Of a stretch of DNA of 64,000 nt, positions 1 to 64,000 are shown in pieces. The position numbers and the translations under genes were made by a program. The notes beneath the pieces are model-generated. The model worked only from the letters and a program-made list of their open reading frames with translations. It searched no databases and was not told the origin of the DNA. Position 1 is the stretch's first letter, and each line of letters begins with the position of its first letter. Origin of the DNA: an uncultured Selenomonadales bacterium (lineage in GTDB: Bacteria > Bacillota > Negativicutes > Selenomonadales > Selenomonadaceae); assembly GCA_946183785.1 (NCBI GenBank), contig CAMHCS010000002.1, positions 1-64,000 on the forward strand, given 5' to 3'.

Positions 1-109
1 TTTTTCAAATCCCGCGCAACACTTTTCGATCTCGGGAGTATAAAGAACAGATAATCAAAAACAAAAGCCTGCGGGCGAAGAAAAGGAAGGGTGGTCATGA
101 TGAAACTGG
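1..109 (+). repeat. Duplicated intergenic unit, copy A (upstream of first double-glycine gene)
   Basis: This stretch is nearly the same as 448-556, with a constant offset of 447 bases and only scattered substitutions and small indels. It holds the untranslated region, the AAGGAAGG-type ribosome binding site and the first codons of the leader peptide gene. In copy B it lies directly after the stop codon of a paralogue. Copy A therefore probably also follows a paralogue whose end lies just left of the window (inference). Confidence 0.85.
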
Positions 110-441
110 AAAACGCGAACAAGCTTACGGACGATGATTTGGAGCAGGTGGTTGGCGGAAATAATATGGAACAGGATTCAAAATTCCTGAATGTGTTGTT
201 AAGAGGCCGTCCCGGACATTGCGGCAGATGGGGCAGTTTTACGGTCGCAGACCATTGGTGGGAACTGCATGATGCGTGGAGATCCGTGGGAGTTGATACA
301 CAACAAGAATATGATGGATATTTTGGCGGCTATGAGGTGGCTTATTATATCGACGGCAAAAGGGTAAGGCAATTCGATGCTTGGATTCACGCGGAGCAGG
401 TGGTAGGCAAGCACTTGAAGCGCGCGGATTGGGATTGGTAA
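97..441 (+). CDS. Double-glycine leader secreted protein, paralogue 1
   Basis: Predicted 114-residue protein. The N-terminal leader MKLENANKLTDDDLEQVVGG has the pattern of leaders cut after Gly-Gly by C39 peptidase ABC exporters (established for class II bacteriocins and related RiPPs). The cargo of about 93 residues is long for a bacteriocin. It contains DSKFLNVLL just after the GG, a DAWRSVGV block, YYIDGKRV, and the C-terminal signature HAEQVVGKHLKR.DWDW shared with paralogues 4 and 5. I chose the ATG at 97 because GGAAGG lies six bases upstream; a GTG at 91 and an ATG at 100 are alternatives. No exporter, modifying enzyme or immunity gene is visible beside it. Function unknown; a secreted antagonistic or signalling protein is an inference. 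Confidence 0.75.
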   Translation: MMKLENANKLTDDDLEQVVGGNNMEQDSKFLNVLLRGRPGHCGRWGSFTVADHWWELHDAWRSVGVDTQQEYDGYFGGYEVAYYIDGKRVRQFDAWIHAEQVVGKHLKRADWDW

Positions 442-447
442 TACGGA

Positions 448-556
448 ATTTTCAAATCCTACGCAACACTTTTCGATTTCGGGAGTATAAAGAACAGACA
501 AGCAAAAGCAAAAGCCTGCGGGCGAGAAAAAAGGAAGGTGACCATGATGAAACTCG
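448..556 (+). repeat. Duplicated intergenic unit, copy B
   Basis: Copy of 1-109, starting seven bases after the stop codon of the first paralogue and running into the start of the second. A shorter related segment (GCCTGCGCACGAGGAAAAGG and following bases, about 1693-1742) precedes the fifth paralogue. The pattern indicates that gene and upstream region were duplicated together. Confidence 0.85.
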
Positions 557-891
557 ATAAGGAAAACAAACTCACCAATGAAGCACTCAAACAGGTAGCC
601 GGAGGAAACGCCGGCGAGTGTGCGCTTGAATCGGAATTTTTTAATGACCTTGGATATAATATTCAAGAAATGGGTTTCTTGTACATGGAGTTTAATTGGG
701 AAGAAGGGTCGGCTAAAGTCAAGGAAGCGTGGGCGCATTTCGGCGTAGATTGTGATATCGCCAAGTCGAGAAAAAATGCGTATTACATCGACGGCAAGAG
801 AGTTTCAAGGCGTGAGGCATTTAAGCATGCGGCATATAAAGCCGGAAAGCCATGGGTCTATGATGATGATTATTCTAAATGTGCCCTCTGA
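544..891 (+). CDS. Double-glycine leader secreted protein, paralogue 2 (divergent C-terminus)
   Basis: Predicted 115-residue protein with leader MKLDKENKLTNEALKQVAGG. The middle keeps the KEAWAHFGVDC and AYYIDGKRVSRREAF blocks of the family. The C-terminal signature VVGKHLKR.DWDW is replaced by KAGKPWVYDDDYSKCAL, so the copy has diverged or changed target. It has Cys residues near the GG site, in the AWAHFGVDC block and near the end. The start at 544 follows GGAAGG; GTG 538 and ATG 547 are alternatives. It is in the same orientation as its neighbours with about 100 bases between genes, so co-transcription with the array is likely but not shown. Confidence 0.72.
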   Translation: MMKLDKENKLTNEALKQVAGGNAGECALESEFFNDLGYNIQEMGFLYMEFNWEEGSAKVKEAWAHFGVDCDIAKSRKNAYYIDGKRVSRREAFKHAAYKAGKPWVYDDDYSKCAL

Positions 892-939
892 TATGAAATG
901 GCAGGTTTGTCCCTGAATCATAAGAAAGGAGCGATTACA

Positions 940-1296
940 ATGACGAATCTTGAAAACGCGAAGCTGAACAATGAGGAACTGGAGCAGGTTGCAGGGGGAA
1001 GCGCCTACGACTTGGCGGATGACAGCCGTTTTTTGAACTCGCTGAACGGTTCGACGGACCGTTATGGCGCATGGAAGATGCATAACTCCAAGGATCGGCT
1101 TTTAATCATTGAAAATGCATGGGCAAAACTTGGAATCGGCCTTATTTGCCCTGGCGACCCTACGGATTATGATACGAAAATCCAGTATGTGCTCATTGAC
1201 GGCGGGAATATCACGCCCATCACGCATGAACAGGCGCGCCAGCACGCCATGGAGGTTACCGGGCATTATATGTCCTATAAGGAATGGCACGGGTAA
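940..1296 (+). CDS. Double-glycine leader secreted protein, paralogue 3
   Basis: Predicted 118-residue protein. Leader MTNLENAKLNNEELEQVAGG, then DDSRFLNSL as in the other paralogues. The core block is ENAWAKLGI and the second block is YVLIDGGNITP, a weaker version of Y.IDGK.V.R. The C-terminus is HAMEVTGHYMSYKEWHG, recognisably related to HAE.VVGKHL.R.DWDW but strongly changed. The ATG at 940 has AAAGGAG upstream; an in-frame ATG at 898 would add residues before the leader and is unlikely. This is the most divergent member together with paralogue 2, and it has a single Cys. Its product is unknown; see paralogue 1 for the family interpretation. Confidence 0.72.
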   Translation: MTNLENAKLNNEELEQVAGGSAYDLADDSRFLNSLNGSTDRYGAWKMHNSKDRLLIIENAWAKLGIGLICPGDPTDYDTKIQYVLIDGGNITPITHEQARQHAMEVTGHYMSYKEWHG

Positions 1297-1321
1297 GACG
1301 GAAAAAGAAAGGGCGGTCGTG

Positions 1322-1678
1322 ATGAAACTCGATAAAGAACACGAACTCAGCAAGGAGGAGCTTGAGCAGGTATCGGGAGGATGCGACTATGAAATATCCG
1401 ATGACAGCAAATTCTTGAATGTTTTGCTCAGGGGAACCGATTATCATCGTTGCGATCGCTACGGCAAATTTAAAATTTTTTGGGGGAGCAGCAAACGTTA
1501 TGGTCCATGTGAAGATATCGAGAATTCTTGGAGGGTGCTTGGCATTGAGATGGTCCCTTACGCCTGTGATCATAATGAATACTGGATGAACGGCAAACGC
1601 ATTACGAGGGACGAGGCTTGGGCTCATGCGGAAGCGGTAGTGGGCAAGCACTTGGAACGCAAAGATTGGGACTGGTAA
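1322..1678 (+). CDS. Double-glycine leader secreted protein, paralogue 4
   Basis: Predicted 118-residue protein. Leader MKLDKEHELSKEELEQVSGG; a Cys directly follows the GG. The cargo has DDSKFLNVLLRG, a longer variable stretch with YGKFKIFWGSSKRYGP, then ENSWRVLGIEM, YWMNGKRITRDEAWAHAE and the full ending VVGKHLERKDWDW. The gene starts 25 bases after the stop of paralogue 3, so the two are probably one transcript. The start at ATG 1322 matches the MKLD start of the other copies; GTG 1319 is possible. Much longer in-frame upstream sequence is open but runs antiparallel to no known domain and overlaps paralogue 3 in another frame. Confidence 0.73.
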   Translation: MKLDKEHELSKEELEQVSGGCDYEISDDSKFLNVLLRGTDYHRCDRYGKFKIFWGSSKRYGPCEDIENSWRVLGIEMVPYACDHNEYWMNGKRITRDEAWAHAEAVVGKHLERKDWDW

Positions 1679-1730
1679 AGATAAGGCAAAGGGAAAAACA
1701 GCCTGCGCACGAGGAAAAGGAAGGGTGGCC

Positions 1731-2063
1731 ATGATGAAACTGAAAAACGAGAACAAGCTTGCGGACGTTGATTTGGAGCAGGTTGTGGGCGGAGACGATA
1801 TCGCCGACGATTCAAGATTCCTGAATGTGCTGCTTCAAGGGCGCGAGGGGCAATGCGAGAGATACGGCTCCTGGAGAAGCGGTCGCCACTTTGACGAAGT
1901 GGCCAAAGCCTGGAGATCCGTGGGGGTTGATTGTGGTTGGGATGATGATGATGAGTGTTGCTGTTATCGCATCGACGGCAAAGTGGTCAGCCGATATGAA
2001 GCGTGGCTGCACGCGGAGCAGGTGGTGGGCAAGCACTTGAAGCGCTCGGATTGGAATTGGTAA
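1731..2063 (+). CDS. Double-glycine leader secreted protein, paralogue 5
   Basis: Predicted 110-residue protein, the shortest member. Leader MKLKNENKLADVDLEQVVGG, followed by DDSRFLNVLLQG, AKAWRSVGVDCG, an acidic and Cys-rich insert (DDDDECCCY), then RIDGKVVSRYEAWLHAE and the ending VVGKHLKRSDWNW. The Cys-rich insert is unique to this copy. The ATG at 1731 has GGAAGGG upstream. It is the last gene of the array; the next gene is an unrelated outer membrane protein 120 bases downstream. No terminator hairpin is obvious between them. Function unknown; secretion after Gly-Gly cleavage is inferred from the leader alone. Confidence 0.75.
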   Translation: MMKLKNENKLADVDLEQVVGGDDIADDSRFLNVLLQGREGQCERYGSWRSGRHFDEVAKAWRSVGVDCGWDDDDECCCYRIDGKVVSRYEAWLHAEQVVGKHLKRSDWNW

Positions 2064-2183
2064 GGGCTGAAATTTTGTTTTCGTGGCAGGAATTTGTTGT
2101 TTCATGTCGAATTTTGTACCCACAGCATCGTGATCTCTCTGCAAGAGCGCTGTCCACTCTGATGCAAGCAAAGGGGATTTTTG

Positions 2184-3587
2184 ATGAGAAAGGCACTTTT
2201 ATCCACCTGCGCGGCGGCTCTCTTGGCTGTTTCCGCTTCCACGGCTTTTGCTGCGGCAAATCCCTTCGAGGACGTCCCGGAGGGCCATTGGGCATACGAC
2301 GCTGTGTCACAGCTTGCCGCTGACGACATAATCGAAGGGTACGGCGACGGCACCTATCGCGGCGACCCAAAAATCACGCGCTTCGAGATGGCGAAGATGA
2401 TTGCCCGCGCCATGGCGAATGGCGGCGGAGACAGGGCGACGCTCGACAAGCTGGCGGCGGAGTTCGCCGACGAATTGAACAGCCTCGGCATCCGCGTGGC
2501 GAACCTCGAAAAGAAAGTCGACAACATGACATGGAAGGGCCAGCTCCGCTACCGCTACCACAATGAATGGGAAATCGACGAGGGCACAAGCACACGTTAC
2601 AGCCATTCCTTTGTGACATTGCGGCTGGAGCCCTCCATGCGCGTCAATGAACACTGGAGCGGCCATGCCCGCATCGATTACAATTCGAATATGAACTCGG
2701 CGGAGAACACGCCGGCAGCGCACATGACGTACACCAAACGCCACCTCGAATCCGACATTGAGTACAACGGCATGCGCGTTGAGCGAATCTGGGTCGAGGG
2801 CGACTATGGCAACCTGAATCTCAAATTCGGCAAGCTGCCTTACTTCTCGAATATTGACGAAGGCATGATGTACGACGACAACGTATCCGGCGGGCAAATC
2901 ACCTTCGGCAACAAGGTCAGGGCGACGCTCACGGCGGGCCGCGCCAAGCGCTTCGACGGCGAGCTGGGCATCGATCCGGATGACGGCGACAACGACACCG
3001 GCAACTATCAGGCCATTGAGATTTACAATGACCGCGCCGACAAATGGACGTGGGGCGTGGCATGGCATCGTTGGGCCAACGAGCATGAACTGGTGGATGA
3101 CACCAATGCCGACCATCTCAACATCTATGAAGCGGCGTTAGGCTACAAGTTCAACAAGAATCTGCGGCTGCACGGCGCGTTCGCGTGGACGAACGATCCC
3201 GATTTCGACCATCCAGACAACGAGGAAGAGGACGGCCAGATGGAAATCTATCCGCAGCCGATTTTCTCCCATTCCAAGCGGTCTTGGAGCATCGAGTTGG
3301 ATTACAAAAAGGCAGACCCCAAGGACAAAGGTTCTTGGGGCGCATTCCTCGCCTACCGTCACCTCGGCCATTACTCCTCCATCGCGCCGACCTATAACAC
3401 GATTTACAATGGCCGCCGCGGCGTGGAACTTGGCGTCAGCTATGTTTTCCTGAAAAACCTGATGGGAACGGTCAAGTTCTTCCGGGGCGAAAAGATGCCG
3501 GACGACGACAAGGGTGACAATCCGAGGCCGCGCGATCAAATGGAACGTGACTCCGTCATCTTTGCGGAACTGAATTTCTTCTTCTGA
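2184..3587 (+). CDS. OmpM-type SLH-domain outer membrane porin
   Basis: Predicted 467-residue outer membrane protein. A signal peptide of about 23 residues ends at AFA-AANPF. Residues 26-80 form one SLH domain (FEDVPEGHWAYDAV, GYGDGTYRGD, ITRFEMAKMIARAM). A short coiled coil follows (LDKLAAEFADELNSLGIRV, ANLEKKVDN). The rest is a beta-barrel rich in alternating aromatic strands and ends in FAELNFFF, the terminal Phe expected of barrel proteins. In Negativicutes, OmpM proteins are abundant porins that hold the outer membrane to peptidoglycan through the SLH domain (established knowledge). ATG 2184 is chosen over TTG 2181 because AAGGGGA precedes it. A second OmpM gene lies at 23651. Confidence 0.9.
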   Translation: MRKALLSTCAAALLAVSASTAFAAANPFEDVPEGHWAYDAVSQLAADDIIEGYGDGTYRGDPKITRFEMAKMIARAMANGGGDRATLDKLAAEFADELNSLGIRVANLEKKVDNMTWKGQLRYRYHNEWEIDEGTSTRYSHSFVTLRLEPSMRVNEHWSGHARIDYNSNMNSAENTPAAHMTYTKRHLESDIEYNGMRVERIWVEGDYGNLNLKFGKLPYFSNIDEGMMYDDNVSGGQITFGNKVRATLTAGRAKRFDGELGIDPDDGDNDTGNYQAIEIYNDRADKWTWGVAWHRWANEHELVDDTNADHLNIYEAALGYKFNKNLRLHGAFAWTNDPDFDHPDNEEEDGQMEIYPQPIFSHSKRSWSIELDYKKADPKDKGSWGAFLAYRHLGHYSSIAPTYNTIYNGRRGVELGVSYVFLKNLMGTVKFFRGEKMPDDDKGDNPRPRDQMERDSVIFAELNFFF

Positions 3588-3591
3588 TAAA

Positions 3592-3623
3592 AAAAATCTC
3601 CCGGATAATCCGGGGATTTTTTA
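3592..3623 (+). terminator. Rho-independent terminator after the first OmpM gene
   Basis: A hairpin with arms AATCTCCCGGAT and ATCCGGGGATT begins just after the stop codon and ends in a run of six T residues. Confidence 0.85.
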
Positions 3624-3688
3624 TCGGTTTCATCCGCCTTGGCGGGCTCGCCGTTGATACGAATCACTGTTAGAAATCTTCGATTCTT

Positions 3689-3739
3689 GTACCCGCAGGG
3701 CACAAGTACCCGCAGGACACAGGTACCCACAGGGCACAA
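3689..3739. repeat. Three tandem 17-bp repeats
   Basis: Three consecutive units of GTACCCGCAGGGCACAA and close variants occupy 3689-3705, 3706-3722 and 3723-3739. They lie between the convergent OmpM and glutamine synthetase genes. No reading frame runs through them. They are too short and lack spacers, so they are not a CRISPR array. Role unknown. Confidence 0.8.
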
Positions 3740-3756
3740 GCAGGGATTGCATGAGA

Positions 3757-3783
3757 CGGCATTTACCCTGTGGGTAAATGCCG
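3757..3783. repeat. Perfect 12-bp inverted repeat
   Basis: CGGCATTTACCC, a TGT loop, and GGGTAAATGCCG form a perfect hairpin downstream of both convergent genes. It has no T run on either strand, so it is not a standard terminator. It may protect the 3' end of the glutamine synthetase mRNA or serve as a pause site (inference). Confidence 0.7.
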
Positions 3784-3810
3784 CCTGTGTTAGGCATAGC
3801 GGCCAATTCG

Positions 3811-5697
3811 TCAAATCATATTTTTCGTATATGCGTCGTACAGGCTCTTGAGTTCCTCGATCTTGTCGTACATCTCCACCTGCAGGCCGGACGCCGTGGC
3901 GTAGTCGCCGCCCATCAGGGCGTTGGTCAGCAGCGTGAACAGCGATTTCTCGTCGATGCTGTCCTTGGCGAGGTAACTGCGGATGCCGCTGATCTTCGTC
4001 CAGTTGTACGCGTCCTGGTCCGTGACAAAGTCGCTGACAATTTCCTGCGCGGCGCGGACAATGGCGCGATTCTCGGGAATGATGCGGCTGATGAGTTCCG
4101 TCTTCCAACGCAGCAGCGCGCCCTCCGCAAAGGAGGCGAGGATCTTGTCGTTCAGCGCTCCGCCCGCCGTGATGACCGCTTTCTTCTCCGGGTAGTTGTT
4201 CAGGTTCTCCATGTTCTCCCAGACCGTCGCCGGCGGCGCGCCAAACATGCGGTCGCGCTCCTCCGGCGTGTAGTCCTCGAACACGTCCTGCTCGCTGCGG
4301 TAGGCGCGGTCTTTCTCAAGATAGAAGCCCTTCTCGCCGGGCTTCTTGGAAAGCTCCTTCAAAAGCTCCGCCGTGGTGTGCGTCGCCGCCATCTTTACGC
4401 CGTCCAGCACCGCCGAGTAAACCGCCGCCAGCACTAAATAAGTGTTCGTGTAAGGATTGCAGGCGCGAAGCTCGAAACGCGTGGCCTTCGGATTGCGGAC
4501 GTCGCGGACGAGGCCCGCTAAGATCGTGCGATTGCGCGAGGAAACGTCCGGCGTGTTGCCCAGCGAGGTCACGATGCAGACCGGCGCCTCGAAGCCGGGC
4601 TTCAGACGGTTCAGCGAGTCGTTCGTCGCGGAGACCAGCGGATTGATGGCCTCGTAATTCTTCAGAAGGCCCATGATCGCGCCGTAGCCCGGAGCGCTCA
4701 AAAAGTCCTTCGTCATTTCCTTCGGCGCGAAAAGATTGACCATGGAGCCGTCTTTCATCACCGCGGCCATGCCGATATGCGTGTGCTCGCCGTTGCCCGC
4801 GAGGCCGATCATCGGCTTCGCCTTGAAATTGACCTCCAGGCCGTTCTCGCGGAAGACCTCCTTGACCAGCGTGCGGACGAGTAGCTCGTTGTCCGCCGCC
4901 TGAAGCGCGTCGGCAAACTGCCAGTCCAGCTCCAGCTGCTCGCAGACGTGGGACATGGCCCCGGCCTCGTTCATATGGCCTTTGAGACCGCCGACCTCCT
5001 TATGGCCCATTTCCACGTTCAGCCCGTATTTATCGACGAGCAGGACGGCCTGCTCGAGCGCCGAGCGCACCGCGCCGCGCGTCCTCTGCCAGTACTGCTC
5101 CTGCATGACCTGCGACGCGCTCATTTCGGCGATGTCCGCCTCCTCCAGCGGCGTCTTTACCCAAAATTCCAGTTCCGTCGCCGAAGTGAACTGGATATCG
5201 GCCACCTCCGCGCCGTTGACGTGCTCAAGGCCGGACATTTTCGGATGCTTCTTGAAAAGCGCCAGGAGTTCCTTTTTGACAAAATTGAGCGTGTCAGCCA
5301 GCACTGCCCGGGAATCGACGCGCTTACCCTCGTGAATGAGGAACGCGGGAATCCGCAGCGTGCCCACGGGGCGCTCCGTCTCCTCGTCGTAATGCTCGTA
5401 GTTGTAATCGACGAACCAGTTGACCGACGGGTCGATGGGCATATCGACCTTCGCGTTGTTCAGCGTGGCGATACCCGGCAGCACCACCGAGGAGCCGTCG
5501 GTCTGTACCGCCGTCCCGGCGTAGAACTCGTCCATATCCTTCAGGAAAATCCGCATCGGGATCTTTTCGTCCGTATCGTTGCCGGCGAGGTCGATGCCCA
5601 CCAGCGAGACGAACTTGATCTCCGGGTGGGATTTCAGCATGCTCGCAATCTTGTTTTTCGGCGTTTTTGCGGGAATCACATACAACAGGTCGTCCAT
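3811..5697 (-). CDS. Glutamine synthetase, long (about 630-residue) form
   Basis: Predicted 628-residue enzyme joining ammonia to glutamate with ATP in the cytoplasm. Recognisable catalytic blocks are EVGGLKGHMNEAG, AGNGEHTHIGM near residue 300 (counterpart of the His-bearing nucleotide-binding motif), NDSLNRLKPGFEAP, and SSRNRTI...RFELRACNP. It is longer than type I enzymes (about 450) and shorter than typical type III enzymes (about 700), so I call a long form without fixing the class. The ATG at 5697 is chosen because AAAGGTGG lies eight bases upstream; the frame stays open to a GTG at 5707-5709. The transcript has a leader of about 115 bases containing a terminator-like hairpin (see 5736-5784), which suggests regulation by attenuation. 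Confidence 0.88.
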   Translation of the reverse strand: MDDLLYVIPAKTPKNKIASMLKSHPEIKFVSLVGIDLAGNDTDEKIPMRIFLKDMDEFYAGTAVQTDGSSVVLPGIATLNNAKVDMPIDPSVNWFVDYNYEHYDEETERPVGTLRIPAFLIHEGKRVDSRAVLADTLNFVKKELLALFKKHPKMSGLEHVNGAEVADIQFTSATELEFWVKTPLEEADIAEMSASQVMQEQYWQRTRGAVRSALEQAVLLVDKYGLNVEMGHKEVGGLKGHMNEAGAMSHVCEQLELDWQFADALQAADNELLVRTLVKEVFRENGLEVNFKAKPMIGLAGNGEHTHIGMAAVMKDGSMVNLFAPKEMTKDFLSAPGYGAIMGLLKNYEAINPLVSATNDSLNRLKPGFEAPVCIVTSLGNTPDVSSRNRTILAGLVRDVRNPKATRFELRACNPYTNTYLVLAAVYSAVLDGVKMAATHTTAELLKELSKKPGEKGFYLEKDRAYRSEQDVFEDYTPEERDRMFGAPPATVWENMENLNNYPEKKAVITAGGALNDKILASFAEGALLRWKTELISRIIPENRAIVRAAQEIVSDFVTDQDAYNWTKISGIRSYLAKDSIDEKSLFTLLTNALMGGDYATASGLQVEMYDKIEELKSLYDAYTKNMI

Positions 5698-5735
5698 TTT
5701 GATTGCCACCTTTCAGAATCACGTGCCGGACCAAC

Positions 5736-5784
5736 AAAAAACGCCACACAGCCAGACCGCGAAATCCGCGTCCGTCCGTATGGC
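5736..5784 (-). promoter_or_regulatory. Terminator-like hairpin in the glutamine synthetase leader
   Basis: On the minus strand, GCCATAC pairs with GTGTGGC around an inner GC-rich stem-loop (GACGCG with CGCGGTC), followed at once by six T residues (5741-5736). It lies after the predicted promoter and before the start codon, so readthrough would be needed for expression. This fits transcription attenuation. No known riboswitch or T-box signature is recognised beside it. The controlling factor is unknown. Confidence 0.6.
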
Positions 5785-5818
5785 TTCGTTGCCGTGCAGT
5801 CTTTTTGTTTACGCGCAT

Positions 5819-5847
5819 AGTATAGCACAGGCCTTTTTCGATTGCAA
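5819..5847 (-). promoter_or_regulatory. Promoter of the glutamine synthetase gene
   Basis: On the minus strand, TTGCAA (5847-5842), a 17-base spacer and TATACT (5824-5819) match the housekeeping sigma consensus. It lies close to the divergent promoter for the HTH/SGNH genes. Confidence 0.65.
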
Positions 5848-5865
5848 GCAAAAAAACGCGATTCA

Positions 5866-5895
5866 TTGACAGAAGGCCCCGAGCCTATTTATAAT
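5866..5895 (+). promoter_or_regulatory. Promoter of the HTH - SGNH hydrolase - flavodiiron genes
   Basis: TTGACA (5866-5871), an 18-base spacer and TATAAT (5890-5895) form a near-consensus promoter reading toward the gene at 5966. Confidence 0.7.
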
Positions 5896-5965
5896 AATCG
5901 GAAAGAACGCAGATTATCCCAAAGGCGCGCACCTTTTCCACCGCGCCGCGAAAGGGGAACGCAAT

Positions 5966-6202
5966 ATGATGAACCGTATGATGGCGGAATGCCGGGCGGC
6001 AGGACTGTCCGCCTCGGACGTCGGCAGCCGCTTCAAAATTCCGGCGGGGGTCGTGTCGCGCTGGGAGCGCGGCGAGCTTCGGCCGCCCGCATGGGTAGAG
6101 CGCATGATCCGCGATTTCCTCGCCGACGAGCGCAGGAAGAATTATATGAAAGGCCGCCGGGGGCAGGGCGCGGCAAACCTGAAGCAGGGCTGGAAACGAT
6201 GA
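5966..6202 (+). CDS. Small helix-turn-helix protein
   Basis: Predicted 78-residue basic protein. Residues 15-50 (LSASDVGSRFKIP..VVSRWERGE) resemble the helix-turn-helix of XRE/Cro-type DNA-binding domains, with the recognition helix VVSRWERG. It has AAAGGGG upstream of the ATG. Its stop codon overlaps the ATG of the SGNH hydrolase in an ATGA junction, so the two are translationally coupled. The tail is Gly/Lys-rich. It may regulate its own operon (inference). The protein is short and the HTH assignment rests on pattern only. Confidence 0.6.
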   Translation: MMNRMMAECRAAGLSASDVGSRFKIPAGVVSRWERGELRPPAWVERMIRDFLADERRKNYMKGRRGQGAANLKQGWKR

Positions 6203-7641
6203 GCGCAGCGCGTCACTTGAAGCGCGACGCGCGCCACGCCCAACAGCTGCCGCTGTGGAGAAAAGTCTCGCGAGGTCTTCGTGTCCTCTCTGCTTTTGCC
6301 GCCTGCGCCCTGGGTCTTGCGCCGCCGTCGATGGACGCCCATGGCGGGACGGTCACGCAGCCTGCGCCGGATATTTTGACGCGCACCTCGGCCAACGCGC
6401 CCGTTTCGTATTCTCCAATCCTTACATGGACAAAGGAATCGGACGCCGTCGCCTACCAGCTGGAATTCTTTTCCACCGCCGTTAAAGGTCTCGATCCGCA
6501 GGCGGAAGACGCACGGGCGATTTTTCGCACCTCGGAGGTCTACGAAAATGCCGTAAACCTGCCGCTGGACGAAATCCGCAGGGGGCTTTCGAAGGGGCAG
6601 CCGCTTTGGTGGCGTGTCCGTGCCCTCGGCCTCGACGGCACAGGTATCAGTCCGTTCAGCGTACCCGCCCCGCTCTACGCGGACGCCTCGCTGCCGCGCA
6701 TGAGCGCGCCTCTTTTGCACCCGGTGCCGGACAAAGGCCGCGGCTCGGCAATGCTTTTTCCTGTCTATAGCTGGGTGAAGCCTTACGACGCGGCGAGTTA
6801 CGAAGTCGCCCTCTATGCCGAGGATCCGGAGCGGGTCCCCAACGCTGCGCCGATTGCTCAATGGATTGCGCCCTACGCCGAGCAATACGACGACGCGCCG
6901 CGTATGGGCGACACAACCTATTACTGGCGCGTGCGCGCGCTGGACAAAAAGGGAACTCCCGGCCCATGGTCGACGGCGTCTTCCTACCGGCTGGAACCGC
7001 GGCACTGGGAAGTCGCGGTGCTCGGCGACAGTATCAGCCACGGCGGCGGCCACGTTTCCCACAGTCCCGAGGAGCTTGAATACAGCTGGCTTTCCTATCT
7101 CATCTTCCCCACCGTGAATCTCTCGCAAAGCGGCGATATCACGCGCATGATGGCCGACCGTTTCGAGCGGGACGTATTGCCGTTTTCGCCGGACTACCTT
7201 TTGATCATGTGCGGCACCAACGACCTCCGAGCCGGAGAGTTTACCGTCGATGAGGCCATTTCGAACATGGAACGCATCAAGGAAAAATGCCTTGTCTACG
7301 GCATTCGGCCCATCTTCCTGACACTGCCGCCGATCAACCCGGCAAACATCGGGCGCGTTTTCGGCGAAGAAATCACCGCCGAATGGCAGAAACGCTTCGC
7401 CGCTTTCAACGACTATCTGCGAAAGCAGCCCCATATCGACACGGCGGCAGCCTTCGCCCCTTACGCGTCAGAGGGAGAGCTGCCCGACTGGCTCGGCCTC
7501 GACGGGCTGCACGAGGACATTATCGGCAAGCAGCTGATCGCCGCCCGTGTCAACGCAAACTGGGAAGCCGCAAAACAGGCGGCGGACGAATTTATAGAGA
7601 ACAATACCCGAAAGGAGAATCCAAATGCTAAACGCCATTGA
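6199..7641 (+). CDS. Exported SGNH/GDSL-family hydrolase
   Basis: Predicted 480-residue protein. Basic residues and a hydrophobic stretch near residues 25-45 look like a signal peptide. Two fibronectin-like segments follow, each ending in YWRVRALD/WWRVRALG motifs (about residues 60-270), a common carbohydrate- or cell-surface-binding layout. The C-terminal SGNH esterase domain has the block I sequence GDSISHGGGH (nucleophile Ser about 278), block III GTND (about 339-342) and DGLH (Asp435, His438). Likely an envelope esterase, for example a deacetylase of polysaccharide (inference). It overlaps the HTH gene by 4 bases and the flavodiiron gene by 17 bases. Confidence 0.8.
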   Translation: MSAARHLKRDARHAQQLPLWRKVSRGLRVLSAFAACALGLAPPSMDAHGGTVTQPAPDILTRTSANAPVSYSPILTWTKESDAVAYQLEFFSTAVKGLDPQAEDARAIFRTSEVYENAVNLPLDEIRRGLSKGQPLWWRVRALGLDGTGISPFSVPAPLYADASLPRMSAPLLHPVPDKGRGSAMLFPVYSWVKPYDAASYEVALYAEDPERVPNAAPIAQWIAPYAEQYDDAPRMGDTTYYWRVRALDKKGTPGPWSTASSYRLEPRHWEVAVLGDSISHGGGHVSHSPEELEYSWLSYLIFPTVNLSQSGDITRMMADRFERDVLPFSPDYLLIMCGTNDLRAGEFTVDEAISNMERIKEKCLVYGIRPIFLTLPPINPANIGRVFGEEITAEWQKRFAAFNDYLRKQPHIDTAAAFAPYASEGELPDWLGLDGLHEDIIGKQLIAARVNANWEAAKQAADEFIENNTRKENPNAKRH

Positions 7642-8788
7642 AATGAAGGAAGGAATTTACTGGGTCGGGGCCGTCGACTGGTCCATGCGGAGCTTCCACG
7701 GCTACTCGACACGCCGGGGCTCGTCGTACAACTCTTATCTGATCCTCGACGAAAAGATCACGTTGATCGACACGGTCAAGGCGCCCTTCGTCACGGAACT
7801 GCTGGAACGCATTTCCTCTGTCGTCGATCCGAAGAAAATCGACTGCATCATCTCAAACCATGTGGAGCCGGACCACGCAGGCAGTCTGCCTATCATGGCA
7901 AAATGCTGCCCGAACGCGAAGATCATCACCAGCGCGCCGAACGGCCTCAAAGGTCTGACAGGCCGTTACGGCGATCTCGCCTATCAGGCGGTCAAGACCG
8001 GAGAGACGCTTTCTCTCGGCAAACGCACGCTGTCCTTCGTCGCGACGCCGATGCTCCACTGGCCCGACAGCATGGTCACATACTGCCCGGAGGAAAAAGT
8101 CCTATTCTCCAATGACGCCTTCGGCCAGCACCTTGCCGCGAACCGCCGCTTCGACGACGAAAACGACATGCATATCATAATGGAAGAAGCGAAGAAGTAT
8201 TACGCTAATATCCTGATGCTGTATGGCAAGCAAGCGCAGACCGCCCTTTCCGCCCTCGCCGGCCTGCCCATCGAAATGATCCTGACCGGTCACGGCGTCT
8301 CGTGGCGCACGCATATTCCCGAAATCCTCGACGCATACAGGAAATGGAGCGCAGGTGAACTGGAAGAAAAGGCTGTCGTGGTCTTCGACAGCATGTGGGG
8401 CTCCACGGAACGACTGGCGCGCGCAATCACCGACGCATTCACCGCGAAGGGCATTCCGGTCGCATATTTCGATTTGCGCGCCGACCATATCTCAGACGTT
8501 ATTACCGAGGTGTTGACGTCGAAATATCTGGCCGTCGGCTCGCCCACCATCAACAACCAGATGATGCCGCCGGTGGCGTCCTTTCTCTGCTATCTGAAAG
8601 GCTTCGTGCCGAAAGGGCGGCAGGCCTTCGCCTTCGGCTCCTTCGGCTGGGGCGGGCAGAGCGTCGGTCTCGTGGAGGACGAGCTGAAAGCCGCCGGCTG
8701 CGAGATCTGCCTCGAAAAGATCCGCGTCAAGGATGTGCCGACCCAGGACGACCTCGCCGCGCTGCGGGAAAAAATTTTAGCGCTGTAA
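7625..8788 (+). CDS. Flavodiiron protein (FprA family)
   Basis: Predicted 387-residue A-type flavoprotein. The N-terminal metallo-beta-lactamase-like domain carries the diiron ligands His79, Glu81, Asp83 (NHVEPDHAG), His145, Asp164 and His223. The C-terminal flavodoxin domain starts near residue 251 (VVFDSMWGSTERLARAI, FMN phosphate loop). Such proteins reduce O2 to water or NO to N2O and protect anaerobes (established for the family). AAAGGAG precedes the ATG at 7625. The gene overlaps the end of the SGNH hydrolase, so it shares its transcript, although a functional link is not obvious. Confidence 0.93.
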   Translation: MLNAIEMKEGIYWVGAVDWSMRSFHGYSTRRGSSYNSYLILDEKITLIDTVKAPFVTELLERISSVVDPKKIDCIISNHVEPDHAGSLPIMAKCCPNAKIITSAPNGLKGLTGRYGDLAYQAVKTGETLSLGKRTLSFVATPMLHWPDSMVTYCPEEKVLFSNDAFGQHLAANRRFDDENDMHIIMEEAKKYYANILMLYGKQAQTALSALAGLPIEMILTGHGVSWRTHIPEILDAYRKWSAGELEEKAVVVFDSMWGSTERLARAITDAFTAKGIPVAYFDLRADHISDVITEVLTSKYLAVGSPTINNQMMPPVASFLCYLKGFVPKGRQAFAFGSFGWGGQSVGLVEDELKAAGCEICLEKIRVKDVPTQDDLAALREKILAL

Positions 8789-8813
8789 AAGGATTCAGTT
8801 TTAGATAACAATA

Positions 8814-8860
8814 GGGGCTGCCCATGAAGACATATTCTTCGTGGGCAGCCCCTTCATTTT
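8814..8860 (+). terminator. Rho-independent terminator after the flavodiiron gene
   Basis: GGGGCTGCCCA (8814-8824) pairs with TGGGCAGCCCC (8842-8852), followed by a T-rich tract. Confidence 0.88.
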
Positions 8861-8976
8861 GTCGCGAACCAATTCTACCCCTGTAAATCCCCTGTGGGAG
8901 CTTGTGCGAAGATAAAAAGACAGAGTAAACTGTTCTTGATTTCGTTATGAAAAATTGCCGGAAAGGGTTTGAACGA

Positions 8977-9972
8977 ATGAAGCGCTATCTCCTGCAGCGG
9001 TTTTTGTCTCTTGTTCCCGTGCTTTTGGGAATCACGTTTCTTTCGTTCGCCCTGATGCGGCTGGCGGGCAGCGACGCGATCACGGAGATGTATTCGGGCG
9101 TGGGCGCCGCCGTATCGCAGGAGACTTTGGACGCGGCGCGGGCGAAGCTCGGTCTCGACCAGCCGTTTCTCGTTCAGTATTTTTCCTGGCTCGGCAATAT
9201 GATCACGGGCGACATGGGCAAAAGCTTCGTGTCCGGGAAGGACGTGCTCGACACGTTCCTGTCGAAGCTGCCCGCCACGCTTCTACTTGCGGCGGCGAGC
9301 ATCCTTTTGACCGTCGCGGTTTCCATACCGCTTGGCGTAATCTCCGCCGTCGTCCATCAAAAGGCGCAGACGGCCCGGAACGCTTCCGTGCGTTCCGCTT
9401 GTTCCCTGCTGGATGCTGTCGTGCGCCTCGCCAGCTTTATCGGCAATTCCATGCCGAATTTTTTTGTGGCGCTGCTCTTGATGCACTTTTTCGCCGTCCG
9501 CCTCGGCTGGCTGCCCGTCATCGCCAGCGACGTAACGCTTACGGGTGCGGTCATGCCCACGCTGACGCTGACGATCGCCATGTCGGCGAAGTATCTCCGG
9601 CAAGTGCGGGCGGCGGTATTGGACGAGCTGTCGAAGGACTATGTGACGGGGGCGAAGGCGCGTGGCGTGGCGGACGGCGTGATCCTCACGAAAAGCGTGC
9701 TGCGCTCGTCGCTGCTGACCATCGTGACGCTCCTTGCGCTCTCCGTCGGCTCGCTCTTAGGCGGCACGGCCATCGTCGAGACGATTTTCATGTGGGACGG
9801 CGTGGGGAAATTGGCGGTGGACGCGATCATGATGCGCGACTATCCGCTGATCCAGGCCTACGTCGCCTGGATGGCCATCATCTACGTCGGCGTAAATCTC
9901 GCCGCCGATCTCTTGTATCTTGTGCTGGACCCGCGGGTCAGTCTGGAGGTAAAGCGTCATGCCGGCGTCTGA
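8977..9972 (+). CDS. Nickel/peptide-type ABC transporter permease (NikB/DppB-like)
   Basis: Predicted 331-residue inner membrane permease. It opens with MKRYLLQRFLSLVPVLLGIT, the typical first membrane helix of this family, and has about six hydrophobic segments. The inner-membrane EAA loop is visible as YVTGAKARGVADGVILTKSVLRS. ATG 8977 is preferred to ATG 8947 because GGAAAGGG lies nine bases upstream and the family starts there. It overlaps the second permease by 14 bases. It forms the channel with that permease in the importer encoded by 8977-14738. Confidence 0.88.
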   Translation: MKRYLLQRFLSLVPVLLGITFLSFALMRLAGSDAITEMYSGVGAAVSQETLDAARAKLGLDQPFLVQYFSWLGNMITGDMGKSFVSGKDVLDTFLSKLPATLLLAAASILLTVAVSIPLGVISAVVHQKAQTARNASVRSACSLLDAVVRLASFIGNSMPNFFVALLLMHFFAVRLGWLPVIASDVTLTGAVMPTLTLTIAMSAKYLRQVRAAVLDELSKDYVTGAKARGVADGVILTKSVLRSSLLTIVTLLALSVGSLLGGTAIVETIFMWDGVGKLAVDAIMMRDYPLIQAYVAWMAIIYVGVNLAADLLYLVLDPRVSLEVKRHAGV

Positions 9973-10816
9973 ACCGACGATTCGCGAGGCGGTTATCCGC
10001 GGCTCCAGCGGCAAAACGCGGCTGTACGTTTTCGGCGCGCTGGCGGCGCTCCTGATTGTCGGCGCGATCTTTGCAGAAAGCCTTTGTCCCTGCGACCCGT
10101 ATCTTCAAAATCTCGACGCGGCGCTGCAGCAGCCGTCGGCGGCGCACATCTTCGGCACGGACCGCTACGGGCGCGATATGCTCTCGCGGGTCGTCGCGGG
10201 AAGCCGCGTCAGCATTTTTTCCACGTTTCTCCTGGTGGCGATTATCACGACCCTCGGCACGGCAATCGGCGTTTTCTGCGGCTGGGCGCGGGGACAGGCG
10301 GACCATCTTCTGATGCGCGTTTCCGATCTTTGCCTCGCGTTCCCCGGCCTTGTCTTCGCGCTGGCGGTGGCGGGCGTCCTGGGCGGCGGCCTGCACAACG
10401 CGATTCTCGCCCTCGCCGCCGTCTCATGGCCGAAGTACGCGCGAATCGCCCGCAGCCAGACGCTGGCCGTGCGGGAAACTACCTATCTGAAAGCGGCGCG
10501 GCTCGCCGGGTGCTCAACGTCCCGGCTCATCCTGAAACACATCCTGCCGAATATCGCGGGGCCGATCTTAGTGACGGCGATGCTGGATGTGGGCACCATG
10601 ATGATGGAGCTGGCGGGGCTTTCCTTCCTCGGTCTCGGCGCGAAGCCGCCGACGCCAGAATGGGGCAGCATGATGAGCGAGACGCGGGGACTCCTGCAAA
10701 CGGTCCCGTGGGCGGTCTTCGCTCCCGGCCTCGCAATCTTCGCCGCCGTCATGGTATTCAACCTGCTGGGCGACGCGGTACGGGATTATATGGACCCAAA
10801 GATGAGGGGCAGGTGA
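9959..10816 (+). CDS. Nickel/peptide-type ABC transporter permease (NikC/DppC-like)
   Basis: Predicted 285-residue permease. After a short cytoplasmic start, the first membrane helix is LYVFGALAALLIVGAIFAES. Family hallmarks are FGTDRYGRDMLSRV and the EAA loop ETTYLKAARLAGCSTSRLILKHILPNI. GLSFLGLGAKPPTPEWGSM near the C-terminus is typical of DppC/NikC proteins. Partner of the NikB-like permease with which it overlaps; the ATP-binding gene begins six bases after its stop. Confidence 0.9.
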   Translation: MPASEPTIREAVIRGSSGKTRLYVFGALAALLIVGAIFAESLCPCDPYLQNLDAALQQPSAAHIFGTDRYGRDMLSRVVAGSRVSIFSTFLLVAIITTLGTAIGVFCGWARGQADHLLMRVSDLCLAFPGLVFALAVAGVLGGGLHNAILALAAVSWPKYARIARSQTLAVRETTYLKAARLAGCSTSRLILKHILPNIAGPILVTAMLDVGTMMMELAGLSFLGLGAKPPTPEWGSMMSETRGLLQTVPWAVFAPGLAIFAAVMVFNLLGDAVRDYMDPKMRGR

Positions 10817-10821
10817 GCAGC

Positions 10822-11607
10822 ATGGATGAACTTTTGCGCTACGACTACGTTACAATCGCATACAGCGCCGTCCCCGTCGTCCGTGACGTCAGCTTTTCCC
10901 TGCACGAAGGGGAAATCCTCGGCGTCGTCGGCGAGTCCGGCAGCGGCAAGAGCACGCTCCTGAAAGCGGCGATGGACCTGCTCCCGCCGTGCGGCGTCGT
11001 GACCCGCGGCGATATATGGTACAGGGGGCAAAATCTCCCCGACCTTCCCGAGAAAGAACTCCGCCGGCTTTCCGGGCCGGAGCTCGCGATGATCTTCCAG
11101 AACGCGGGCGCATCCTTCTGCCCCATCCGCACCGTGGGCGCCCAGCTTTACGAAGCGGTTTCCGCCCACGAAAATATTACGGAAGCCGGCTTTCGCGAAA
11201 AGGCGGCGGAACTTTTGCAAAAACTCCGCTTCGAGGACGTCGCGCGCATCCTCGAAAGCTATCCTTTCGAACTGTCCGGCGGCATGATGCAGCGCGTGGG
11301 TATTGCCGCCGCCATGCTGCTGAATCCGTCCGTGCTGCTGGCCGACGAGCCCACCAGCGCCCTCGACGTTTCCGTACAGAAGCAGGCCGTCGAGGAACTG
11401 CTTTTGATCCGGGAGCTGTACCATACGTCCATTATCCTCGTGACCCACAATATCGGCGTCGTCCGCGCGATGGCGGACCGCGTGGCCGTGATGAAGGACG
11501 GGCGAATCGTGGAGTGCGGCGACACGCGGGACGTGCTGGAGCATCCTGCGCAGGAATACACAAAAAAACTTACGGCGGCTGTGCCGAAATTGCGGAGGAG
11601 CGCATGA
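10822..11607 (+). CDS. ABC transporter ATP-binding protein (NikD/DppD-like)
   Basis: Predicted 261-residue ATPase. Walker A is GESGSGKST, the signature is LSGGMMQR and Walker B is VLLADEPTSALD; the switch His is in VTHNIG. The ATG at 10822 is chosen because it starts the conserved domain; the frame is open far upstream but that region is the permease in another frame. Its stop overlaps the next ATG (ATGA), so the two ATPases are coupled and likely form a heterodimer powering the two permeases. Confidence 0.9.
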   Translation: MDELLRYDYVTIAYSAVPVVRDVSFSLHEGEILGVVGESGSGKSTLLKAAMDLLPPCGVVTRGDIWYRGQNLPDLPEKELRRLSGPELAMIFQNAGASFCPIRTVGAQLYEAVSAHENITEAGFREKAAELLQKLRFEDVARILESYPFELSGGMMQRVGIAAAMLLNPSVLLADEPTSALDVSVQKQAVEELLLIRELYHTSIILVTHNIGVVRAMADRVAVMKDGRIVECGDTRDVLEHPAQEYTKKLTAAVPKLRRSA

Positions 11608-12356
11608 CGACGCCGATGTTGCAGTTGCAAAACCTCAAAAAAATATTTTCGCGGAACGGGCAAGCCGGTTTCATTGCCGTGGACGGCGTCAGCTTCGATA
11701 TGGCGCAGGGGGAATGCGTCGGCCTGATCGGCGAGTCCGGCAGCGGCAAGAGTACCGTCGCGAACATGATCGCCCGACTGCTGAACCCCGACGAAGGGCG
11801 GATTATCCTTGATAGCGCGGACGTTACGCGGGCCGGCGTCCGGGCCGTCTGCCGCAAAGTGCAGATGGTGTTCCAGTCGCCGCAGGAATCTTTTGACCCG
11901 CGCCGCACGCTGGGGGACGGCGTCGGCGAAAGCCTTTTGAACGCGGGGAAATCTGCCGCCGAAGCGCGTGAGGAAGTTGCGCGGCTTTTGGAAGCCGTCG
12001 GCCTCCCGCCGGACTTCGCGGGTCGCTATCCCCATGAGGTTAGCGGCGGCCAATGCCAGCGGGCGGCGATTGCCCGCGCCCTCGCGATCCGCCCGAAGCT
12101 GCTGCTTTGCGACGAGGCCACCAGCGCCCTTGACGTCACCGTGCAGGCGGAGATTGTCGCGCTGCTTTCGCGCTTGATACGGGGGCGGGGCATGGCGTGC
12201 CTGTTCATTTGTCACGACGTCGCGCTGGCGCAAGATTTCTGCGACCGCCTCCTCGTCATGCATCGCGGAAAGATCGTGGAAGAAGGACCGCCGGACGAGA
12301 TCGTCCAATCGCCGAAGCAGGAATATACGAAGCTGCTAATCGACAGCGTTTTATAA
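11604..12356 (+). CDS. ABC transporter ATP-binding protein (NikE/DppF-like)
   Basis: Predicted 250-residue ATPase. Walker A GESGSGKST, signature VSGGQCQR, Walker B LLLCDEATSALD, switch His in ICHDVA. It lacks the long C-terminal oligopeptide-binding extension of OppF, consistent with the shorter NikE/DppF type. GGAG precedes the ATG, which overlaps the stop of the preceding ATPase. Next in the operon, after about 90 bases, is a methyltransferase and then the binding protein. Confidence 0.9.
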   Translation: MTTPMLQLQNLKKIFSRNGQAGFIAVDGVSFDMAQGECVGLIGESGSGKSTVANMIARLLNPDEGRIILDSADVTRAGVRAVCRKVQMVFQSPQESFDPRRTLGDGVGESLLNAGKSAAEAREEVARLLEAVGLPPDFAGRYPHEVSGGQCQRAAIARALAIRPKLLLCDEATSALDVTVQAEIVALLSRLIRGRGMACLFICHDVALAQDFCDRLLVMHRGKIVEEGPPDEIVQSPKQEYTKLLIDSVL

Positions 12357-12446
12357 AAGAGTGAAGAGTTAAGAGTGGAGAGTGTAGATATTATGCGGAC
12401 TTATCTCCACTTTTAACACTCCCCGCTCAAATAAAGGAGCAATCTC
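12357..12446 (+). repeat. Imperfect inverted repeat between ATPase and methyltransferase genes
   Basis: GAGTTAAGAGTGGAGA near 12365 can pair imperfectly with TCTCCACTTTTAACACTC ending near 12421. There is no T run after the second arm, so it is more likely a processing or attenuation structure than a terminator. It separates the permease/ATPase genes from the methyltransferase and binding-protein genes. Confidence 0.5.
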
Positions 12447-13172
12447 ATGGAAAACTTGAAGGACCACATCAAAAGCTACTGGACAAAACGAGCGCCGTCC
12501 TTTGTCGCGCAGCGGCTCCGGGAATTTGAGAGTGAAAAGCGCGCGCTGTGGCTGCGGGAAATCTCCCGTTATCTGCCGCAGGGAAAACGGCTCCGCATTT
12601 TAGACGTCGGCACGGGGACGGGCTTTCTCGCCTGCCTGCTGGCCGCCGAGGGGCATACGGTCACGGGCATCGACCTGACGGCTGACATGGTTTCCCATGC
12701 GGAAACTTTCGCGAGAACGGTGGACGTCCCCGCCCGATTCCTCGTGATGGACGCGGAATGCCCGGATTTCCCGCCGGAAAGTTTCGATGCCATCGTCACG
12801 CGGAATTTGACATGGACGCTGCCGGACTTGCAGAAAGCCTATCGTTCATGGCATGAGCTGTTGGCGAAAGGAGGGACATTGATCAATTTCGACGCGGACT
12901 ATTGCCATGAATTTTCTGACGCGGAGGACGTGGCGCTGCTGCCGAACCACGCACACAAAACGATTCCCGCCGATCTCATCGAGGAAAGCGACGAGATCAC
13001 GATGGAAATGTGCGCGTACCAAAAGCGGCGGCCCGAATGGGATTTGCGCCTTTTGCTCGACGCGGGCTTTTCCCGCGTCACGGTGGACGCGGGCGTATGG
13101 AAGCGCGTCTCCGCCGAGCCGGACGAGTTTTACAACCCGACGCCGATTTTCACGATCGCGGCGGAGAAATGA
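12447..13172 (+). CDS. Class I SAM-dependent methyltransferase in the importer operon
   Basis: Predicted 241-residue cytoplasmic enzyme. Motif I is ILDVGTGTGFLACLLAAEG, followed by the acidic residue in VTGIDLT, and FDAIVTRNLTWTLPD as the motif II/III region. It belongs to the UbiE/YcgJ-like group; the substrate is unknown. AAAGGAG precedes the ATG. It sits between the ATPase genes and the substrate-binding protein gene, 18 bases before the latter, so it is probably part of the same uptake system. Modifying an imported metal chelator is a possibility (inference only). Confidence 0.82.
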   Translation: MENLKDHIKSYWTKRAPSFVAQRLREFESEKRALWLREISRYLPQGKRLRILDVGTGTGFLACLLAAEGHTVTGIDLTADMVSHAETFARTVDVPARFLVMDAECPDFPPESFDAIVTRNLTWTLPDLQKAYRSWHELLAKGGTLINFDADYCHEFSDAEDVALLPNHAHKTIPADLIEESDEITMEMCAYQKRRPEWDLRLLLDAGFSRVTVDAGVWKRVSAEPDEFYNPTPIFTIAAEK

Positions 13173-13190
13173 CAAGAAAGAAGGTTCAAT

Positions 13191-14738
13191 ATGAAAAAAT
13201 TTTTTGCGCTGTTTTTCGCGCTCTGCCTTGTCGCGGGGCTTCTCGTGGGCTGCGGCGGGAGCGGCGGCGAAAAGGCCGCTTCGATGAAAAAAATGACCGT
13301 GGGCGACACCACCTTCAATCCCGAGAACGCCGAGCCGAACGTCAACCCTCACGAAAGCTATGCGGGATGGGCCTGCATCCGTTACGGCGTCGGGGAGACC
13401 CTCGTCCGATACTCCGACAAGATGGAGGTCGAGCCGTGGCTGGCGAAGTCCTTTGAAAACATCGACCCGCTGACATGGAAGCTCACCCTGCGGGACGGCG
13501 TGAAGTTCCACAGTGGGCGTGCGATGGACGCCGCCGCCGTCAAGGAGTGCCTCGAAGCACTGGCGAAAAACCATGACCGGGCGCCGAAAGATTTGATGAT
13601 TGATTCCATCGAGGCGGACGGGCAAACGCTGACCATCAAGACGAAAGAGCCGCGCCCCGCGCTGCTGAACTATCTCGGCGATCCCTACGCCTGCATCGTC
13701 GACGTCAAGGCGGGCATCAGGGACGGCATTGTCGCGGGCACTGGCCCCTATATCGCCGTCGAGTGCAAATCCGGCGACCATTTGACGCTGAAAAAGAACG
13801 CGAATTATTGGAACGGCACGCCGAAGCTCGACGAACTGACAATCAAAGCCATTTCCAACGGCAACACGTTGTCGGCGGCCCTTCAGTCCGGCGAAATCGA
13901 CGCGGCCTACGGCATGGCCTATGAAAGCTATCCGTTGTTCCAGAACGACAAGTACCGTTTCTCGCAGTTCTCCACATCCCGCGCCTTCTTCCTCTGGATG
14001 AACTACGAAAGCCCAATCGTCTCCGATCCTGCCGTCCGCAAGGCAATCGCCATGAGCGTCAACAAAGAGGGCTTCGTCAAGACGCTGCTCAGCGGCAACG
14101 GGTATCCCGGTCAGGGCGCGTTCCCCGCGGGCTTTGCCTTCGGCGGCGACAAAGTGAACGCCGCAGGCTATGACCCGGAAAGCGCTAAAAAAGTCCTGGA
14201 AGCCGCCGGATGGATTGACACGGACGGCGACGGCATCCGCGAAAAGGGCGGGAAAAAGCTCACGGTGCGCTGGCTGACTTACCCGAGCCGGTTGGAGCTG
14301 CCGCTCCTCGCCGAATCCGCCCAGGCGGATCTGAAAAAAATCGGGATCGACGTGGAAGTGAACAGCACCGCCAACCACAACAAGCTTCGGAAAGACCCGT
14401 CGGCCTGGGACGTCTACGCCAGCGCGATGGTCACGGTGCCCACCGGCGACCCGGAGTATTTCTTCACCTCCTGCTGCCTCGACGCCTCGCCGGTCAACAA
14501 CGGACACTTCCACAGCGATAAGCTCGAAGCGCTGGCCAAGGAACTGTCCGGGGAATTTGACCCGGCGAAGCGGGCACAGCTCGCCGTCGATATGCAGCAG
14601 ACGCTGCTCGACGACAACGGCTACGTCTTCTGCTCGTTCCTGCAGATGAGCCTGATCTCGAAGAAGGACGTCGTGGGCTACGACGCCCACCCCTGTGATT
14701 ATTACCAGATTACGGTGAACACGGACAAAAAGAATTGA
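13191..14738 (+). CDS. Extracellular solute-binding lipoprotein (NikA/DppA family)
   Basis: Predicted 515-residue lipoprotein. The signal sequence ends in the lipobox LLVGC, so Cys20 would be lipidated. The body has SBP family 5 features: LAKSFENIDPLTWKLTLRDGVKFHSG, ALAKNH..., GTGPYIAVE, NANYWNG, AVRKAIAMSVNKEGFVKTLLSG. This family binds nickel complexes, peptides or opines. Similarity in layout favours a metal or metallophore ligand, but I cannot fix the substrate from sequence. Last gene of the transport operon, followed by a terminator. Confidence 0.87.
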   Translation: MKKFFALFFALCLVAGLLVGCGGSGGEKAASMKKMTVGDTTFNPENAEPNVNPHESYAGWACIRYGVGETLVRYSDKMEVEPWLAKSFENIDPLTWKLTLRDGVKFHSGRAMDAAAVKECLEALAKNHDRAPKDLMIDSIEADGQTLTIKTKEPRPALLNYLGDPYACIVDVKAGIRDGIVAGTGPYIAVECKSGDHLTLKKNANYWNGTPKLDELTIKAISNGNTLSAALQSGEIDAAYGMAYESYPLFQNDKYRFSQFSTSRAFFLWMNYESPIVSDPAVRKAIAMSVNKEGFVKTLLSGNGYPGQGAFPAGFAFGGDKVNAAGYDPESAKKVLEAAGWIDTDGDGIREKGGKKLTVRWLTYPSRLELPLLAESAQADLKKIGIDVEVNSTANHNKLRKDPSAWDVYASAMVTVPTGDPEYFFTSCCLDASPVNNGHFHSDKLEALAKELSGEFDPAKRAQLAVDMQQTLLDDNGYVFCSFLQMSLISKKDVVGYDAHPCDYYQITVNTDKKN

Positions 14739-14743
14739 CAAGA

Positions 14744-14780
14744 ACCCCGCCGTTTTTCAAAAGCGGCGGGGTGTCTTTTC
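14744..14780 (+). terminator. Terminator of the ABC importer operon
   Basis: ACCCCGCCG (14744-14752) pairs with CGGCGGGGT (14764-14772), followed by GTCTTTT. Confidence 0.88.
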
Positions 14781-14794
14781 GAGCCGATTCCCCG

Positions 14795-14823
14795 TTGTCG
14801 CTTGGCCTTTTGTGTGATATTAT
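14795..14823 (+). promoter_or_regulatory. Promoter of the MNT/HEPN operon
   Basis: TTGTCG (14795-14800), a 17-base spacer and TATTAT (14818-14823) lie 39 bases before the MNT start codon. The following AT-rich sequence could host autoregulation, as is common for these modules. Confidence 0.6.
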
Positions 14824-14861
14824 GATTAATGATAATAGGGAAAATGAGGAGGTGGCCCCGT

Positions 14862-15206
14862 ATGAGTGAAAAGTTATTGTCCCTTGAAAAAATACACGAC
14901 GCCGTGATTCCGTTGGCGCAAAGATACGGTTTGGAGCGCGTTTTCCTTTTCGGCTCATACGCGCGCGGCGACGCTACCGAAGCAAGTGACGTCGATCTCC
15001 GCATCGACAGAGGTTCCATGCGCGGCATCGAGTTCGGCGCGCTCTATGAGGATATGCGGGACATACTCCAAAGGCCCGTGGATATTTTGACGACAAAACA
15101 ACTGGATGAAAAATTCCTCTCCGAAATCAAAAAGGAGGAGATTTTGCTGTATGACAAAACAAGCAAAGAATTACCAACGCTTGCGGCACATCGTCGAGTA
15201 TTGTGA
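14862..15206 (+). CDS. mntA: MNT-domain nucleotidyltransferase antitoxin
   Basis: Predicted 114-residue minimal nucleotidyltransferase. FLFGSYARGDATEASDVDL contains the motif GS-X10-DXD of active MNT proteins. In type VII toxin-antitoxin systems, MntA neutralises its HEPN partner by transferring AMP to a Tyr near the RNase site (established for HepT/MntA). AGGAGG precedes the ATG at 14862. The end of the gene overlaps the HEPN gene by 56 bases, which couples their translation. The pair looks more AT-rich than its surroundings, hinting at transfer. Confidence 0.88.
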   Translation: MSEKLLSLEKIHDAVIPLAQRYGLERVFLFGSYARGDATEASDVDLRIDRGSMRGIEFGALYEDMRDILQRPVDILTTKQLDEKFLSEIKKEEILLYDKTSKELPTLAAHRRVL

Positions 15207-15525
15207 AAAAATCAAAGTTGCCGCAAAGGTCTTCAATAACAGCTATGACACTTTTGCCGACGACAAAAACTATCAAGCACGAGACGTATGTTCATTCTAC
15301 ATTCTCCCAATCGGCGAACTTGTCGGCGGGCTGACCGACGACTTCAAAGCCGAAAACAACCATATTCCATGGCGCGCAATCAAAGGTATGCGAAATGTCG
15401 TCGTGCATAAATACGGCGAAGTCGATATGGAAACCCTATGGGACGCATTGACAAACGATTTGCCAAAGCTAAAAGAGAATTGCAAAAATCTCTTGGAAAA
15501 TCAAGCATCGTTAGAGGATATATAA
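15151..15525 (+). CDS. hepT: HEPN-domain RNase toxin (HepT-like)
   Basis: Predicted 124-residue all-helical protein. The RNase motif R-X4-H is present in MRNVVVHKYGEVD, and the Tyr three residues before the Asp is the type of residue that MntA AMPylates (family knowledge). The start at ATG 15151 gives MTKQAKNYQRLRHIVEYC, the usual beginning of this family, and lies inside the MNT gene. Together with the upstream MNT gene it forms a complete type VII toxin-antitoxin module flanked by a promoter and a terminator. Confidence 0.88.
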   Translation: MTKQAKNYQRLRHIVEYCEKIKVAAKVFNNSYDTFADDKNYQARDVCSFYILPIGELVGGLTDDFKAENNHIPWRAIKGMRNVVVHKYGEVDMETLWDALTNDLPKLKENCKNLLENQASLEDI

Positions 15526-15559
15526 CCCGCAGTAAAAAAAACGATTTGTGCAAAATAAT

Positions 15560-15608
15560 AACGAGGGATATGTTGCGCTTAAACTTCGCAAAATATCCCT
15601 CGTTTTAC
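15560..15608. terminator. Bidirectional terminator between the HEPN gene and the HMA-like gene
   Basis: AACGAGGGATAT (15560-15571) pairs with ATATCCCTCGTT (15593-15604), extended by inner pairs TTGCG/CGCAA. T residues follow on the plus strand and a TATTATTTT tract on the minus strand. Confidence 0.85.
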
Positions 15609-15628
15609 GTCCGTTGCCGAAAATAGAA

Positions 15629-15871
15629 TTACAGATTCGCCGTCAGGCCCGCGTCCTCGAAAGCCGCCATGATTTCCGTCAGCTTCGTTTTCGACGGCGC
15701 GTAATCGACGGTGGTTTCGCCGTCGTGGGCGTGGATATGGACGTACATCACGCCCGGCATGCCCAAGAGACGTTTCTCCATCGCCTTCGCGCTGCTCTCG
15801 GTATAGCCCTCCACCGTAAACTGGAGCCGCGTATTGCCGCCGGTCGCCCCGCAGCCGCATTCTTTGCACAT
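15629..15871 (-). CDS. Heavy-metal-associated-domain-like small protein
   Basis: Predicted 80-residue protein with the beta-alpha-beta layout of HMA/CopZ domains (LQFTVEGYTESSAKAMEKRLLGMPGVMYVHIHAHDGETTVDY). The usual CxxC of the metal loop is missing: the loop reads EGYTESSAK. Instead an N-terminal MCKECGCGATGG supplies three Cys. It may bind metal through that tail or have lost metal binding. GGAGGG lies before the ATG. It shares a terminator with the HEPN gene. Confidence 0.7.
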   Translation of the reverse strand: MCKECGCGATGGNTRLQFTVEGYTESSAKAMEKRLLGMPGVMYVHIHAHDGETTVDYAPSKTKLTEIMAAFEDAGLTANL

Positions 15872-15966
15872 CGTAAAGCCCTCCGTTCGTTTCTGGAAAT
15901 TTCACCATGATTTTTCATTATTATAGCAACGATGCAAACAAAGCGGAAGCCCCGCATGGGGATTTG

Positions 15967-16695
15967 CTACCGTTCCTTCTCCGCCGTCGGCAGGATTGCC
16001 GCCCGCTCCGCAAAATACGCGTCGCCGTAAACGCCCTGTTCGCCGGCTTCGATCGTAAACAGCCGTGCCGCCGTCGGCAGTTCCCCGCGCCGCGTTACGA
16101 CGCCCACCGTCGCGTCCCCGTCGAGGGCAAAGCTCCGCCCCGCCAGCGCGTCCTCCCCGCCGTTGCGCGTCGCCTCCATGAGCGCCAAACAGTCCACCGT
16201 TTCCAATCCACCGGAAAGTCCTTCGCCCGCGTATTTCAGCGCCGCCTCCTTCATCGTCCAGAGCCGGAAAAAGAGGCGCGTCCGCTCCGGCTCCGAAAGA
16301 GTTTCGAGCAGCGCGTTCTCCTCTGGTCGAAACCATCGCTTCGCGACGGCAGGCGCGGCCTTGCGTTTTTTCTCCACGTCCACGCCGACCGCATCCTGCC
16401 CCACGGCCACGGCGATATATCCGCCGCTATGGGAAATGCTCACAAAAAACGAGCTGCCTTTCCAAAAGGGCTTGCCTTTCTCGTCGTGGGCAATCCCGAC
16501 CTCCAAAGGAGAAACGCCCGCTGCTTCCGAGAGACGCTGCCGGGCGAACAGCTCCGCCCAAAGGGAGCGACTCTTGTCCGAGGCATGACGAAAACGCGCG
16601 ACAGTCTCCCGCCGCTCCGCCGACGCATAGGGCAGATACGGGGAAACGTCGCGCTCCAGCCAATCGCCAAGAACAAGCACGTTAATTTCGGTCAT
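15967..16695 (-). CDS. 4'-phosphopantetheinyl transferase (Sfp type)
   Basis: Predicted 242-residue enzyme that moves phosphopantetheine from CoA to carrier proteins. Core motifs are FFVSISHSGGYIAVAV, VGVDVEKKRK (Mg-binding Asp/Glu) and RLWTMKEAALKYAGEGL. Length fits the Sfp rather than the AcpS class. No polyketide or peptide synthetase is in the window, so its carrier protein is unknown. The start codon overlaps the stop of the DUF2442 gene by four bases, making DUF4160-DUF2442-sfp one transcript. Confidence 0.88.
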   Translation of the reverse strand: MTEINVLVLGDWLERDVSPYLPYASAERRETVARFRHASDKSRSLWAELFARQRLSEAAGVSPLEVGIAHDEKGKPFWKGSSFFVSISHSGGYIAVAVGQDAVGVDVEKKRKAAPAVAKRWFRPEENALLETLSEPERTRLFFRLWTMKEAALKYAGEGLSGGLETVDCLALMEATRNGGEDALAGRSFALDGDATVGVVTRRGELPTAARLFTIEAGEQGVYGDAYFAERAAILPTAEKER

Positions 16696-16991
16696 ACCGT
16701 TATATCCTTATCATGATACGCAAAACTTTCCCGGTAAACGGCTTCGGGCGCGATGTCGATTTCCCCGTTGTTCCATGTGATTACGCCATGGAACAGGGAG
16801 GGATTGTTAAAGATTTTTTCGTCGGAGAGCGGCGCAAACGCAGCTCCTTCCAACTTGGTCGTGTCGAACAGACGCTTTTCCCCCGTGGAAAATGTGACGA
16901 GCATCATACCGCCGCGCAAAGGCTTCACTGCCGTCACTTTGATATCGTCTTCCCATTCTCCCGCATAGCAAATGTCATTTACAATATACAT
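16692..16991 (-). CDS. DUF2442 family protein
   Basis: Predicted 99-residue protein. DIKVTAVKPLRGGMMLVTFS.GEKRLFD and the ending WNNGEIDIAPEAVYRES are typical of DUF2442. The family is often encoded next to DUF4160 proteins, as here, where the DUF4160 gene ends ten bases upstream. A toxin-antitoxin role has been proposed from such genomic pairing but I see no direct evidence for it in this sequence. Confidence 0.8.
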   Translation of the reverse strand: MYIVNDICYAGEWEDDIKVTAVKPLRGGMMLVTFSTGEKRLFDTTKLEGAAFAPLSDEKIFNNPSLFHGVITWNNGEIDIAPEAVYRESFAYHDKDITV

Positions 16992-17000
16992 GCGCCCACC

Positions 17001-17267
17001 TCATTCCATCGGAGGGATTTTGTCGAAATGCTCGCCGTTGACGGCGAGATTCCATGCTTTATAGGCCTCTTCCTCATGATACGCCAGCCACCCGACTATG
17101 ATTTTCAGCTGCCTGCGCGGCAAAGAGCCTGCCAACAGTTCCCCGTCTATCGCGACGACAGCCTCATAATCGCCGTAATACACATGAACATGCGGCTTAT
17201 TATGCTTTCCCACGTCACGAAACAGCATATAAATAACCATGCCGCCAAACCGGCTCAATTCCGGCAT
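17001..17267 (-). CDS. DUF4160 family protein
   Basis: Predicted 88-residue protein. The family signature PELSRFGGMVIYMLFRD..KHNKPHVHVYYGDYEA is clear, with the conserved HxPHxH-like cluster. I chose ATG 17267, which has GGGGGGA six bases upstream; the frame is open further but that region overlaps the ilvC terminator. Upstream partner of DUF2442. Function unknown. Confidence 0.8.
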   Translation of the reverse strand: MPELSRFGGMVIYMLFRDVGKHNKPHVHVYYGDYEAVVAIDGELLAGSLPRRQLKIIVGWLAYHEEEAYKAWNLAVNGEHFDKIPPME

Positions 17268-17334
17268 CTCCAATCCCCCCATATTTCCCGTTTCATTTAT
17301 CTTACCATCCCTTTCGGCAAAAATCCACAAAAAA

Positions 17335-17367
17335 GCGCCCGTCGGGAAATCAAATCCCAACGGGCGC
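17335..17367 (-). terminator. Terminator of the ilvH-ilvC operon
   Basis: On the minus strand GCGCCCGTTGGG pairs with CCCGACGGGCGC, followed by TTTTTTG. Confidence 0.88.
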
Positions 17368-17380
17368 GTCTTGTCTGCAA

Positions 17381-18905
<1,525 letters not shown>

Positions 18906-18929
18906 CAAAGCCGCCTCCCCGATGATTCC

Positions 18930-18988
18930 TGCAGTGTTTTCCACTGCAAATATAAAAATATTATGGCAGTGTGCGCCGTGTTTGTCAA
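18930..18988 (-). promoter_or_regulatory. Promoter and leader hairpin of ilvH-ilvC
   Basis: On the minus strand, TTGACA (18988-18983), 17 bases, and CATAAT (18965-18960) form a promoter. Downstream a small hairpin GCAGTG-GAAAA-CACTGC lies before the ribosome binding site. No T-box or leader peptide for branched amino acids is seen. Confidence 0.65.
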
Positions 18989-19019
18989 TGGTTCAGGCGT
19001 GTATACATTCCATTTGTCT

Positions 19020-20048
19020 TTACACGCCGTACACCCGCCAAATCGCGTAGGCGACAAACCCTACATAGCACGCCAGCATGACGACGCCCTCACGCTTCAA
19101 TATTTTCCCGCCGTCCGTGGACGAGAAAATCCAAACCAGCGCGCTGAACGCAATCAGGATGCCGTCGTCGATCAGGTTTTCCATCGTGAAGCTGACGGGG
19201 TGGATAGCCGCCGCCGTGCCGAGGATGAACAGGATATTGAAAATGTTCGAGCCGACGACGTTGCCTATCGCCATGTCGATCTCGCCTTTCCGCGCCGCCA
19301 CTACCGAGGTGACCAGTTCCGGCAGGCTCGTGCCGACGGCGATGATGGTGAGGCCGATCAGCGTTTCGCTCATGCCCAGCATCCGCGCGATGGCCACCGC
19401 GCCGTAGCCCACTTCCCTGCCGGCGACCACCATGTCCCCGCCCACGACGAAATCGCCGCCGAACTTGATGGCGAGGATGCCGCCCACGATATACACTGCG
19501 CTCATCATCGGGGAAAGAATTTCGCCGCCTTCGTCATCCTCTATATCCTCGCGGCCTTTGCGCGCCATATGCACGGTGTAGGCGAGAAATCCCGCGAAAA
19601 GCGCCAACAGCGCCAAGCCCTCCCCGTGGCCGATGACGCCGACGACGCCCGCGCCCTCCGCCGCGCCCGTCATGCCGAAAGCCGCCATCAACGCCGCGCA
19701 GAAAATCGAGAAGGGGAGCTGCCGCCGCCGCGTTTCCTCGTCCACCACCATCGGCAGGAACAGCGTCGAAACGCCGCAGACCACCATCAGATTGAAAATG
19801 TTCGACCCGGTGACATTGCTGATGGCCACCTCGTTGCTGCCCGCCAGCGCCGCCGTGACGCTGACCGCCAGCTCCGGCAGGCTCGTACCCATGGAAACGA
19901 TGGTCAGTCCCACGATCAAAGGCGGGATGCGGAGCCGGCGCGCCACTGCCGAAGCGCCGTCCACAAAATAATCGGCGCCCTTCACCAACAGCCAGAAGCC
20001 GATCACCAGCACCGCAAAAGCAATCAAAACGGAAACGACAGGATTCAT
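19020..20048 (-). CDS. Cation antiporter of the CaCA family (YrbG-like), probable Mn2+/Ca2+ exporter
   Basis: Predicted 342-residue inner membrane protein with about ten helices in two homologous halves. Each half has the CaCA alpha repeat: [18 protein letters not shown] with [10 protein letters not shown], and [18 protein letters not shown] with [10 protein letters not shown]. Such proteins swap Na+ or H+ for Ca2+. The ATG at 20048 follows AAGGAGG. A yybP-ykoY-type Mn2+ riboswitch precedes it, so Mn2+ export is the likely role here (inference from regulation). An acidic loop [10 protein letters not shown] joins the two halves. Confidence 0.88.
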
Positions 20049-20090
20049 AAATAAGCCCCTCCTTATAAGACTCGCGGAAACGTCCATGCC

Positions 20091-20229
20091 GAAACAAAAG
20101 AGCGAGACCTTCTCCGCGCGAAGAATACGCGCAAAGCAAAGTCTCGCTGCATAATCTCATTATGCCGACTGCGCCGGGGCAATGCCCGTCCTGACGACGC
20201 AAGCCGTGAGGCTACTCCCTCTGTTTGCA
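20091..20229 (-). promoter_or_regulatory. yybP-ykoY (Mn2+) riboswitch with terminator
   Basis: Minus strand, between the upstream region and the antiporter gene. It carries the family landmarks AGGGAGUAGC near the 5' end and GCGUCGUCAGGAC. The closing stem can form between GCAAACAGAG (20228 downward) and CUUUGCUUUGC (20141-20131) with one bulge. An AGCGAGAC/GUCUCGCU hairpin (about 20148-20101) followed by CTTTTGTTTC is a terminator serving as expression platform. Mn2+ binding would be expected to allow readthrough (family knowledge). Assigned by eye, not by covariance search. Confidence 0.75.
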
Positions 20230-20272
20230 GGTTCAATATAACATAAATGGAACGAACTTTGCAAGCAAAAAA

Positions 20273-21013
20273 TCACGTCCCCAGCTGCCGGATAAATTTC
20301 AGCGAGCGCAGCCCATGGCCGAAGGTTTCCTGCAAATACGCGACAAGTAGGGCCTCGCCCGCCATGACGTCGCTTTTTTTCGCAGTGAAAACCGGAGGCG
20401 CGGCCCAGTCGATGACGGAAAGGGTGGAAAGCAGACGGCGCAGGCTTTCCGGATACGGGCGCTTCGCCGTGATTTCCGCCGCCGCCGTCAGAGAAAGCGC
20501 GCCGCCCTCCGCCGCGCTGAAAAACGCGTCGCCTTCGATGGCCGCTCCGGAAACGGCGCAGGCGTCGAAGGAAAGCCCCAGCCCGGCGAAATCGAGAAGC
20601 TGGAATCCGGCGGCAAGCGCAACGATGCGCGGATTTTTTGCGCCGCAGGCGGCCAGCACGCCGGGCAGCCAGTCGTACACTTCGGGCTGGGGCGCGCCGT
20701 CGGGCATCAGCTCCAGCAGCACTTCGGCGATGAAGGAGGCATAGGCCATCGCCGCGAGGTCGGTTTCCAGATGCGGGAAGCGATGGATGAGGCGGCAGCC
20801 GCGCACCGTGTCGACGCGCTCGCCCGTGGAGAGCGACAGCTCGACGGTATGGAACATCTGCAGGCCGCTGGCCAGCGGACTTTTCGGTCGGCGCGCGCCG
20901 AAGGCGGCGGCGGTGATTTTTCCGTGGTCGCGCGAAAAAAGGCGAAGCATCTTGTCCGCCTCGCCCCAGTTCCGAACGCTCAGCACCACGGCTTCCGTTT
21001 GGTACTGCGCCAT
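20273..21013 (-). CDS. recO: DNA repair protein RecO
   Basis: Predicted 246-residue protein. It begins MAQYQTEAVVLSVRNWGEAD.MLRLFSRDHGKITAAAFGARR, the OB-fold of RecO, which loads RecA with RecR on gapped DNA. The zinc-finger region (DACAVSGAA..FSAAEGGALS) keeps the FS..GG frame but only one Cys, so zinc binding is probably lost. ATG 21013 follows a GGGGGG-type ribosome binding site. Last gene of phoH-ybeY-era-recO. Confidence 0.88.
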   Translation of the reverse strand: MAQYQTEAVVLSVRNWGEADKMLRLFSRDHGKITAAAFGARRPKSPLASGLQMFHTVELSLSTGERVDTVRGCRLIHRFPHLETDLAAMAYASFIAEVLLELMPDGAPQPEVYDWLPGVLAACGAKNPRIVALAAGFQLLDFAGLGLSFDACAVSGAAIEGDAFFSAAEGGALSLTAAAEITAKRPYPESLRRLLSTLSVIDWAAPPVFTAKKSDVMAGEALLVAYLQETFGHGLRSLKFIRQLGT

Positions 21014-21040
21014 ACGTGCCCCCCTTATCACACTTCCTGT

Positions 21041-21097
21041 GTACTCCCCCTGGCGCTTCGCGCCACCCTCCTCAAAGAAGGGGGCTGACGGAAGGAG
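21041..21097. repeat. Short palindromic intergenic sequence related to 63189-63345
   Basis: CTGGCGCTTCGCGCCA and CTCAAAGAAGGGGGCTGACGG between era and recO resemble parts of the longer hairpin-rich repeat near the right end of the window (shared GCGCTTCGCGCC and GGCTGACGGA blocks). Probably a truncated member of a dispersed repeat. Low certainty. Confidence 0.4.
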
Positions 21098-21997
21098 TTA
21101 GTCCTGCCCGAATCCCAAGCTCTTCAAGATTGCGTCCCGGTTCCGCCAGTCTTTCCGCACCTTGACCCAAAGCTCAAGATAGACCTTGCTGCCAAGCATC
21201 ATTTCAATGTCGGGGCGCGCGAGACGTCCAATTTCTTTCAGCATCGTGCCTTTATGGCCGATGACGATGCCCTTCTGCGAATCACGCTCGACATAGATCG
21301 TGGCGCGGATATAGACGTCGCCGTTGTTCCGCGTCGTCATCTCGTCCACGTCTACAGCGACCGAATGCGGCACTTCATCCCGAGTCAGCGTCAGCACCTT
21401 TTCTCGTACCAGTTCAGCGGCAATCAGCCGCTCCGGCTGATCGGTGACCATATCCTCCGGATAGTAGGCGGGGCCTTCCGGCAAATGCTTCTTTGCCTCA
21501 GCGAGCAGCTCGTCAAGGTTGTCCTCACCCAGTGCCGAGATCGGTACGACGGCGGCAAATTCCCGGTTCACACTGTACGCTGCAATAATCGGCAGCAGTG
21601 CGTCTTTCGTCACGAGGTCGATCTTGTTCAATACAAGGATCACGGGCTTTTTCGTCTTGTCCAGCCGCTCCATGATGAACCGCTCGCCCGGTCCGGGCTT
21701 TTCCGACGCATCCACGACAAAAAAGACTGCGTCCACTTCCTTCAGCGTGTTCGTGATCGAGCGGTCCATATATTCGCCGAGCTTCGATAGCGGCTTGTGG
21801 ACGCCGGGGGTATCCAGCAATACAATCTGTGCGTCCGGCTGCGTCAGGATGCAGAGAATCCGGCTGCGCGTCGTCTGCGGCTTGTCCGACATGATGGCGA
21901 TCTTTTGCCCGATAAGCTGGTTGATCAGTGTCGATTTTCCAACGTTCGGGCGACCGATGACCGCGATAAAGCCCGATTTGTGCGGCGTGTTATCCAT
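21098..21997 (-). CDS. era: GTPase Era
   Basis: Predicted 299-residue GTPase for 30S ribosome assembly and 16S rRNA 3'-end binding. G1 is GRPNVGKST, the effector TT motif is [10 protein letters not shown]3 is DTPGVHK and G4 is NKID. The C-terminal KH domain has [19 protein letters not shown]. The ATG at 21997 overlaps the end of ybeY by eight bases. Gene order phoH-ybeY-era-recO is usual in Firmicutes. Confidence 0.95.
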
Positions 21998-22469
21998 TCT
22001 GTCTTTCCTCCCGCGAAATTCCCAGCGCGTCCATGACCGTGCGCTGCTCCGCTTCCATTTCCTCTCGGTCCTCGTCCTCGATATGGTCGTACCCGAGGAG
22101 ATGCAGCATCCCATGCACCGTCAGGAACGCCGCCTCCCGCCGGAGGCTGTGCCCATATTCCTCAGCCTGCGCAGCCACGCGCTCGACGGACAATATCAAA
22201 TCACCGAGGATCTCCGTCTCCGGGCCGCCCTCGACCTCCGGCTCCTCGCTCTCTGTCAAGGCGAAGGAAAGCACGTCCGTCGGCCGGTCGACGCCGCGAT
22301 AGGTCTTGTTCAGTTCGTGGATGTGCGCGTCGTCAGTCAGTGTGACGCTGACCTCAGCGTTTTTCAGGCCGTAAAGCTCCGAGACTTTTTCGGCGGCAAG
22401 CTTCACCGCGTCCTCCAGCCCGTCGGGAACGGCAAGCTGTTCCGGTTCATTCGTGATGATGATTTCCAA
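21990..22469 (-). CDS. ybeY: Endoribonuclease YbeY
   Basis: Predicted 159-residue rRNA maturation RNase. The zinc site is [11 protein letters not shown] (H-X3-H-X5-H). Other family marks are [19 protein letters not shown] and [13 protein letters not shown] start at 22469 is proposed because GGGAG lies eight bases upstream and it gives the family's start ([11 protein letters not shown]); an ATG at 22520 lies inside phoH. This overlaps phoH by 23 bases. Confidence 0.9.
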
Positions 22470-23490
22470 AATGATTTTCTCCCTGCTGTTCTTCTCTTTT
22501 CTTCGCTTCATAGCTTTCATAGGCGCGCACGATGCGCGTCACCGTATCGTGGCGCACGATGTCGTCGGCGGTCAGTTCCGCCGTCGCCACGTCTTTTACA
22601 TCCGCCAGCGCTTCCTTCGCCTCGGCAAGTCCGCTGACTGCGCCCCGCGGCAGGTCGATCTGGCTGAGATCGCCGGTCACCACCATCTTCGAGCCGGCGC
22701 CAAGCCGCGTCAAAAACATTTTCATCTGACGGCTCGTGGTGTTCTGCGCCTCATCGAGAATGATGAAGGCGCTTTCCAGCGTGCGTCCGCGCATATAGGC
22801 CAGCGGCGCGATCTCTATGATCCCTTTCATCAAAAGCTTTTGGTATGTCTCGACGCCGAAGATGTCCTGCAGCGCATCGTAAAGAGGACGCAGGTATGGG
22901 TCGACCTTTTCCTGCATGTCGCCGGGCAGGAAGCCCAGACGTTCCCCAGCCTCCACCGCCGGCCGTGTCAGGATAATCCGCGAGACGTCCCTCGCACGAA
23001 GCGCCCGCGCCGCCATCACTACCGCCAGATACGTCTTTCCCGTTCCGGCGGGGCCGATGCCCAACGTCACCGCATGGCGCTGAATCGCCGCGAGATACGC
23101 ACGCTGTCCTGTGGTTCGCGCCCGCACCGCTTTTCCTTTTTCTGTCACGAGGATCGTATCGCCCCACATCGCGTGCAGCTCGTCGGCCCGATCCTCCCGC
23201 GCCAGCCGTGCGCCGTAGCGCACCTCGTGAGAGGTGATCGGCACACCCTGCCGGTACAGTCCCATAAGCTCCGACACCAGCCGTGCCGCCCGCCGCACTT
23301 CCTTTTCCTCGCCGGAAATCAAAAGCCCGTCGCCGCGGCTCACCACACGGCAGGAAAACGCATCCCCGATGGCGCGCAGGAACTCGTCCTGCGCCCCCAG
23401 AAGAGCAAAGGCCTCCTCACGGCTCTCAAACGCAATCGTCACTTCGTAAAATCCCAAACACATCCCGCTTTCCGTTTCACATTGCTTCAT
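22447..23490 (-). CDS. PhoH family ATPase
   Basis: Predicted 347-residue protein. A KH-like N-terminal region is followed by a PhoH NTPase: [17 protein letters not shown] (Walker A), [12 protein letters not shown] (Walker B) and [11 protein letters not shown]. These proteins are linked to RNA metabolism and cluster with ybeY. First gene of the phoH-ybeY-era-recO operon. Confidence 0.93.
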
Positions 23491-23518
23491 ATTATATATA
23501 AAACGACGAATAAGTCAA
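23491..23518 (-). promoter_or_regulatory. Promoter of the phoH-ybeY-era-recO operon
   Basis: Minus strand TTGACT (23518-23513), 16-base spacer, TATAAT (23496-23491), immediately upstream of phoH. The -10 is so close to the annotated ATG (23490) that translation may begin further in, or transcription may be nearly leaderless. Confidence 0.5.
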
Positions 23519-23650
23519 TTCAGGGCAAGTTTCCTTCATTTTCGGCGTTCAACGCGCAAGGCGGGAAGCGTCGCGCTATTGCGCGGAGAAGAAAAATCTG
23601 ATACACTCGAAACAATATTCATACATTCTATTTTTCAAGGAGACTTTCTG

Positions 23651-25078
23651 ATGGTAAAAAATATCGTTTCCGTCGCGGCCGCGTCCCTGATCGCCGGTAC
23701 GGCAGCCTCTGCCTTTGCCGCCGCGAATCCCTTCGAGGACGTGCCCGCCGACCATTGGGCTTACGACGCCGTCGCGCAGCTCGCCGCCGACGGTGTGATC
23801 GAGGGCTACGGCGACGGCACGTACCGCGGCGACCAGGAGATCACCCGCTACGAGATGGCGCAAATGGCGGCCCGGGCCATGGCAAAAAATCCTTCCGGCG
23901 CCGACAAGGCGCTCGTGGACAAGCTCGCCGCCGAGTTCGCCGACGAGCTGAACAATCTCGGCGTCCGCGTCGCCGCGCTCGAAAAAAAGGTGGACAACAT
24001 GAAGCTGCGCGGCATTGTCCGCTACCGCTATATCCACCGCACCAACGGGGCGGCGCCCATCGCGCCGGCCGCTCCGGGGGCGCCGGGAACCGACGACAGG
24101 ATCAACGTCAACCAAATCCTGCTCCGTATCGAGCCGACCATGCGAATCAACGAGCATTGGACAGGCAAGGCGCGTCTCAATTACGGCGGCTGGGAGAACA
24201 TGGACACGGCGCAGAACGAGAACACCGTCATGGTGGATCGCATTTACGCGCAGGGCGATTACAAGAATCTGAGCATCTGCCTCGGCAAGCTGCCCTATCG
24301 ATCCAAGGCCGATTACGGCATGGTCACGGACGGTTCCTTCGCCGGGGGCTCGCTGATCGTCGGGAAGAAAGTCAAGGTCGCGCTGAACCTGGGCCGTTTC
24401 AACGATTCGGTCAACGCGCCGGTCGCTTTTGGCGACGACGCCCGCGCCTCGCTTCCGGGTACCAGCCTTCTCAGCAATCGGGGCGCAGGAACGGCTTCCT
24501 ACGGCAGCCTTGAAATTTACAACGATCGGAATGAAGCCCCCTTTTCTTACAGCGAACGGGAAAAGGAATTCACCTGGGGGCTCGGCTGGCACCATTTCAG
24601 CCAACGAAATGAAATGGATGCGCTGATCGACCGCGGCTCCTATGACATCCTGGCAATGGGCCTCGGCTATCGGTTCTCGAAAAACCTGCAATTGACGGGC
24701 GCGTATGCCCATGCCTTCGGCGTCGGTGCAGGGCCGAGGCTGAAAGCCGCGGACGCCGCATGGGAAAGCGCCCAAAAAAATTCCTACGCCGTCCAGCTTG
24801 ATTACAAGGGCGCCCATCCGGGCAAGAAGGGCTCCTGGGGGGCGTTTGCCGCGTGGCGGCAGCTTGGCGGCTTTTCCAGTATGGGCTGGAACACTTACAA
24901 GGTCAACTACGTGCAGGACAGCGGCACGCGCGGCCTTGAGCTCGGCGTTTCGTGGACGCCGATGCTCGGGTTCATGACGAAGCTCCATTGGTTCCACGGG
25001 CAAAACATAAACGTGTACAGCGGCAGAGCTTCCACGAGGGTCAACAGCGTCTTTTTCGAGGCGTGCTTCTACTTCTAG
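23651..25078 (+). CDS. OmpM-type SLH-domain outer membrane porin (second copy)
   Basis: Predicted 475-residue paralogue of the protein at 2184. Signal peptide of about 23 residues, SLH domain (FEDVPADHWAYDAVAQLAAD, GYGDGTYRGD, ITRYEMAQMAARAM), coiled coil (KLAAEFADELNNLGVRVAAL, EKKVDN), then a barrel ending in FFEACFYF. A Pro/Ala-rich insertion (GAAPIAPAAPGAPG) occurs early in the barrel. AAGGAG precedes the ATG at 23651. The first 100 residues are nearly identical in pattern to the first copy, whereas the barrels differ. It probably forms an alternative or additional porin. Confidence 0.9.
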   Translation: MVKNIVSVAAASLIAGTAASAFAAANPFEDVPADHWAYDAVAQLAADGVIEGYGDGTYRGDQEITRYEMAQMAARAMAKNPSGADKALVDKLAAEFADELNNLGVRVAALEKKVDNMKLRGIVRYRYIHRTNGAAPIAPAAPGAPGTDDRINVNQILLRIEPTMRINEHWTGKARLNYGGWENMDTAQNENTVMVDRIYAQGDYKNLSICLGKLPYRSKADYGMVTDGSFAGGSLIVGKKVKVALNLGRFNDSVNAPVAFGDDARASLPGTSLLSNRGAGTASYGSLEIYNDRNEAPFSYSEREKEFTWGLGWHHFSQRNEMDALIDRGSYDILAMGLGYRFSKNLQLTGAYAHAFGVGAGPRLKAADAAWESAQKNSYAVQLDYKGAHPGKKGSWGAFAAWRQLGGFSSMGWNTYKVNYVQDSGTRGLELGVSWTPMLGFMTKLHWFHGQNINVYSGRASTRVNSVFFEACFYF

Positions 25079-25080
25079 AA

Positions 25081-25126
25081 AAAACAGGCGGACTCGATAC
25101 AAAAGCGAGTTCCGCCTGTTTTTTCT
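25081..25126. terminator. Bidirectional terminator between OmpM and the diguanylate cyclase gene
   Basis: AAAACAGGCGGACTCG (25081-25096) pairs with CGAGTTCCGCCTGTTTT (25106-25122), with T runs on both strands. Confidence 0.88.
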
Positions 25127-25135
25127 TTTCCCGTA

Positions 25136-27310
25136 TTACCGGCACACGCCGGAGGATGCCACGGAATACCCGTCGCGCCCCTCGGTCTTCACCTGGTACA
25201 GCGCCCTGTCGGCAGCGTTGAACAGATAGTCGTAGTTCGCGCCGTTTTCCGGATACATGGCGACGCCCAGGCTGATCGTGATGTGGAAATCCGTGTTTTC
25301 CACTTCGATGGAACGCACCGCTTCCACCAGCTGCTTCGCCTTGCGCTCCACGCCCTCCCGCGTCAGGTCGCCCTCGATGAACGCTACGAATTCGTCGCCG
25401 CCGAAGCGCCCGAGGCAGTCGCTCTGCCGGAAGATCTCTTTCAGCAACGCCGAAAACTTTTTCAGGATTTCGTCCCCGCATTGGTGGCCGTAGGTGTCGT
25501 TCGCCTCCTTGAAGTGATCCATGTCGATGATGAAGAACGCGGCCATCCCGCCTTCCGGCATCGTTTCCAGCTTTTTCCGCACTATGTTCTCGAACTCTAT
25601 CTTGTTGTAAAGCTCCGTAAGCCTGTCCGTTTCCGACTCCAGCTTGTAGCCGTCCCTCGAAATCCGCATGACCTCGACGCGCTGCAGGGCGATTTCCAGA
25701 TCCTTGTTTTTCTGCCGGAGGATCTCATTTTGCTTTTTCTGGAGCCGGTTCCGGGATATCACGAAGAACAGCACCACCGGTCCCGCAAGCATGAGGCAGA
25801 GAAACAAGGCCATCCGCAGCGGGTATTGCTCCATAAGATAGGCCAAAGAAAGCGAGGGACGACCGTTTTCGAGAGCCAGCCGTTCCACCTCGTTCTTGTC
25901 CAGGCGAAGGATCGCCCGGTTCAGGATATTTTGCAGAATGGGCGGCTGCTTCGGCGAAATGGCCAACGCAACGGGAAGCTCCACAACCTCGTAGCCGACC
26001 TCCTCCAGATTGGTACGATAAAACATCGTATTTTCCTGACGAAGGTATAGGGAAGGGATATACGCTATCTCATAAACCCCCAATTCCACATCGTCCAGGC
26101 ACGCCTCCACGGACGACGTTGTACGGATCTGCTTACGAGACTTTTCCGAAAGATATTGCACCGCGCCGGGGAAACCCGCCGGCATCACCGCCATATCCTT
26201 GGCGTACGGCTGGAACTTCCCGTCCCTGCGGCGCACCACGGAAAATTCTTCCTCGCGGACGTCGCTCGTATAATAGACGTCCATCCCCGTCGCCTCGTCC
26301 GCATACGAAACGAAAGCCAGGTCCGCCTCGCCCGACGCCAGCATCGTCCAAAGCCGCGTCTCCGACTCCGCCCGGCAAAACGAGAACCTGAGTCCGCTGC
26401 TCTCTGAAAGCAGACTCAAGATATCGAGATACAGGCCGTCGGCCGTCCCGTCCTTTCTCAACTCATAGAAAGGAAGGAAATCCGGCAGGAACGCCACGCG
26501 CAGTTCCGTCGCGGCCTCGACGAACCGTTTCGCCTTCTCCGTCGGGCGGACGATAGCCTGAAGCGCGCGATCCACATATTTCCCCTTCAGCGACGTCCCG
26601 AATCCGGGATTCAGCGTCTCGATGGTCACCACGCTGTCCGTCAGCTCGTCGCACAACGCCTGTTTGTCCGGCGTCGTCATGAGCCTTGCCGGCACAACGG
26701 CAAAGCTTTGCTCCAGATAGATTTCCGGCTCCACATGCGCGCCGCTGTCGCACACGGCGTCGATCTCGCCGCTGCGCAGAGCCGCCATCATCGACGCGCC
26801 GTCCGTGAACGGACGGACACGCGCGTACCATTCATTCTTCTTCATGAAAAACGAAATCGCGCTTTGGTTCACTTCATTGACTATTATGCCGACCGTGACG
26901 TTTTCCGGCGCGCGCGAAAGCAAAGGCGCCCCCGAATCGTCGGGCCGGTACAGATGGAGCAGCGTCCAGTTCGGCACGGCGCCGACGAAGCTCATGCCGG
27001 CCGTAGTGACGCCGGGCTGCACAGGTCCGACGAAATCCAGTTCGCCGCGCATCAGGCGGGCCAGGCATTCCTGATATGTGCCGCTTTCATATACATATTG
27101 CCAGCGTTTATGCTTGGAGACCTCGCTCAAATATCCCCGCAGCTGATTGAGCAGCATTCGGTAGGCGAATTCGTCCTTTTGTCCCGGCGGATCCACCAGT
27201 CCGATGCGGACAATTTGCCCTGAGCTTCCGACCTCTTCCGCTCGGACGGCGGGAATGCAGGAACATATCGTCAAAAAAAGCGTGAACAGCGTGAAAAAAA
27301 ACTTTTTCAA
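25136..27310 (-). CDS. Membrane diguanylate cyclase with two periplasmic binding-protein domains
   Basis: Predicted 724-residue protein. Signal peptide at the start, then two SBP-like sensor domains (about residues 33-255 and 265-490; for example LRVAFLPDFLPFYELRKDG), a transmembrane helix ALFLCLMLAGPVVLFFVIS, a short coiled coil, and a GGDEF domain with intact GRFGGDEF (GGDEF about 637-641). An RQSD inhibitory site lies five residues before GGDEF, so product feedback is likely. It makes c-di-GMP from two GTP in response to a periplasmic ligand (family knowledge). The ligand is unknown; the first domain resembles phosphonate-type binding proteins. Confidence 0.88.
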   Translation of the reverse strand: MKKFFFTLFTLFLTICSCIPAVRAEEVGSSGQIVRIGLVDPPGQKDEFAYRMLLNQLRGYLSEVSKHKRWQYVYESGTYQECLARLMRGELDFVGPVQPGVTTAGMSFVGAVPNWTLLHLYRPDDSGAPLLSRAPENVTVGIIVNEVNQSAISFFMKKNEWYARVRPFTDGASMMAALRSGEIDAVCDSGAHVEPEIYLEQSFAVVPARLMTTPDKQALCDELTDSVVTIETLNPGFGTSLKGKYVDRALQAIVRPTEKAKRFVEAATELRVAFLPDFLPFYELRKDGTADGLYLDILSLLSESSGLRFSFCRAESETRLWTMLASGEADLAFVSYADEATGMDVYYTSDVREEEFSVVRRRDGKFQPYAKDMAVMPAGFPGAVQYLSEKSRKQIRTTSSVEACLDDVELGVYEIAYIPSLYLRQENTMFYRTNLEEVGYEVVELPVALAISPKQPPILQNILNRAILRLDKNEVERLALENGRPSLSLAYLMEQYPLRMALFLCLMLAGPVVLFFVISRNRLQKKQNEILRQKNKDLEIALQRVEVMRISRDGYKLESETDRLTELYNKIEFENIVRKKLETMPEGGMAAFFIIDMDHFKEANDTYGHQCGDEILKKFSALLKEIFRQSDCLGRFGGDEFVAFIEGDLTREGVERKAKQLVEAVRSIEVENTDFHITISLGVAMYPENGANYDYLFNAADRALYQVKTEGRDGYSVASSGVCR

Positions 27311-27522
27311 ACCGATCCCTTCTTTATGGAAAAGGAAAAAAATGAATCGTTTTATGAACCTATTGTTTCATATTATATATTCCCGTGATAGGTTTTTCAA
27401 GATGATAGATCAAGGCAGCAAGGACTTTTTTGGAACCGTTTGCAGGATTAATTTATTGTTCGTCGAAGAATAAGTGGGGAAATTCTGCCCGAAGCAACAA
27501 AAAAGAAAGAGGAGGAACATCT

Positions 27523-28767
27523 ATGCTGCAGTGCAGGACCTTGAAAAAAACGGCGGGCATTCTGGCCGTCGCCATGAGCCTTTCATGGGGCGCGGCTTGT
27601 GCCGCCTCGGAAGACCCGGCCCGGGATCGGCTCGATGAATATGCCGCCTATATCCAGGAGCACAAGCTCTCGGATTTTGGTTACCCCGCCAATCACGACG
27701 TCCAGCTCGAAGGTTTTTACGACTGGCTCGTGGAAAGCGGCGCATACAAGGCCATGTCGAACAACGCTGGAGACCCGTTCCAGATTCACGGCGGGCATTT
27801 GAACGCGCTGGCATTCGAGCGCGAGGTCATCGACTTTTTCGGGCCGCGTTACGGATTCGACCTGGACAATCTCTGGGGACTCGTCACCTTCAGCGGCACC
27901 GACGGCAACGACCACGGCATTTATTTCGGCTCGAAGTATCTGGAGAAAAAGACGAAGAAAAAGCCTATCGTTTATGTGTCCGACGCCGCCCATTACTCAA
28001 ATATGCGGCTGGTGGACCTGCAAAATCTCGAGCTCCGGCTCATCCCCTCCGACGCGCATGGCCGCATGATTCCCGAGGAATTTGAGAAGGCGCTGGTCAC
28101 CTACCGGCCCGCGCTGATCGTTTTCGCGATGGGCACGACCTTCAAGGGTGGCATCGACGACCAGGACGCGATCAACAAGATCCTGGCGAAATATCCGTCC
28201 GTCGAGGTCTACCGTCATGTGGACGCGGCGCTCTTCGGCGGCTATCTGCCCTGGACGACCTTCAGGAACGCCGTGAACCGCAAATTCCACCCCTTCGATT
28301 CCATCGCGGTCAGCGGCCATAAGTTCTTCGGCCTCGACGAGCCGGCGGGCATCTTCCTGACGACGATGGAGGTCAAGCAAAACCAGAACCCGTTCAACGT
28401 CACCTATCTCGACGGCAGCATGCCGATGATCAACTGCTCGCGTTCAGCTCTCGCCCCGCTGAAGATCTGGTGGATCATCCAGCACGTCGGGGCGGAGGGC
28501 TTCACCCAGCAGGCTTATGGGATGCTGTTCCGGGCGGCATGGCTGGAGAGCGAGCTTCGGCAAATGGGCTGGCCGGTATGGCGGGAGAAAAAGTCGAATA
28601 CCGTCTATTTCAAGCGCCCGCCCGAGGCCATCGCGACGAAATACGATCTCGCCCCCGACCACGATGACAGGCTCGGCGGCGACCTTTCCCATATCGTCGT
28701 CATGCAGCATGTGACACAGGCGCATCTGCAGGAATTCCTCGACGACATGGCCGCAGCGGTAAAATAA
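27523..28767 (+). CDS. Exported PLP-dependent decarboxylase-like protein (histidine decarboxylase type)
   Basis: Predicted 414-residue protein. The fold pattern is that of group II PLP decarboxylases: NNAGDPFQIHGGHLNALAFE, YVSDAAHYSN, HVDAALFGGYLPW, and the PLP lysine in AVSGHKFFGLDEPAG (about Lys267). Strikingly, it begins with a Sec-type signal sequence (TLKKTAGILAVAMSLSWGAA, cut near ACAASED), placing it outside the cytoplasm. PLP enzymes are normally cytoplasmic. AGGAGG precedes the ATG at 27523. Substrate unknown; amine formation in the periplasm is an inference. Confidence 0.78.
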   Translation: MLQCRTLKKTAGILAVAMSLSWGAACAASEDPARDRLDEYAAYIQEHKLSDFGYPANHDVQLEGFYDWLVESGAYKAMSNNAGDPFQIHGGHLNALAFEREVIDFFGPRYGFDLDNLWGLVTFSGTDGNDHGIYFGSKYLEKKTKKKPIVYVSDAAHYSNMRLVDLQNLELRLIPSDAHGRMIPEEFEKALVTYRPALIVFAMGTTFKGGIDDQDAINKILAKYPSVEVYRHVDAALFGGYLPWTTFRNAVNRKFHPFDSIAVSGHKFFGLDEPAGIFLTTMEVKQNQNPFNVTYLDGSMPMINCSRSALAPLKIWWIIQHVGAEGFTQQAYGMLFRAAWLESELRQMGWPVWREKKSNTVYFKRPPEAIATKYDLAPDHDDRLGGDLSHIVVMQHVTQAHLQEFLDDMAAAVK

Positions 28768-28780
28768 AAAGGCAATACGA

Positions 28781-28820
28781 AAAGGCACAGCCGCATGGTT
28801 TTGGCTGTGCCTTTTCTTTA
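28781..28820 (+). terminator. Terminator after the exported PLP enzyme gene
   Basis: AAAGGCACAGCC (28781-28792) pairs with GGCTGTGCCTTTT (28803-28815). The following T-rich tract continues toward the convergent gene. Confidence 0.87.
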
Positions 28821-28826
28821 TTTTTC

Positions 28827-30143
28827 TTATCCGAACAGTTTGGAGAAGAATCCGCCGACGCCGCCCTTCTTCTCGAAGGCGTCCTCGATGCGCAGCTTCT
28901 CGTGCAGGAACGGCTGCTTCACATACTTCACGGGAATCGGCGGCGACGTCATCGTGCGCTCGCCGTGCGTGTTGAAGACGTGCGGCGTCGCCGGCTCGAT
29001 AGCGCGGATCACGTCCTCGTCGCCGCCGTCTAAGATCAGCGCCGCCGCTTTTCCCGTCTGCCCGTTCACCATCACGCGGGTCTGCCGGTCGTTTTCCCCC
29101 GCGCCCGCTTTGCAATCGAGATAATAGATTGGCAGCAGGATGAACGCGAATTTGTGCTTGCGGAGATCGCGGGAGCATTGTAAAAGCTCACATTGTTCGA
29201 GGCCGAAAGCCGCCTGGAGGCGGGCAGGCGTCTTCCGCTGCAGGATGAAATCCGGGATTGTCCGCTGCCAGTCGCCGATATTCTGCGCAGCGAAGAGCCG
29301 CACATTGCCCTCCAGGTACGCGGGCTTGATGATGGACAGCTCGTCGTAGTCCCAGGGCGCCGTCTCGTCCAGGAGGTACGCGTCGAACATCAGCGTGCGC
29401 GGCCAGGCCCAGTTCAGGCACTCCTGATAGAACCAGAACGTCCCGCGCTCCGACTTCACCTGCATCTTCCAGCGGAAATCCGCAAGCTGCACGGGCACAT
29501 AGGCGGCGACCAAGTCCTCCTTCGCCCGCGCCTCGATATCGTCGCCGGCGAAATCCTGCGGGTAACGACGTTTCAGGGAGCCGACGGCCTGGGCAGCGTC
29601 CTCGCGGCTCAGATGGAAGGGCAGACACTTCCCGTAAAAATTCAGCTTCCGCCCGACGATCAGGTTCGCGTCGAAGTCGCCGGTGGAAAGACGGTCGAAA
29701 TCGCCGAATTTCTGTCCGCAGTATGGGCAGGTGAAGATGTTGTCGGTGAGCTTCGATGAGAGCTTCTGGCCGCAGTGCGGGCAGTTCATCTCAAAATAGG
29801 CTTCGTCGTTCATCGCGTCGAAAGCCTGCTCGTCGTATTCGCGGATTTTCTCGTCGAGGCGCGTCCGCCGGATGCGCCGTTCGGCAGGCGGCGGCGGATT
29901 CAGCGTATCCTTGCCCATGATGGCGACGTGGCCTAACTTCAGGCAGCCGTCGATGATTTCTATGGGCTGATGGCGGTACGTCATGCGCGGCTCGAAGTCC
30001 TCGCCCGTCTGCGCGAAGGGAATAAGATGCCCGCAGTAAGCGCAGCTCATGCCGCCCTTCTGCATGTCGGGGTACATCGGCGCGCCGCACTTCATGCAGG
30101 CCAGGACGCTGACAGCGATCTTCCCATGTTCAAGGTCCGCCAT
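28827..30143 (-). CDS. Zinc-ribbon protein of unknown function
   Basis: Predicted 438-residue soluble protein. Two zinc ribbons are visible: CMKCGAPMYPD...CAYCGH at the start and CPHCGQKL...CPYCGQKFGD near residues 120-141. Between and after these are a Pro-rich segment and a large alpha/beta part with many aromatic residues (FRWKMQVKSERGTFWFYQE). The layout resembles YdjG-like TFIIB-type zinc-ribbon proteins of Firmicutes, but I cannot assign a function. AAAGGAGG precedes the ATG. The gene upstream encodes a secreted protein on the same strand. Confidence 0.72.
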   Translation of the reverse strand: MADLEHGKIAVSVLACMKCGAPMYPDMQKGGMSCAYCGHLIPFAQTGEDFEPRMTYRHQPIEIIDGCLKLGHVAIMGKDTLNPPPPAERRIRRTRLDEKIREYDEQAFDAMNDEAYFEMNCPHCGQKLSSKLTDNIFTCPYCGQKFGDFDRLSTGDFDANLIVGRKLNFYGKCLPFHLSREDAAQAVGSLKRRYPQDFAGDDIEARAKEDLVAAYVPVQLADFRWKMQVKSERGTFWFYQECLNWAWPRTLMFDAYLLDETAPWDYDELSIIKPAYLEGNVRLFAAQNIGDWQRTIPDFILQRKTPARLQAAFGLEQCELLQCSRDLRKHKFAFILLPIYYLDCKAGAGENDRQTRVMVNGQTGKAAALILDGGDEDVIRAIEPATPHVFNTHGERTMTSPPIPVKYVKQPFLHEKLRIEDAFEKKGGVGGFFSKLFG

Positions 30144-30182
30144 AGTTCTGCCTCCTTTGGTGAATGTTGATTTCTTGGATTA

Positions 30183-30956
30183 TCAATGCACCGGGCCTTC
30201 GTCCAGTTCTTCTTCGTGGAAGGCCGCATAGGACTTCGCAAAAACTTCCCGCACTTTCTTTTTTTCCCCCATCGCTTTCGCGAGCTCCGTGACGGACGTC
30301 CATCCCATTTTGACCGCAAAGACATGGTATCCGTCGTAGCGTTTGCTGGCGAGGTTTTTGTAGACCGCTTCGTCGATCCGGTTCGATTTGCCGTCGGAAT
30401 AGAGGATTTCCACCGGCGGCAGGTCGCGTTTTTCATGGGCCTCGAAAAAATGACCGAGCGGCTCCTGCCGGACGACGCCATCCTCCAAACACAGGCCGAC
30501 CAGTTTTCCTTCCCGCGCCCAGCCGCCTTCCATGGACGGCGTCCATCGCGCTGTCTCGAAAATGTAATGGCGCTTGAGTATCTGACAGGCGAAATACATG
30601 CGGACGTCGGGCTGGCCAATCTGCGTGGCGTTCGAGCCGTTCAGGAACTGGAGCAGGGAAGCGCCGTCGCCCGTCCGGTTGACCTCGTACCCCCACGTTT
30701 CCACGAATTCCTCCTCTCCGATGGTCGTCGTGAAAAGAAGCTCCAGCCGCCCGTTGTGGTCGAGGTCGGTCACCGCGAATTTCCCGTCCTGCGCGACCGC
30801 CTCCTCGATGGACATATTCTTCTCCCATATCTGGGTCTGCGCTGAAAGGACGTCAATCTGCTGCTCTTCGTCCGACGTCATCGCCTCCGCCGTGCCGCCG
30901 ACAACGACGCCCGCCGCCAGCGCGAGAACCACCCCGACTTTTTTCCAAGCCCGCAT
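30183..30956 (-). CDS. Secreted protein of unknown function
   Basis: Predicted 257-residue protein with a signal peptide (KKVGVVLALAAGVVVGG, cleavage near AEA). VTDLDHNGRLELLFTT looks like an EF-hand-like or FG-GAP-like acidic loop. No catalytic motif is recognised. AAAGGGAG precedes the ATG. It is 39 bases upstream of the zinc-ribbon gene and likely co-transcribed with it. Confidence 0.7.
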   Translation of the reverse strand: MRAWKKVGVVLALAAGVVVGGTAEAMTSDEEQQIDVLSAQTQIWEKNMSIEEAVAQDGKFAVTDLDHNGRLELLFTTTIGEEEFVETWGYEVNRTGDGASLLQFLNGSNATQIGQPDVRMYFACQILKRHYIFETARWTPSMEGGWAREGKLVGLCLEDGVVRQEPLGHFFEAHEKRDLPPVEILYSDGKSNRIDEAVYKNLASKRYDGYHVFAVKMGWTSVTELAKAMGEKKKVREVFAKSYAAFHEEELDEGPVH

Positions 30957-31042
30957 TTTGCCATCTCCCTTTTATTGTCTATGAGGTTAATATAATGTAG
31001 ATTTCGCCGAAAAGCAATGGGCATCGCGTCCGACGTATTTCT

Positions 31043-31096
31043 TTGTAAACCAATTGCATTTTTATAGTTGACGAAAATTATCGTCTGCCGTATAAT
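31043..31096 (+). promoter_or_regulatory. bioB promoter with candidate BirA operator
   Basis: TTGACG (31068-31073), a 17-base spacer and TATAAT (31091-31096) form a near-consensus promoter. Overlapping the -35 box is TTGTAAACC (31043-31051), a 14-base spacer, and AGTTGACGA (31066-31074). The left half equals the BirA half-site and the right half matches its inverse at six of nine positions. Biotin-dependent repression by BirA is likely (known for bio genes). Confidence 0.6.
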
Positions 31097-31141
31097 GTTG
31101 GAAACTTCACCATATAAATATGAAAAGAGGTTTCCATAAAT

Positions 31142-32149
31142 ATGAGCACCACTATCCCCGAATTGGCGGAAAAAATCATCCGCGGCCACCGCGTGAAGCG
31201 CGGCGACGACCTTTCCCTCTTCCTCAACGGCGATCTGGAAGAACTGCAAAAGGGTGCGGGCGCGATCCAGAAGCATTTCCGCAAGAACCACATCGACCTC
31301 TGCACCATCATCAACGGGCGCAGCGGGCGCTGCCCGGAAAACTGCAAATACTGCGCACAGGCCGCCTGCCATAAGACCGGCATCGACGAGTACAACTTCC
31401 TGCCGAAGGAAGAGATCATCGCCGCCGCGAAAAAGAATCAGGAGGCGGGCGTGAACCGTTTCGCCATCGTCACGGCGGGACGCGCGTGCAAGGGCAAGGA
31501 ATTTGACCAAGCCATCGAGGTCTTCGAGGAAATGCACCGGACGCTGACCATCGAGCTCTGCGCGTCCATGGGCTTCATCGACGCCGAGCAGTTCCGCCGT
31601 CTGCGGGCGGCGGGCGTCACCAGCTACCATCACAACATCGAGACGTCGCGCCGGTTCTTCCCGCAGATCTGCACGACGCACACTTACGACGACAAGATCC
31701 GCACCATCAAGATCGCGCAGCAGGAAGGCATGTGCGTCTGCTCCGGCGGCATCATCGGCATGGGCGAGAACTGGGACGACCGCCTCGACATGGCGATCAG
31801 CCTCGCCGAGCTCGGCATCGAGTCCATTCCCATCAATGCGCTGATGCCGATCAAGGGCACAGCCCTCGAAGACCGCCCGCAGATCGACGGCAAAGACGTG
31901 CTGCGCACCATCGCCTTCTTCCGCTTCATCAACCCCGAGGCGAATATCCGCCTCGCCGCCGGACGGAAAGTGCTGCCGGAAAACGGCGCGACGGCGTTCC
32001 TCTCGGGCGCTTCGGCCACCATCACCGGCGACATGCTGACCACCAGCGGCACCACCATCAAGGGCGACTTCGAGATTTTGAAACGACTCGGACTTTCCAA
32101 TGAAGGTCCGAACGATTTCCCTCCGGAGGAACTTCCTGCGAAGGCTTGA
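31142..32149 (+). CDS. bioB: Biotin synthase
   Basis: Predicted 335-residue radical SAM enzyme converting dethiobiotin to biotin. The radical cluster motif is CPENCKYC (Cys64, 68, 71). Other family motifs are AGRACKG, ELCASMGF, YHHNIETSRRFFP and ANIRLAAGRK (Arg of the 2Fe-2S site). It stands alone without other biotin genes, which suggests the cell either has the rest elsewhere or converts imported dethiobiotin. A BirA-like operator lies upstream. Confidence 0.95.
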   Translation: MSTTIPELAEKIIRGHRVKRGDDLSLFLNGDLEELQKGAGAIQKHFRKNHIDLCTIINGRSGRCPENCKYCAQAACHKTGIDEYNFLPKEEIIAAAKKNQEAGVNRFAIVTAGRACKGKEFDQAIEVFEEMHRTLTIELCASMGFIDAEQFRRLRAAGVTSYHHNIETSRRFFPQICTTHTYDDKIRTIKIAQQEGMCVCSGGIIGMGENWDDRLDMAISLAELGIESIPINALMPIKGTALEDRPQIDGKDVLRTIAFFRFINPEANIRLAAGRKVLPENGATAFLSGASATITGDMLTTSGTTIKGDFEILKRLGLSNEGPNDFPPEELPAKA

Positions 32150-32159
32150 CCAGCCAAGC

Positions 32160-32198
32160 AAAAACGCGCTCCCAAAAACGGGCGGCGCGTTTTTTTGC
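32160..32198 (+). terminator. Terminator after bioB
   Basis: AAAAACGCGC (32160-32169) pairs with GCGCGTTTTTTT (32185-32196) over an inner CCC/GGG stem. Confidence 0.82.
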
Positions 32199-32203
32199 CC
32201 CTA

Positions 32204-32365
32204 AGGAAGCACTGATTAAGTCAATTCGTGCATCTGTCGAGGGATTTTTTCGACTGTCTAGGAAAATCCCTCGAAGGCGTAGCATCGCTACGTCGAGAGG
32301 GATTTGACAACGACAGGCGGAAAAAGACCCGGCAGAGGCGCGGAGGGACTTATTCAGTGGTTCCT
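32204..32365. mobile_element. 162-bp TA-flanked inverted-repeat element, copy 1
   Basis: One of three nearly identical 162-bp copies (others at 47665 and 51853). Ends are inverted repeats: AGGAAGCACTGATTAAGTC on the left and the complement of AGGAACCACTGAATAAGTC on the right. TA flanks both ends (32202-32203 and 32366-32367), as in elements that duplicate a TA target. The interior has hairpins (GAGGGATTTT/AAAATCCCTC, GCGTAGC/GCTACG) and no real gene. This looks like a miniature inverted-repeat transposable element (MITE). It lies between bioB's terminator and nfo. Confidence 0.82.
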
Positions 32366-32444
32366 TAAAATAAACTTCGACAATCCGCGCGGGATTTGCT
32401 ACAATAGAGGAGCATTACATGAAACGATAGGAGAGAAATACCGC

Positions 32445-33299
32445 ATGGAATCGCTGCACATCGGGAATCATCTTTCGTCCTCAGGCGGGTATCTCGCCAT
32501 GGGAAAGGAAGCAAAAGAACTGGACGCGGACGTCTTCGCCTTTTTCACGCGCAATCCACGCGGCGGCAAGGCGAAGGAGATCGACCCGAAGGACGTGGAC
32601 GCGTTTCTCGCTTTCGCGAAGAAGAACAAGATCGTGCGCCTCGTCGCACACGCGCCGTATACGCTGAACCCCTGCGCCGAAAAGGACAGTCTGCGAACCT
32701 TCGCGCGGGAAACGATGGCGGACGACCTTCGGCGCATGGAGTTCACGCCGGGCAATTACTACAACTTCCATCCGGGCAGCCATGTCGGGCAGGGAACACA
32801 GACGGGCATCGAGCTATGCGCGGCGCTCCTGAACGCGGTGCTCCGCCCGACGCAGCACACGACGGTACTGGTGGAAACCATGTCCGGCAAAGGCTCGGAA
32901 ATCGGCAAGACCTTTGCCGAGGTGCGGGCGATCCTCGACCGGGTGGAGCTCTCGGACCATGTGGGCGTCTGCCTCGACACCTGCCATATCTGGGACGGCG
33001 GCTACGACATCGTGGACCATCTCGACGACGTGCTGGCGGAGTTTGACGATGTGATCGGCCTTGACCGCCTGTTTGCCGTGCATCTGAACGACAGCCTGAA
33101 CCCGCGCGGCAGCCACAAGGACCGCCACGCGAAAATCGGTGAGGGGCAGATCGGCCTCGAGGCGCTGGTGCGTGTCATCAATCACCCGCAGCTCCGCCGT
33201 CTTCCCTTCATTCTCGAAACGCCGAACGACCACGATGGCTACGCGCAGGAAATCGCGCTGCTTCGCGGGCGCTTCGGGGAGGACGCCCATGGAAAATAA
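32445..33299 (+). CDS. nfo: Endonuclease IV (AP endonuclease)
   Basis: Predicted 284-residue base-excision repair enzyme. Conserved metal-site motifs are [55 protein letters not shown] and [13 protein letters not shown]. It cleaves DNA 5' of abasic sites using three zinc ions. The ATG at 32445 is chosen by homology; the frame begins within the 162-bp element but that part is noncoding. It overlaps recQ by 11 bases. Confidence 0.95.
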
Positions 33300-35148
33300 A
33301 TCCGCCGCAACGAACGGCGCAGACGCGCTCGAGACTGCCCGGGCGTATCTGCGCCGCTTTTTCGGTTATCGGGAATTTCGCCCCGCACAGAAGCCGGTAG
33401 TGGAAAGCCTGATCGACGGGAGGGACACGCTGGCGATCATGCCGACGGGCGCGGGAAAATCTGTCTGTTTCCAAATTCCGGCACTTTTGTCGTCAGGCGT
33501 TGCCATTATTTTTTCTCCGTTGATCTCGCTGATGAAGGATCAAGTGGACTCGCTGTCCGGACAGGGAATTCCCGCCGCTTTTATCAACAGCTCGCTCTCG
33601 CCCGGAGAGGTCGCCCGTACCCTCGCGGACGCGGAAGCGGGGCAGATCCGCCTGCTCTACGTCGCGCCGGAACGCATCGACGACCCCTGGTTTGCGGAGG
33701 CCGTCGTACGCATGGACGTCGCGCTCGTCGCGGTGGACGAGGCGCATTGCCTGTCCCAATGGGGCCATGATTTCCGCCCCAGCTATCGCGCCATCGCGCC
33801 CTTCATCGCGTCGCTGCCCAAGCGCCCGACTGTCGGCGCCTTCACCGCCACCGCGACGCCGGAGGTCAGGGACGACATCGTCCGCCTTCTGGGGCTTCGC
33901 GCGCCCGTCATCCACGTCAGCGGTTTCGACCGCCCGAATCTCTTTTTCGACGTACGGCGCGGCGAGGATAAAAACGAATTCCTGCTTCGGTATGTGAACG
34001 CCCATCCCGACGAATCAGGGATCATCTACGCCGCGACGCGAAAACAGACCGACGCCGTCTACAGTCTCCTGAAAAAGCACGGCGTCTCCGTGGGCCGTTA
34101 TCATGCGGGACTGTCCGACGAAGAGCGGCGCAAGATGCAGGAGGACTTCCTTTACGACCGTCTGGCGGTCATGGTTGCGACAAACGCCTTCGGCATGGGA
34201 ATCGACAAGTCGAACGTGCGCTACGTCGTCCATTACAATATGCCGAAAAATGTCGAGGCGTATTATCAGGAGGCCGGGCGCGCCGGTCGCGACGGCGAAC
34301 CTGGGCGGTGCGTGCTGCTTTATGCCCCGGGAGACGTGCAGACCCAGCGTTTTCTGATTGACAGCTCTATCGAGGACGAAGCGCGGCGCGCCTATGAAAA
34401 TGAGCGGCTCCAGCGCATGGTCGACTACTGCCACACGCCGGGCTGTCTGCGCCGCTTTATCCTCGAATATTTCGGTGAGTACGCGCCCGAGCGGTGCGAA
34501 AACTGCGGAAGCTGCACCGCCGAAACGGAGACGGTGGATTTGACCCTGGACGCGCAAAAAGTCTTTTCCTGCGTGTACCGGATGCGCCAGCATTTCGGCA
34601 TTTCTCTTGTCGCGCAGGTCCTGTCCGGTTCTGAAAACCAGCGCGTCAAACAGTTCGGCTTTGAAAAGCTTTCGACCTTCGGGCTTTTCCGGGGCCGTCC
34701 GCAAAAGGCCGTCAATCTCCTGATCCAACGCCTCGTTGCGACCGGCTACCTCACCGTGGAAAGCGAACATTCGACGCTCCGATTGCTGCCGCCGTCGTTT
34801 TCCGTGCTGAAGGGCGAGGAAAAGGTCCTGCTGCGGCTGCCGAAGGAGCCGGAGCCTTCGTCCAGGTCAGGAAAGGCCGCTCCCCTCGAAATGTCGGGCG
34901 CGCTTTTCGATGCGCTCCGTCAGGAACGCCGCCGCCTCGCGGAGAAGGAAAACGTCCCCGCCTTTATCGTCTTTTCCGACGCCACGCTCCGCGATATGTG
35001 CCGCCTCCAGCCGGAAACCCTCGACGAAATGGCGGAAGTCAAAGGCGTCGGCGAGCAAAAGCTTCGCCGGTACGGAAAAGCTTTCCTCACGATCATCCGG
35101 GAAAACCGCCAAACGACCAATGCAAAAAACGCGGAACGTCGCACATGA
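33289..35148 (+). CDS. recQ: ATP-dependent DNA helicase RecQ
   Basis: Predicted 619-residue helicase. Walker A PTGAGKS, DEAH motif [18 protein letters not shown], aromatic-rich loop included, motif [17 protein letters not shown]. The RQC zinc site uses Cys in [11 protein letters not shown] and CENCGSC. A C-terminal HRDC domain ([19 protein letters not shown]) is followed by a short tail. Coupled with nfo by an 11-base overlap, forming a DNA repair pair. A terminator overlaps its stop codon. Confidence 0.95.
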
Positions 35149-35166
35149 CGTTCCGCGTTCTGCCTT
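35128..35166 (+). terminator. Terminator overlapping the end of recQ
   Basis: AACGCGGAACGTC (35128-35140) pairs with GACGTTCCGCGTT (35147-35159), followed by CTGCCTTTT. The stem includes the stop codon. Confidence 0.82.
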
Positions 35167-35170
35167 TTCC

Positions 35171-36229
35171 CTATGATATTCTAATTTTTCCGCCGCCGAT
35201 GACGAAACCTTCGTCGTCATAGAATACCGCCGACTGTCCCGGCGTCGGCGCTCGGACGGGGGCGTCGAAAGCGATTGAGAGGAGTCCTTCCTCTGTCGTT
35301 TCCAGCGTCGCTGCCGCACCCTTGTGATTGTACCGAATTTTAACAAACGCCCGCACTTTTTTCCCGGGCGTGATGGATTCCACGCTCATGAAATGCAGAT
35401 CTCCGCAGAGAATCGACGAACGATAGAGCGCCGTTTCGCAGCCAACGACGACCTCATTTTTCCCCGCGTCGATTTTCGTCACATAGACGGGATAGCCGAG
35501 GGCAAGACCGAGCCCCTTTCGCTGCCCGACGGTATAATGCGTGATGCCTTTATGCGCGCCGAGGATATTCCCCGCCTCGTCGACAAAATTCCCCGGCGGA
35601 GGAATCGCCGCGTCCGCCGCGCTCTCTATATAATCCGCATAATCGCCCTCCGTGACGAAGCAGATTTCCTGCGAGTCCGGCTTTTGCGCCGCCGAAATCC
35701 CCGCCCGCGCAGCCATCTCCCGCACTTCTTCCTTATCATAGCCGCCCAGCGGCAGAAGCGTCCGGGCGAGCTGCTCCTGCGTCAGCCTGTACAGGACATA
35801 AGACTGATCCTTGCGAAGAGACGCCGCGCGACGGATTGCGTACCGACCGTTCGCGAGCCGTGCCGTCCGCGCATAATGCCCGGTAGCGACGTACTCCGCG
35901 CCAAGTTCGTCGGCAGCGGAGAGAAGCGCCGCCCACTTCACATGACGGTTGCACTCCACGCAGGGGTTCGGCGTCCTGCCGGAGAGATAATCTTCAATGA
36001 ACGGACGCGCCACGCATCTTTCAAAGTCAGCCGCCGCCCCGCGAACGTAATGGGTAATGCCCATTCGCAGCGCCATTTCCCGCGCATCCGCCATCTCGCA
36101 GCAGCGGCTGTCCTCGCCCGTCCATGTTTTCATCGTGACGCCGATGACCTCATACCCTGCTTCCTTCAGAAGATACGCCGCCGTCGCGCTGTCCACGCCG
36201 CCGGACATACCAATAATCACCCGGCTCAT
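35171..36229 (-). CDS. mnmA: tRNA-specific 2-thiouridylase MnmA
   Basis: Predicted 352-residue enzyme that thiolates U34 of Glu, Gln and Lys tRNAs. The PP-loop is GMSGGVDSATAAYLL. Catalytic cysteines are in NPCVECNRHVKW and in DSQEICFV. TGHYARTARL and GAHKGITHYTVGQRKGLG are family motifs. The extra Cys in NPCVEC (often Asp in other bacteria) is noted. ATG 36229 follows GAGGGG. A small unknown gene lies upstream on the same strand. Confidence 0.95.
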   Translation of the reverse strand: MSRVIIGMSGGVDSATAAYLLKEAGYEVIGVTMKTWTGEDSRCCEMADAREMALRMGITHYVRGAAADFERCVARPFIEDYLSGRTPNPCVECNRHVKWAALLSAADELGAEYVATGHYARTARLANGRYAIRRAASLRKDQSYVLYRLTQEQLARTLLPLGGYDKEEVREMAARAGISAAQKPDSQEICFVTEGDYADYIESAADAAIPPPGNFVDEAGNILGAHKGITHYTVGQRKGLGLALGYPVYVTKIDAGKNEVVVGCETALYRSSILCGDLHFMSVESITPGKKVRAFVKIRYNHKGAAATLETTEEGLLSIAFDAPVRAPTPGQSAVFYDDEGFVIGGGKIRIS

Positions 36230-36293
36230 GGCGACCCCTCGCCCTTCGCTGCCATGGCGATCCTTTTCAACCACTCCACAATCTTTTACGCCC

Positions 36294-36482
36294 CTATATC
36301 ATTCGTTCCTCCAGACACTGCTCGATCACTTCTTCGATCGCGTAACGCGTCATGTCGAGGGATTTGCCCTTATTCATGCACGCCTCGTAAAGCGCGTTCA
36401 GCATCTTCGAGGGCATTTTCCCGTCGCTCCGCGCCTCCGCGTATTGACGGCACATCGCCATGAATTCTTCGTCCTGCGCCAT
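36294..36482 (-). CDS. Small conserved-looking protein of unknown function
   Basis: Predicted 62-residue, all-helical acidic protein (MAQDEEFMAMCRQYAEARSD... KGKSLDMTRYAIEEVIEQC). It sits between the EF-G paralogue's terminator and mnmA on the same strand as both. A purine-rich stretch containing GGGGGCGA precedes the ATG. No motif recognised. Its codon pattern on this strand and clean intergenic fit support a real gene. Confidence 0.6.
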   Translation of the reverse strand: MAQDEEFMAMCRQYAEARSDGKMPSKMLNALYEACMNKGKSLDMTRYAIEEVIEQCLEERMI

Positions 36483-36513
36483 ACAGTCGCCCCCCGCTCA
36501 ACCTAAAACTCAC

Positions 36514-36550
36514 GTTAAAAAGGCCCCCGCCCCGGTCAAAGGGCAGGGGC
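36514..36550 (-). terminator. Terminator of the EF-G paralogue gene
   Basis: On the minus strand GCCCCTGCCC pairs with GGGGCGGGGGC, followed by CTTTTTAA. Confidence 0.85.
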
Positions 36551-36558
36551 GTTTCCAC

Positions 36559-38634
<2,076 letters not shown>

Positions 38635-38903
38635 TCCGATCCCTCCTACATTGGAAATGTCGTCTGTCATAGTGTACCGACATTTCTCGCGTATCTATAA
38701 TATTCTTCCTTTTTCAGACATTTCCTTCTTTTTTTTTGCAAAAACTGAAAGAAAATCGGCATGATAAAAATTAACAGCTATTCCGTAGCGTAGAGCTTTT
38801 AGAAAGTGTATAATAACTACGTACCTTTCCTTTACTGCTGGAAAGTTAAGTACTATTTAAGTACTATTTAAATAAAGCAACTATAAAGACCAGGTGAACA
38901 GAA
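38635..38903 (+). promoter_or_regulatory. AT-rich intergenic region upstream of the heptosyltransferase pair
   Basis: This 269-base stretch is far more AT-rich than the genes around it. It holds a TATAAT-like box near 38810 (GTGTATAATAAC) and, at 38846-38867, two exact tandem copies of TTAAGTACTAT. AGGTGAA precedes the ATG at 38904. The tandem repeat could be an operator (inference). No gene is seen. Confidence 0.5.
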
Positions 38904-40145
38904 ATGGAAACAAGCGTAGCGACGTCCGCACCGTCGCAGGAAAAAAAATACGTCAGCTTCAACCCGGGGCCCGTTTCTCTCGAAACGGGCCTCGAGGGCG
39001 TGAAGCTGGATTTCAACTACGGGGCGCGGGTGTTGTTTCCCGAAGGCAATTACCATGTGCGGTTCACCGACCTCGACACCAGCTCGATCCTATACGACGC
39101 GGATGTGTCGGGGGCTCTCGTGACCAGCACGAAGAAATATTATATCCATTTCCGGGTGGAGATATGGAAGGACGGCCAGCTCGCGCTGACCCACGATCTC
39201 GACCTGAAGGGGAAAAAGGTGCATATCCGCTTCCCGGTGGGTACCATCGGGGATATCATGGCTTGGTTCCCCTACGCCGAAGAGTTTAGAAAGAAGCACG
39301 GCTGCGACGTTTATTGCTCGATGAGCAGGAAGCTGGCTCCGCTGTTTGCGCCCGCGTATCCGAAGCTGCATTTCATCGCGCCGGAAACGGAGCCCGAGGG
39401 CTGCTACGCGACCTACTACATGGGCATCTTCTTTCCCGCCGACGACCGATTCCATCAGCCGACGGATTTCCGCGTGACGGGGCTGCAGCTCAATATCCCG
39501 TATATCCTCGGCCTCGACGTGGTGGAGCGGCGGCCGATGCTGACGCCGTCGAAGACACGGCCCATCGAAGAGCCCTACGTCTGCATCGCAGCCCAGGCCA
39601 CGAGTCAGGCCAAGTATTGGAACAATCCCCGGGGCTGGATCGAGACGGTGGATTTCCTGAAGGCGCTGGGCTACCGGGTGCTCTGCATCGACCGGGAAAA
39701 GGTCCACGGCTACGGGCGGCACTGGGACACGATCCCTTACGGCGCGGAGGATTTCACCGGCGACCGTCCCTTGCAGGAGCGCGTGGATTTCCTGGCCCAC
39801 GCCGACTTCTTCGTCGGACTGTCCAGCGGACTTTCCTGGATCGCATGGGGCGCGGGCACGCCCGTGGTGCTGATTTCGGGCTTCACATTACCCTACAATG
39901 AATTTTACACGCCTTACCGTGTTATCAATTACCACGTATGCAACGGCTGCTGGACGGACAGCAGCGAAGAGTTCGTCCACGCGGATTTCGGCTGGTGCCC
40001 GCGCCACGCGAATACGGAGCGGGAGTTCGAATGCACGCGGTTCATCAGCTCGGGACAGGTCTGTCAGACGATCGCGCGGCTGATGAAGGACTATAAGCTT
40101 GACCCGCAAAAAGGGCACAGGAGGCAACGACATGGAGCAAAATAA
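38904..40145 (+). CDS. Autotransporter O-heptosyltransferase (AAH/TibC family), copy 1
   Basis: Predicted 413-residue cytoplasmic glycosyltransferase. An N-terminal beta domain (about 1-110) precedes a GT-B-like domain with PYVCIAAQATSQAKYWNNPRGW, HADFFVGLSSGLSWIAWG and GTPVVLISGF. Four Cys near the end (CNGCW, GWCPRH, FECTRF) match the iron-binding site of TibC (family knowledge). These enzymes add heptose to Ser of autotransporter strand-loop-strand passengers. No autotransporter is in the window. The next gene overlaps by 14 bases and is a paralogue. Confidence 0.85.
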   Translation: METSVATSAPSQEKKYVSFNPGPVSLETGLEGVKLDFNYGARVLFPEGNYHVRFTDLDTSSILYDADVSGALVTSTKKYYIHFRVEIWKDGQLALTHDLDLKGKKVHIRFPVGTIGDIMAWFPYAEEFRKKHGCDVYCSMSRKLAPLFAPAYPKLHFIAPETEPEGCYATYYMGIFFPADDRFHQPTDFRVTGLQLNIPYILGLDVVERRPMLTPSKTRPIEEPYVCIAAQATSQAKYWNNPRGWIETVDFLKALGYRVLCIDREKVHGYGRHWDTIPYGAEDFTGDRPLQERVDFLAHADFFVGLSSGLSWIAWGAGTPVVLISGFTLPYNEFYTPYRVINYHVCNGCWTDSSEEFVHADFGWCPRHANTEREFECTRFISSGQVCQTIARLMKDYKLDPQKGHRRQRHGAK

Positions 40146-41382
40146 CGCGACGGGAAAAACGCCGTATATGACTTTTGATCCGCCGCAGACGCCGACGCAG
40201 GAGACGTCCGTCGAGGGGCTGCGGTTTGATTTCAACGCGGGGCTTCGGGTGTCGGTTCCGGAAGGGAATTACCGCGTGCGGTTCATCGACCGGGACGCGG
40301 CGCTGACCGTTTACGACGCGAAGGCGTCGGGCGTGATCGCGACGAGTACGAAGCGGTATTTCGTCAATTTCCGGCTCGAGGTCTACGAGACGCCGACGGA
40401 GGAAGAGCAGAAGGTCGCGAAGGCGAAAGAGGAACCGCTGGAGGAGAAGCTGGTCTTTTCCCATGATTACGACGCGAAGGGCAAAAAGGTATTGATGAAA
40501 TTTGCCGGCGCGGCCATGGGCGACCTTCTGGCGTGGTTCCCATACGCCGAGGCCTTTCGACTGACCCACGGCTGCGAGCTGTACGCCTGGATGGACAAAC
40601 GGTATATCGAGATCCTGCAGGCCGGCTATCCGGAGATTCATTTCCTCTCGCCGGAGGACGCGCGCCCCAAGGACCTCTACGCAACTTACTACATCGGCCT
40701 GTTCGCGCCGTGGGACAACCGTGATCTCCAGCCGACGGACTGGCGCGTGGTGGGGCTGCAGGCACACGGCGCCTATCTGCTCGGCGTGGAGCCTGTGGAG
40801 ACGCGGCCGCGGCTGACGCCGTCCTCCAAAGCGAAGAAGCTCCGCCCGAAAGAGCCGTATGTCTGCATCGCGACGCAGGCCACGGCCCAGTGCAAATACT
40901 GGAACAACGCGCAGGGCTGGATGGACGTCGTCGCGTACCTGAAGGAGCTCGGATATCGGGTGCTCTGCGTGGACAGGGAGCGGGTGACGACCAACGGCGT
41001 CTACGGCAATGCGATTCCCTATGGCGCGGAGGATTTCACCGGAGACAAGTCCCTGCAGGAGCGCGTCGATCTGATTTCCGGCGCGAAATTCTTTGTCGGA
41101 CTCGCCAGCGGACTGTCGTGGCTGGCGTGGGGCGCCGGCGTCCCGGTCGTGATGATCTCAGGATTTACGGCGCCGGGCACGGAGTTCTCGACGCCTTACC
41201 GCGTCCAGCAGTTCCACACCTGCCACAGCTGCGGCAACGACCAGCGAAACGAGCACAGATATGAGGATTTCGGCGCCTGCCCCCACCACCGGGGCACGGA
41301 CCGGGAATTCGAATGCACCCGCTGCATCTCGCCGGATTCGGTGAAGAAGACCATCGACCGGCTGCGGAAGGATTGGGAATAA
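40132..41382 (+). CDS. Autotransporter O-heptosyltransferase (AAH/TibC family), copy 2
   Basis: Predicted 416-residue paralogue of the preceding protein, with the same order of motifs: PYVCIATQATAQCKYWNNAQGW, FFVGLASGLSWLAWGAGVP, and the Cys cluster CHSCGN, GACPHHRG, FECTRC (one extra Cys). It has a charged insertion (ETPTEEEQKVAKAKEEP) near residue 90. GAGG precedes ATG 40132. The pair may act as a heterodimer or on different substrates (inference). Confidence 0.85.
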   Translation: MEQNNATGKTPYMTFDPPQTPTQETSVEGLRFDFNAGLRVSVPEGNYRVRFIDRDAALTVYDAKASGVIATSTKRYFVNFRLEVYETPTEEEQKVAKAKEEPLEEKLVFSHDYDAKGKKVLMKFAGAAMGDLLAWFPYAEAFRLTHGCELYAWMDKRYIEILQAGYPEIHFLSPEDARPKDLYATYYIGLFAPWDNRDLQPTDWRVVGLQAHGAYLLGVEPVETRPRLTPSSKAKKLRPKEPYVCIATQATAQCKYWNNAQGWMDVVAYLKELGYRVLCVDRERVTTNGVYGNAIPYGAEDFTGDKSLQERVDLISGAKFFVGLASGLSWLAWGAGVPVVMISGFTAPGTEFSTPYRVQQFHTCHSCGNDQRNEHRYEDFGACPHHRGTDREFECTRCISPDSVKKTIDRLRKDWE

Positions 41383-41388
41383 GAGAAA

Positions 41389-41434
41389 AAAGGGCTGCCC
41401 ATGAAATTTGTGCTTTCATGAGCAGCCCTTTCTC
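41389..41434 (+). terminator. Terminator after the heptosyltransferase pair
   Basis: AAAGGGCTGCCCATGAAA (41389-41406) pairs with TTTCATGAGCAGCCCTTT (41414-41431) with one mismatch. The stem resembles the terminator at 8814. It may also serve cysK from the other strand. Confidence 0.85.
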
Positions 41435-41440
41435 GATGGT

Positions 41441-42373
41441 TTACGCGTTGAAGAGGTCGGTGGAGAGATAGCGCTCGCCGGTGTCCGGCAGCAGGGCCAC
41501 GATGGTCTTGCCTTTGTTCTCGGGACGCTGGGCGAGCTTCACGGCGGCGGCCAGCGCCGCGCCGGAAGAAATGCCCACCAGCACGCCCTCGGCCCTGGCA
41601 AATTCACGCCCGAAGCGGAAGGCGTCCTCGTTGGAGATCGGCAGGATCTCGTCGTAGATCTTCGTGTCCAGCGTATCCGGCACGAAGCCCGCGCCGATCC
41701 CCTGAATCTTGTGCGGCCCGGCCTGCCCCTTGCTCAGCACCGGGGAGTCCTCCGGCTCCACCGCGACGATCCTGACCGAAGGCTTCTTTTCCTTCAGGTA
41801 CGCGCCGACGCCGGAAAGCGTGCCGCCGGTGCCGACGCCCGCGACGAAGATATCCACCGCGCCGTCGGTATCGTTCCAGACCTCCGGCCCCGTGGTCGCC
41901 CTGTGTGTCGCCGGATTGACCGGGTTCGTAAACTGGGACGGGATAAACGAGTCCGGCAGCTCCTTCGCCAGCGACTCGGCTTTCTCGATGGCGCCCTTCA
42001 TCCCCTTCGAGCCGTCGGTCAGGACAATCTCCGCGCCGTAAGCTTTCAACAGATTGCGCCGCTCGACGCTCATCGTCTCCGGCATAGTCAGGATGGCCCG
42101 ATAGCCGTGCGCAGCAGCTACGGCGGCAAGGCCGATGCCCGTATTGCCGCTGGTCGGCTCGATGATGACCGAGCCTTCCTTCAGGACGCCGCGCTTCTCC
42201 GCGTCCTCGATCATCGCCTTCGCGATGCGGTCCTTCACGCTGCCCGCCGGATTGAAATACTCGAGCTTCACGAGCAGATCGGCCTCGATCCCTTTTTCCC
42301 GGCCGAATTTGTTCGCTTTCAAAAGCGGCGTGCCGCCGATCAATTCCGTAATACTCTGATACACCTTGCCCAT
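41441..42373 (-). CDS. cysK: Cysteine synthase (O-acetylserine sulfhydrylase)
   Basis: Predicted 310-residue PLP enzyme. The PLP lysine is in [15 protein letters not shown], the substrate loop is [12 protein letters not shown], and the phosphate-binding loop is [10 protein letters not shown]. The family ending usually found in CysK that docks partner proteins is here STDLFNA. It makes cysteine from O-acetylserine and sulfide. It is divergent from a CymR-like repressor; in Bacillus CymR works in complex with CysK (established there). Confidence 0.95.
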
Positions 42374-42426
42374 ATCCTATAACCTCCTTCAATTTTTAAC
42401 AAAACATAGCAAGTTAATATGTTTGC

Positions 42427-42455
42427 ATTGTAAATCATATTCCATAGTTTGTCAA
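42427..42455 (-). promoter_or_regulatory. cysK promoter
   Basis: Minus strand TTGACA (42455-42450), 17-base spacer, TACAAT (42432-42427). The AT-rich surrounding region between cysK and cymR is the expected place for a CymR operator, though I see no clean match to the Bacillus box. Confidence 0.7.
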
Positions 42456-42486
42456 TAGGTTTTTTAAAATACTGTAATTTCAATCC

Positions 42487-42515
42487 TTGACATTTCTTGC
42501 GCCTTCTTTTATCAT
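42487..42515 (+). promoter_or_regulatory. cymR promoter
   Basis: TTGACA (42487-42492), 17-base spacer, TATCAT (42510-42515), about 48 bases before the repressor start codon. Confidence 0.7.
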
Positions 42516-42562
42516 ATCACCTAGAATACTGATATGAAAACCTGACGTTGAAAAGAGGCGTA

Positions 42563-43009
42563 ATGATGAAGCTTTCGGCAAAAGGGCGGTACGGGCTGGC
42601 CGCGATGACGCAGCTCGCGATGAATTATCACGCGGGCGGGCCGGTGACAATCATCAAGATTTCCGAACGGCTCGGCATTTCAAAGATTTATCTGGAGCAG
42701 GTCTTCTCGCTCCTGAAGCGCGCAAAGCTGGTGCGCTCGATCAAGGGCTCCCAGGGCGGGTATCAGCTCGCGCGGGAACCGGAACGGATCACGGCATACG
42801 ACATTCTCGCGGCAATCGAGCTGGCGCTTTCCGAGACCACGGCGCCCGCTTTCGATAAATTGCCCGCGCTGGACGAGGCGCTGGCGAAAACGATTTACGA
42901 GCCGCTGGACACGGCAATCAGGGAGTCGCTGTCCTCGACGACGCTGGCCGAGCTGACGGCGGCCGCGGAACGGGAGAACCGCGAAGAAGTCATGATGTTC
43001 TACATTTAA
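42563..43009 (+). CDS. cymR: Rrf2-family regulator, CymR-like
   Basis: Predicted 148-residue repressor. It begins MKLSAKGRYGLAAMTQLAMN and has the winged helix ISERLGISKIYLEQVFSLLKR and SIKGSQGGYQLAREP. It has no Cys, so it does not carry an iron-sulfur cluster like IscR. The ending EEVMMFYI closely resembles that of Bacillus CymR. Together with its place beside cysK this supports control of cysteine metabolism. ATG 42563 or 42566 is possible after AAAAGAGG. Confidence 0.85.
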   Translation: MMKLSAKGRYGLAAMTQLAMNYHAGGPVTIIKISERLGISKIYLEQVFSLLKRAKLVRSIKGSQGGYQLAREPERITAYDILAAIELALSETTAPAFDKLPALDEALAKTIYEPLDTAIRESLSSTTLAELTAAAERENREEVMMFYI

Positions 43010-43025
43010 TCAGGAGGGAATGCAC

Positions 43026-43712
43026 ATGAACGTATGGAAAAAAACGGGCGCGGCGGCAGCCGCGGCACTGATGCTGCTGGGAACGCAGCCGGCCATGGCT
43101 GCCCGCGGACTGGCCGAGGACGAGATCGCGGCGGCGAAGATACAGGCGAACAAGCTGGTGCCGAAAAAGCGCGTCGATTTCGCTTATCGCTCCCACGCGG
43201 AGAGCCATATTACGGCGGCCACCGCCAAAGAGGCCGAAGGCTTCGAAGCCGAGGCGTATCTTTTGACGCCGTACTGTTATGTGATGAGCCTGCAGCTCGA
43301 GCAAGGGCGCACCGGGCACGTGGATTTCGCCGCGCTGGAAGAGGCGGCGAAGACGTATCAGCTTCGCCTGCGTCTCACCGGGCGGGGATTTGACAGAGCC
43401 AGTCTTTACCAGGCCAGAATCTCTGTCCGGCAGGGACCGATGTACGAGCTGACGCCGACGGCGCGCCGCTATACGACCGTCCAGAGGATCAAGGGCGACG
43501 CATTTTTAGGCGAAGGCTCCTGGAGCCGTGTGGGCGTCGTGCTGGACATCCCGGCGGAGCAGGTGAAGCCCGGCGTCCCCATCACCGTCACGATGCACGG
43601 GCTCGACAGCCTCTTCATCGAATTTGAGCCGCTGCACGAGGACGGCGCCTTCGACCAATACGATACAAAGTCGCCAGTCTTCGCATGGACGCCGCTGAAC
43701 GACAATCTTTGA
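43026..43712 (+). CDS. Secreted protein of unknown function
   Basis: Predicted 228-residue protein. Signal peptide with hydrophobic core GAAAAAALMLLG and cleavage near AMA-ARG. The mature part is rich in beta-type sequence (LRLRLTGRGFDRASLYQARISVRQG). No motif recognised. AGGAGGG precedes ATG 43026 (an ATG at 43020 is less well placed). It begins 16 bases after cymR and could share its transcript. Confidence 0.7.
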   Translation: MNVWKKTGAAAAAALMLLGTQPAMAARGLAEDEIAAAKIQANKLVPKKRVDFAYRSHAESHITAATAKEAEGFEAEAYLLTPYCYVMSLQLEQGRTGHVDFAALEEAAKTYQLRLRLTGRGFDRASLYQARISVRQGPMYELTPTARRYTTVQRIKGDAFLGEGSWSRVGVVLDIPAEQVKPGVPITVTMHGLDSLFIEFEPLHEDGAFDQYDTKSPVFAWTPLNDNL

Positions 43713-43759
43713 CCGGAGGGACGCAGGAAGTCCGGCGGCTATGCGTCGTTTCCCAAACA

Positions 43760-43796
43760 AAGACTGCCGCACGAATCCGTGCGGCAGTCTTTTTAC
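43760..43796. terminator. Terminator between two convergent unknown genes
   Basis: AAGACTGCCGCACG (43760-43773) pairs with CGTGCGGCAGTCTT (43778-43791) around AATC, followed by T residues on the plus strand. Confidence 0.88.
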
Positions 43797-43803
43797 TTGC
43801 GGG

Positions 43804-44166
43804 CTATTCTTCCAGCGTGAACTCGCCGCCGCCTTTCGGCAGGCTGTCGAGGGTCGGGTACTTCTTCACGAACTCGACGGGGCGGCTCCAGTCCACGTAA
43901 ATCTCCGTTTCCTCCCAAATCCGCGTCATCGCGATCTGGAAGCTCCTGACGTCCGCCAGCGGGTCGATGGTCTTCGTCTCAAAGTCCATCAGCGTCATGT
44001 TCGGCACGGCGATCTCATGCGTCGCCGAAAGGTACTCCTCCGTCTTTTTCTTCCCTTCCTCATCGAGAAGCGTAACGACAGCCCTGTGGGCGTCGCCGTC
44101 GAATTCCACATATCCGAGCGTATCCCCGTAATGAATCGCCACGCTGAATTTATTGTTCTGTTCCAT
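43804..44166 (-). CDS. Small protein of unknown function
   Basis: Predicted 120-residue acidic soluble protein (MEQNNKFSVAIHYGDTLGYV ... EFTLEE). The N-terminal MEQNN matches the heptosyltransferase copy 2 start only by chance as far as I can tell. ATG 44166 follows AAAGGAGA; an upstream ATG at 44190 is less likely. No motif recognised. Confidence 0.65.
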   Translation of the reverse strand: MEQNNKFSVAIHYGDTLGYVEFDGDAHRAVVTLLDEEGKKKTEEYLSATHEIAVPNMTLMDFETKTIDPLADVRSFQIAMTRIWEETEIYVDWSRPVEFVKKYPTLDSLPKGGGEFTLEE

Positions 44167-44309
44167 GTCCGTCTCCTTTGTTTGCTGCAATATCTAATCT
44201 ATTATAACCGTTTTCCGCTTTTTTGTCTGCTTTTATTTTCAAAAACCAAAACTGCGGGATTAATTTTGAAAAAATCTTCTAAAACCAGTGATTTCGCGCT
44301 TGTCAAGTC

Positions 44310-44338
44310 TTGTATACGTTTTCTCTTTGTGATATGAT
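44310..44338 (+). promoter_or_regulatory. Promoter of the 6S-like RNA
   Basis: TTGTAT (44310-44315), 17-base spacer, TATGAT (44333-44338). The predicted start about seven bases later coincides with the 5' end of the rod-like RNA. Confidence 0.6.
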
Positions 44339-44345
44339 GGGCACA

Positions 44346-44540
44346 TAAAGACGGAGCCGTCTGGGGTGTGCGTAAGCAAGTATAGGTGTCTAACCGACTT
44401 CTTCACAAAAGGGAGCCCGACTTGAGCCTGCGGCTGTTGGATCGTCCCGAACGAGGAACAAAAACAGGACTTAGGGCGCCCACCTGCACATGCAGGTTTA
44501 GGCATATAATTGTGTACGGCATTTTGGACTCCATCTTTGA
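44346..44540 (+). ncRNA. ssrS: 6S RNA (SsrS)-like
   Basis: A 195-base noncoding stretch with its own promoter and terminator. AAAGACGGAG (44347-44356) pairs with CTCCATCTTT (44529-44538) at nine of ten positions, closing one long rod, as in 6S RNA. Internal segments such as GGTGTCTAACCGAC, GGGAGCCC and ACTTAGGGCGCCCACCTG recall Firmicute 6S RNAs. 6S RNA mimics an open promoter and sequesters RNA polymerase (known). Identified by eye, without a covariance search. Confidence 0.75.
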
Positions 44541-44573
44541 ATGGGGATTGCGATCACGCAATCCCCATTCTTT
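44539..44573 (+). terminator. Terminator after the 6S-like RNA
   Basis: GAATGGGGATTGCG (44539-44552) pairs with CGCAATCCCCATTC (44557-44570), then TTTG. It may also end the convergent AEC transporter gene. Confidence 0.78.
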
Positions 44574-44576
44574 GCG

Positions 44577-45527
44577 TCACAGCACGCCCATTTCTTTGAA
44601 CAGCACGATCCAGCCGAAAATCGTCACGCAGGACAGGGCCGAGGTGAACACGACGCAGTTCCCGGCCAGGTCGGCGTCGCTGTCCATCTGCTGCGCCATG
44701 ACGAAGCCCGCGACGGCGCAGGGCGTCGCGAAAATGCTGATCAGCGTCGCGAACTCCATGCCGCGGAAGCCAAGCCACGCCGCCGTCGCCAATACGACGC
44801 CGGGGATCAGCAGGAGGCGCGAGAACACGCAGGCGGCAAGCTGGGCTTTATGTTCCTTCGTGGAGCCGAGGCGAAACGACGCGCCGAGGATAATCAACGC
44901 GATGGGCGTGGTCGCCGCCGTGATCTGCGCCAGCGGGCGAAGCACCGGCTTTGGCACGGGAATCCCCAGCAGCAGGAACGCCGCGCCAATCAACGCGCCG
45001 AGAATCATCGGGTTTTTCAGGACGTCAAGGAAGAGGTGCGGAAAGCTGACGCGCCCGCCCCGGAAAAACTCCAGCGTGAATACGCCGAGCACGTTGTAGA
45101 TCGGGACGACGACGGCGACCATCATAGTCGTGACCGCGATCTCATTGTCGCCGAACAGGTTCGCGATCAGCGGGATGCCCATCAATACGAAATTGCTGCG
45201 ATAGATCGCCTGGATCATCGCGCCGCGCCGTTTCGGTTTCTTCTCCGTCAGGCAGACGGCGGCGAAGGCGCAGACATAGACGACCGCCAGTGCGCCCAGC
45301 GCGAAGGCAATCAGCCGCGGGCGAAAGGTCGTCGCGATGTTCGTCGTATAAAGATTGTAAAACATCATGATCGAGAAGAACACGCGGAACACCATGCGGT
45401 TCACGCGCTTCAGCTCCGCCGCGTTCAGGAGGTCGAAATATTTGACCATGACGCCGATGAACATCAGGCAGAACATCGGCACTACCGCCTGGAACGCGAC
45501 GACGAGATTGGAAAAGTCGATGGGCAT
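44577..45527 (-). CDS. AEC family transporter (auxin efflux carrier-like)
   Basis: Predicted 316-residue inner membrane protein with about ten helices. Family features are FCLMFIGVMVKYFDLLN near the start, SNFVLMGIPLIANLFGD, KNPMILGALIGAAFLLLGIP, and TPIALIILGASFRLG. In bacteria such carriers move malate or other organic acids (family knowledge). Substrate unknown. Convergent with the 6S-like RNA gene. Confidence 0.85.
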   Translation of the reverse strand: MPIDFSNLVVAFQAVVPMFCLMFIGVMVKYFDLLNAAELKRVNRMVFRVFFSIMMFYNLYTTNIATTFRPRLIAFALGALAVVYVCAFAAVCLTEKKPKRRGAMIQAIYRSNFVLMGIPLIANLFGDNEIAVTTMMVAVVVPIYNVLGVFTLEFFRGGRVSFPHLFLDVLKNPMILGALIGAAFLLLGIPVPKPVLRPLAQITAATTPIALIILGASFRLGSTKEHKAQLAACVFSRLLLIPGVVLATAAWLGFRGMEFATLISIFATPCAVAGFVMAQQMDSDADLAGNCVVFTSALSCVTIFGWIVLFKEMGVL

Positions 45528-45760
45528 ACCGTTTCATTCTTTCCTGTAAATAATTATTTCTGTCCAATTATAACGCATTCGTTCCGGTTTTGCCACAGGC
45601 AAAACCTCCTCTGTCGGCGTTTCAACGAAGCATAAGATATATACGCATCGCCTGTTATTTGCAAATACTCCACGTATAGAAGATGGGGACATTTTGGGCC
45701 GAGTTATAAGTGTTTGGGGTTAAAATCGCAAGAGATATGATATAATCTGAACGGGGTGAT

Positions 45761-45967
45761 ATGATGGCAATCCAATCGAAACGCCGCGCGGTGGTGGACA
45801 CGTCGCTTTGCGTGGCCTGCGGCGCGTGCATGGAGGTCTGCCCGCGGGGCGCTATCACCGTGTGGAAGGGCAGCTATTCCGTAGTGGACGACGCGCTCTG
45901 CATCGGCTGCGGCCTCTGCGCGAAGGAGTGCCCGGCCTCCGTCATACGGGTGGAGGCGCGGCCATGA
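45761..45967 (+). CDS. Two-cluster ferredoxin
   Basis: Predicted 68-residue protein with two 4Fe-4S motifs: CVACGACMEVCPRG and CIGCGLCAKECPAS. It ends in an ATGA overlap with the NapH-like gene, so the two make one electron-transfer unit. A TATAAT box lies near 45740. Start at ATG 45761 or 45764. Confidence 0.88.
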   Translation: MMAIQSKRRAVVDTSLCVACGACMEVCPRGAITVWKGSYSVVDDALCIGCGLCAKECPASVIRVEARP

Positions 45968-46548
45968 AAAAATCGCATTGGTACAACTATCTCTGGATAT
46001 GGTCTGTGATTTACTTCGCGATGGGTTTTTTCCATATCCTGTTTGCGTGGCTCGGCCTCATCAGCTTTTTCCTGCCCCTGATCTTCGCCGTCGGCTTCGG
46101 CAATAAGGGCTTCTGCAACCGCTACTGCGACAGGGGCCAGCTTTTGCGCGCGCTGGGCAGCCAAAAGGGCTTCTCCCGGCGGAAGGACGCGCCGGGATGG
46201 ATGAAAAGCAAAGCGTTCCGCTACGGATTTCTCGCGTTCTTCATGGCGATGTTCCTGCATATGCTTTACACGACGTATCAGGTCTACGCGGGGACTTCGG
46301 AGCTCCGCCAGGTCGTCACGCTGTTCTGGTCGATCCCGGCGCCGTGGAGCTTCGCTTACACGGGCGGCGCCGAACCGTGGGCCGCGCAGTTCGCCTTCGG
46401 ATTTTACAGCATGATGCTGACCTCGGCCATCCTCGGCATACTGACCATGCTCGCCTACAAGCCCCGATCCTGGTGCGTCTACTGCCCGATGGGCACGATG
46501 ACGCAGCTCATTTGCCGGGCGAAAGCCGGACCGAACCGAAAAGAATAA
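45964..46548 (+). CDS. NapH-like membrane iron-sulfur protein
   Basis: Predicted 194-residue protein with about four membrane helices. Two cysteine pairs, FCNRYCDRGQL and WCVYCPMGTMTQ, correspond to the CxxxCP motifs of NapH/NosR/YccM membrane proteins that pass electrons from quinol. The usual cytoplasmic ferredoxin domain of that family is not fused here; it is supplied by the overlapping upstream ferredoxin gene. The electron acceptor is unknown: no periplasmic reductase is adjacent. Confidence 0.8.
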   Translation: MKKSHWYNYLWIWSVIYFAMGFFHILFAWLGLISFFLPLIFAVGFGNKGFCNRYCDRGQLLRALGSQKGFSRRKDAPGWMKSKAFRYGFLAFFMAMFLHMLYTTYQVYAGTSELRQVVTLFWSIPAPWSFAYTGGAEPWAAQFAFGFYSMMLTSAILGILTMLAYKPRSWCVYCPMGTMTQLICRAKAGPNRKE

Positions 46549-46666
46549 TTTTTTATTTCCCCCTTAAGTTTTGAATCGGTTTCTTCGATATACAAATAAG
46601 AAGTGTTGTCATCTCAACAGAGTTGGGAAGGGATTTCCACAGCAGTGACAAGGGAGGACGAATATC

Positions 46667-47458
46667 ATGGCAAACACGATCGGGTCGAATTATTCGATGT
46701 ACCAGAAGACGCTGGGACAAGTCGGCAGCAAGAAGGACGCGGGGAAGAAGAAGCCTGCCGAGGGTGAGAAAAAGCCCGACACGGACTTCGGCGCCGACTT
46801 CGGCGTCCAGCTATCCGACGCAGGGCTTGCCGCGCTGGCGGCACAGCGGAAGCAGGAAGCGGAGAAGGAAGACAACAAGGAGACGAGCCTCATCAGCGAG
46901 GACAAGCTCTCCGACAAGGCGAAGGATTTTCTCGCGAAGCTCCGCGAGAAGTACGGCGACAAATATGATTTCTTCGCCGTGAGCAGCGTCGACGACCCGC
47001 GCGCGACGCACCTGACGGGCTCGAAAGCCTACTCCGTCCTCCTGACCAACGACGAGATCGAAAAGATGGCCAACGACGAGGAGTACGCGGAAGAGGTCAT
47101 GAAGAAGGTCGAGTCCGCCGTCGACATGACGAAGCGCATCGAGGAGAAAGGCGAGCTGGGCGAAGGCGTGCAGTTCAAGCACATCTCGATCTCCTTTGAC
47201 GGCGACGGCAACATGAAGCTGTTCGCCGAGCTGGAGAAGATGTCCGACCAGCAGCGCGAGCGCATGGAGAAAATGAAGGAAAAACGCGCCGAGGAAAAAG
47301 AAAAGGCCGAGCAGGCGAAGGACAAGGACGACGGCAAAGACGATCCCGGCGTCAAGCGAGTCCGCCTGGAGGCGGCTTCCGAAGAGGAGCTGCTGGAAAA
47401 GATCGCGGGCATCAACTGGGACGAGATCCGGGCGTTAGGGGAAAAAGAAGAAGAATAA
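46667..47458 (+). CDS. DUF6033 family protein
   Basis: Predicted 263-residue highly charged protein. It begins MANTIGSNYSMYQKTLGQVG, followed by a Lys-rich linker, and contains SEDKLSDKAKDFLAKLREKYGDKYDFF. The second half has a long charged helix (RERMEKMKEKRAEEKEKAEQ). The pattern fits DUF6033 proteins common in Firmicutes. Function unknown. GGGAGG lies before the ATG. A terminator follows. Confidence 0.75.
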   Translation: MANTIGSNYSMYQKTLGQVGSKKDAGKKKPAEGEKKPDTDFGADFGVQLSDAGLAALAAQRKQEAEKEDNKETSLISEDKLSDKAKDFLAKLREKYGDKYDFFAVSSVDDPRATHLTGSKAYSVLLTNDEIEKMANDEEYAEEVMKKVESAVDMTKRIEEKGELGEGVQFKHISISFDGDGNMKLFAELEKMSDQQRERMEKMKEKRAEEKEKAEQAKDKDDGKDDPGVKRVRLEAASEEELLEKIAGINWDEIRALGEKEEE

Positions 47459-47468
47459 CATAATGCAT

Positions 47469-47508
47469 AAAGCGGGCAGGTTTCAAATGAAGCCTGCCCG
47501 CTTTATTG
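47469..47508 (+). terminator. Terminator after the DUF6033 gene
   Basis: AAAGCGGGCAGG (47469-47480) pairs with CCTGCCCGCTTT (47493-47504), followed by ATTGT. Confidence 0.85.
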
Positions 47509-47644
47509 TCGTTTGCGATATACGAAAACATGTGCTATAATTTTTCGTGAAAGGTGTTTGCCATAAATGGTAGGCGGTTGCCCTCCCCGGAGGGTTTCAG
47601 ATGCCCTCCGAAATGCATCGTCATGATGAAAGGAGGGTTGCCGT

Positions 47645-47903
47645 ATGAGCATGGAACTTTTTTAGGGAAACACTGATTAAGTCAATTCGTGCATCTGTCG
47701 AGGGATTTTTTCGACTGTCTAGGAAAATCCCTCGAAGGCGTAGCATCGCTACGTCGAGAGGGATTTGACAACGACAGGCGGAAAAAGACCCGGCAGAGGC
47801 GCGGAGGGACTTATTCAGTGGTTCCTTAGCTGCAGCAAGTTTTGCAGTCACAGTTTTTGCTCTTGGCTATATGATGGGTACGTCCCAGAGAAATCAGAAA
47901 TGA
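47645..47903 (+). pseudogene. Small hydrophobic toxin-like ORF split by the 162-bp element
   Basis: AAAGGAGGG lies before ATG 47645, which starts MSMELF and then hits the element. After the element, 47829-47903 encodes AAASFAVTVFALGYMMGTSQ plus RNQK and a stop. Joined, these make a single-helix hydrophobic peptide of about 31 residues like type I (Hol_Tox/TxpA-like) toxins. Simple removal of the element with one TA leaves a one-base frame discrepancy in the T run, so an additional indel is needed. Downstream hairpins and an antisense promoter fit a type I locus. Probably inactive now. Confidence 0.6.
47665..47826. mobile_element. 162-bp TA-flanked inverted-repeat element, copy 2
   Basis: Same length and nearly identical to the copy at 32204; the first base of the left terminal repeat differs (GGGAAACACTG). 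TA flanks both ends (47663-47664 and 47827-47828). It sits inside the small toxin-like ORF. Confidence 0.85.
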
Positions 47904-47968
47904 CCGCCCCAGCTCCAACTGTGCGGTCATTCTGAACGCTTGTGAGGGCTAACCGTTTACCGGTGAGC
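47901..47968 (+). other. Paired hairpins downstream of the toxin-like ORF
   Basis: TGACCGC (47901-47907) pairs with GCGGTCA (47923-47929), overlapping the stop codon. GCTAACCG (47948-47955) pairs with CGGTGAGC (47961-47968) with one mismatch. The arrangement resembles the mRNA 3' region of Firmicute type I toxin genes, where the antisense RNA overlaps. Confidence 0.55.
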
Positions 47969-47984
47969 ACCTTTTCCTGCCTTT

Positions 47985-48014
47985 ATTATAATGCCTTAGT
48001 TCAGAGTTTGTCAA
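47985..48014 (-). promoter_or_regulatory. Promoter for a putative antisense antitoxin RNA
   Basis: Minus strand TTGACA (48014-48009), 18-base spacer, TATAAT (47990-47985). It reads toward the 3' end of the toxin-like ORF, so its RNA would be complementary to the toxin mRNA tail. No protein gene lies downstream of it on that strand before the DUF6033 gene. Confidence 0.6.
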
Positions 48015-48096
48015 CGACATACTCTCATCAGCGGCCTTTCAAGGAGACTTTGTCGAGTTATAGCGTTTTGCGCCTATATCGTCCAGCAAAAAAGCC

Positions 48097-49581
48097 TTAT
48101 CCCGCGCTGACGTAGCTGCGCTTTTCCTTCGGGATGTCCTCCCAGCGGACTTCGTTCGGCTCGAGCCCGTTCTCGAGGCCCCAGGCCGCCGCGACGCCCG
48201 CCGCCTCGCCTATGCTCATGCAGGTCGGCTGAATGCGCATGGACGCCTGCAGGATGAAGCTCGCGCTGATACAGCGGCCCGCCGTGATCAGGTTGGAGAC
48301 CTGATCGTTCACCAGCGACCGGTAAGGAATCTCGTAAAAGGCGCCCTTCGGCAGCTTTTCCGAGACCTTTTCCCCGTGGGCGTCGATGAACCACGCGGTA
48401 CGGCAGACGGCGTCCGGAAAGCGGCTCTGATTGTGGTAATCGTCCTCGACCAGATAATACTTGCCGCGAATGCGCCAGGACTCCCGCGCGCCCAGCATGG
48501 CCGCCTCGCGGCTGATATAGGCATGCTCAAAGCCCGGCATGTGCCTGATCAGATAATCGGCGATATGGCGCATCATCTTCCGCCCAAAGACGACGGCTTT
48601 GCTGTAGGAAAGCGGATCGGACGCACGGAAGCGCACGGGAATCTCCGGGCAGTTCATGCTCATCACGCCGTTTTTCCCGATGATCGTATACGCCTGCATG
48701 TACTCGGCTTCTTCCTGCGTCAGCTCTCCGCTCTCGACGCCCTTTGCCATGAACGCTTCCAGCTTGTACCGCTGCTTGCGGTGCATGGCCTCGGCAATCT
48801 CATAATACGGCGGCTTCGACTTGCACCAGTCTTCCTTCAGATCGACAGCGACGTACTTATACACCCGCTTCACGTCGATGCCGCCCATTTCGAACCGGAA
48901 GGAAAGGGGCTGATTGCTGCCCGTCTTTTCGTACCCCTGCTCATAGGGAACATCTGCCGCTCGGGAGAGGAACGCGTCGCCGGTGCCGTCGATAAAAACC
49001 TTCGCGCGGATCGCGCCAAGCCCCGCGATCGTCTGCACGATACAAGCCGTAACGGCGGCGCCGGATCTTAACACGTCCACCAGTACGGTCTGATACAGTA
49101 CGTTCACCCCGGCCTCCTCGCACATCTCGTCGTAGATCAGCGCCAAAGTCTCGGGATTGTGCCATGTCTGCCCGGTGACGCCGTCGTAAGGCTCGACGCC
49201 GTGGGCGCGGAGCCGCTCCTTGACTTCCGCCACATAGGGCGTGTCGCTGTCCGGGGCCAGCGTGTCCATGAACGGGTAGACGCAGCCCAGCACGGCAAGG
49301 CCGCCGAGGGCGACGCCGCGCTCCACTAATACGGTCAACGCGCCGCCCCGGGCCGCGCTCACCGCCGCCGCCGTCCCCGCCGGGCCGCCGCCCACAACGC
49401 AGACGTCCATATCGTAAAGCACGGGGACCTTTCGCTCCGCATATTCCACAATATCGCCATCCGCGCCTTCCGAAGCCTTTGCGACACGCGGCGTACCGCC
49501 GCCTACCAGCGCTCCTGCCGCTGCCAGCCCTGCCATTTTGACAAAATCCCGCCGGGAAACGGGAATCGAAAATGAATTCAT
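48097..49581 (-). CDS. Tat-exported FAD-dependent oxidoreductase
   Basis: Predicted 494-residue flavoprotein. The Tat signal SRRDFVKMAGLAAAGALVGG is followed by a Rossmann FAD motif DVCVVGGGPAGTAAAVSAARG. Further family marks are VFIDGTGDAFLSRAADVPYE and NLITAGRCISASFILQASMR near the C-terminus (PF12831 type). It would act in the periplasm after folding with FAD in the cytoplasm. Substrate unknown. AGGGAGGGG precedes the ATG. Followed upstream by a SHOCT gene with a 20-base gap. Confidence 0.85.
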   Translation of the reverse strand: MNSFSIPVSRRDFVKMAGLAAAGALVGGGTPRVAKASEGADGDIVEYAERKVPVLYDMDVCVVGGGPAGTAAAVSAARGGALTVLVERGVALGGLAVLGCVYPFMDTLAPDSDTPYVAEVKERLRAHGVEPYDGVTGQTWHNPETLALIYDEMCEEAGVNVLYQTVLVDVLRSGAAVTACIVQTIAGLGAIRAKVFIDGTGDAFLSRAADVPYEQGYEKTGSNQPLSFRFEMGGIDVKRVYKYVAVDLKEDWCKSKPPYYEIAEAMHRKQRYKLEAFMAKGVESGELTQEEAEYMQAYTIIGKNGVMSMNCPEIPVRFRASDPLSYSKAVVFGRKMMRHIADYLIRHMPGFEHAYISREAAMLGARESWRIRGKYYLVEDDYHNQSRFPDAVCRTAWFIDAHGEKVSEKLPKGAFYEIPYRSLVNDQVSNLITAGRCISASFILQASMRIQPTCMSIGEAAGVAAAWGLENGLEPNEVRWEDIPKEKRSYVSAG

Positions 49582-49601
49582 CCGAAAGCCCCTCCCTGTT
49601 T

Positions 49602-50117
49602 TTACAGCCGTGACATCAGTTCCGCCTTTTTCTGCTGGAACTCATCCTCGGTGACGACGCCGTCGTCCCGAAGCTTGCCGAGGCGCTCCAGCGTCGCCAT
49701 CACATCTTCCTTCTCCTCGATCTGCGCTTCAATGATCGGGGCGCTCGCCATCTTCCCGGCGTTCTTCTGGGCCAGCGATTTCAGTTTCTGGCACTCCTCC
49801 GTCTCGCAGCTCACGAGGAATTCCTCGCCGGTGTCGAGCTTGCAGGCGCAGCAAAGCTCCTTGCTGTTGCCGCCGAGCACGAGCCCCGCCAGAAGCCCCA
49901 CCGGGCCGAGTGCGATCGCGCCGAGAGTCCCCCACCCGGCCTTGCCGAGGATGCTGTACTTGTTCTCCTCGGTGATATGCTCCACCGCCGTCAAATGGTC
50001 GTTCAGGACGACCTTGCGCGACTTGAAGAAGCCCTCGGGAATCTCCAACGTGTATTTTCCAAACATCGAAGATGAAATCTCCGCGCCGTTGGGAAGCCCC
50101 CCGCCGATAACCTTCAT
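49602..50117 (-). CDS. SHOCT-domain protein
   Basis: Predicted 171-residue protein. The C-terminal 30 residues (LERLGKLRDDGVVTEDEFQQ and KKAELMSRL) are a SHOCT domain. The middle has a Gly-rich hydrophobic stretch (LGKAGWGTLGAIALGPVGLL) and a CCACKLD element. Function unknown. CAGGAGG precedes the ATG. Confidence 0.8.
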   Translation of the reverse strand: MKVIGGGLPNGAEISSSMFGKYTLEIPEGFFKSRKVVLNDHLTAVEHITEENKYSILGKAGWGTLGAIALGPVGLLAGLVLGGNSKELCCACKLDTGEEFLVSCETEECQKLKSLAQKNAGKMASAPIIEAQIEEKEDVMATLERLGKLRDDGVVTEDEFQQKKAELMSRL

Positions 50118-50206
50118 GAATACCGCCTCCTGTAATTTTATCTCATACTTGTTTATATTCGCCCCGCGAAGCCAAAGTCCTTTCGCCGGGGCAGTTTTTA
50201 CCGCTG

Positions 50207-50770
50207 CTATACATCCATCGCCCTGATATTGTCGATCGCCTCGCTCAGGATCCGCGTCTCGTCCGCGCCTTCAATATCAAATCCAACGGCTTTGATGAGC
50301 TTTACGTCCGGAATGCCGTAGAAATTCTGCGCCAGCGCCTTCACATAGCCGAATCCGTATTCTGCCGGGAAGAAGGTTCCTCCCGCCGTAGTCACATAGT
50401 ACAGGGATGACGCCTTGCAGAGCCCCGCGGCCGTTCCGTCCTTTCCATAATCGAAGGTGATCCCGATCACGCAGACCTGCTCGAGGTATTGTTTCAGCAG
50501 CGCCGGAAAGGACAAATCATAAAAGGGTGCGGCGATCACGATCTTATCGGCGGCTGCAAACTCTTTCGCCAGGTCAAAGATCGGCGAATCAAAGGCGCCT
50601 CGTTTTTCCAGGTCATCCCGCTCCCTGAGGAACGCCTCGTCCGCAAGCGGCAGATCGATCTCCCAAAGCCGGATTTCACGGACGGAGCCGTCCAGCTTTT
50701 TCACCAGCTCGTCCGCCAGCCGTTTCGTCCTCGACCGGCTCCGCACGCACGCATTGATCAGCAAAACCAT
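50207..50770 (-). CDS. NAD(P)H:FMN/quinone oxidoreductase (flavodoxin-like fold)
   Basis: Predicted 187-residue protein of the AzoR/NQO1 superfamily. MVLLINACVRSRSRTKRLAD has the N-terminal beta strand and FMN phosphate loop; AAPFYDLSFPALLKQYLEQV and TTAGGTFFPAEYGFGYVKAL are characteristic. It probably reduces quinones, azo compounds or flavins using NAD(P)H. GGAGG precedes the ATG. It follows the decapitated NlpC/P60 gene by about 15 bases on the same strand. Confidence 0.85.
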   Translation of the reverse strand: MVLLINACVRSRSRTKRLADELVKKLDGSVREIRLWEIDLPLADEAFLRERDDLEKRGAFDSPIFDLAKEFAAADKIVIAAPFYDLSFPALLKQYLEQVCVIGITFDYGKDGTAAGLCKASSLYYVTTAGGTFFPAEYGFGYVKALAQNFYGIPDVKLIKAVGFDIEGADETRILSEAIDNIRAMDV

Positions 50771-50785
50771 AGGAAATCCTCCATC

Positions 50786-51852
50786 TTATCCATTTTTCGT
50801 CGTATCTTCACGCAGGCTGCCGGCGTTGATGACAAGCTCCAGACATGTCTTGCCGGAACCCTTGAACCAGTGAAGATCATCCACCGTCACCCGGCGCGTG
50901 TAATATTTCAGCGGGGCGCCTTCTTCGCCTTCGCCGGGAAACCATCGGCTGCTTCCGGCGTGGATGACGTACGGCTCCCCGTTGTCATCCCGGCCCAGGT
51001 ACATCATGACGTGACCGTCCGTAAACAGGAGGTCTCCGGGATGAAGCTTCGCGACGGCTTCGAGCTTATTTTTATCGTCCATGTTCTCAAGATCGAGGCT
51101 GACGGGCATGGCAAGCCGCTGCTCCTCAGCGTCCACCGGAAGGTCAAGGCCCACGCTCCGATAGACGTCCGCCGTGAACAGCGCGCAGTCCACGCCTTCC
51201 TCAAGACCGCCCCAGCCGTAAAGGTCTCCCAGAAAACGGAACGCCTGCCGCATCAGATTGTTTTCCGAGTACGGCAGCCAGCCTTTGTGCACCGTATCGT
51301 CCGCCGGAATCCGCACCGCCGCTTCCCGGAACGTGCCGCTGACGTCCACCGGCACCGAGACGAGCCATGTCCCGTCCGCCTGCGGCTCGAGACGACGCAA
51401 AGGCAAACGGCTTCCCATCCGGAACGTCAGGGAACGGTCGCCGTCGACCTGTATCTTCTTTTTGTGATCGGTCATCACGAGGAAATCCTGCGGCGCTGCA
51501 TATTCCATCCACTTCTCGCGGTCCGTGAAGACCATCGCGTTCCTGTCCATCCATCCGCTGAAGTTCCTCGTCTCCACGAAGCAGAACCGCTTGTCCCGGC
51601 TCTCCGCCAGCACTGCCAAAGGCTCCGCCGGATTGACGGCCGTCCCCTGCAAAAGATCGTAATGGGTGTCATAACTGTCTTCATACCAGCCGGCGCTTTC
51701 CGGCAAATACCGAAGATTCGCCCGGGTCGTCGTCAGGGCGAAGCGCACAGTCTGGCGCTCGGGCAGCGCATTAAGGCTGCAGTTGTCCACCACTTGCCAA
51801 TACCGGGTCCTGGGCAGGAGCCTCCCGTTTTCATAGACTTCTTCCGGCTCAA
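50786..51852 (-). pseudogene. NlpC/P60 SH3-domain peptidoglycan hydrolase, 5' end lost at the 162-bp element
   Basis: The remaining 355 residues hold SH3-like repeats (WQVVDNCSLNALPERQ..., NFSGWMDRNAMVF, GTWLVSVPVDVSG), then the papain-like domain with catalytic Cys in LEEGVDCALFTADVYRS and His in DGHVMMYLG. Members of this family usually begin with a signal peptide and a further N-terminal stretch. Here coding sequence begins directly at copy 3 of the element, and nothing resembling a signal peptide lies beyond it. A reading frame continues into the element (start at 51934), but those residues are element sequence. Confidence 0.75.
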
Positions 51853-52014
51853 AGGAAACACTGATTAAGTCAATTCGTGCATCTGTCGAGGGATTTTTTC
51901 GACTGTCTAGGAAAATCCCTCGAAGGCGTAGCATCGCTACGTCGAGAGGGATTTGACAACGACAGGCGGAAAAAGACCCGGCAGAGGCGCGGAGGGACTT
52001 ATTCAGTGGTTTCT
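51853..52014. mobile_element. 162-bp inverted-repeat element, copy 3
   Basis: Identical interior to the other two copies. Right flank is TA (52015-52016) but the left flank is AA, so the target duplication is not intact. This agrees with loss of adjacent host sequence in the NlpC/P60 gene. Confidence 0.85.
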
Positions 52015-52144
52015 TAAAAATAACCTACCATTTATATTACTCCATTTTTCAATATTTTTCTACCATGCCCGCCTTCGAAAGATGCATTTCGCCGCAGCCC
52101 ACGCTGCGGCCGCTTTCACAGGCAATGAGACGTACATCGTCTGT

Positions 52145-52195
52145 CATGCAAAACGGGAGCGCACGAAATCTCTCCGTGCGCTCCCGCTTTGCATG
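52145..52195 (-). terminator. Terminator of the RNase HI gene
   Basis: CATGCAAAACGGGAGCGCACG (52145-52165) pairs with CGTGCGCTCCCGCTTTGCATG (52175-52195). The 3' arm on the minus strand contains TTTT. Between it and the element (52017-52144) I see no gene. Confidence 0.75.
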
Positions 52196-52201
52196 TTGTG
52201 T

Positions 52202-53302
52202 TTAGTGCCGCTGCTTTGTAAACCAGCGGCGAAATTTCCAGCGGACGAAGCCGGCGAGGCTTTCATGGTAGACCGCATGGAACAGGTCTTTGTCGGCGGT
52301 GGAAAGCTTGCCGTCCGTCAATAAATGGAAACGGTCGGCGTCGCTGGTGAGCTTCTTGTTGATACGCTCCAGCTCCCTGATTCGATTCTTCGCCGTCTCA
52401 AGCTGTTTGGCGAAGTCCGGCACCCATTTCTTCTCCGCGACGGTCCGCTTTGCCGCCGCGGTGGCGAGCCAGTCGCACCGCTCGTTCATCATGTTGCCGT
52501 TGTGGCCCTTGACCCAAAACCATTCAATCTCGTAGCCGTCGACGAGATGGGAAAGCTCAATCCAAAGATCGTTGTTCAGGAGCCTGGCAAGCTGGTCCTG
52601 CGAAGTCTGCCAGATCCTCGACGTGACGCCCTGATACAGGTACTGGCTGTCGGTGTAAAGCTCCACCGACGCGCCGATCTTCGCGACGCTCTCCAGCGTG
52701 CGGAGCGCAGCCACGGCAGCCAGCAGCTCCATGCGCGAGCTGTTCGTCATGTCGACGCCGCCCGAAAGCTCCTTGCGATTGCCGTTGGGCAGGCAGATGA
52801 CCGCCGCATAGCCGCCGGCGCCGTCCTCGTGGACAAGGCAGCCGCCGTCGGTGTAGATCTTGATCGGCGCCCCCGCGCCCGTGCGTCCCTCGGGAACGAG
52901 CTGCGAGCGCGAGCCGGGGTGATGTGCGGTACGGCCCCGGACGCTGTGCGGCACCTTCTGCGGCGCGCGAACCACAGTACGCCGGGGGGTCTTGCCGCCC
53001 TGCATATATCGCTTCGCGTCCTCCATCGTAGAGAACCGCTGACTTTCGGCGCCGTTGTAGCCACGAACCTGCTCCTCGCATTCCGCGGCGCTGTGGTAGA
53101 TACCGGGCACGCGGCCGCGCCGCACCGCGTAGATGCCCTTTTTCACCGGCGTCTCTCCGTCAAGATACCGCCGGGCCGCTTCCTCGTCCTGAAAGCGGCG
53201 TCCCTCCGCGCCCGGAAAGCCGTCGATCGCCTTCTGATAAGCCTCGACGTCACGATAAAGCCCGGGCGCGTGTCCTTTTCTAACTGCGTAAATCCATGCC
53301 AT
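52202..53302 (-). CDS. rnhA: Ribonuclease HI with two N-terminal hybrid-binding domains
   Basis: Predicted 366-residue enzyme. Two tandem HBD/caulimovirus-VI-like repeats come first: IYAVRKGHAPGLYRDVEAYQ and IYAVRRGRVPGIYHSAAECE. After a basic linker, the RNase H domain has its acidic residues in IYTDGGC, RMELLAAV, ELYTDSQY and NERCDWLA. A C-terminal extension of about 90 residues is helical and basic. It cleaves RNA in RNA-DNA hybrids. ATG 53302 is chosen by the conserved start MAWIYAVR. Divergent from the HAD gene. Confidence 0.9.
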   Translation of the reverse strand: MAWIYAVRKGHAPGLYRDVEAYQKAIDGFPGAEGRRFQDEEAARRYLDGETPVKKGIYAVRRGRVPGIYHSAAECEEQVRGYNGAESQRFSTMEDAKRYMQGGKTPRRTVVRAPQKVPHSVRGRTAHHPGSRSQLVPEGRTGAGAPIKIYTDGGCLVHEDGAGGYAAVICLPNGNRKELSGGVDMTNSSRMELLAAVAALRTLESVAKIGASVELYTDSQYLYQGVTSRIWQTSQDQLARLLNNDLWIELSHLVDGYEIEWFWVKGHNGNMMNERCDWLATAAAKRTVAEKKWVPDFAKQLETAKNRIRELERINKKLTSDADRFHLLTDGKLSTADKDLFHAVYHESLAGFVRWKFRRWFTKQRH

Positions 53303-53454
53303 TAAACGCCATTTTCACCTCCTTTCTTTCTATCGCGCCCGCGGACGGCTTTCCTGCGTCCGCGAACATATACGGAATATATTATACCACGATATCAGAA
53401 AAAACGCTTCCCTGTTTTTGTGATATAATGTCAGAAAAAACAGGAAGTGACCGC

Positions 53455-54153
53455 ATGACAATCCAAAAACCTTCTCCGTCCTTTTATTCCTGTTACCTGT
53501 TCGACTTCGACTACACGCTGGCCGATTCGTCGAAGGGCATCACCGGCTGCTTTCACCGCACGATGAAAGAATTCGGCTTCCCGCCGGTGGACGACATGAC
53601 CATCGAGCGCACCATCGGGCTGCCGATGCGTGAAGCCGTGCGGCGTATTGTCGGATTGGACGACGACGGGGAAATCGAAACTTTTTTGACGCGCTACCGC
53701 GCGCTGGCAGATAAACATATGACCGCGAACACGCACTTTTACCCCGAGGCGCTTCGTGTCTTGCGAACGCTTCGCGAACGCGGCGCGAAACTCGCGATCA
53801 TCTCGTCGAAGACTTCGCACCGGATTCGCGAGGCCTTTGTGCGGGACAATGCGGAAACCCTTGTGGACTTCATCATCGGCTGCGAAGAGGTTCGCGAGCT
53901 GAAGCCGTCGCCGGAGGGCATCCGCCTCGCGCTGACGCGTTTCGCCCTCGCGCCGGAGGACGCGCTCTACACCGGCGACAGCGCCACGGACGCCGCCGCC
54001 GCGCAAAACGCGGGCGTCGCCTTTTGCGGCGTGACGCACGGCGTCACGACCGCCGGGGAGCTGGCCGCTTATCCCCACAAGGCGATCAGCGACACATTGG
54101 AAACCGTACTGACGCTGACCGCCGCATCATTCGAAAAGAAGTCAGAAAAATAA
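53455..54153 (+). CDS. HAD-family hydrolase (phosphoglycolate phosphatase-like)
   Basis: Predicted 232-residue phosphatase. Motif I is LFDFDYTLADSSKG (nucleophile Asp), motif II ISSKTS, motif III with the Lys in ELKPSPEG, and motif IV TGDSATDAAAAQNAG. The helical cap between motifs I and II marks subclass IA. Note Tyr in DFDYT where many have DFDGT. GGAAG precedes ATG 53455. Substrate unknown. Confidence 0.88.
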   Translation: MTIQKPSPSFYSCYLFDFDYTLADSSKGITGCFHRTMKEFGFPPVDDMTIERTIGLPMREAVRRIVGLDDDGEIETFLTRYRALADKHMTANTHFYPEALRVLRTLRERGAKLAIISSKTSHRIREAFVRDNAETLVDFIIGCEEVRELKPSPEGIRLALTRFALAPEDALYTGDSATDAAAAQNAGVAFCGVTHGVTTAGELAAYPHKAISDTLETVLTLTAASFEKKSEK

Positions 54154-54175
54154 CAAAGCCGCATCTCGTAAAAAA

Positions 54176-54210
54176 AACGGAACATCCGCCTGGAATGTTC
54201 CGTTCTTTCG
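54176..54210 (+). terminator. Terminator after the HAD hydrolase gene
   Basis: AACGGAACATCC (54176-54187) pairs with GGAATGTTCCGTT ending at 54204, then CTTTCG. Convergent with the His-rich protein gene. Confidence 0.8.
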
Positions 54211-54216
54211 TTTCCT

Positions 54217-54597
54217 TCAGATATCCATGATCCTTACATCGCCGCCGCTTTTTGCATGGCGTCCGTAATGATGATTGTCATGACGGGTATCGTGCCGGAC
54301 GTCGCGATGAGGATTATGGCGGATTTCGCGGGCGTGCGGATTGCGGTGATCGTAACGATCATGGTGATTGCGGTGATGATGGTGATCATAGTGATGCGGG
54401 CGCCGGTGATGCACCTCATGATGACGGACAGGATGCACGGGCGGACGTCTGATATGGTGCGCTTTTTTATGCTCAAACGTACGCTCCTGACGAATTCGCC
54501 CTGCCGGGGCGGGCGCCGCCTCTCCGAAGCCGGGCGCCATATAGAGCAGGATCGCTCCGAAAATCAAAGCCGACATAATGTTGATCCATCGTTTCAT
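54217..54597 (-). CDS. Secreted histidine-rich protein
   Basis: Predicted 126-residue protein. A signal peptide (INIMSALIFGAILLYMAPGF, cut near EAA) is followed by a Pro/Arg segment and then about 25 His in some 75 residues (HHEVHHRRPHHYDHHHHRNH). This composition indicates binding of Ni2+, Zn2+ or Cu2+ outside the cytoplasm (inference). ATG 54597 follows AAAGGCGGTG. Codons repeat CAT/CAC-GA/CG patterns, so the DNA is locally repetitive. Confidence 0.75.
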   Translation of the reverse strand: MKRWINIMSALIFGAILLYMAPGFGEAAPAPAGRIRQERTFEHKKAHHIRRPPVHPVRHHEVHHRRPHHYDHHHHRNHHDRYDHRNPHAREIRHNPHRDVRHDTRHDNHHYGRHAKSGGDVRIMDI

Positions 54598-54760
54598 ATT
54601 GGACACCGCCTTTCTTTTTATGGCCTCATTCTAAACCGCCATGATTAGAAAAAAAGGGCATTTAGCTGAGAAAACAATTAGAATTCGCCAACGTGAGTTT
54701 TTTTCCCGGAAAAATGGTATAATGCAAAAAGAGGAGTTCGGATTTAAAGGGAGGGGTTTT

Positions 54761-55480
54761 ATGAGAACATGGCAACGAGGTTTCCTGGGACGCGCCGTTT
54801 TCGCGCTCCTGCTGGGCGTCTGGCTGGCGCTTCTGCCGCAGGCGGCGTCGGCGGAGAAGACGGATTGGAAGGACAAGTCGTACGACTTTTCCCGCGTGCG
54901 GCGGATATTGGTCTACGACCTGGACTTTGCAGGGACGGAGTTCAGCAGCTCGATGAAGGAGCACAAGTACCGGCAGGATTTCATGGAATACGCGAAAAAA
55001 CTGGGCTGTGAAGTGCTCACTTACGAGCAGGCCTGGCGCCGCGTTTCGCTGGCTCTCGGCGTCGATCTTGACAAGATGGCGGCCGCGAATGCCGATCAGG
55101 CGATGACGCTCTTCCAGGATAACCTCACACGGGTAGCGGACGCCTATATCAACAGCCGCGTCCTGAAATGGGAAAACAATTATTACATCGAGCCGGAGCG
55201 CACAGTCTGGGAACAGAAGCGCGTCGACCGCAGCTACCGCGACAAGAACGGGCGATGGGTCAACGACTATTACTATATCACGGTGCCCGTCACCTATCCG
55301 CCGCGCCGCGTAGATTATTCCCGGCTGAATATGTCTTTCGAGGTGTACGACGCGAAGACGGGCAAGATGATCTTTGGCCGCGAGGACGCCCGCGACCGTG
55401 AAGGATATGGCGAGCACGACGGCATGTACGAACGCATCTGCAAGGCGTTTTTCAGTGAATTCGGAGACAAGCTTCATTGA
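54761..55480 (+). CDS. Secreted protein of unknown function
   Basis: Predicted 239-residue protein. Signal peptide with core AVFALLLGVWLALLPQAASA. The mature part begins EKTDWKDKSYDFSRVRRILV, a pattern seen in secreted proteins with a lipoprotein-like alpha/beta (TolB-N-like or CsgG-like) fold, and contains VWEQKRVDRSYRDKNGRWV. Function unknown. GGGAGGGG precedes the ATG. The next secreted protein gene begins 16 bases downstream. Confidence 0.72.
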   Translation: MRTWQRGFLGRAVFALLLGVWLALLPQAASAEKTDWKDKSYDFSRVRRILVYDLDFAGTEFSSSMKEHKYRQDFMEYAKKLGCEVLTYEQAWRRVSLALGVDLDKMAAANADQAMTLFQDNLTRVADAYINSRVLKWENNYYIEPERTVWEQKRVDRSYRDKNGRWVNDYYYITVPVTYPPRRVDYSRLNMSFEVYDAKTGKMIFGREDARDREGYGEHDGMYERICKAFFSEFGDKLH

Positions 55481-55496
55481 TTGAGGAGGAAAGAAT

Positions 55497-56438
55497 ATGA
55501 ATAAATTGATTAAACTCGGCAAGCGTGTCGTCGCCGGCGCGCTTTTGTGCGGTGCGATGACGTTCGGCGTCGCAGGCGCGGAGCCGGCTCCCGCCATCGA
55601 CGGCATGGAGGCGCTCCGCGAAGTGATCTCGGCCCCCGCAAAGCAGGATACGCGGGTGTTCCGTCAGGATCTGCAGTTCTTCATTCCGGCGCTGCGTGCC
55701 GACCTCGGGCTGACGGGGTACACAAAGGGCCATAATCTCCGCGTTTCCGGCGACCTCGAACTGGTTTTCATCGGCGACGACGGCAGCACGACAGACATGA
55801 CCTTCCCGTTCTTCCTTGACCAGAAGAAAAAGGAAATGACGCTGTATTTCAAGACGGACAAGGAATGGAAGAAGTTCCAGGCCCCGACGCTGGCGGCGGC
55901 TGCCACAGACGAGATCGTGACGCCGGACGAGCAGGAGGTGGAGGAAATCCTCTCGACGGTCAAATCCGCGACGGTCCTCCGCGAGACCGACGCCCAACGC
56001 ACACTGCTGGTGCAGCTTGACAACGAGAAACTGGCGGATCTGATCGCCCAGTACAGCAAACAGAATCCCCCCGACAAGGGTACCGCCGATGACGCGGAGG
56101 TCCACAACGCCTTCATGGACTGCCTGGAGAAAGGCATGCGCCGCGCCAACATCTGGTACACCTGGACGGTGGACAAGTCGGACTGGCGGACCATCACGAT
56201 GAGCTACAATCTGTCCTCGCTGGTGCAGGAGACGGCGCGCGTCGCGCTGGAGCAGCCCCATGCGTGGCCGAAGGCCTTCGACGATTTCCTGGAGCGCATT
56301 GCATTTTACAGCGACATGAAGACCTACACGATCTTCCTGAACGACGACGCGAAAAAGCGCGTTGAACTGCCCGCAGAGGCAAAGAACGCAACCCTCGTAG
56401 AGGACGTCCTCTCGGACGACGCGACGAACGTGAAGTAA
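55497..56438 (+). CDS. Secreted protein of unknown function
   Basis: Predicted 313-residue protein. Signal peptide with core RVVAGALLCGAMTFGVAGA. The mature part is beta-rich with two halves, RVSGDLELVFIGDDGSTTDM and later helices LADLIAQYSKQNP and LVQETARVALEQ. No motif recognised. It has GAGGAGG before the ATG and is co-oriented with the preceding secreted protein. A long terminator follows. Confidence 0.72.
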   Translation: MNKLIKLGKRVVAGALLCGAMTFGVAGAEPAPAIDGMEALREVISAPAKQDTRVFRQDLQFFIPALRADLGLTGYTKGHNLRVSGDLELVFIGDDGSTTDMTFPFFLDQKKKEMTLYFKTDKEWKKFQAPTLAAAATDEIVTPDEQEVEEILSTVKSATVLRETDAQRTLLVQLDNEKLADLIAQYSKQNPPDKGTADDAEVHNAFMDCLEKGMRRANIWYTWTVDKSDWRTITMSYNLSSLVQETARVALEQPHAWPKAFDDFLERIAFYSDMKTYTIFLNDDAKKRVELPAEAKNATLVEDVLSDDATNVK

Positions 56439-56476
56439 TTGGAAAACCTTTTGGCGTTTGATCTGTTTTCATAAAA

Positions 56477-56518
56477 CAAGGCGGGCGTCGGGAAAATCCC
56501 GACGCCCGCCTTGTTTCG
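56477..56518. terminator. Terminator between secreted protein and Cys/Gly-rich peptide genes
   Basis: CAAGGCGGGCGTCGGGA (56477-56493) pairs with TCCCGACGCCCGCCTTG (56497-56513), loop AAA, then TTTCG. Confidence 0.87.
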
Positions 56519-56528
56519 TTCTCTGTTT

Positions 56529-56756
56529 TCAGCCTTCGCGGTCTTCGTAATCGTAGCAATATCCGCCGCCCCCGCAGCCGTAGCCGCCGCGTCCGCGATT
56601 CCCTCCGCCATAGCAGCCGCCTCCACAGGCGTAGCTCGCCTCGAAGCAGGGCGCCTGATCCCGGCAGTCCGCCGCGCGATCCGGAGTCGCCGCCAGCGCC
56701 GTCGCGCCCGTCATCATCACTGCCGCCGCCATCATTGCCATCATCGTTTTCTTCAT
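56529..56756 (-). CDS. Secreted Cys/Gly-rich small peptide
   Basis: Predicted 75-residue protein. Signal peptide (MMAMMAAAVMMTGATALAA), then a mature segment of about 53 residues with six Cys in a Gly/Tyr-rich setting (SYACGGGCYGGGNRGRGGYG). An even Cys number and the composition suggest a disulfide-linked or metal-binding peptide. AAAGGA precedes the ATG. No family recognised. Confidence 0.65.
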   Translation of the reverse strand: MKKTMMAMMAAAVMMTGATALAATPDRAADCRDQAPCFEASYACGGGCYGGGNRGRGGYGCGGGGYCYDYEDREG

Positions 56757-56942
56757 TTGAAATCATCCTTTCTTTTTATGCGGTATCTCTTTGGTGATTT
56801 GAAGTATAGACGCCGAGTGTGTCTTTTTTGTGTCGAAACAAAATTCTTTTCAATAATTTTTCGTTTCCTCAAAATGCCTTTCCGATCCCTGTATTTTTAC
56901 CGGTTTTCGTGCTATGATACGCATACGAGGAGGAACACGTTC

Positions 56943-58418
56943 ATGATGAAATTTGTCCAGAATCTCGGCAAGGCACTGATGCTGCCCGTAGCGTGCCTGC
57001 CGCTCTGCGGGCTTTTGATGGGCGTCGGCTATTTGCTCCGCCCCGCTTCGATGCAGGACGGCGCAGTCACGGGAGCGGGGCCGCTGATTGGTCTCTTCCT
57101 CGTGAAGGCGGGCGGCGCGCTGATCGACAACATGTCGCTTCTCTTTGCCGTGGGCGTGGGCGTCGGCATGGCAAAGGACAATAACGGCACGGGCGGCATC
57201 GCCGCACTGACCTCATGGCTCGTGATCACGACGCTCCTGCATCTCGATTTCGTCGTGCAGCTCACCCCCGCCGTCACGGGGGACGCAAACCGCGCGTTGG
57301 CCTTCGCGAAGATTGCCAACCCGTTCACCGGCATCCTCGCGGGCGTCATCGGCGCCCTTTGCTGCAATAGATTCAGCAACACGAAGCTGCCGGACTGGCT
57401 GGCGTTTTTCAGCGGGCAACGATGCGTCGCCATCGTGACAGGGCTCGTTTCCATCGTCGTCTCCGCCCTCCTGCTCTTCATCTGGCCGCTGCTCTACCAG
57501 TCGCTGATCTTCCTCGGGCAGGCGATCGCGGGCATGGGGGCTGTCGGCGCGGGCGTCTACGCATTCCTGAACCGGCTGCTCATTCCCTTCGGCCTTCATC
57601 ACGCGCTGAACAACGTGTTCTGGTTCGACACCATCGGGCTCGGCGATCTCACGCATTTCTGGGCGGGCGAGACCAGCGCGGACGTGTCCTGGCCGCTGGG
57701 CATTTACATGTCCGGCTTCTTCCCCTGCATGATGTTCGGCGTGCCGGGCGCGGCGCTGGCGATACTCCAATGCGCAAAGCCGGGAAAGCGGAAACAGACG
57801 GCGGACATCCTGACCTCCGCCTCGATCTGCGCTTTTGTCTGCGGCATCACCGAGCCTTTCGAGTTCGCCTTCATGTTCGCCGCCCCCGCGCTATACGCGG
57901 CATACGCGATGCTTTACGGCGTCTTCACAGTGATCGCCGCCTATGTGGATTTCCGCGCAGGCTTCGCTTTCTCGGCGGGGGCTACCGACCTGCTCTTTTC
58001 CGCCAGTCTCCCGGCGGCGCAGAATATATGGCTGGTCCTGCCTCTGGGGCTTGCGGCCTTTGTCGCGTTTTATCTCGTATTCCGCGTCATGATTGCAAAG
58101 CTCGACCTGAATACGCCGGGGCGCAGGGACGAAGAAGGCGCGCCGGAGGCTCCCCGGGAGACGCCAAAGGACCGTGCTTTCGCCGAAATCGCCGAGATCG
58201 TGCTGATCGGCGTCGGCGGCAGGGAAAACGTCGTCTCCGTCGACAACTGCGTAACGCGCCTGCGGCTGGAGGTCAAGGACTCCGACCTCGTCGACAGGGA
58301 AAAGATCCGGTCGGCGGGCGTGCGGGGCGTCATCTGCCCCAGTGCGGGAAGCGTGCAGGTCGTGATCGGTCAGGACGTGCAGTTCGTAGCGGAGGAATTC
58401 AAAAAGCTCTGTGAATGA
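56943..58418 (+). CDS. PTS glucose/N-acetylglucosamine-type EIICB component
   Basis: Predicted 491-residue permease. The EIIC part (about 1-390) has the family segments GLHHALNNVFWFDTIG and CGITEPFEFAFMFAAPALYA. The EIIB domain carries the phosphorylated Cys in SVDNCVTRLRLEV. It imports a hexose or amino sugar while phosphorylating it. Similarity in EIIC favours N-acetylglucosamine but I cannot fix the sugar. GAGGAGG precedes ATG 56943. An EIIA gene lies 3.5 kb downstream. Confidence 0.88.
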   Translation: MMKFVQNLGKALMLPVACLPLCGLLMGVGYLLRPASMQDGAVTGAGPLIGLFLVKAGGALIDNMSLLFAVGVGVGMAKDNNGTGGIAALTSWLVITTLLHLDFVVQLTPAVTGDANRALAFAKIANPFTGILAGVIGALCCNRFSNTKLPDWLAFFSGQRCVAIVTGLVSIVVSALLLFIWPLLYQSLIFLGQAIAGMGAVGAGVYAFLNRLLIPFGLHHALNNVFWFDTIGLGDLTHFWAGETSADVSWPLGIYMSGFFPCMMFGVPGAALAILQCAKPGKRKQTADILTSASICAFVCGITEPFEFAFMFAAPALYAAYAMLYGVFTVIAAYVDFRAGFAFSAGATDLLFSASLPAAQNIWLVLPLGLAAFVAFYLVFRVMIAKLDLNTPGRRDEEGAPEAPRETPKDRAFAEIAEIVLIGVGGRENVVSVDNCVTRLRLEVKDSDLVDREKIRSAGVRGVICPSAGSVQVVIGQDVQFVAEEFKKLCE

Positions 58419-58437
58419 TGAAAGCGAGGTTCGTCTC

Positions 58438-59529
58438 ATGATATGGAAATTTTTCTTGCTTGCTCTAGCCGCGTCTGCAGCGGTAAATATCTGGCAGCCG
58501 CACACAGTCTCGGCGGCTTCCCGCCCTCATATCATCGTGCTCGCCACCGGCGGAACGATCGCAGGCCGGGCGGCGTCCTCTTCGGACGTCACCGGATATC
58601 AGTCGGGAGTAATCGGCGTCGACACGCTGCTGAACGCCGTGCCAAAAATCCAGGACGCTGCCGACGTAAAAGGCGAGCAGCTTAGCAATATCGACAGCAA
58701 GGACATGACCGATGATATCTGGCGGCGTCTCGCCGCACGGATCCATGAGATTCTCACGGCCAACGAGGCGGACGGCATCGTCGTCACCCACGGCACGGAC
58801 ACGATGGAGGAAACCGCCTTGTTCCTCAGCCTGACCGTGAAATCCGAAAAACCCGTCGTCCTGACCGGCGCCATGCTTCCGGCGACGGCGCGGAACGCCG
58901 ACGGACCGCGAAACCTGACCGACGCGGTGCGCGTCGCCGCCAATCCCGAATCGGCGGGAAAGGGCGTGCTGGTCGTGATGAACGGCGAAATCCACGCCGC
59001 CCGCAATGTGACGAAAGCACACACGACGAAGATCGACGCCTTCGAATCTCCGGATTCCGGCCCCATTGGGCGCATCGACCCGAGCGGCATTGTCTTCGAA
59101 CGCTCGCCCCTTCCCCCGATGCAGCCGCAGTTTTCCGCTGAACTGCCGCTGCCCCGCGTGGATATCCTGTACGGCCATGAAGGCGACGACGGCGCGCTGG
59201 TCGAAGCCGCCCTTCACGCGGGCGCGGAGGGAATAGTTTACGCGGGCCTGGGCAACGGAAGCATCCCTGCCGAAGCGGAGAAACAGCTTGCCAAAGCCGC
59301 AGCCGCAGGCGTCGTCGTAATTCGTGCCTCGCGCACAAAAGGCGGAGCGGTAGTCCCCGCCGCCCCTTCCTATGCAACGGAAGGCTTCATCGACAGCGGC
59401 GCCCTGAACCCGCAAAAAGCCCGCGTACTGCTCCGCCTCGCGCTGACAAAGACGCAGGACCCGGCGGAGATTCAGAAGATATTCAGGGAATTCAGTTATT
59501 GTATTCCTTGTCAAAAAATGATACAATAG
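58438..59529 (+). CDS. Periplasmic L-asparaginase (type II)
   Basis: Predicted 363-residue enzyme. Signal peptide with core FFLLALAASAAV, cleavage near VSA-AS. Catalytic motifs are IVLATGGTIAG and VTHGTDTMEETA, each with its Thr, and further ARNADGPRNL. The signal and motifs fit the AnsB class, which deamidates asparagine in the periplasm for nitrogen and carbon supply. The gene begins 19 bases after the PTS gene. The end overlaps the next gene's promoter. Confidence 0.92.
   Translation: MIWKFFLLALAASAAVNIWQPHTVSAASRPHIIVLATGGTIAGRAASSSDVTGYQSGVIGVDTLLNAVPKIQDAADVKGEQLSNIDSKDMTDDIWRRLAARIHEILTANEADGIVVTHGTDTMEETALFLSLTVKSEKPVVLTGAMLPATARNADGPRNLTDAVRVAANPESAGKGVLVVMNGEIHAARNVTKAHTTKIDAFESPDSGPIGRIDPSGIVFERSPLPPMQPQFSAELPLPRVDILYGHEGDDGALVEAALHAGAEGIVYAGLGNGSIPAEAEKQLAKAAAAGVVVIRASRTKGGAVVPAAPSYATEGFIDSGALNPQKARVLLRLALTKTQDPAEIQKIFREFSYCIPCQKMIQ
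59499..59527 (+). promoter_or_regulatory. Promoter of the NlpC/P60 gene
   Basis: TTGTAT (59499-59504), 17-base spacer, TACAAT (59522-59527), lying over the last codons of the asparaginase gene. Confidence 0.65.
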
Positions 59530-59562
59530 GCGCATCGGTAGTATGTATAAAGGAGGAGTTTT

Positions 59563-60234
59563 GTGCGAAAGTTGCTTTGCGCGGGACTCGTTTCCCTGCT
59601 CTGCTTCGGGGCTGCTCCTGCCGCACAGGCGGCGGCCTTCCAGATGGGCGATCAGGGCGGCGACGTAGTGGAAATTCAGGAAGCTTTGTCGCGTCTCGGC
59701 TATGACGTGACGCCGGACGGCGCCTATGGACCGGGAACGGCGGCGGCAGTGCGTGCCTTCGAGGCGGACCGCGGCATGGAGCCGGACGGACTCGTAGGGC
59801 CCGTCGTTTACGAATCGCTTTTAGGCCGCGCGATTCCCGAGACGAGCCGAGGAGACAACGCCGTCCTTCGGCGGATTGCCAGCACGGCTCTGCAATATCT
59901 GGGCGTGCCATACGTGTACGGCGGCTCGTCGCCCAGCGGGTTCGACTGCTCGGGCTTCGTCAAATATGTATTCGAGCAGGCGGGCATTTCCCTGCCGCGG
60001 GTGGCCGACGACCAGTACGCGGTGGGCGTGCCGGTGAGCTTCGAGAATCTCAGGACCGGCGACCTCGTGTTCTTCGTCGACGACAGCGGAGAGCTGTCCC
60101 ATGTGGGCATTTACCTGAAGGACGGGGAGTTCATTCACGCCTCCATCACCACCGGCATCGACTTCGATTCCCTGTATCGCGACTGGCGGCGCGAGCATTA
60201 CCTGGGCGCCTGCCGGATCGTCGTGAACGGCTGA
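59563..60234 (+). CDS. NlpC/P60 peptidoglycan hydrolase with PG-binding domain
   Basis: Predicted 223-residue protein. Signal peptide, then a PG_binding_1 domain (GDQGGDVVEIQEALSRLGYD, GAYGPGTAAAVRAFEADRGM), then the NlpC/P60 domain with catalytic Cys in GFDCSGFVKYVF and His in LSHVGIYLKDGEFIHAS. It cuts peptide bonds in cell wall stems. The start is GTG 59563 with AAGGAGG upstream. Complete and intact, unlike the copy at 50786. Confidence 0.92.
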   Translation: MRKLLCAGLVSLLCFGAAPAAQAAAFQMGDQGGDVVEIQEALSRLGYDVTPDGAYGPGTAAAVRAFEADRGMEPDGLVGPVVYESLLGRAIPETSRGDNAVLRRIASTALQYLGVPYVYGGSSPSGFDCSGFVKYVFEQAGISLPRVADDQYAVGVPVSFENLRTGDLVFFVDDSGELSHVGIYLKDGEFIHASITTGIDFDSLYRDWRREHYLGACRIVVNG

Positions 60235-60247
60235 CAAAAGTAAAGGA

Positions 60248-60297
60248 AAGACTCCCGGAAGCTTTGCCATACGGCGATTCTTCCGGGAGTCTTCATC
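60248..60297 (+). terminator. Terminator after the NlpC/P60 gene
   Basis: AAGACTCCCGGAAG (60248-60261) pairs with CTTCCGGGAGTCTT (60280-60293). Confidence 0.85.
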
Positions 60298-60359
60298 TTT
60301 TCAAAAAAAGAAATAATACTATTGTAGACTATGCGATGGAATGATAAAATGAAGAATTG

Positions 60360-61886
60360 ATGAAAAGAAAAGCGACGCATGCCGTCGCACGGGGAGTCTG
60401 CATTTTTATGAAAGCCGTTCGAAATCTTATACTCATTACAGCCGCAGGACTGGCGCTGGTGCTGATCGCCGACATGACATTTCTCGGCACGGCAGCCGCT
60501 TTTATCCGCGAGGGGCGCATGGCCTACGGGCTGACCCTCTGTTCGAAGCCCGTCGGGGGCATGACGCGCGAAGCGGCGGCCCAAGAGGTGAAGCGCGCAA
60601 CGGAAACCGCCCTGAAAGGGGACGCCCTCATACTGACCCTGCCGGGAGAGGAAAGCCGTCCGTTCACGTTTTCAGCGGCGGAGGCCGGTCTTTCCGCCGA
60701 CGCCGACGCGATGCTGGACGCCGCTTACAAAGTGGGCCGGGGCGGTTCATCTGTTCAAAATCTCATTACAATGCTGCAGTGCGCGCTGCAGGGCAAAAAT
60801 ATTCCCCTCGCCATAAAGCTGGACGAAGGGAAGCTCACCGAGACCCTGCGCGGCGTGAAGAAGGCGGTGGACCGTGCGCCGAAGGACGCGTCGATGACGT
60901 TCACAGCTGCGGGCATTGAACGCCGTCCCGGACTGACGGGACGAACCCTCAACCTGGATGCGCTCATCGAAGTCGTGCGGCCGAAGCTGCTGGAGCTGAA
61001 GCTCCCCTGCCGCGCGAAGATAGATCTGGCGGAAACGGAGCCCGCGATTCGTTTGGAGGACCTTGAAGCCATCGACGGGCTCCTCTCCTCCGCCACTACC
61101 TATTATATCGCGGACACGGGGCGCGGCGACAATATCGAGCTCGCGGCGGCGGCGCTGAACGAGTGTATCGTCCGGCCCGGCGCGGAGCTCTCCTTCAACG
61201 AGACGGTGGGCAGCCGCGTGGCCAGCGCAGGCTACGCCATCGCGCCGGTCATCGTGAACGGCAAAGTGGAACAGGATATCGGCGGCGGCGTCTGCCAGGT
61301 CAGCTCGACACTTTACAACGCGGTCCTGACGGCTGATCTGACGCCGACGGCGCGCACCGCCCATTTCTACCCGTCGACTTACGTGGACGCCGGTCTGGAC
61401 GCGACGGTGGCGGACGGGCAGATTGACTTCGTGTTCCAGAACACGCTGCCCCACCCTGTATTGCTGCGCTCGAGCGCATCGAACGGAACGCTGACGGTTT
61501 CGGTTTACGGCCATACAGCCGATCTTCCCGGCGAAATCGAGATGGAATCGGTAATCATCGGGCCTCCGCCGACGGTGGAAGTCTATCGGCTGACCTACGT
61601 CGGCGATAAGCTGGTGAGCCGCGAGTACCTGTACACGGACGAGTACGACGTGCCCCCGCCGCCGGAGGACGAGAAGCCCAGCCCGGCCGCGAATAATCCA
61701 TCGCCTTCCCCGGTGCCGGATTCTGTGCCGATGCCAAAACCCGCGCCGGAGCCTGCTCCCAGTCCGGAGCCCGCACCGGAACCCGTGCCGCCGACAAAGC
61801 CGACGGCGCAGAAGCCGCCCGCACAGCCCGCGACGCCGGGGCCGGCTCCCGCACGGCCCGCAAGCCCTCAAAAACCTAAAAATTAG
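60360..61886 (+). CDS. VanW family protein
   Basis: Predicted 508-residue protein. One N-terminal membrane helix (NLILITAAGLALVLIADMTF) is followed by two PG_binding_4-like modules and the VanW domain with LSFNETVGSRVASAGYAIAP and IGGGVCQVSSTLYNAVL. The C-terminus is a Pro/Ala/Lys repeat tail of about 70 residues, likely spanning the wall. Role unknown; associated with cell wall functions. Start ATG 60360 is uncertain because no strong ribosome binding site is seen; ATG 60408 is an alternative. Confidence 0.85.
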   Translation: MKRKATHAVARGVCIFMKAVRNLILITAAGLALVLIADMTFLGTAAAFIREGRMAYGLTLCSKPVGGMTREAAAQEVKRATETALKGDALILTLPGEESRPFTFSAAEAGLSADADAMLDAAYKVGRGGSSVQNLITMLQCALQGKNIPLAIKLDEGKLTETLRGVKKAVDRAPKDASMTFTAAGIERRPGLTGRTLNLDALIEVVRPKLLELKLPCRAKIDLAETEPAIRLEDLEAIDGLLSSATTYYIADTGRGDNIELAAAALNECIVRPGAELSFNETVGSRVASAGYAIAPVIVNGKVEQDIGGGVCQVSSTLYNAVLTADLTPTARTAHFYPSTYVDAGLDATVADGQIDFVFQNTLPHPVLLRSSASNGTLTVSVYGHTADLPGEIEMESVIIGPPPTVEVYRLTYVGDKLVSREYLYTDEYDVPPPPEDEKPSPAANNPSPSPVPDSVPMPKPAPEPAPSPEPAPEPVPPTKPTAQKPPAQPATPGPAPARPASPQKPKN

Positions 61887-61905
61887 AGAAAGCAGGGATC
61901 GTAAT

Positions 61906-62361
61906 ATGAGCACAACGCTCTTATCGCCGTATGCCGGGACGCTTCACCCGATCACCGAAGCGCCCGACCCGGTCTTTTCGGAAAAAATGCTCGGAGACGG
62001 CTTTTTCATAACGCCCTCCATCGGCGAGGTCCTGGCCCCGGCAGACGGAGAGATTACCTATGTCGCGCCGACGAAGCACGGAATCCGTATCGCGGCGGCA
62101 GACGGCACGAAGCTGACGCTGCACGTCGGCACGGAATCCGGCGAGCTCAAAGGCGAAGGCTTCACCGTCTTCGTGGAAACGGGCGAGAAGGTCAGGAAGG
62201 GCGACAAGCTGATGACCTTTTCCCCGGAGCTTCTGCAGCAAAACCCGAAAACAACGGACGCCTGCATCCTGCTCCTCGAGGACATGGAGGACGGCAGGGA
62301 AGTCCGCCTGACCGCGTCGGGGGAAGTAACAGCCTTAACGCCAGTGGCAGAGGTCGTATAA
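61906..62361 (+). CDS. PTS EIIA component, glucose type
   Basis: Predicted 151-residue phosphocarrier. The pattern SPYAGTLHPITEAPDPVFSE, GDGFFITPS, HGIRIAAADGTKLTLHVG and ELKGEGF matches EIIA-Glc; the phospho-His is in LTLHVG and the second active-site His in TKHGIRI. It passes phosphate from HPr to the EIIB domain. It is a free-standing EIIA probably serving the EIICB at 56943. GAAAGCAGGGA precedes the ATG. Confidence 0.92.
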   Translation: MSTTLLSPYAGTLHPITEAPDPVFSEKMLGDGFFITPSIGEVLAPADGEITYVAPTKHGIRIAAADGTKLTLHVGTESGELKGEGFTVFVETGEKVRKGDKLMTFSPELLQQNPKTTDACILLLEDMEDGREVRLTASGEVTALTPVAEVV

Positions 62362-62383
62362 AGCCCCTCTTCCCTCTTCACTC

Positions 62384-63163
62384 TTAATACAACTCCGGTC
62401 TTCTGTCGTGAAACTCGTCGATCGTTCGCTTGATCTCGTCCCTTACGGAGAGGTCGATCTCGACGGTCAGCACGGCCTCGCCGTCGTCGGCCTCGGCGAG
62501 GCACTCGCCCCACGGGTCGATGATAGCGGAGCGGCCGCCCAGCGGCATGCCGTTGGCAAATGCGCCGCTGCCGTTGACGGGAACGAAGAAAATCTGGTTC
62601 TCGATGGCGCGGGCCCGGCTCAGCACCCGCCAATGCTCAATGCGAGCGGTCGGCCAGGCGGCGGGCAGGAACACGATTTCCGCACCCTCCAGCGCAAGCC
62701 GGCGGCACAGCTCGGGGAACCGCAAATCGTAACAGATCATCAGGCCGCAGGTCACGTCGTCCAGAGAAAAGACGGCGGTATGGTCGCCCTTTCGGAAAAA
62801 GCGGTCCTCCTTCGCGGGAGAGAAAAGATGCGTCTTGTCGTAAGAAGCGACCAATGCGCCGGTTCGGTCGAACACATAGGACCGGTTCTCAGCGGCGCCC
62901 TCCTCATGGACGGCCACGGAACCGCCGACGAGATTGACGCCGTGCTCCTTCGCCAGCGACGAGAGCAGCGCCTGCGACCGCGCGCCGTCCTCGTCCAGGT
63001 ATTTTTCCAGCGGGCGCGGGAAAAAACCGATATCCCAAAGCTCCGGCAGCACGACCACGTCGGGCGCGTCCTTCATCGCGGCGTCCATCATACGCCGGAG
63101 CGCAGCTTCGTTCTCCTCCCGCACGCCGATTGCGACGGGCATCTGCAAAACGGAAATCTTCAT
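62384..63163 (-). CDS. Carbon-nitrogen hydrolase (nitrilase superfamily, omega-amidase-like)
   Basis: Predicted 259-residue enzyme. The Glu-Lys-Cys triad is in VVLPELWDIGF, YDKTHLFSPA and MICYDLRFPEL. Length and motifs fit the YafV/omega-amidase/Nit2 branch, which hydrolyses keto-acid amides. ATG 63163 follows GAGGTGG. It is convergent with the EIIA gene with a gap of about 20 bases. Confidence 0.9.
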   Translation of the reverse strand: MKISVLQMPVAIGVREENEAALRRMMDAAMKDAPDVVVLPELWDIGFFPRPLEKYLDEDGARSQALLSSLAKEHGVNLVGGSVAVHEEGAAENRSYVFDRTGALVASYDKTHLFSPAKEDRFFRKGDHTAVFSLDDVTCGLMICYDLRFPELCRRLALEGAEIVFLPAAWPTARIEHWRVLSRARAIENQIFFVPVNGSGAFANGMPLGGRSAIIDPWGECLAEADDGEAVLTVEIDLSVRDEIKRTIDEFHDRRPELY

Positions 63164-63188
63164 CTCAATCCACCTCGACTGTATACTT

Positions 63189-63345
63189 GTCTTCCCCTTT
63201 GGGGAAGGTGGCAGCCGAAGGCTGACGGATGAGGTTTTGTCAATGTTGCCGAAAACCTCACCCACCGCCTACGGCAATCCCCTGCCCGGGGAGTCCACTG
63301 GACTCCCGCGCTTCGCGCCCCCAGAGGGAGGCCCAGGTACTTTAA
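63189..63345. repeat. Hairpin-rich dispersed intergenic repeat
   Basis: A run of short palindromes: CTTCCCCTTTGGGGAAG, CAGCCGAAGGCTG, GAGGTTTT/AAAACCTC, CCCCTGCCCGGGG, GAGTCCACTGGACTC, GCGCTTCGCGC. This resembles dispersed palindromic repeats common in Firmicute intergenic DNA. A related shorter sequence is at 21041-21097. It is not coding. Confidence 0.6.
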
Positions 63346-63407
63346 CAAGAATCAATTACGATTTACTTTATAAGGATATCATAAACTCCCACCGAAAGGA
63401 AGAACCA

Positions 63408-63617
63408 ATGGAACGAGTGCAATATACTATAGGCGACGTCGTTCGCATGAAAAAGAAGCACCCCTGTGGCAGCGACCTCTGGCGGATCACGCGCACGGGC
63501 ATGGACTTCGGCATGAAATGCGAAGGCTGCGGCCATGCGGTGATGATCCCCCGGGTGAAATTCGAGCGCATGGCCCGCGCGATCGTGCAGAAAGCGGAGC
63601 AAAAAGACAATGTCTGA
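63408..63617 (+). CDS. DUF951 family protein
   Basis: Predicted 69-residue protein. KHPCGSDLWRITRTGMDFGM and CEGCGHAVMIPRVKFERMAR are the DUF951 pattern, with three Cys suited to a zinc site. GAAAGGA precedes the ATG. The stop overlaps the next start by eight bases. Function unknown; often encoded near chromosome-partition genes in Firmicutes, not here. Confidence 0.85.
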   Translation: MERVQYTIGDVVRMKKKHPCGSDLWRITRTGMDFGMKCEGCGHAVMIPRVKFERMARAIVQKAEQKDNV

Positions 63618-64000
63618 CGCAATGGCCCTGCCGGCCCCCTTCGCCGCTATTTCCCGGCGCACGTTCCTCTCCATGAGCCTCCGCTCGCTGGCCGCCTGCG
63701 CCATCGGATCGCTGCTCGCGCCGCTCCGCAGCGCCGCCGCAAAATCCTCGCCGACGCCGCGATTTTTCCGCCGCGTCGTCACGCAGGACAACCGCACCAC
63801 GGCCCTGATCGAGTGGCAGACAGACGCGCTGCTCGACGATCCTCATTTTTTCTGGAAAGAGGCACGGAAAAAAGAGGAAAGAGAGGCGGACGTCGACGTC
63901 AAATATCTGGCGCTGGACGGCCACAATGTTTTCGTCTATCGCGCCGCCCTGCGCGGCCTCGCCCCCGGGCGGGACTACCAATGCCGTGTCGTGTCCGCCA
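63610..64000 (+). CDS. Tat-exported protein, N-terminal part (probable metallophosphoesterase), cut by window end
   Basis: The frame opens at ATG 63610 inside the end of the DUF951 gene and runs to the window edge, 130 codons without a stop. A twin-arginine signal SRRTFLSMSLRSLAACAIGS is followed by an alanine-rich cleavage region. The visible mature part (FFRRVVTQDNRTTALIEWQT... YRAALRGLAPGRDYQCRVVS) looks like the fibronectin-III-like N-terminal domain of purple acid phosphatase/PhoD-type phosphoesterases. The catalytic domain is outside the window, so the enzyme call is tentative. Confidence 0.65.
   Translation, partial: MSDAMALPAPFAAISRRTFLSMSLRSLAACAIGSLLAPLRSAAAKSSPTPRFFRRVVTQDNRTTALIEWQTDALLDDPHFFWKEARKKEEREADVDVKYLALDGHNVFVYRAALRGLAPGRDYQCRVVSA

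Follow-up and report, generated by a model that had tools for sequence, protein, structure and literature searches.

A lineage-specific family of small double-glycine-leader proteins in the Selenomonadaceae with predicted NHLM-type export and exchange of cargo cassettes

The window, i.e., the whole stretch of 64,000 nucleotides that was analysed, opens with five adjacent paralogous genes on the forward strand (91-2063), each of which, according to the list of open reading frames (ORFs), encodes a double-glycine (GG) leader followed by a homologous cargo. These genes are assigned to a lineage-specific and apparently undescribed family, and they are interpreted, with a probability of about 0.6, as part of a cassette-evolving set of small secreted proteins that act on other cells. 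Export of the cargos through a C39-peptidase route is well supported by the sequence evidence, and the action on other cells is the weakest step of the proposed mechanism. The ORFs span 91-441, 538-891, 940-1296, 1322-1678, and 1725-2063 (+ strand). Counted from the ATG codons that give leaders of 20 residues, the precursors of genes 1 to 5 have 113, 114, 118, 118, and 109 amino acids and the cargos 93, 94, 98, 98, and 89 residues, as follows:

Gene 1, 100..441, + strand: 20-residue GG leader and 93-residue cargo; mature part 160-438; ORF called from GTG at 91.
Gene 2, 547..891, + strand: 20-residue GG leader and 94-residue cargo of type NAGECALESEF; mature part 607-888; ORF called from GTG at 538.
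Gene 3, 940..1296, + strand: 20-residue GG leader and 98-residue cargo of type SAYDLADDSRFLNSLNGS; mature part 1000-1293.
Gene 4, 1322..1678, + strand: 20-residue GG leader and 98-residue cargo with C-terminus VVGKHLERKDWDW; mature part 1382-1675.
Gene 5, 1734..2063, + strand: 20-residue GG leader and 89-residue cargo with C-terminus VVGKHLKRSDWNW; mature part 1794-2060; ORF called from GTG at 1725.

All five leaders end in V(A/V/S)GG and share the invariant positions L, L, Q-V, and G-G, and the cargo residues that are invariant across the window genes are S30, F32, N34, L36, W63, G67, G89, A97, H100, A101, and G106. The block VVGKHL.R.DW.W, reported in three copies by the initial annotation, terminates genes 1, 4, and 5, and the tails of genes 2 and 3 have diverged. 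Scoring against the GG-leader model TIGR01847 (cut-off 15.7 bits) gave 15.9 bits for gene 4 and 13.0 bits for gene 1, the other genes being unlisted. Chance resemblance among the cargos was rejected using a cargo-only profile, built without any sequence from the window or from contig C53 of the same genome, which recovered all five cargos at E 4e-24 to 3e-29; a full-length family profile, which included the five window proteins themselves, matched them at E 7.5e-40 to 3.9e-56. The median dN/dS of the cargos was 0.38, with a few tandem paralogue pairs near or above 1, which indicates that the genes are translated and under selection. Cargos of 90-98 residues had been regarded as unusual for exported GG proteins; this does not apply to diderms, where the class II microcin precursors of Enterobacterales measure 75-120 amino acids (PMC9746304).

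The window starts at base 1 of contig C2, and the genome is divided into 94 contigs. Searching it with the family profile yielded nine copies, of which five are those of the window and the other four lie where contig C53 (16,796 bases) ends. C53 also has a counterpart 98% identical to the gene 3 cargo. The last bases of C53 form the stop codon of a family copy and the window opens in a spacer resembling that ahead of gene 2, so the two contig ends probably adjoin at an assembly gap caused by repeats, although an exact-match comparison of the C53 end with the window start found no overlap of at least 10 bases. The array as first described was therefore correct for the five genes of the window and too small in extent, since the four further copies are probably contiguous with it. 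Beside these four copies lies a complete NHLM-type export operon, with its C39-peptidase ABC gene approximately 2-4 kb from them, and its order, leading away from them, is given below together with the copies:

Family copy, C53 14999-15361, - strand: profile match.
Family copy, C53 15399-15752, - strand: profile match.
Family copy, C53 16074-16412, + strand: profile match.
Family copy, C53 16461-16793, + strand: profile match.
Second adaptor, C53 13586-14803: beside the family copies.
NHLM adaptor, C53 12588-13586: TIGR03794, 212 bits against a cut-off of 156.2.
C39-peptidase ABC protein, C53 10321-12591: TIGR03796, 948 bits against a cut-off of 853.3.
Second ABC protein, C53 7547-10324: TIGR03797, 722.2 bits against a cut-off of 709.4.
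TolC-like channel, C53 6044-7540: only 150 bits against a TIGR01844 cut-off of 225.
ECF sigma factor, C53 5315-5959: within the NHLM operon.
Small AAAG protein, C53 4886-5194, - strand: next after the ECF sigma gene (locus L022).

The C39 domain of this exporter contains Cys (TECGAA), His (NHFVVL), and Asp (LNDPS) in the expected context, the triad being judged from the motif context. Four C39-peptidase ABC transporters were found in the genome, one of them in the full NHLM operon near the C53 copies, in agreement with the expectation that a matching exporter for the GG leaders would exist somewhere in the genome. The four NHLM loci are located on C53, C6, C17, and C31, the last being interrupted by a contig end. 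The C6 locus (L018, G000:C6:38000-52000, G000 being the window genome) is a separate RiPP-type locus, in which a radical SAM-SPASM protein and three Nif11-like GG-leader precursors (9952-13151, - strand) accompany their own NHLM exporter. At the C17 locus (L019, G000:C17:18000-33000), a lone GG-leader protein is encoded beside the exporter (669-1049, - strand), its cargo of 82 residues being of another type; it possibly represents a second family of exported folded domains.

NHLM/NHLP export (TIGR03794, TIGR03796, TIGR03797) was described for NHLP/Nif11-leader precursors (Haft et al. 2010, PMC2887384), and the present family resembles that system in having all three export proteins above cut-off beside it, GG-leader substrates in large paralogous sets, and co-occurrence across genomes. 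On this precedent, and given the radical SAM-SPASM enzyme and Nif11-like precursors at C6, the cargos could be RiPP precursors that are enzymatically modified ahead of export. This is improbable, however. Neither the C53 operon nor the window array was seen to contain a maturation enzyme, and the radical SAM locus on C6 is equipped with precursors of its own. The five window proteins lack matches to TIGR03793 or TIGR03798 up to E 1, no NHLP or Nif11 leader domain is present in the family, the leader measures only about 20-30 amino acids, and the cargos are predicted, with confident models, to be homologous conserved folded domains of 80-100 amino acids rather than short hypervariable cores. 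Among 29 exporters placed in a tree, that of C53 clustered with exporters of other family-carrying genomes and apart from those associated with Nif11-type precursors. In another genome (L062:10162-11562, G098:C47), genes next to an NHLM exporter combine the leader type of the present family with cargos of quite another kind, including a proline/isoleucine-rich repeat, so that this leader also carries seemingly unrelated cargos.

The cargo family was present in 70 of the 189 genomes of the host's bacterial family, in 9 of its 30 genera and with up to 23 copies per genome, and a C39 exporter was present in 103 of the same genomes. With a looser profile cut-off, which raises the stricter count of 70 carriers to 71, the exporter was found in 60 of the 71 carriers versus 43 of the 118 non-carriers (Fisher p 4e-11, a value that ignores the kinship of the genomes and overstates their independence). 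Most of the 11 carriers without an exporter match are incomplete or fragmented assemblies. Most arrays of other genomes are not beside an exporter, and the pairing of family and exporter there consequently rests on co-occurrence. A search at the level of the order returned the same genomes as that at the family level, and among 398 genomes sampled across the phylum there were only three matches, all within the same bacterial family. A search of the available literature for this cargo family, or for systems combining ECF sigma factors with GG leaders, found nothing directly relevant. Relatives were likewise absent from a collection of viral sequences searched with the family profile, and this search lends no support to a phage origin. 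The named relatives, Selenomonas ruminantium SIG239 and Anaerovibrio RGIG5102, are both metagenome-assembled; they bear out the proposed diderm Firmicute host, a description that fits both genera. Directly 3' of the array (window 2181-3587, + strand) lies a gene for an S-layer-homology outer-membrane porin, OmpM-like by eye, which is consistent with a diderm Negativicute.

Leader/cargo discordance was assessed by DNA alignment over the junction, protein identity being too noisy with such short leaders. The gene at L006:5022-5447 is 96% identical to L005:11582-12007 in the 5'UTR and leader and only 60% identical in the cargo, whereas against L005:9989-10348 it shows 68% identity upstream and 99% in the cargo; the divergent halves in this cassette-swap comparison are at 60-69%. 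The point at which identity switches falls inside the QV-GG codons. For window gene 2, the cargo has counterparts of 97% identity in L006 and 95% in L054, where the leader regions are only 60-70% similar, whereas the glnA genes of those genomes share 67-72% DNA identity with that of the window genome, which indicates recent transfer of the cargo between genera. From these alignments, cargo cassettes are judged to move horizontally and to be swapped between genes and genera. Cargo types common to several genera are under purifying selection, as measured by dN/dS. The combination of a constant trafficking part, exchangeable C-terminal cassettes, and horizontal spread is also known from polymorphic toxin systems (PMC3482391), but the cassettes of the present family all fall into a single fold family, their constant partner is a GG leader predicted to be cleaved, and neither a recognised toxin domain nor an adjacent immunity gene was seen. 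If, on the other hand, the GG motif were coincidental, these would be cytoplasmic proteins with an intracellular role, as might be argued from arrays that are often far from exporters and from secretion being deduced from sequence; the conservation of the leader beside diverse cargos, its reassortment exactly at GG, the co-occurrence with the exporter, and the adjacency at C53 make this very improbable. Cargo homologues without a leader occur beside leadered copies at L005:12014-12373 and L047:1966-2319 and are either truncated genes or possible partner proteins; a role as immunity proteins was considered and set aside, as the cases are few and at least one resembles a truncated copy.

Many family copies are preceded by the sequence GTAAC-N16-CGTATAA, which conforms to the general layout of ECF sigma promoters, and which reads GCAAC-N16-AGTATAA in the window:

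ECF-like promoter of gene 1, 16..43, + strand: GCAAC-N16-AGTATAA.
ECF-like promoter of gene 2, 463..490, + strand: GCAAC-N16-AGTATAA.

A 34-base promoter pattern, searched with up to three mismatches, occurred four times in the genome (2.93 Mb), in each case at a family gene, and the reversed control gave none. A short degenerate pattern returned the same four sites in this genome against three reversed-control matches, a number near background, and three sites against four control matches in the relative G166; specificity in both genomes consequently rests on position, and in G000 also on the full 34-base match. In the relative G053, 27 sites were found against none in the control, 23 of them before GG-leader genes, and the remainder comprised one each before a family gene lacking GG, a leader-like NGAS gene, and a small AAAG protein, and one unexplained site. 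Altogether, 64 of 115 family genes have a promoter site; genes lacking one may be read from the upstream gene. An ECF-type sigma gene lies near every one of the four NHLM loci, and the four best sigma region-4 matches of the genome are those at these loci (C53:5345, C17:20690, C6:51836, and C31:23871).

The small protein encoded next to the ECF sigma gene on C53 belongs to a group with a leader-like L..DELD.VAAAG sequence and an invariant AAAG, found in 106 of the 189 genomes; other examples are L017:3515-3790 (- strand), L115, L119, L120, L124, L126, L128, and L098. It was present in 92 of 103 exporter-bearing genomes versus 14 of 86 others (p 8e-26), and, among the 150 copies listed, 77 have one of the listed C39 exporters at a distance of at most 15 kb. 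The AAAG gene often adjoins an ECF sigma gene, several loci carry the same promoter as the cargo arrays, and the protein has no match in Pfam or NCBIfam. Two roles are conceivable, that of an anti-sigma factor bearing a leader mimic and that of a precursor of a peptide signal. A speculative extension, which we consider doubtful and of which no earlier description was found, is an export-coupled circuit in which the ECF sigma factor drives the arrays and the leader-mimic partner, carrying L..DELD.VAAAG in place of ...V.GG, detects the state of the C39 exporter, free or loaded, and tunes the sigma factor to it; the exchangeable domains would then be made only when export works.

Structures of the mature cargos were predicted using AlphaFold2 for gene 5 (pLDDT 83.9, pTM 0.78) and gene 3 (pLDDT 82.5, pTM 0.78). 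Despite 31% identity, the two models agree on two helices, a three-strand sheet, and two helices, with the lowest certainty around residues 21-30, and the cargo is thus predicted to be a compact soluble alpha/beta domain. The Y.IDGK..R.EAW.HA block forms a beta hairpin and the third helix of the models, and DW.W falls in the final short helix. The initial annotation had viewed the conserved tail as an uptake, folding, or receptor element; its placement within the hairpin and helix, together with the restriction of VVGKHL..DW.W to a subset of the genes, gives no support to an uptake or receptor role, and the models favour a part of the fold with a folding role. The accompanying proposal that the variable middle is the specificity region is plausible. 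Sequence searches of Pfam, NCBIfam, PHROGs, and PDB with the cargo gave nothing significant, and fold searches gave no convincing match (Foldseek against PDB, best E 0.5; VIA, best Z 3.6; viral models, best E 0.25). A PprA-like fold was discarded, the corresponding matches at Z 3.1-3.6 being too weak; results of this kind are no proof that the fold is new.

With regard to function, the cargos could be ordinary class II (microcin-like) bacteriocins, each killing related bacteria, with immunity genes elsewhere or a general form of protection. The GG leader, the precursor size (109-118 amino acids), and the C39-ABC, adaptor, and TolC components correspond to the gene set of class II microcins (PMC9746304), the repertoires vary by genome and move horizontally, and some tandem pairs have dN/dS near or above 1. 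However, neither the window array nor several others contained an immunity-gene candidate (ORF of at least 45 amino acids with an ATG start), which argues against simple killing. The cargos are hydrophilic and mildly acidic (median pI 5.8), with no toxin-like or pore-forming character, they reach 23 copies per genome, and the genus-spanning types are under purifying selection. The family further differs from class II microcins in its large paralogous arrays, two ABC proteins of the NHLM type, and ECF-type promoter. Taken together, a microcin-like identity has a substantial, though minority, chance of being correct.

A comparable but somewhat smaller chance is given to communal or matrix factors, i.e., biofilm or cell-surface proteins. 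The precedent is the EbfG1-4/PteB system of Synechococcus elongatus, with four adjacent GG-leader genes whose products require a C39 peptidase for secretion and are needed, redundantly, for biofilm formation (PMC4997328). The small adjacent GG-leader proteins and C39-type export are common to both systems, and such a role would suit arrays in which no immunity genes were seen and which share a predicted ECF-type control. The mature EbfG proteins are shorter (6-7 kDa) and without homologues, the likeness drawn here being one of gene arrangement, leader, and export route. Fast exchange of cassettes combined with horizontal spread is a pattern more typically seen in genes for conflict or recognition. 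The earlier reading as secreted antagonistic or signalling proteins thus stands with respect to secretion, export being well supported, and is weakened with respect to antagonism by the lack of immunity-like genes in the window array and the character of the cargos. Antagonism, for which the variable and mobile repertoires speak, is judged a real possibility at somewhat under even odds, and a non-killing social role is held tentatively; the preferred description is secreted interaction proteins, with antagonism placed slightly ahead.

In the mechanism proposed for these secreted interaction proteins, the ECF sigma factor of the export operon would read this promoter and switch the arrays on; the C39 domain of the exporter would cut after GG, and the ABC-adaptor-TolC machine would then release the 89-98 residue cargo outside the cell. 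The cargo would fold as an alpha-alpha-beta-beta-beta-alpha-alpha domain that is compact and soluble and in which a conserved core is joined by parts that vary more, and the changing repertoire of each genome would act on other cells, most likely among rumen selenomonads, in competition, recognition, or communal behaviour. An antagonistic role would leave the missing adjacent immunity genes to be explained, and a social one would extend the EbfG precedent. The ECF-like promoter provides a handle for listing whole repertoires from sequence, and cargo swapping that falls precisely at the GG codons, together with the near-identity of cargos across genera, offers a natural system for studying the reassortment of a secreted repertoire. 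For rumen bacteria, the family would add a large set of exported folded domains to the NHLM route, which is known mainly for short modified peptides.
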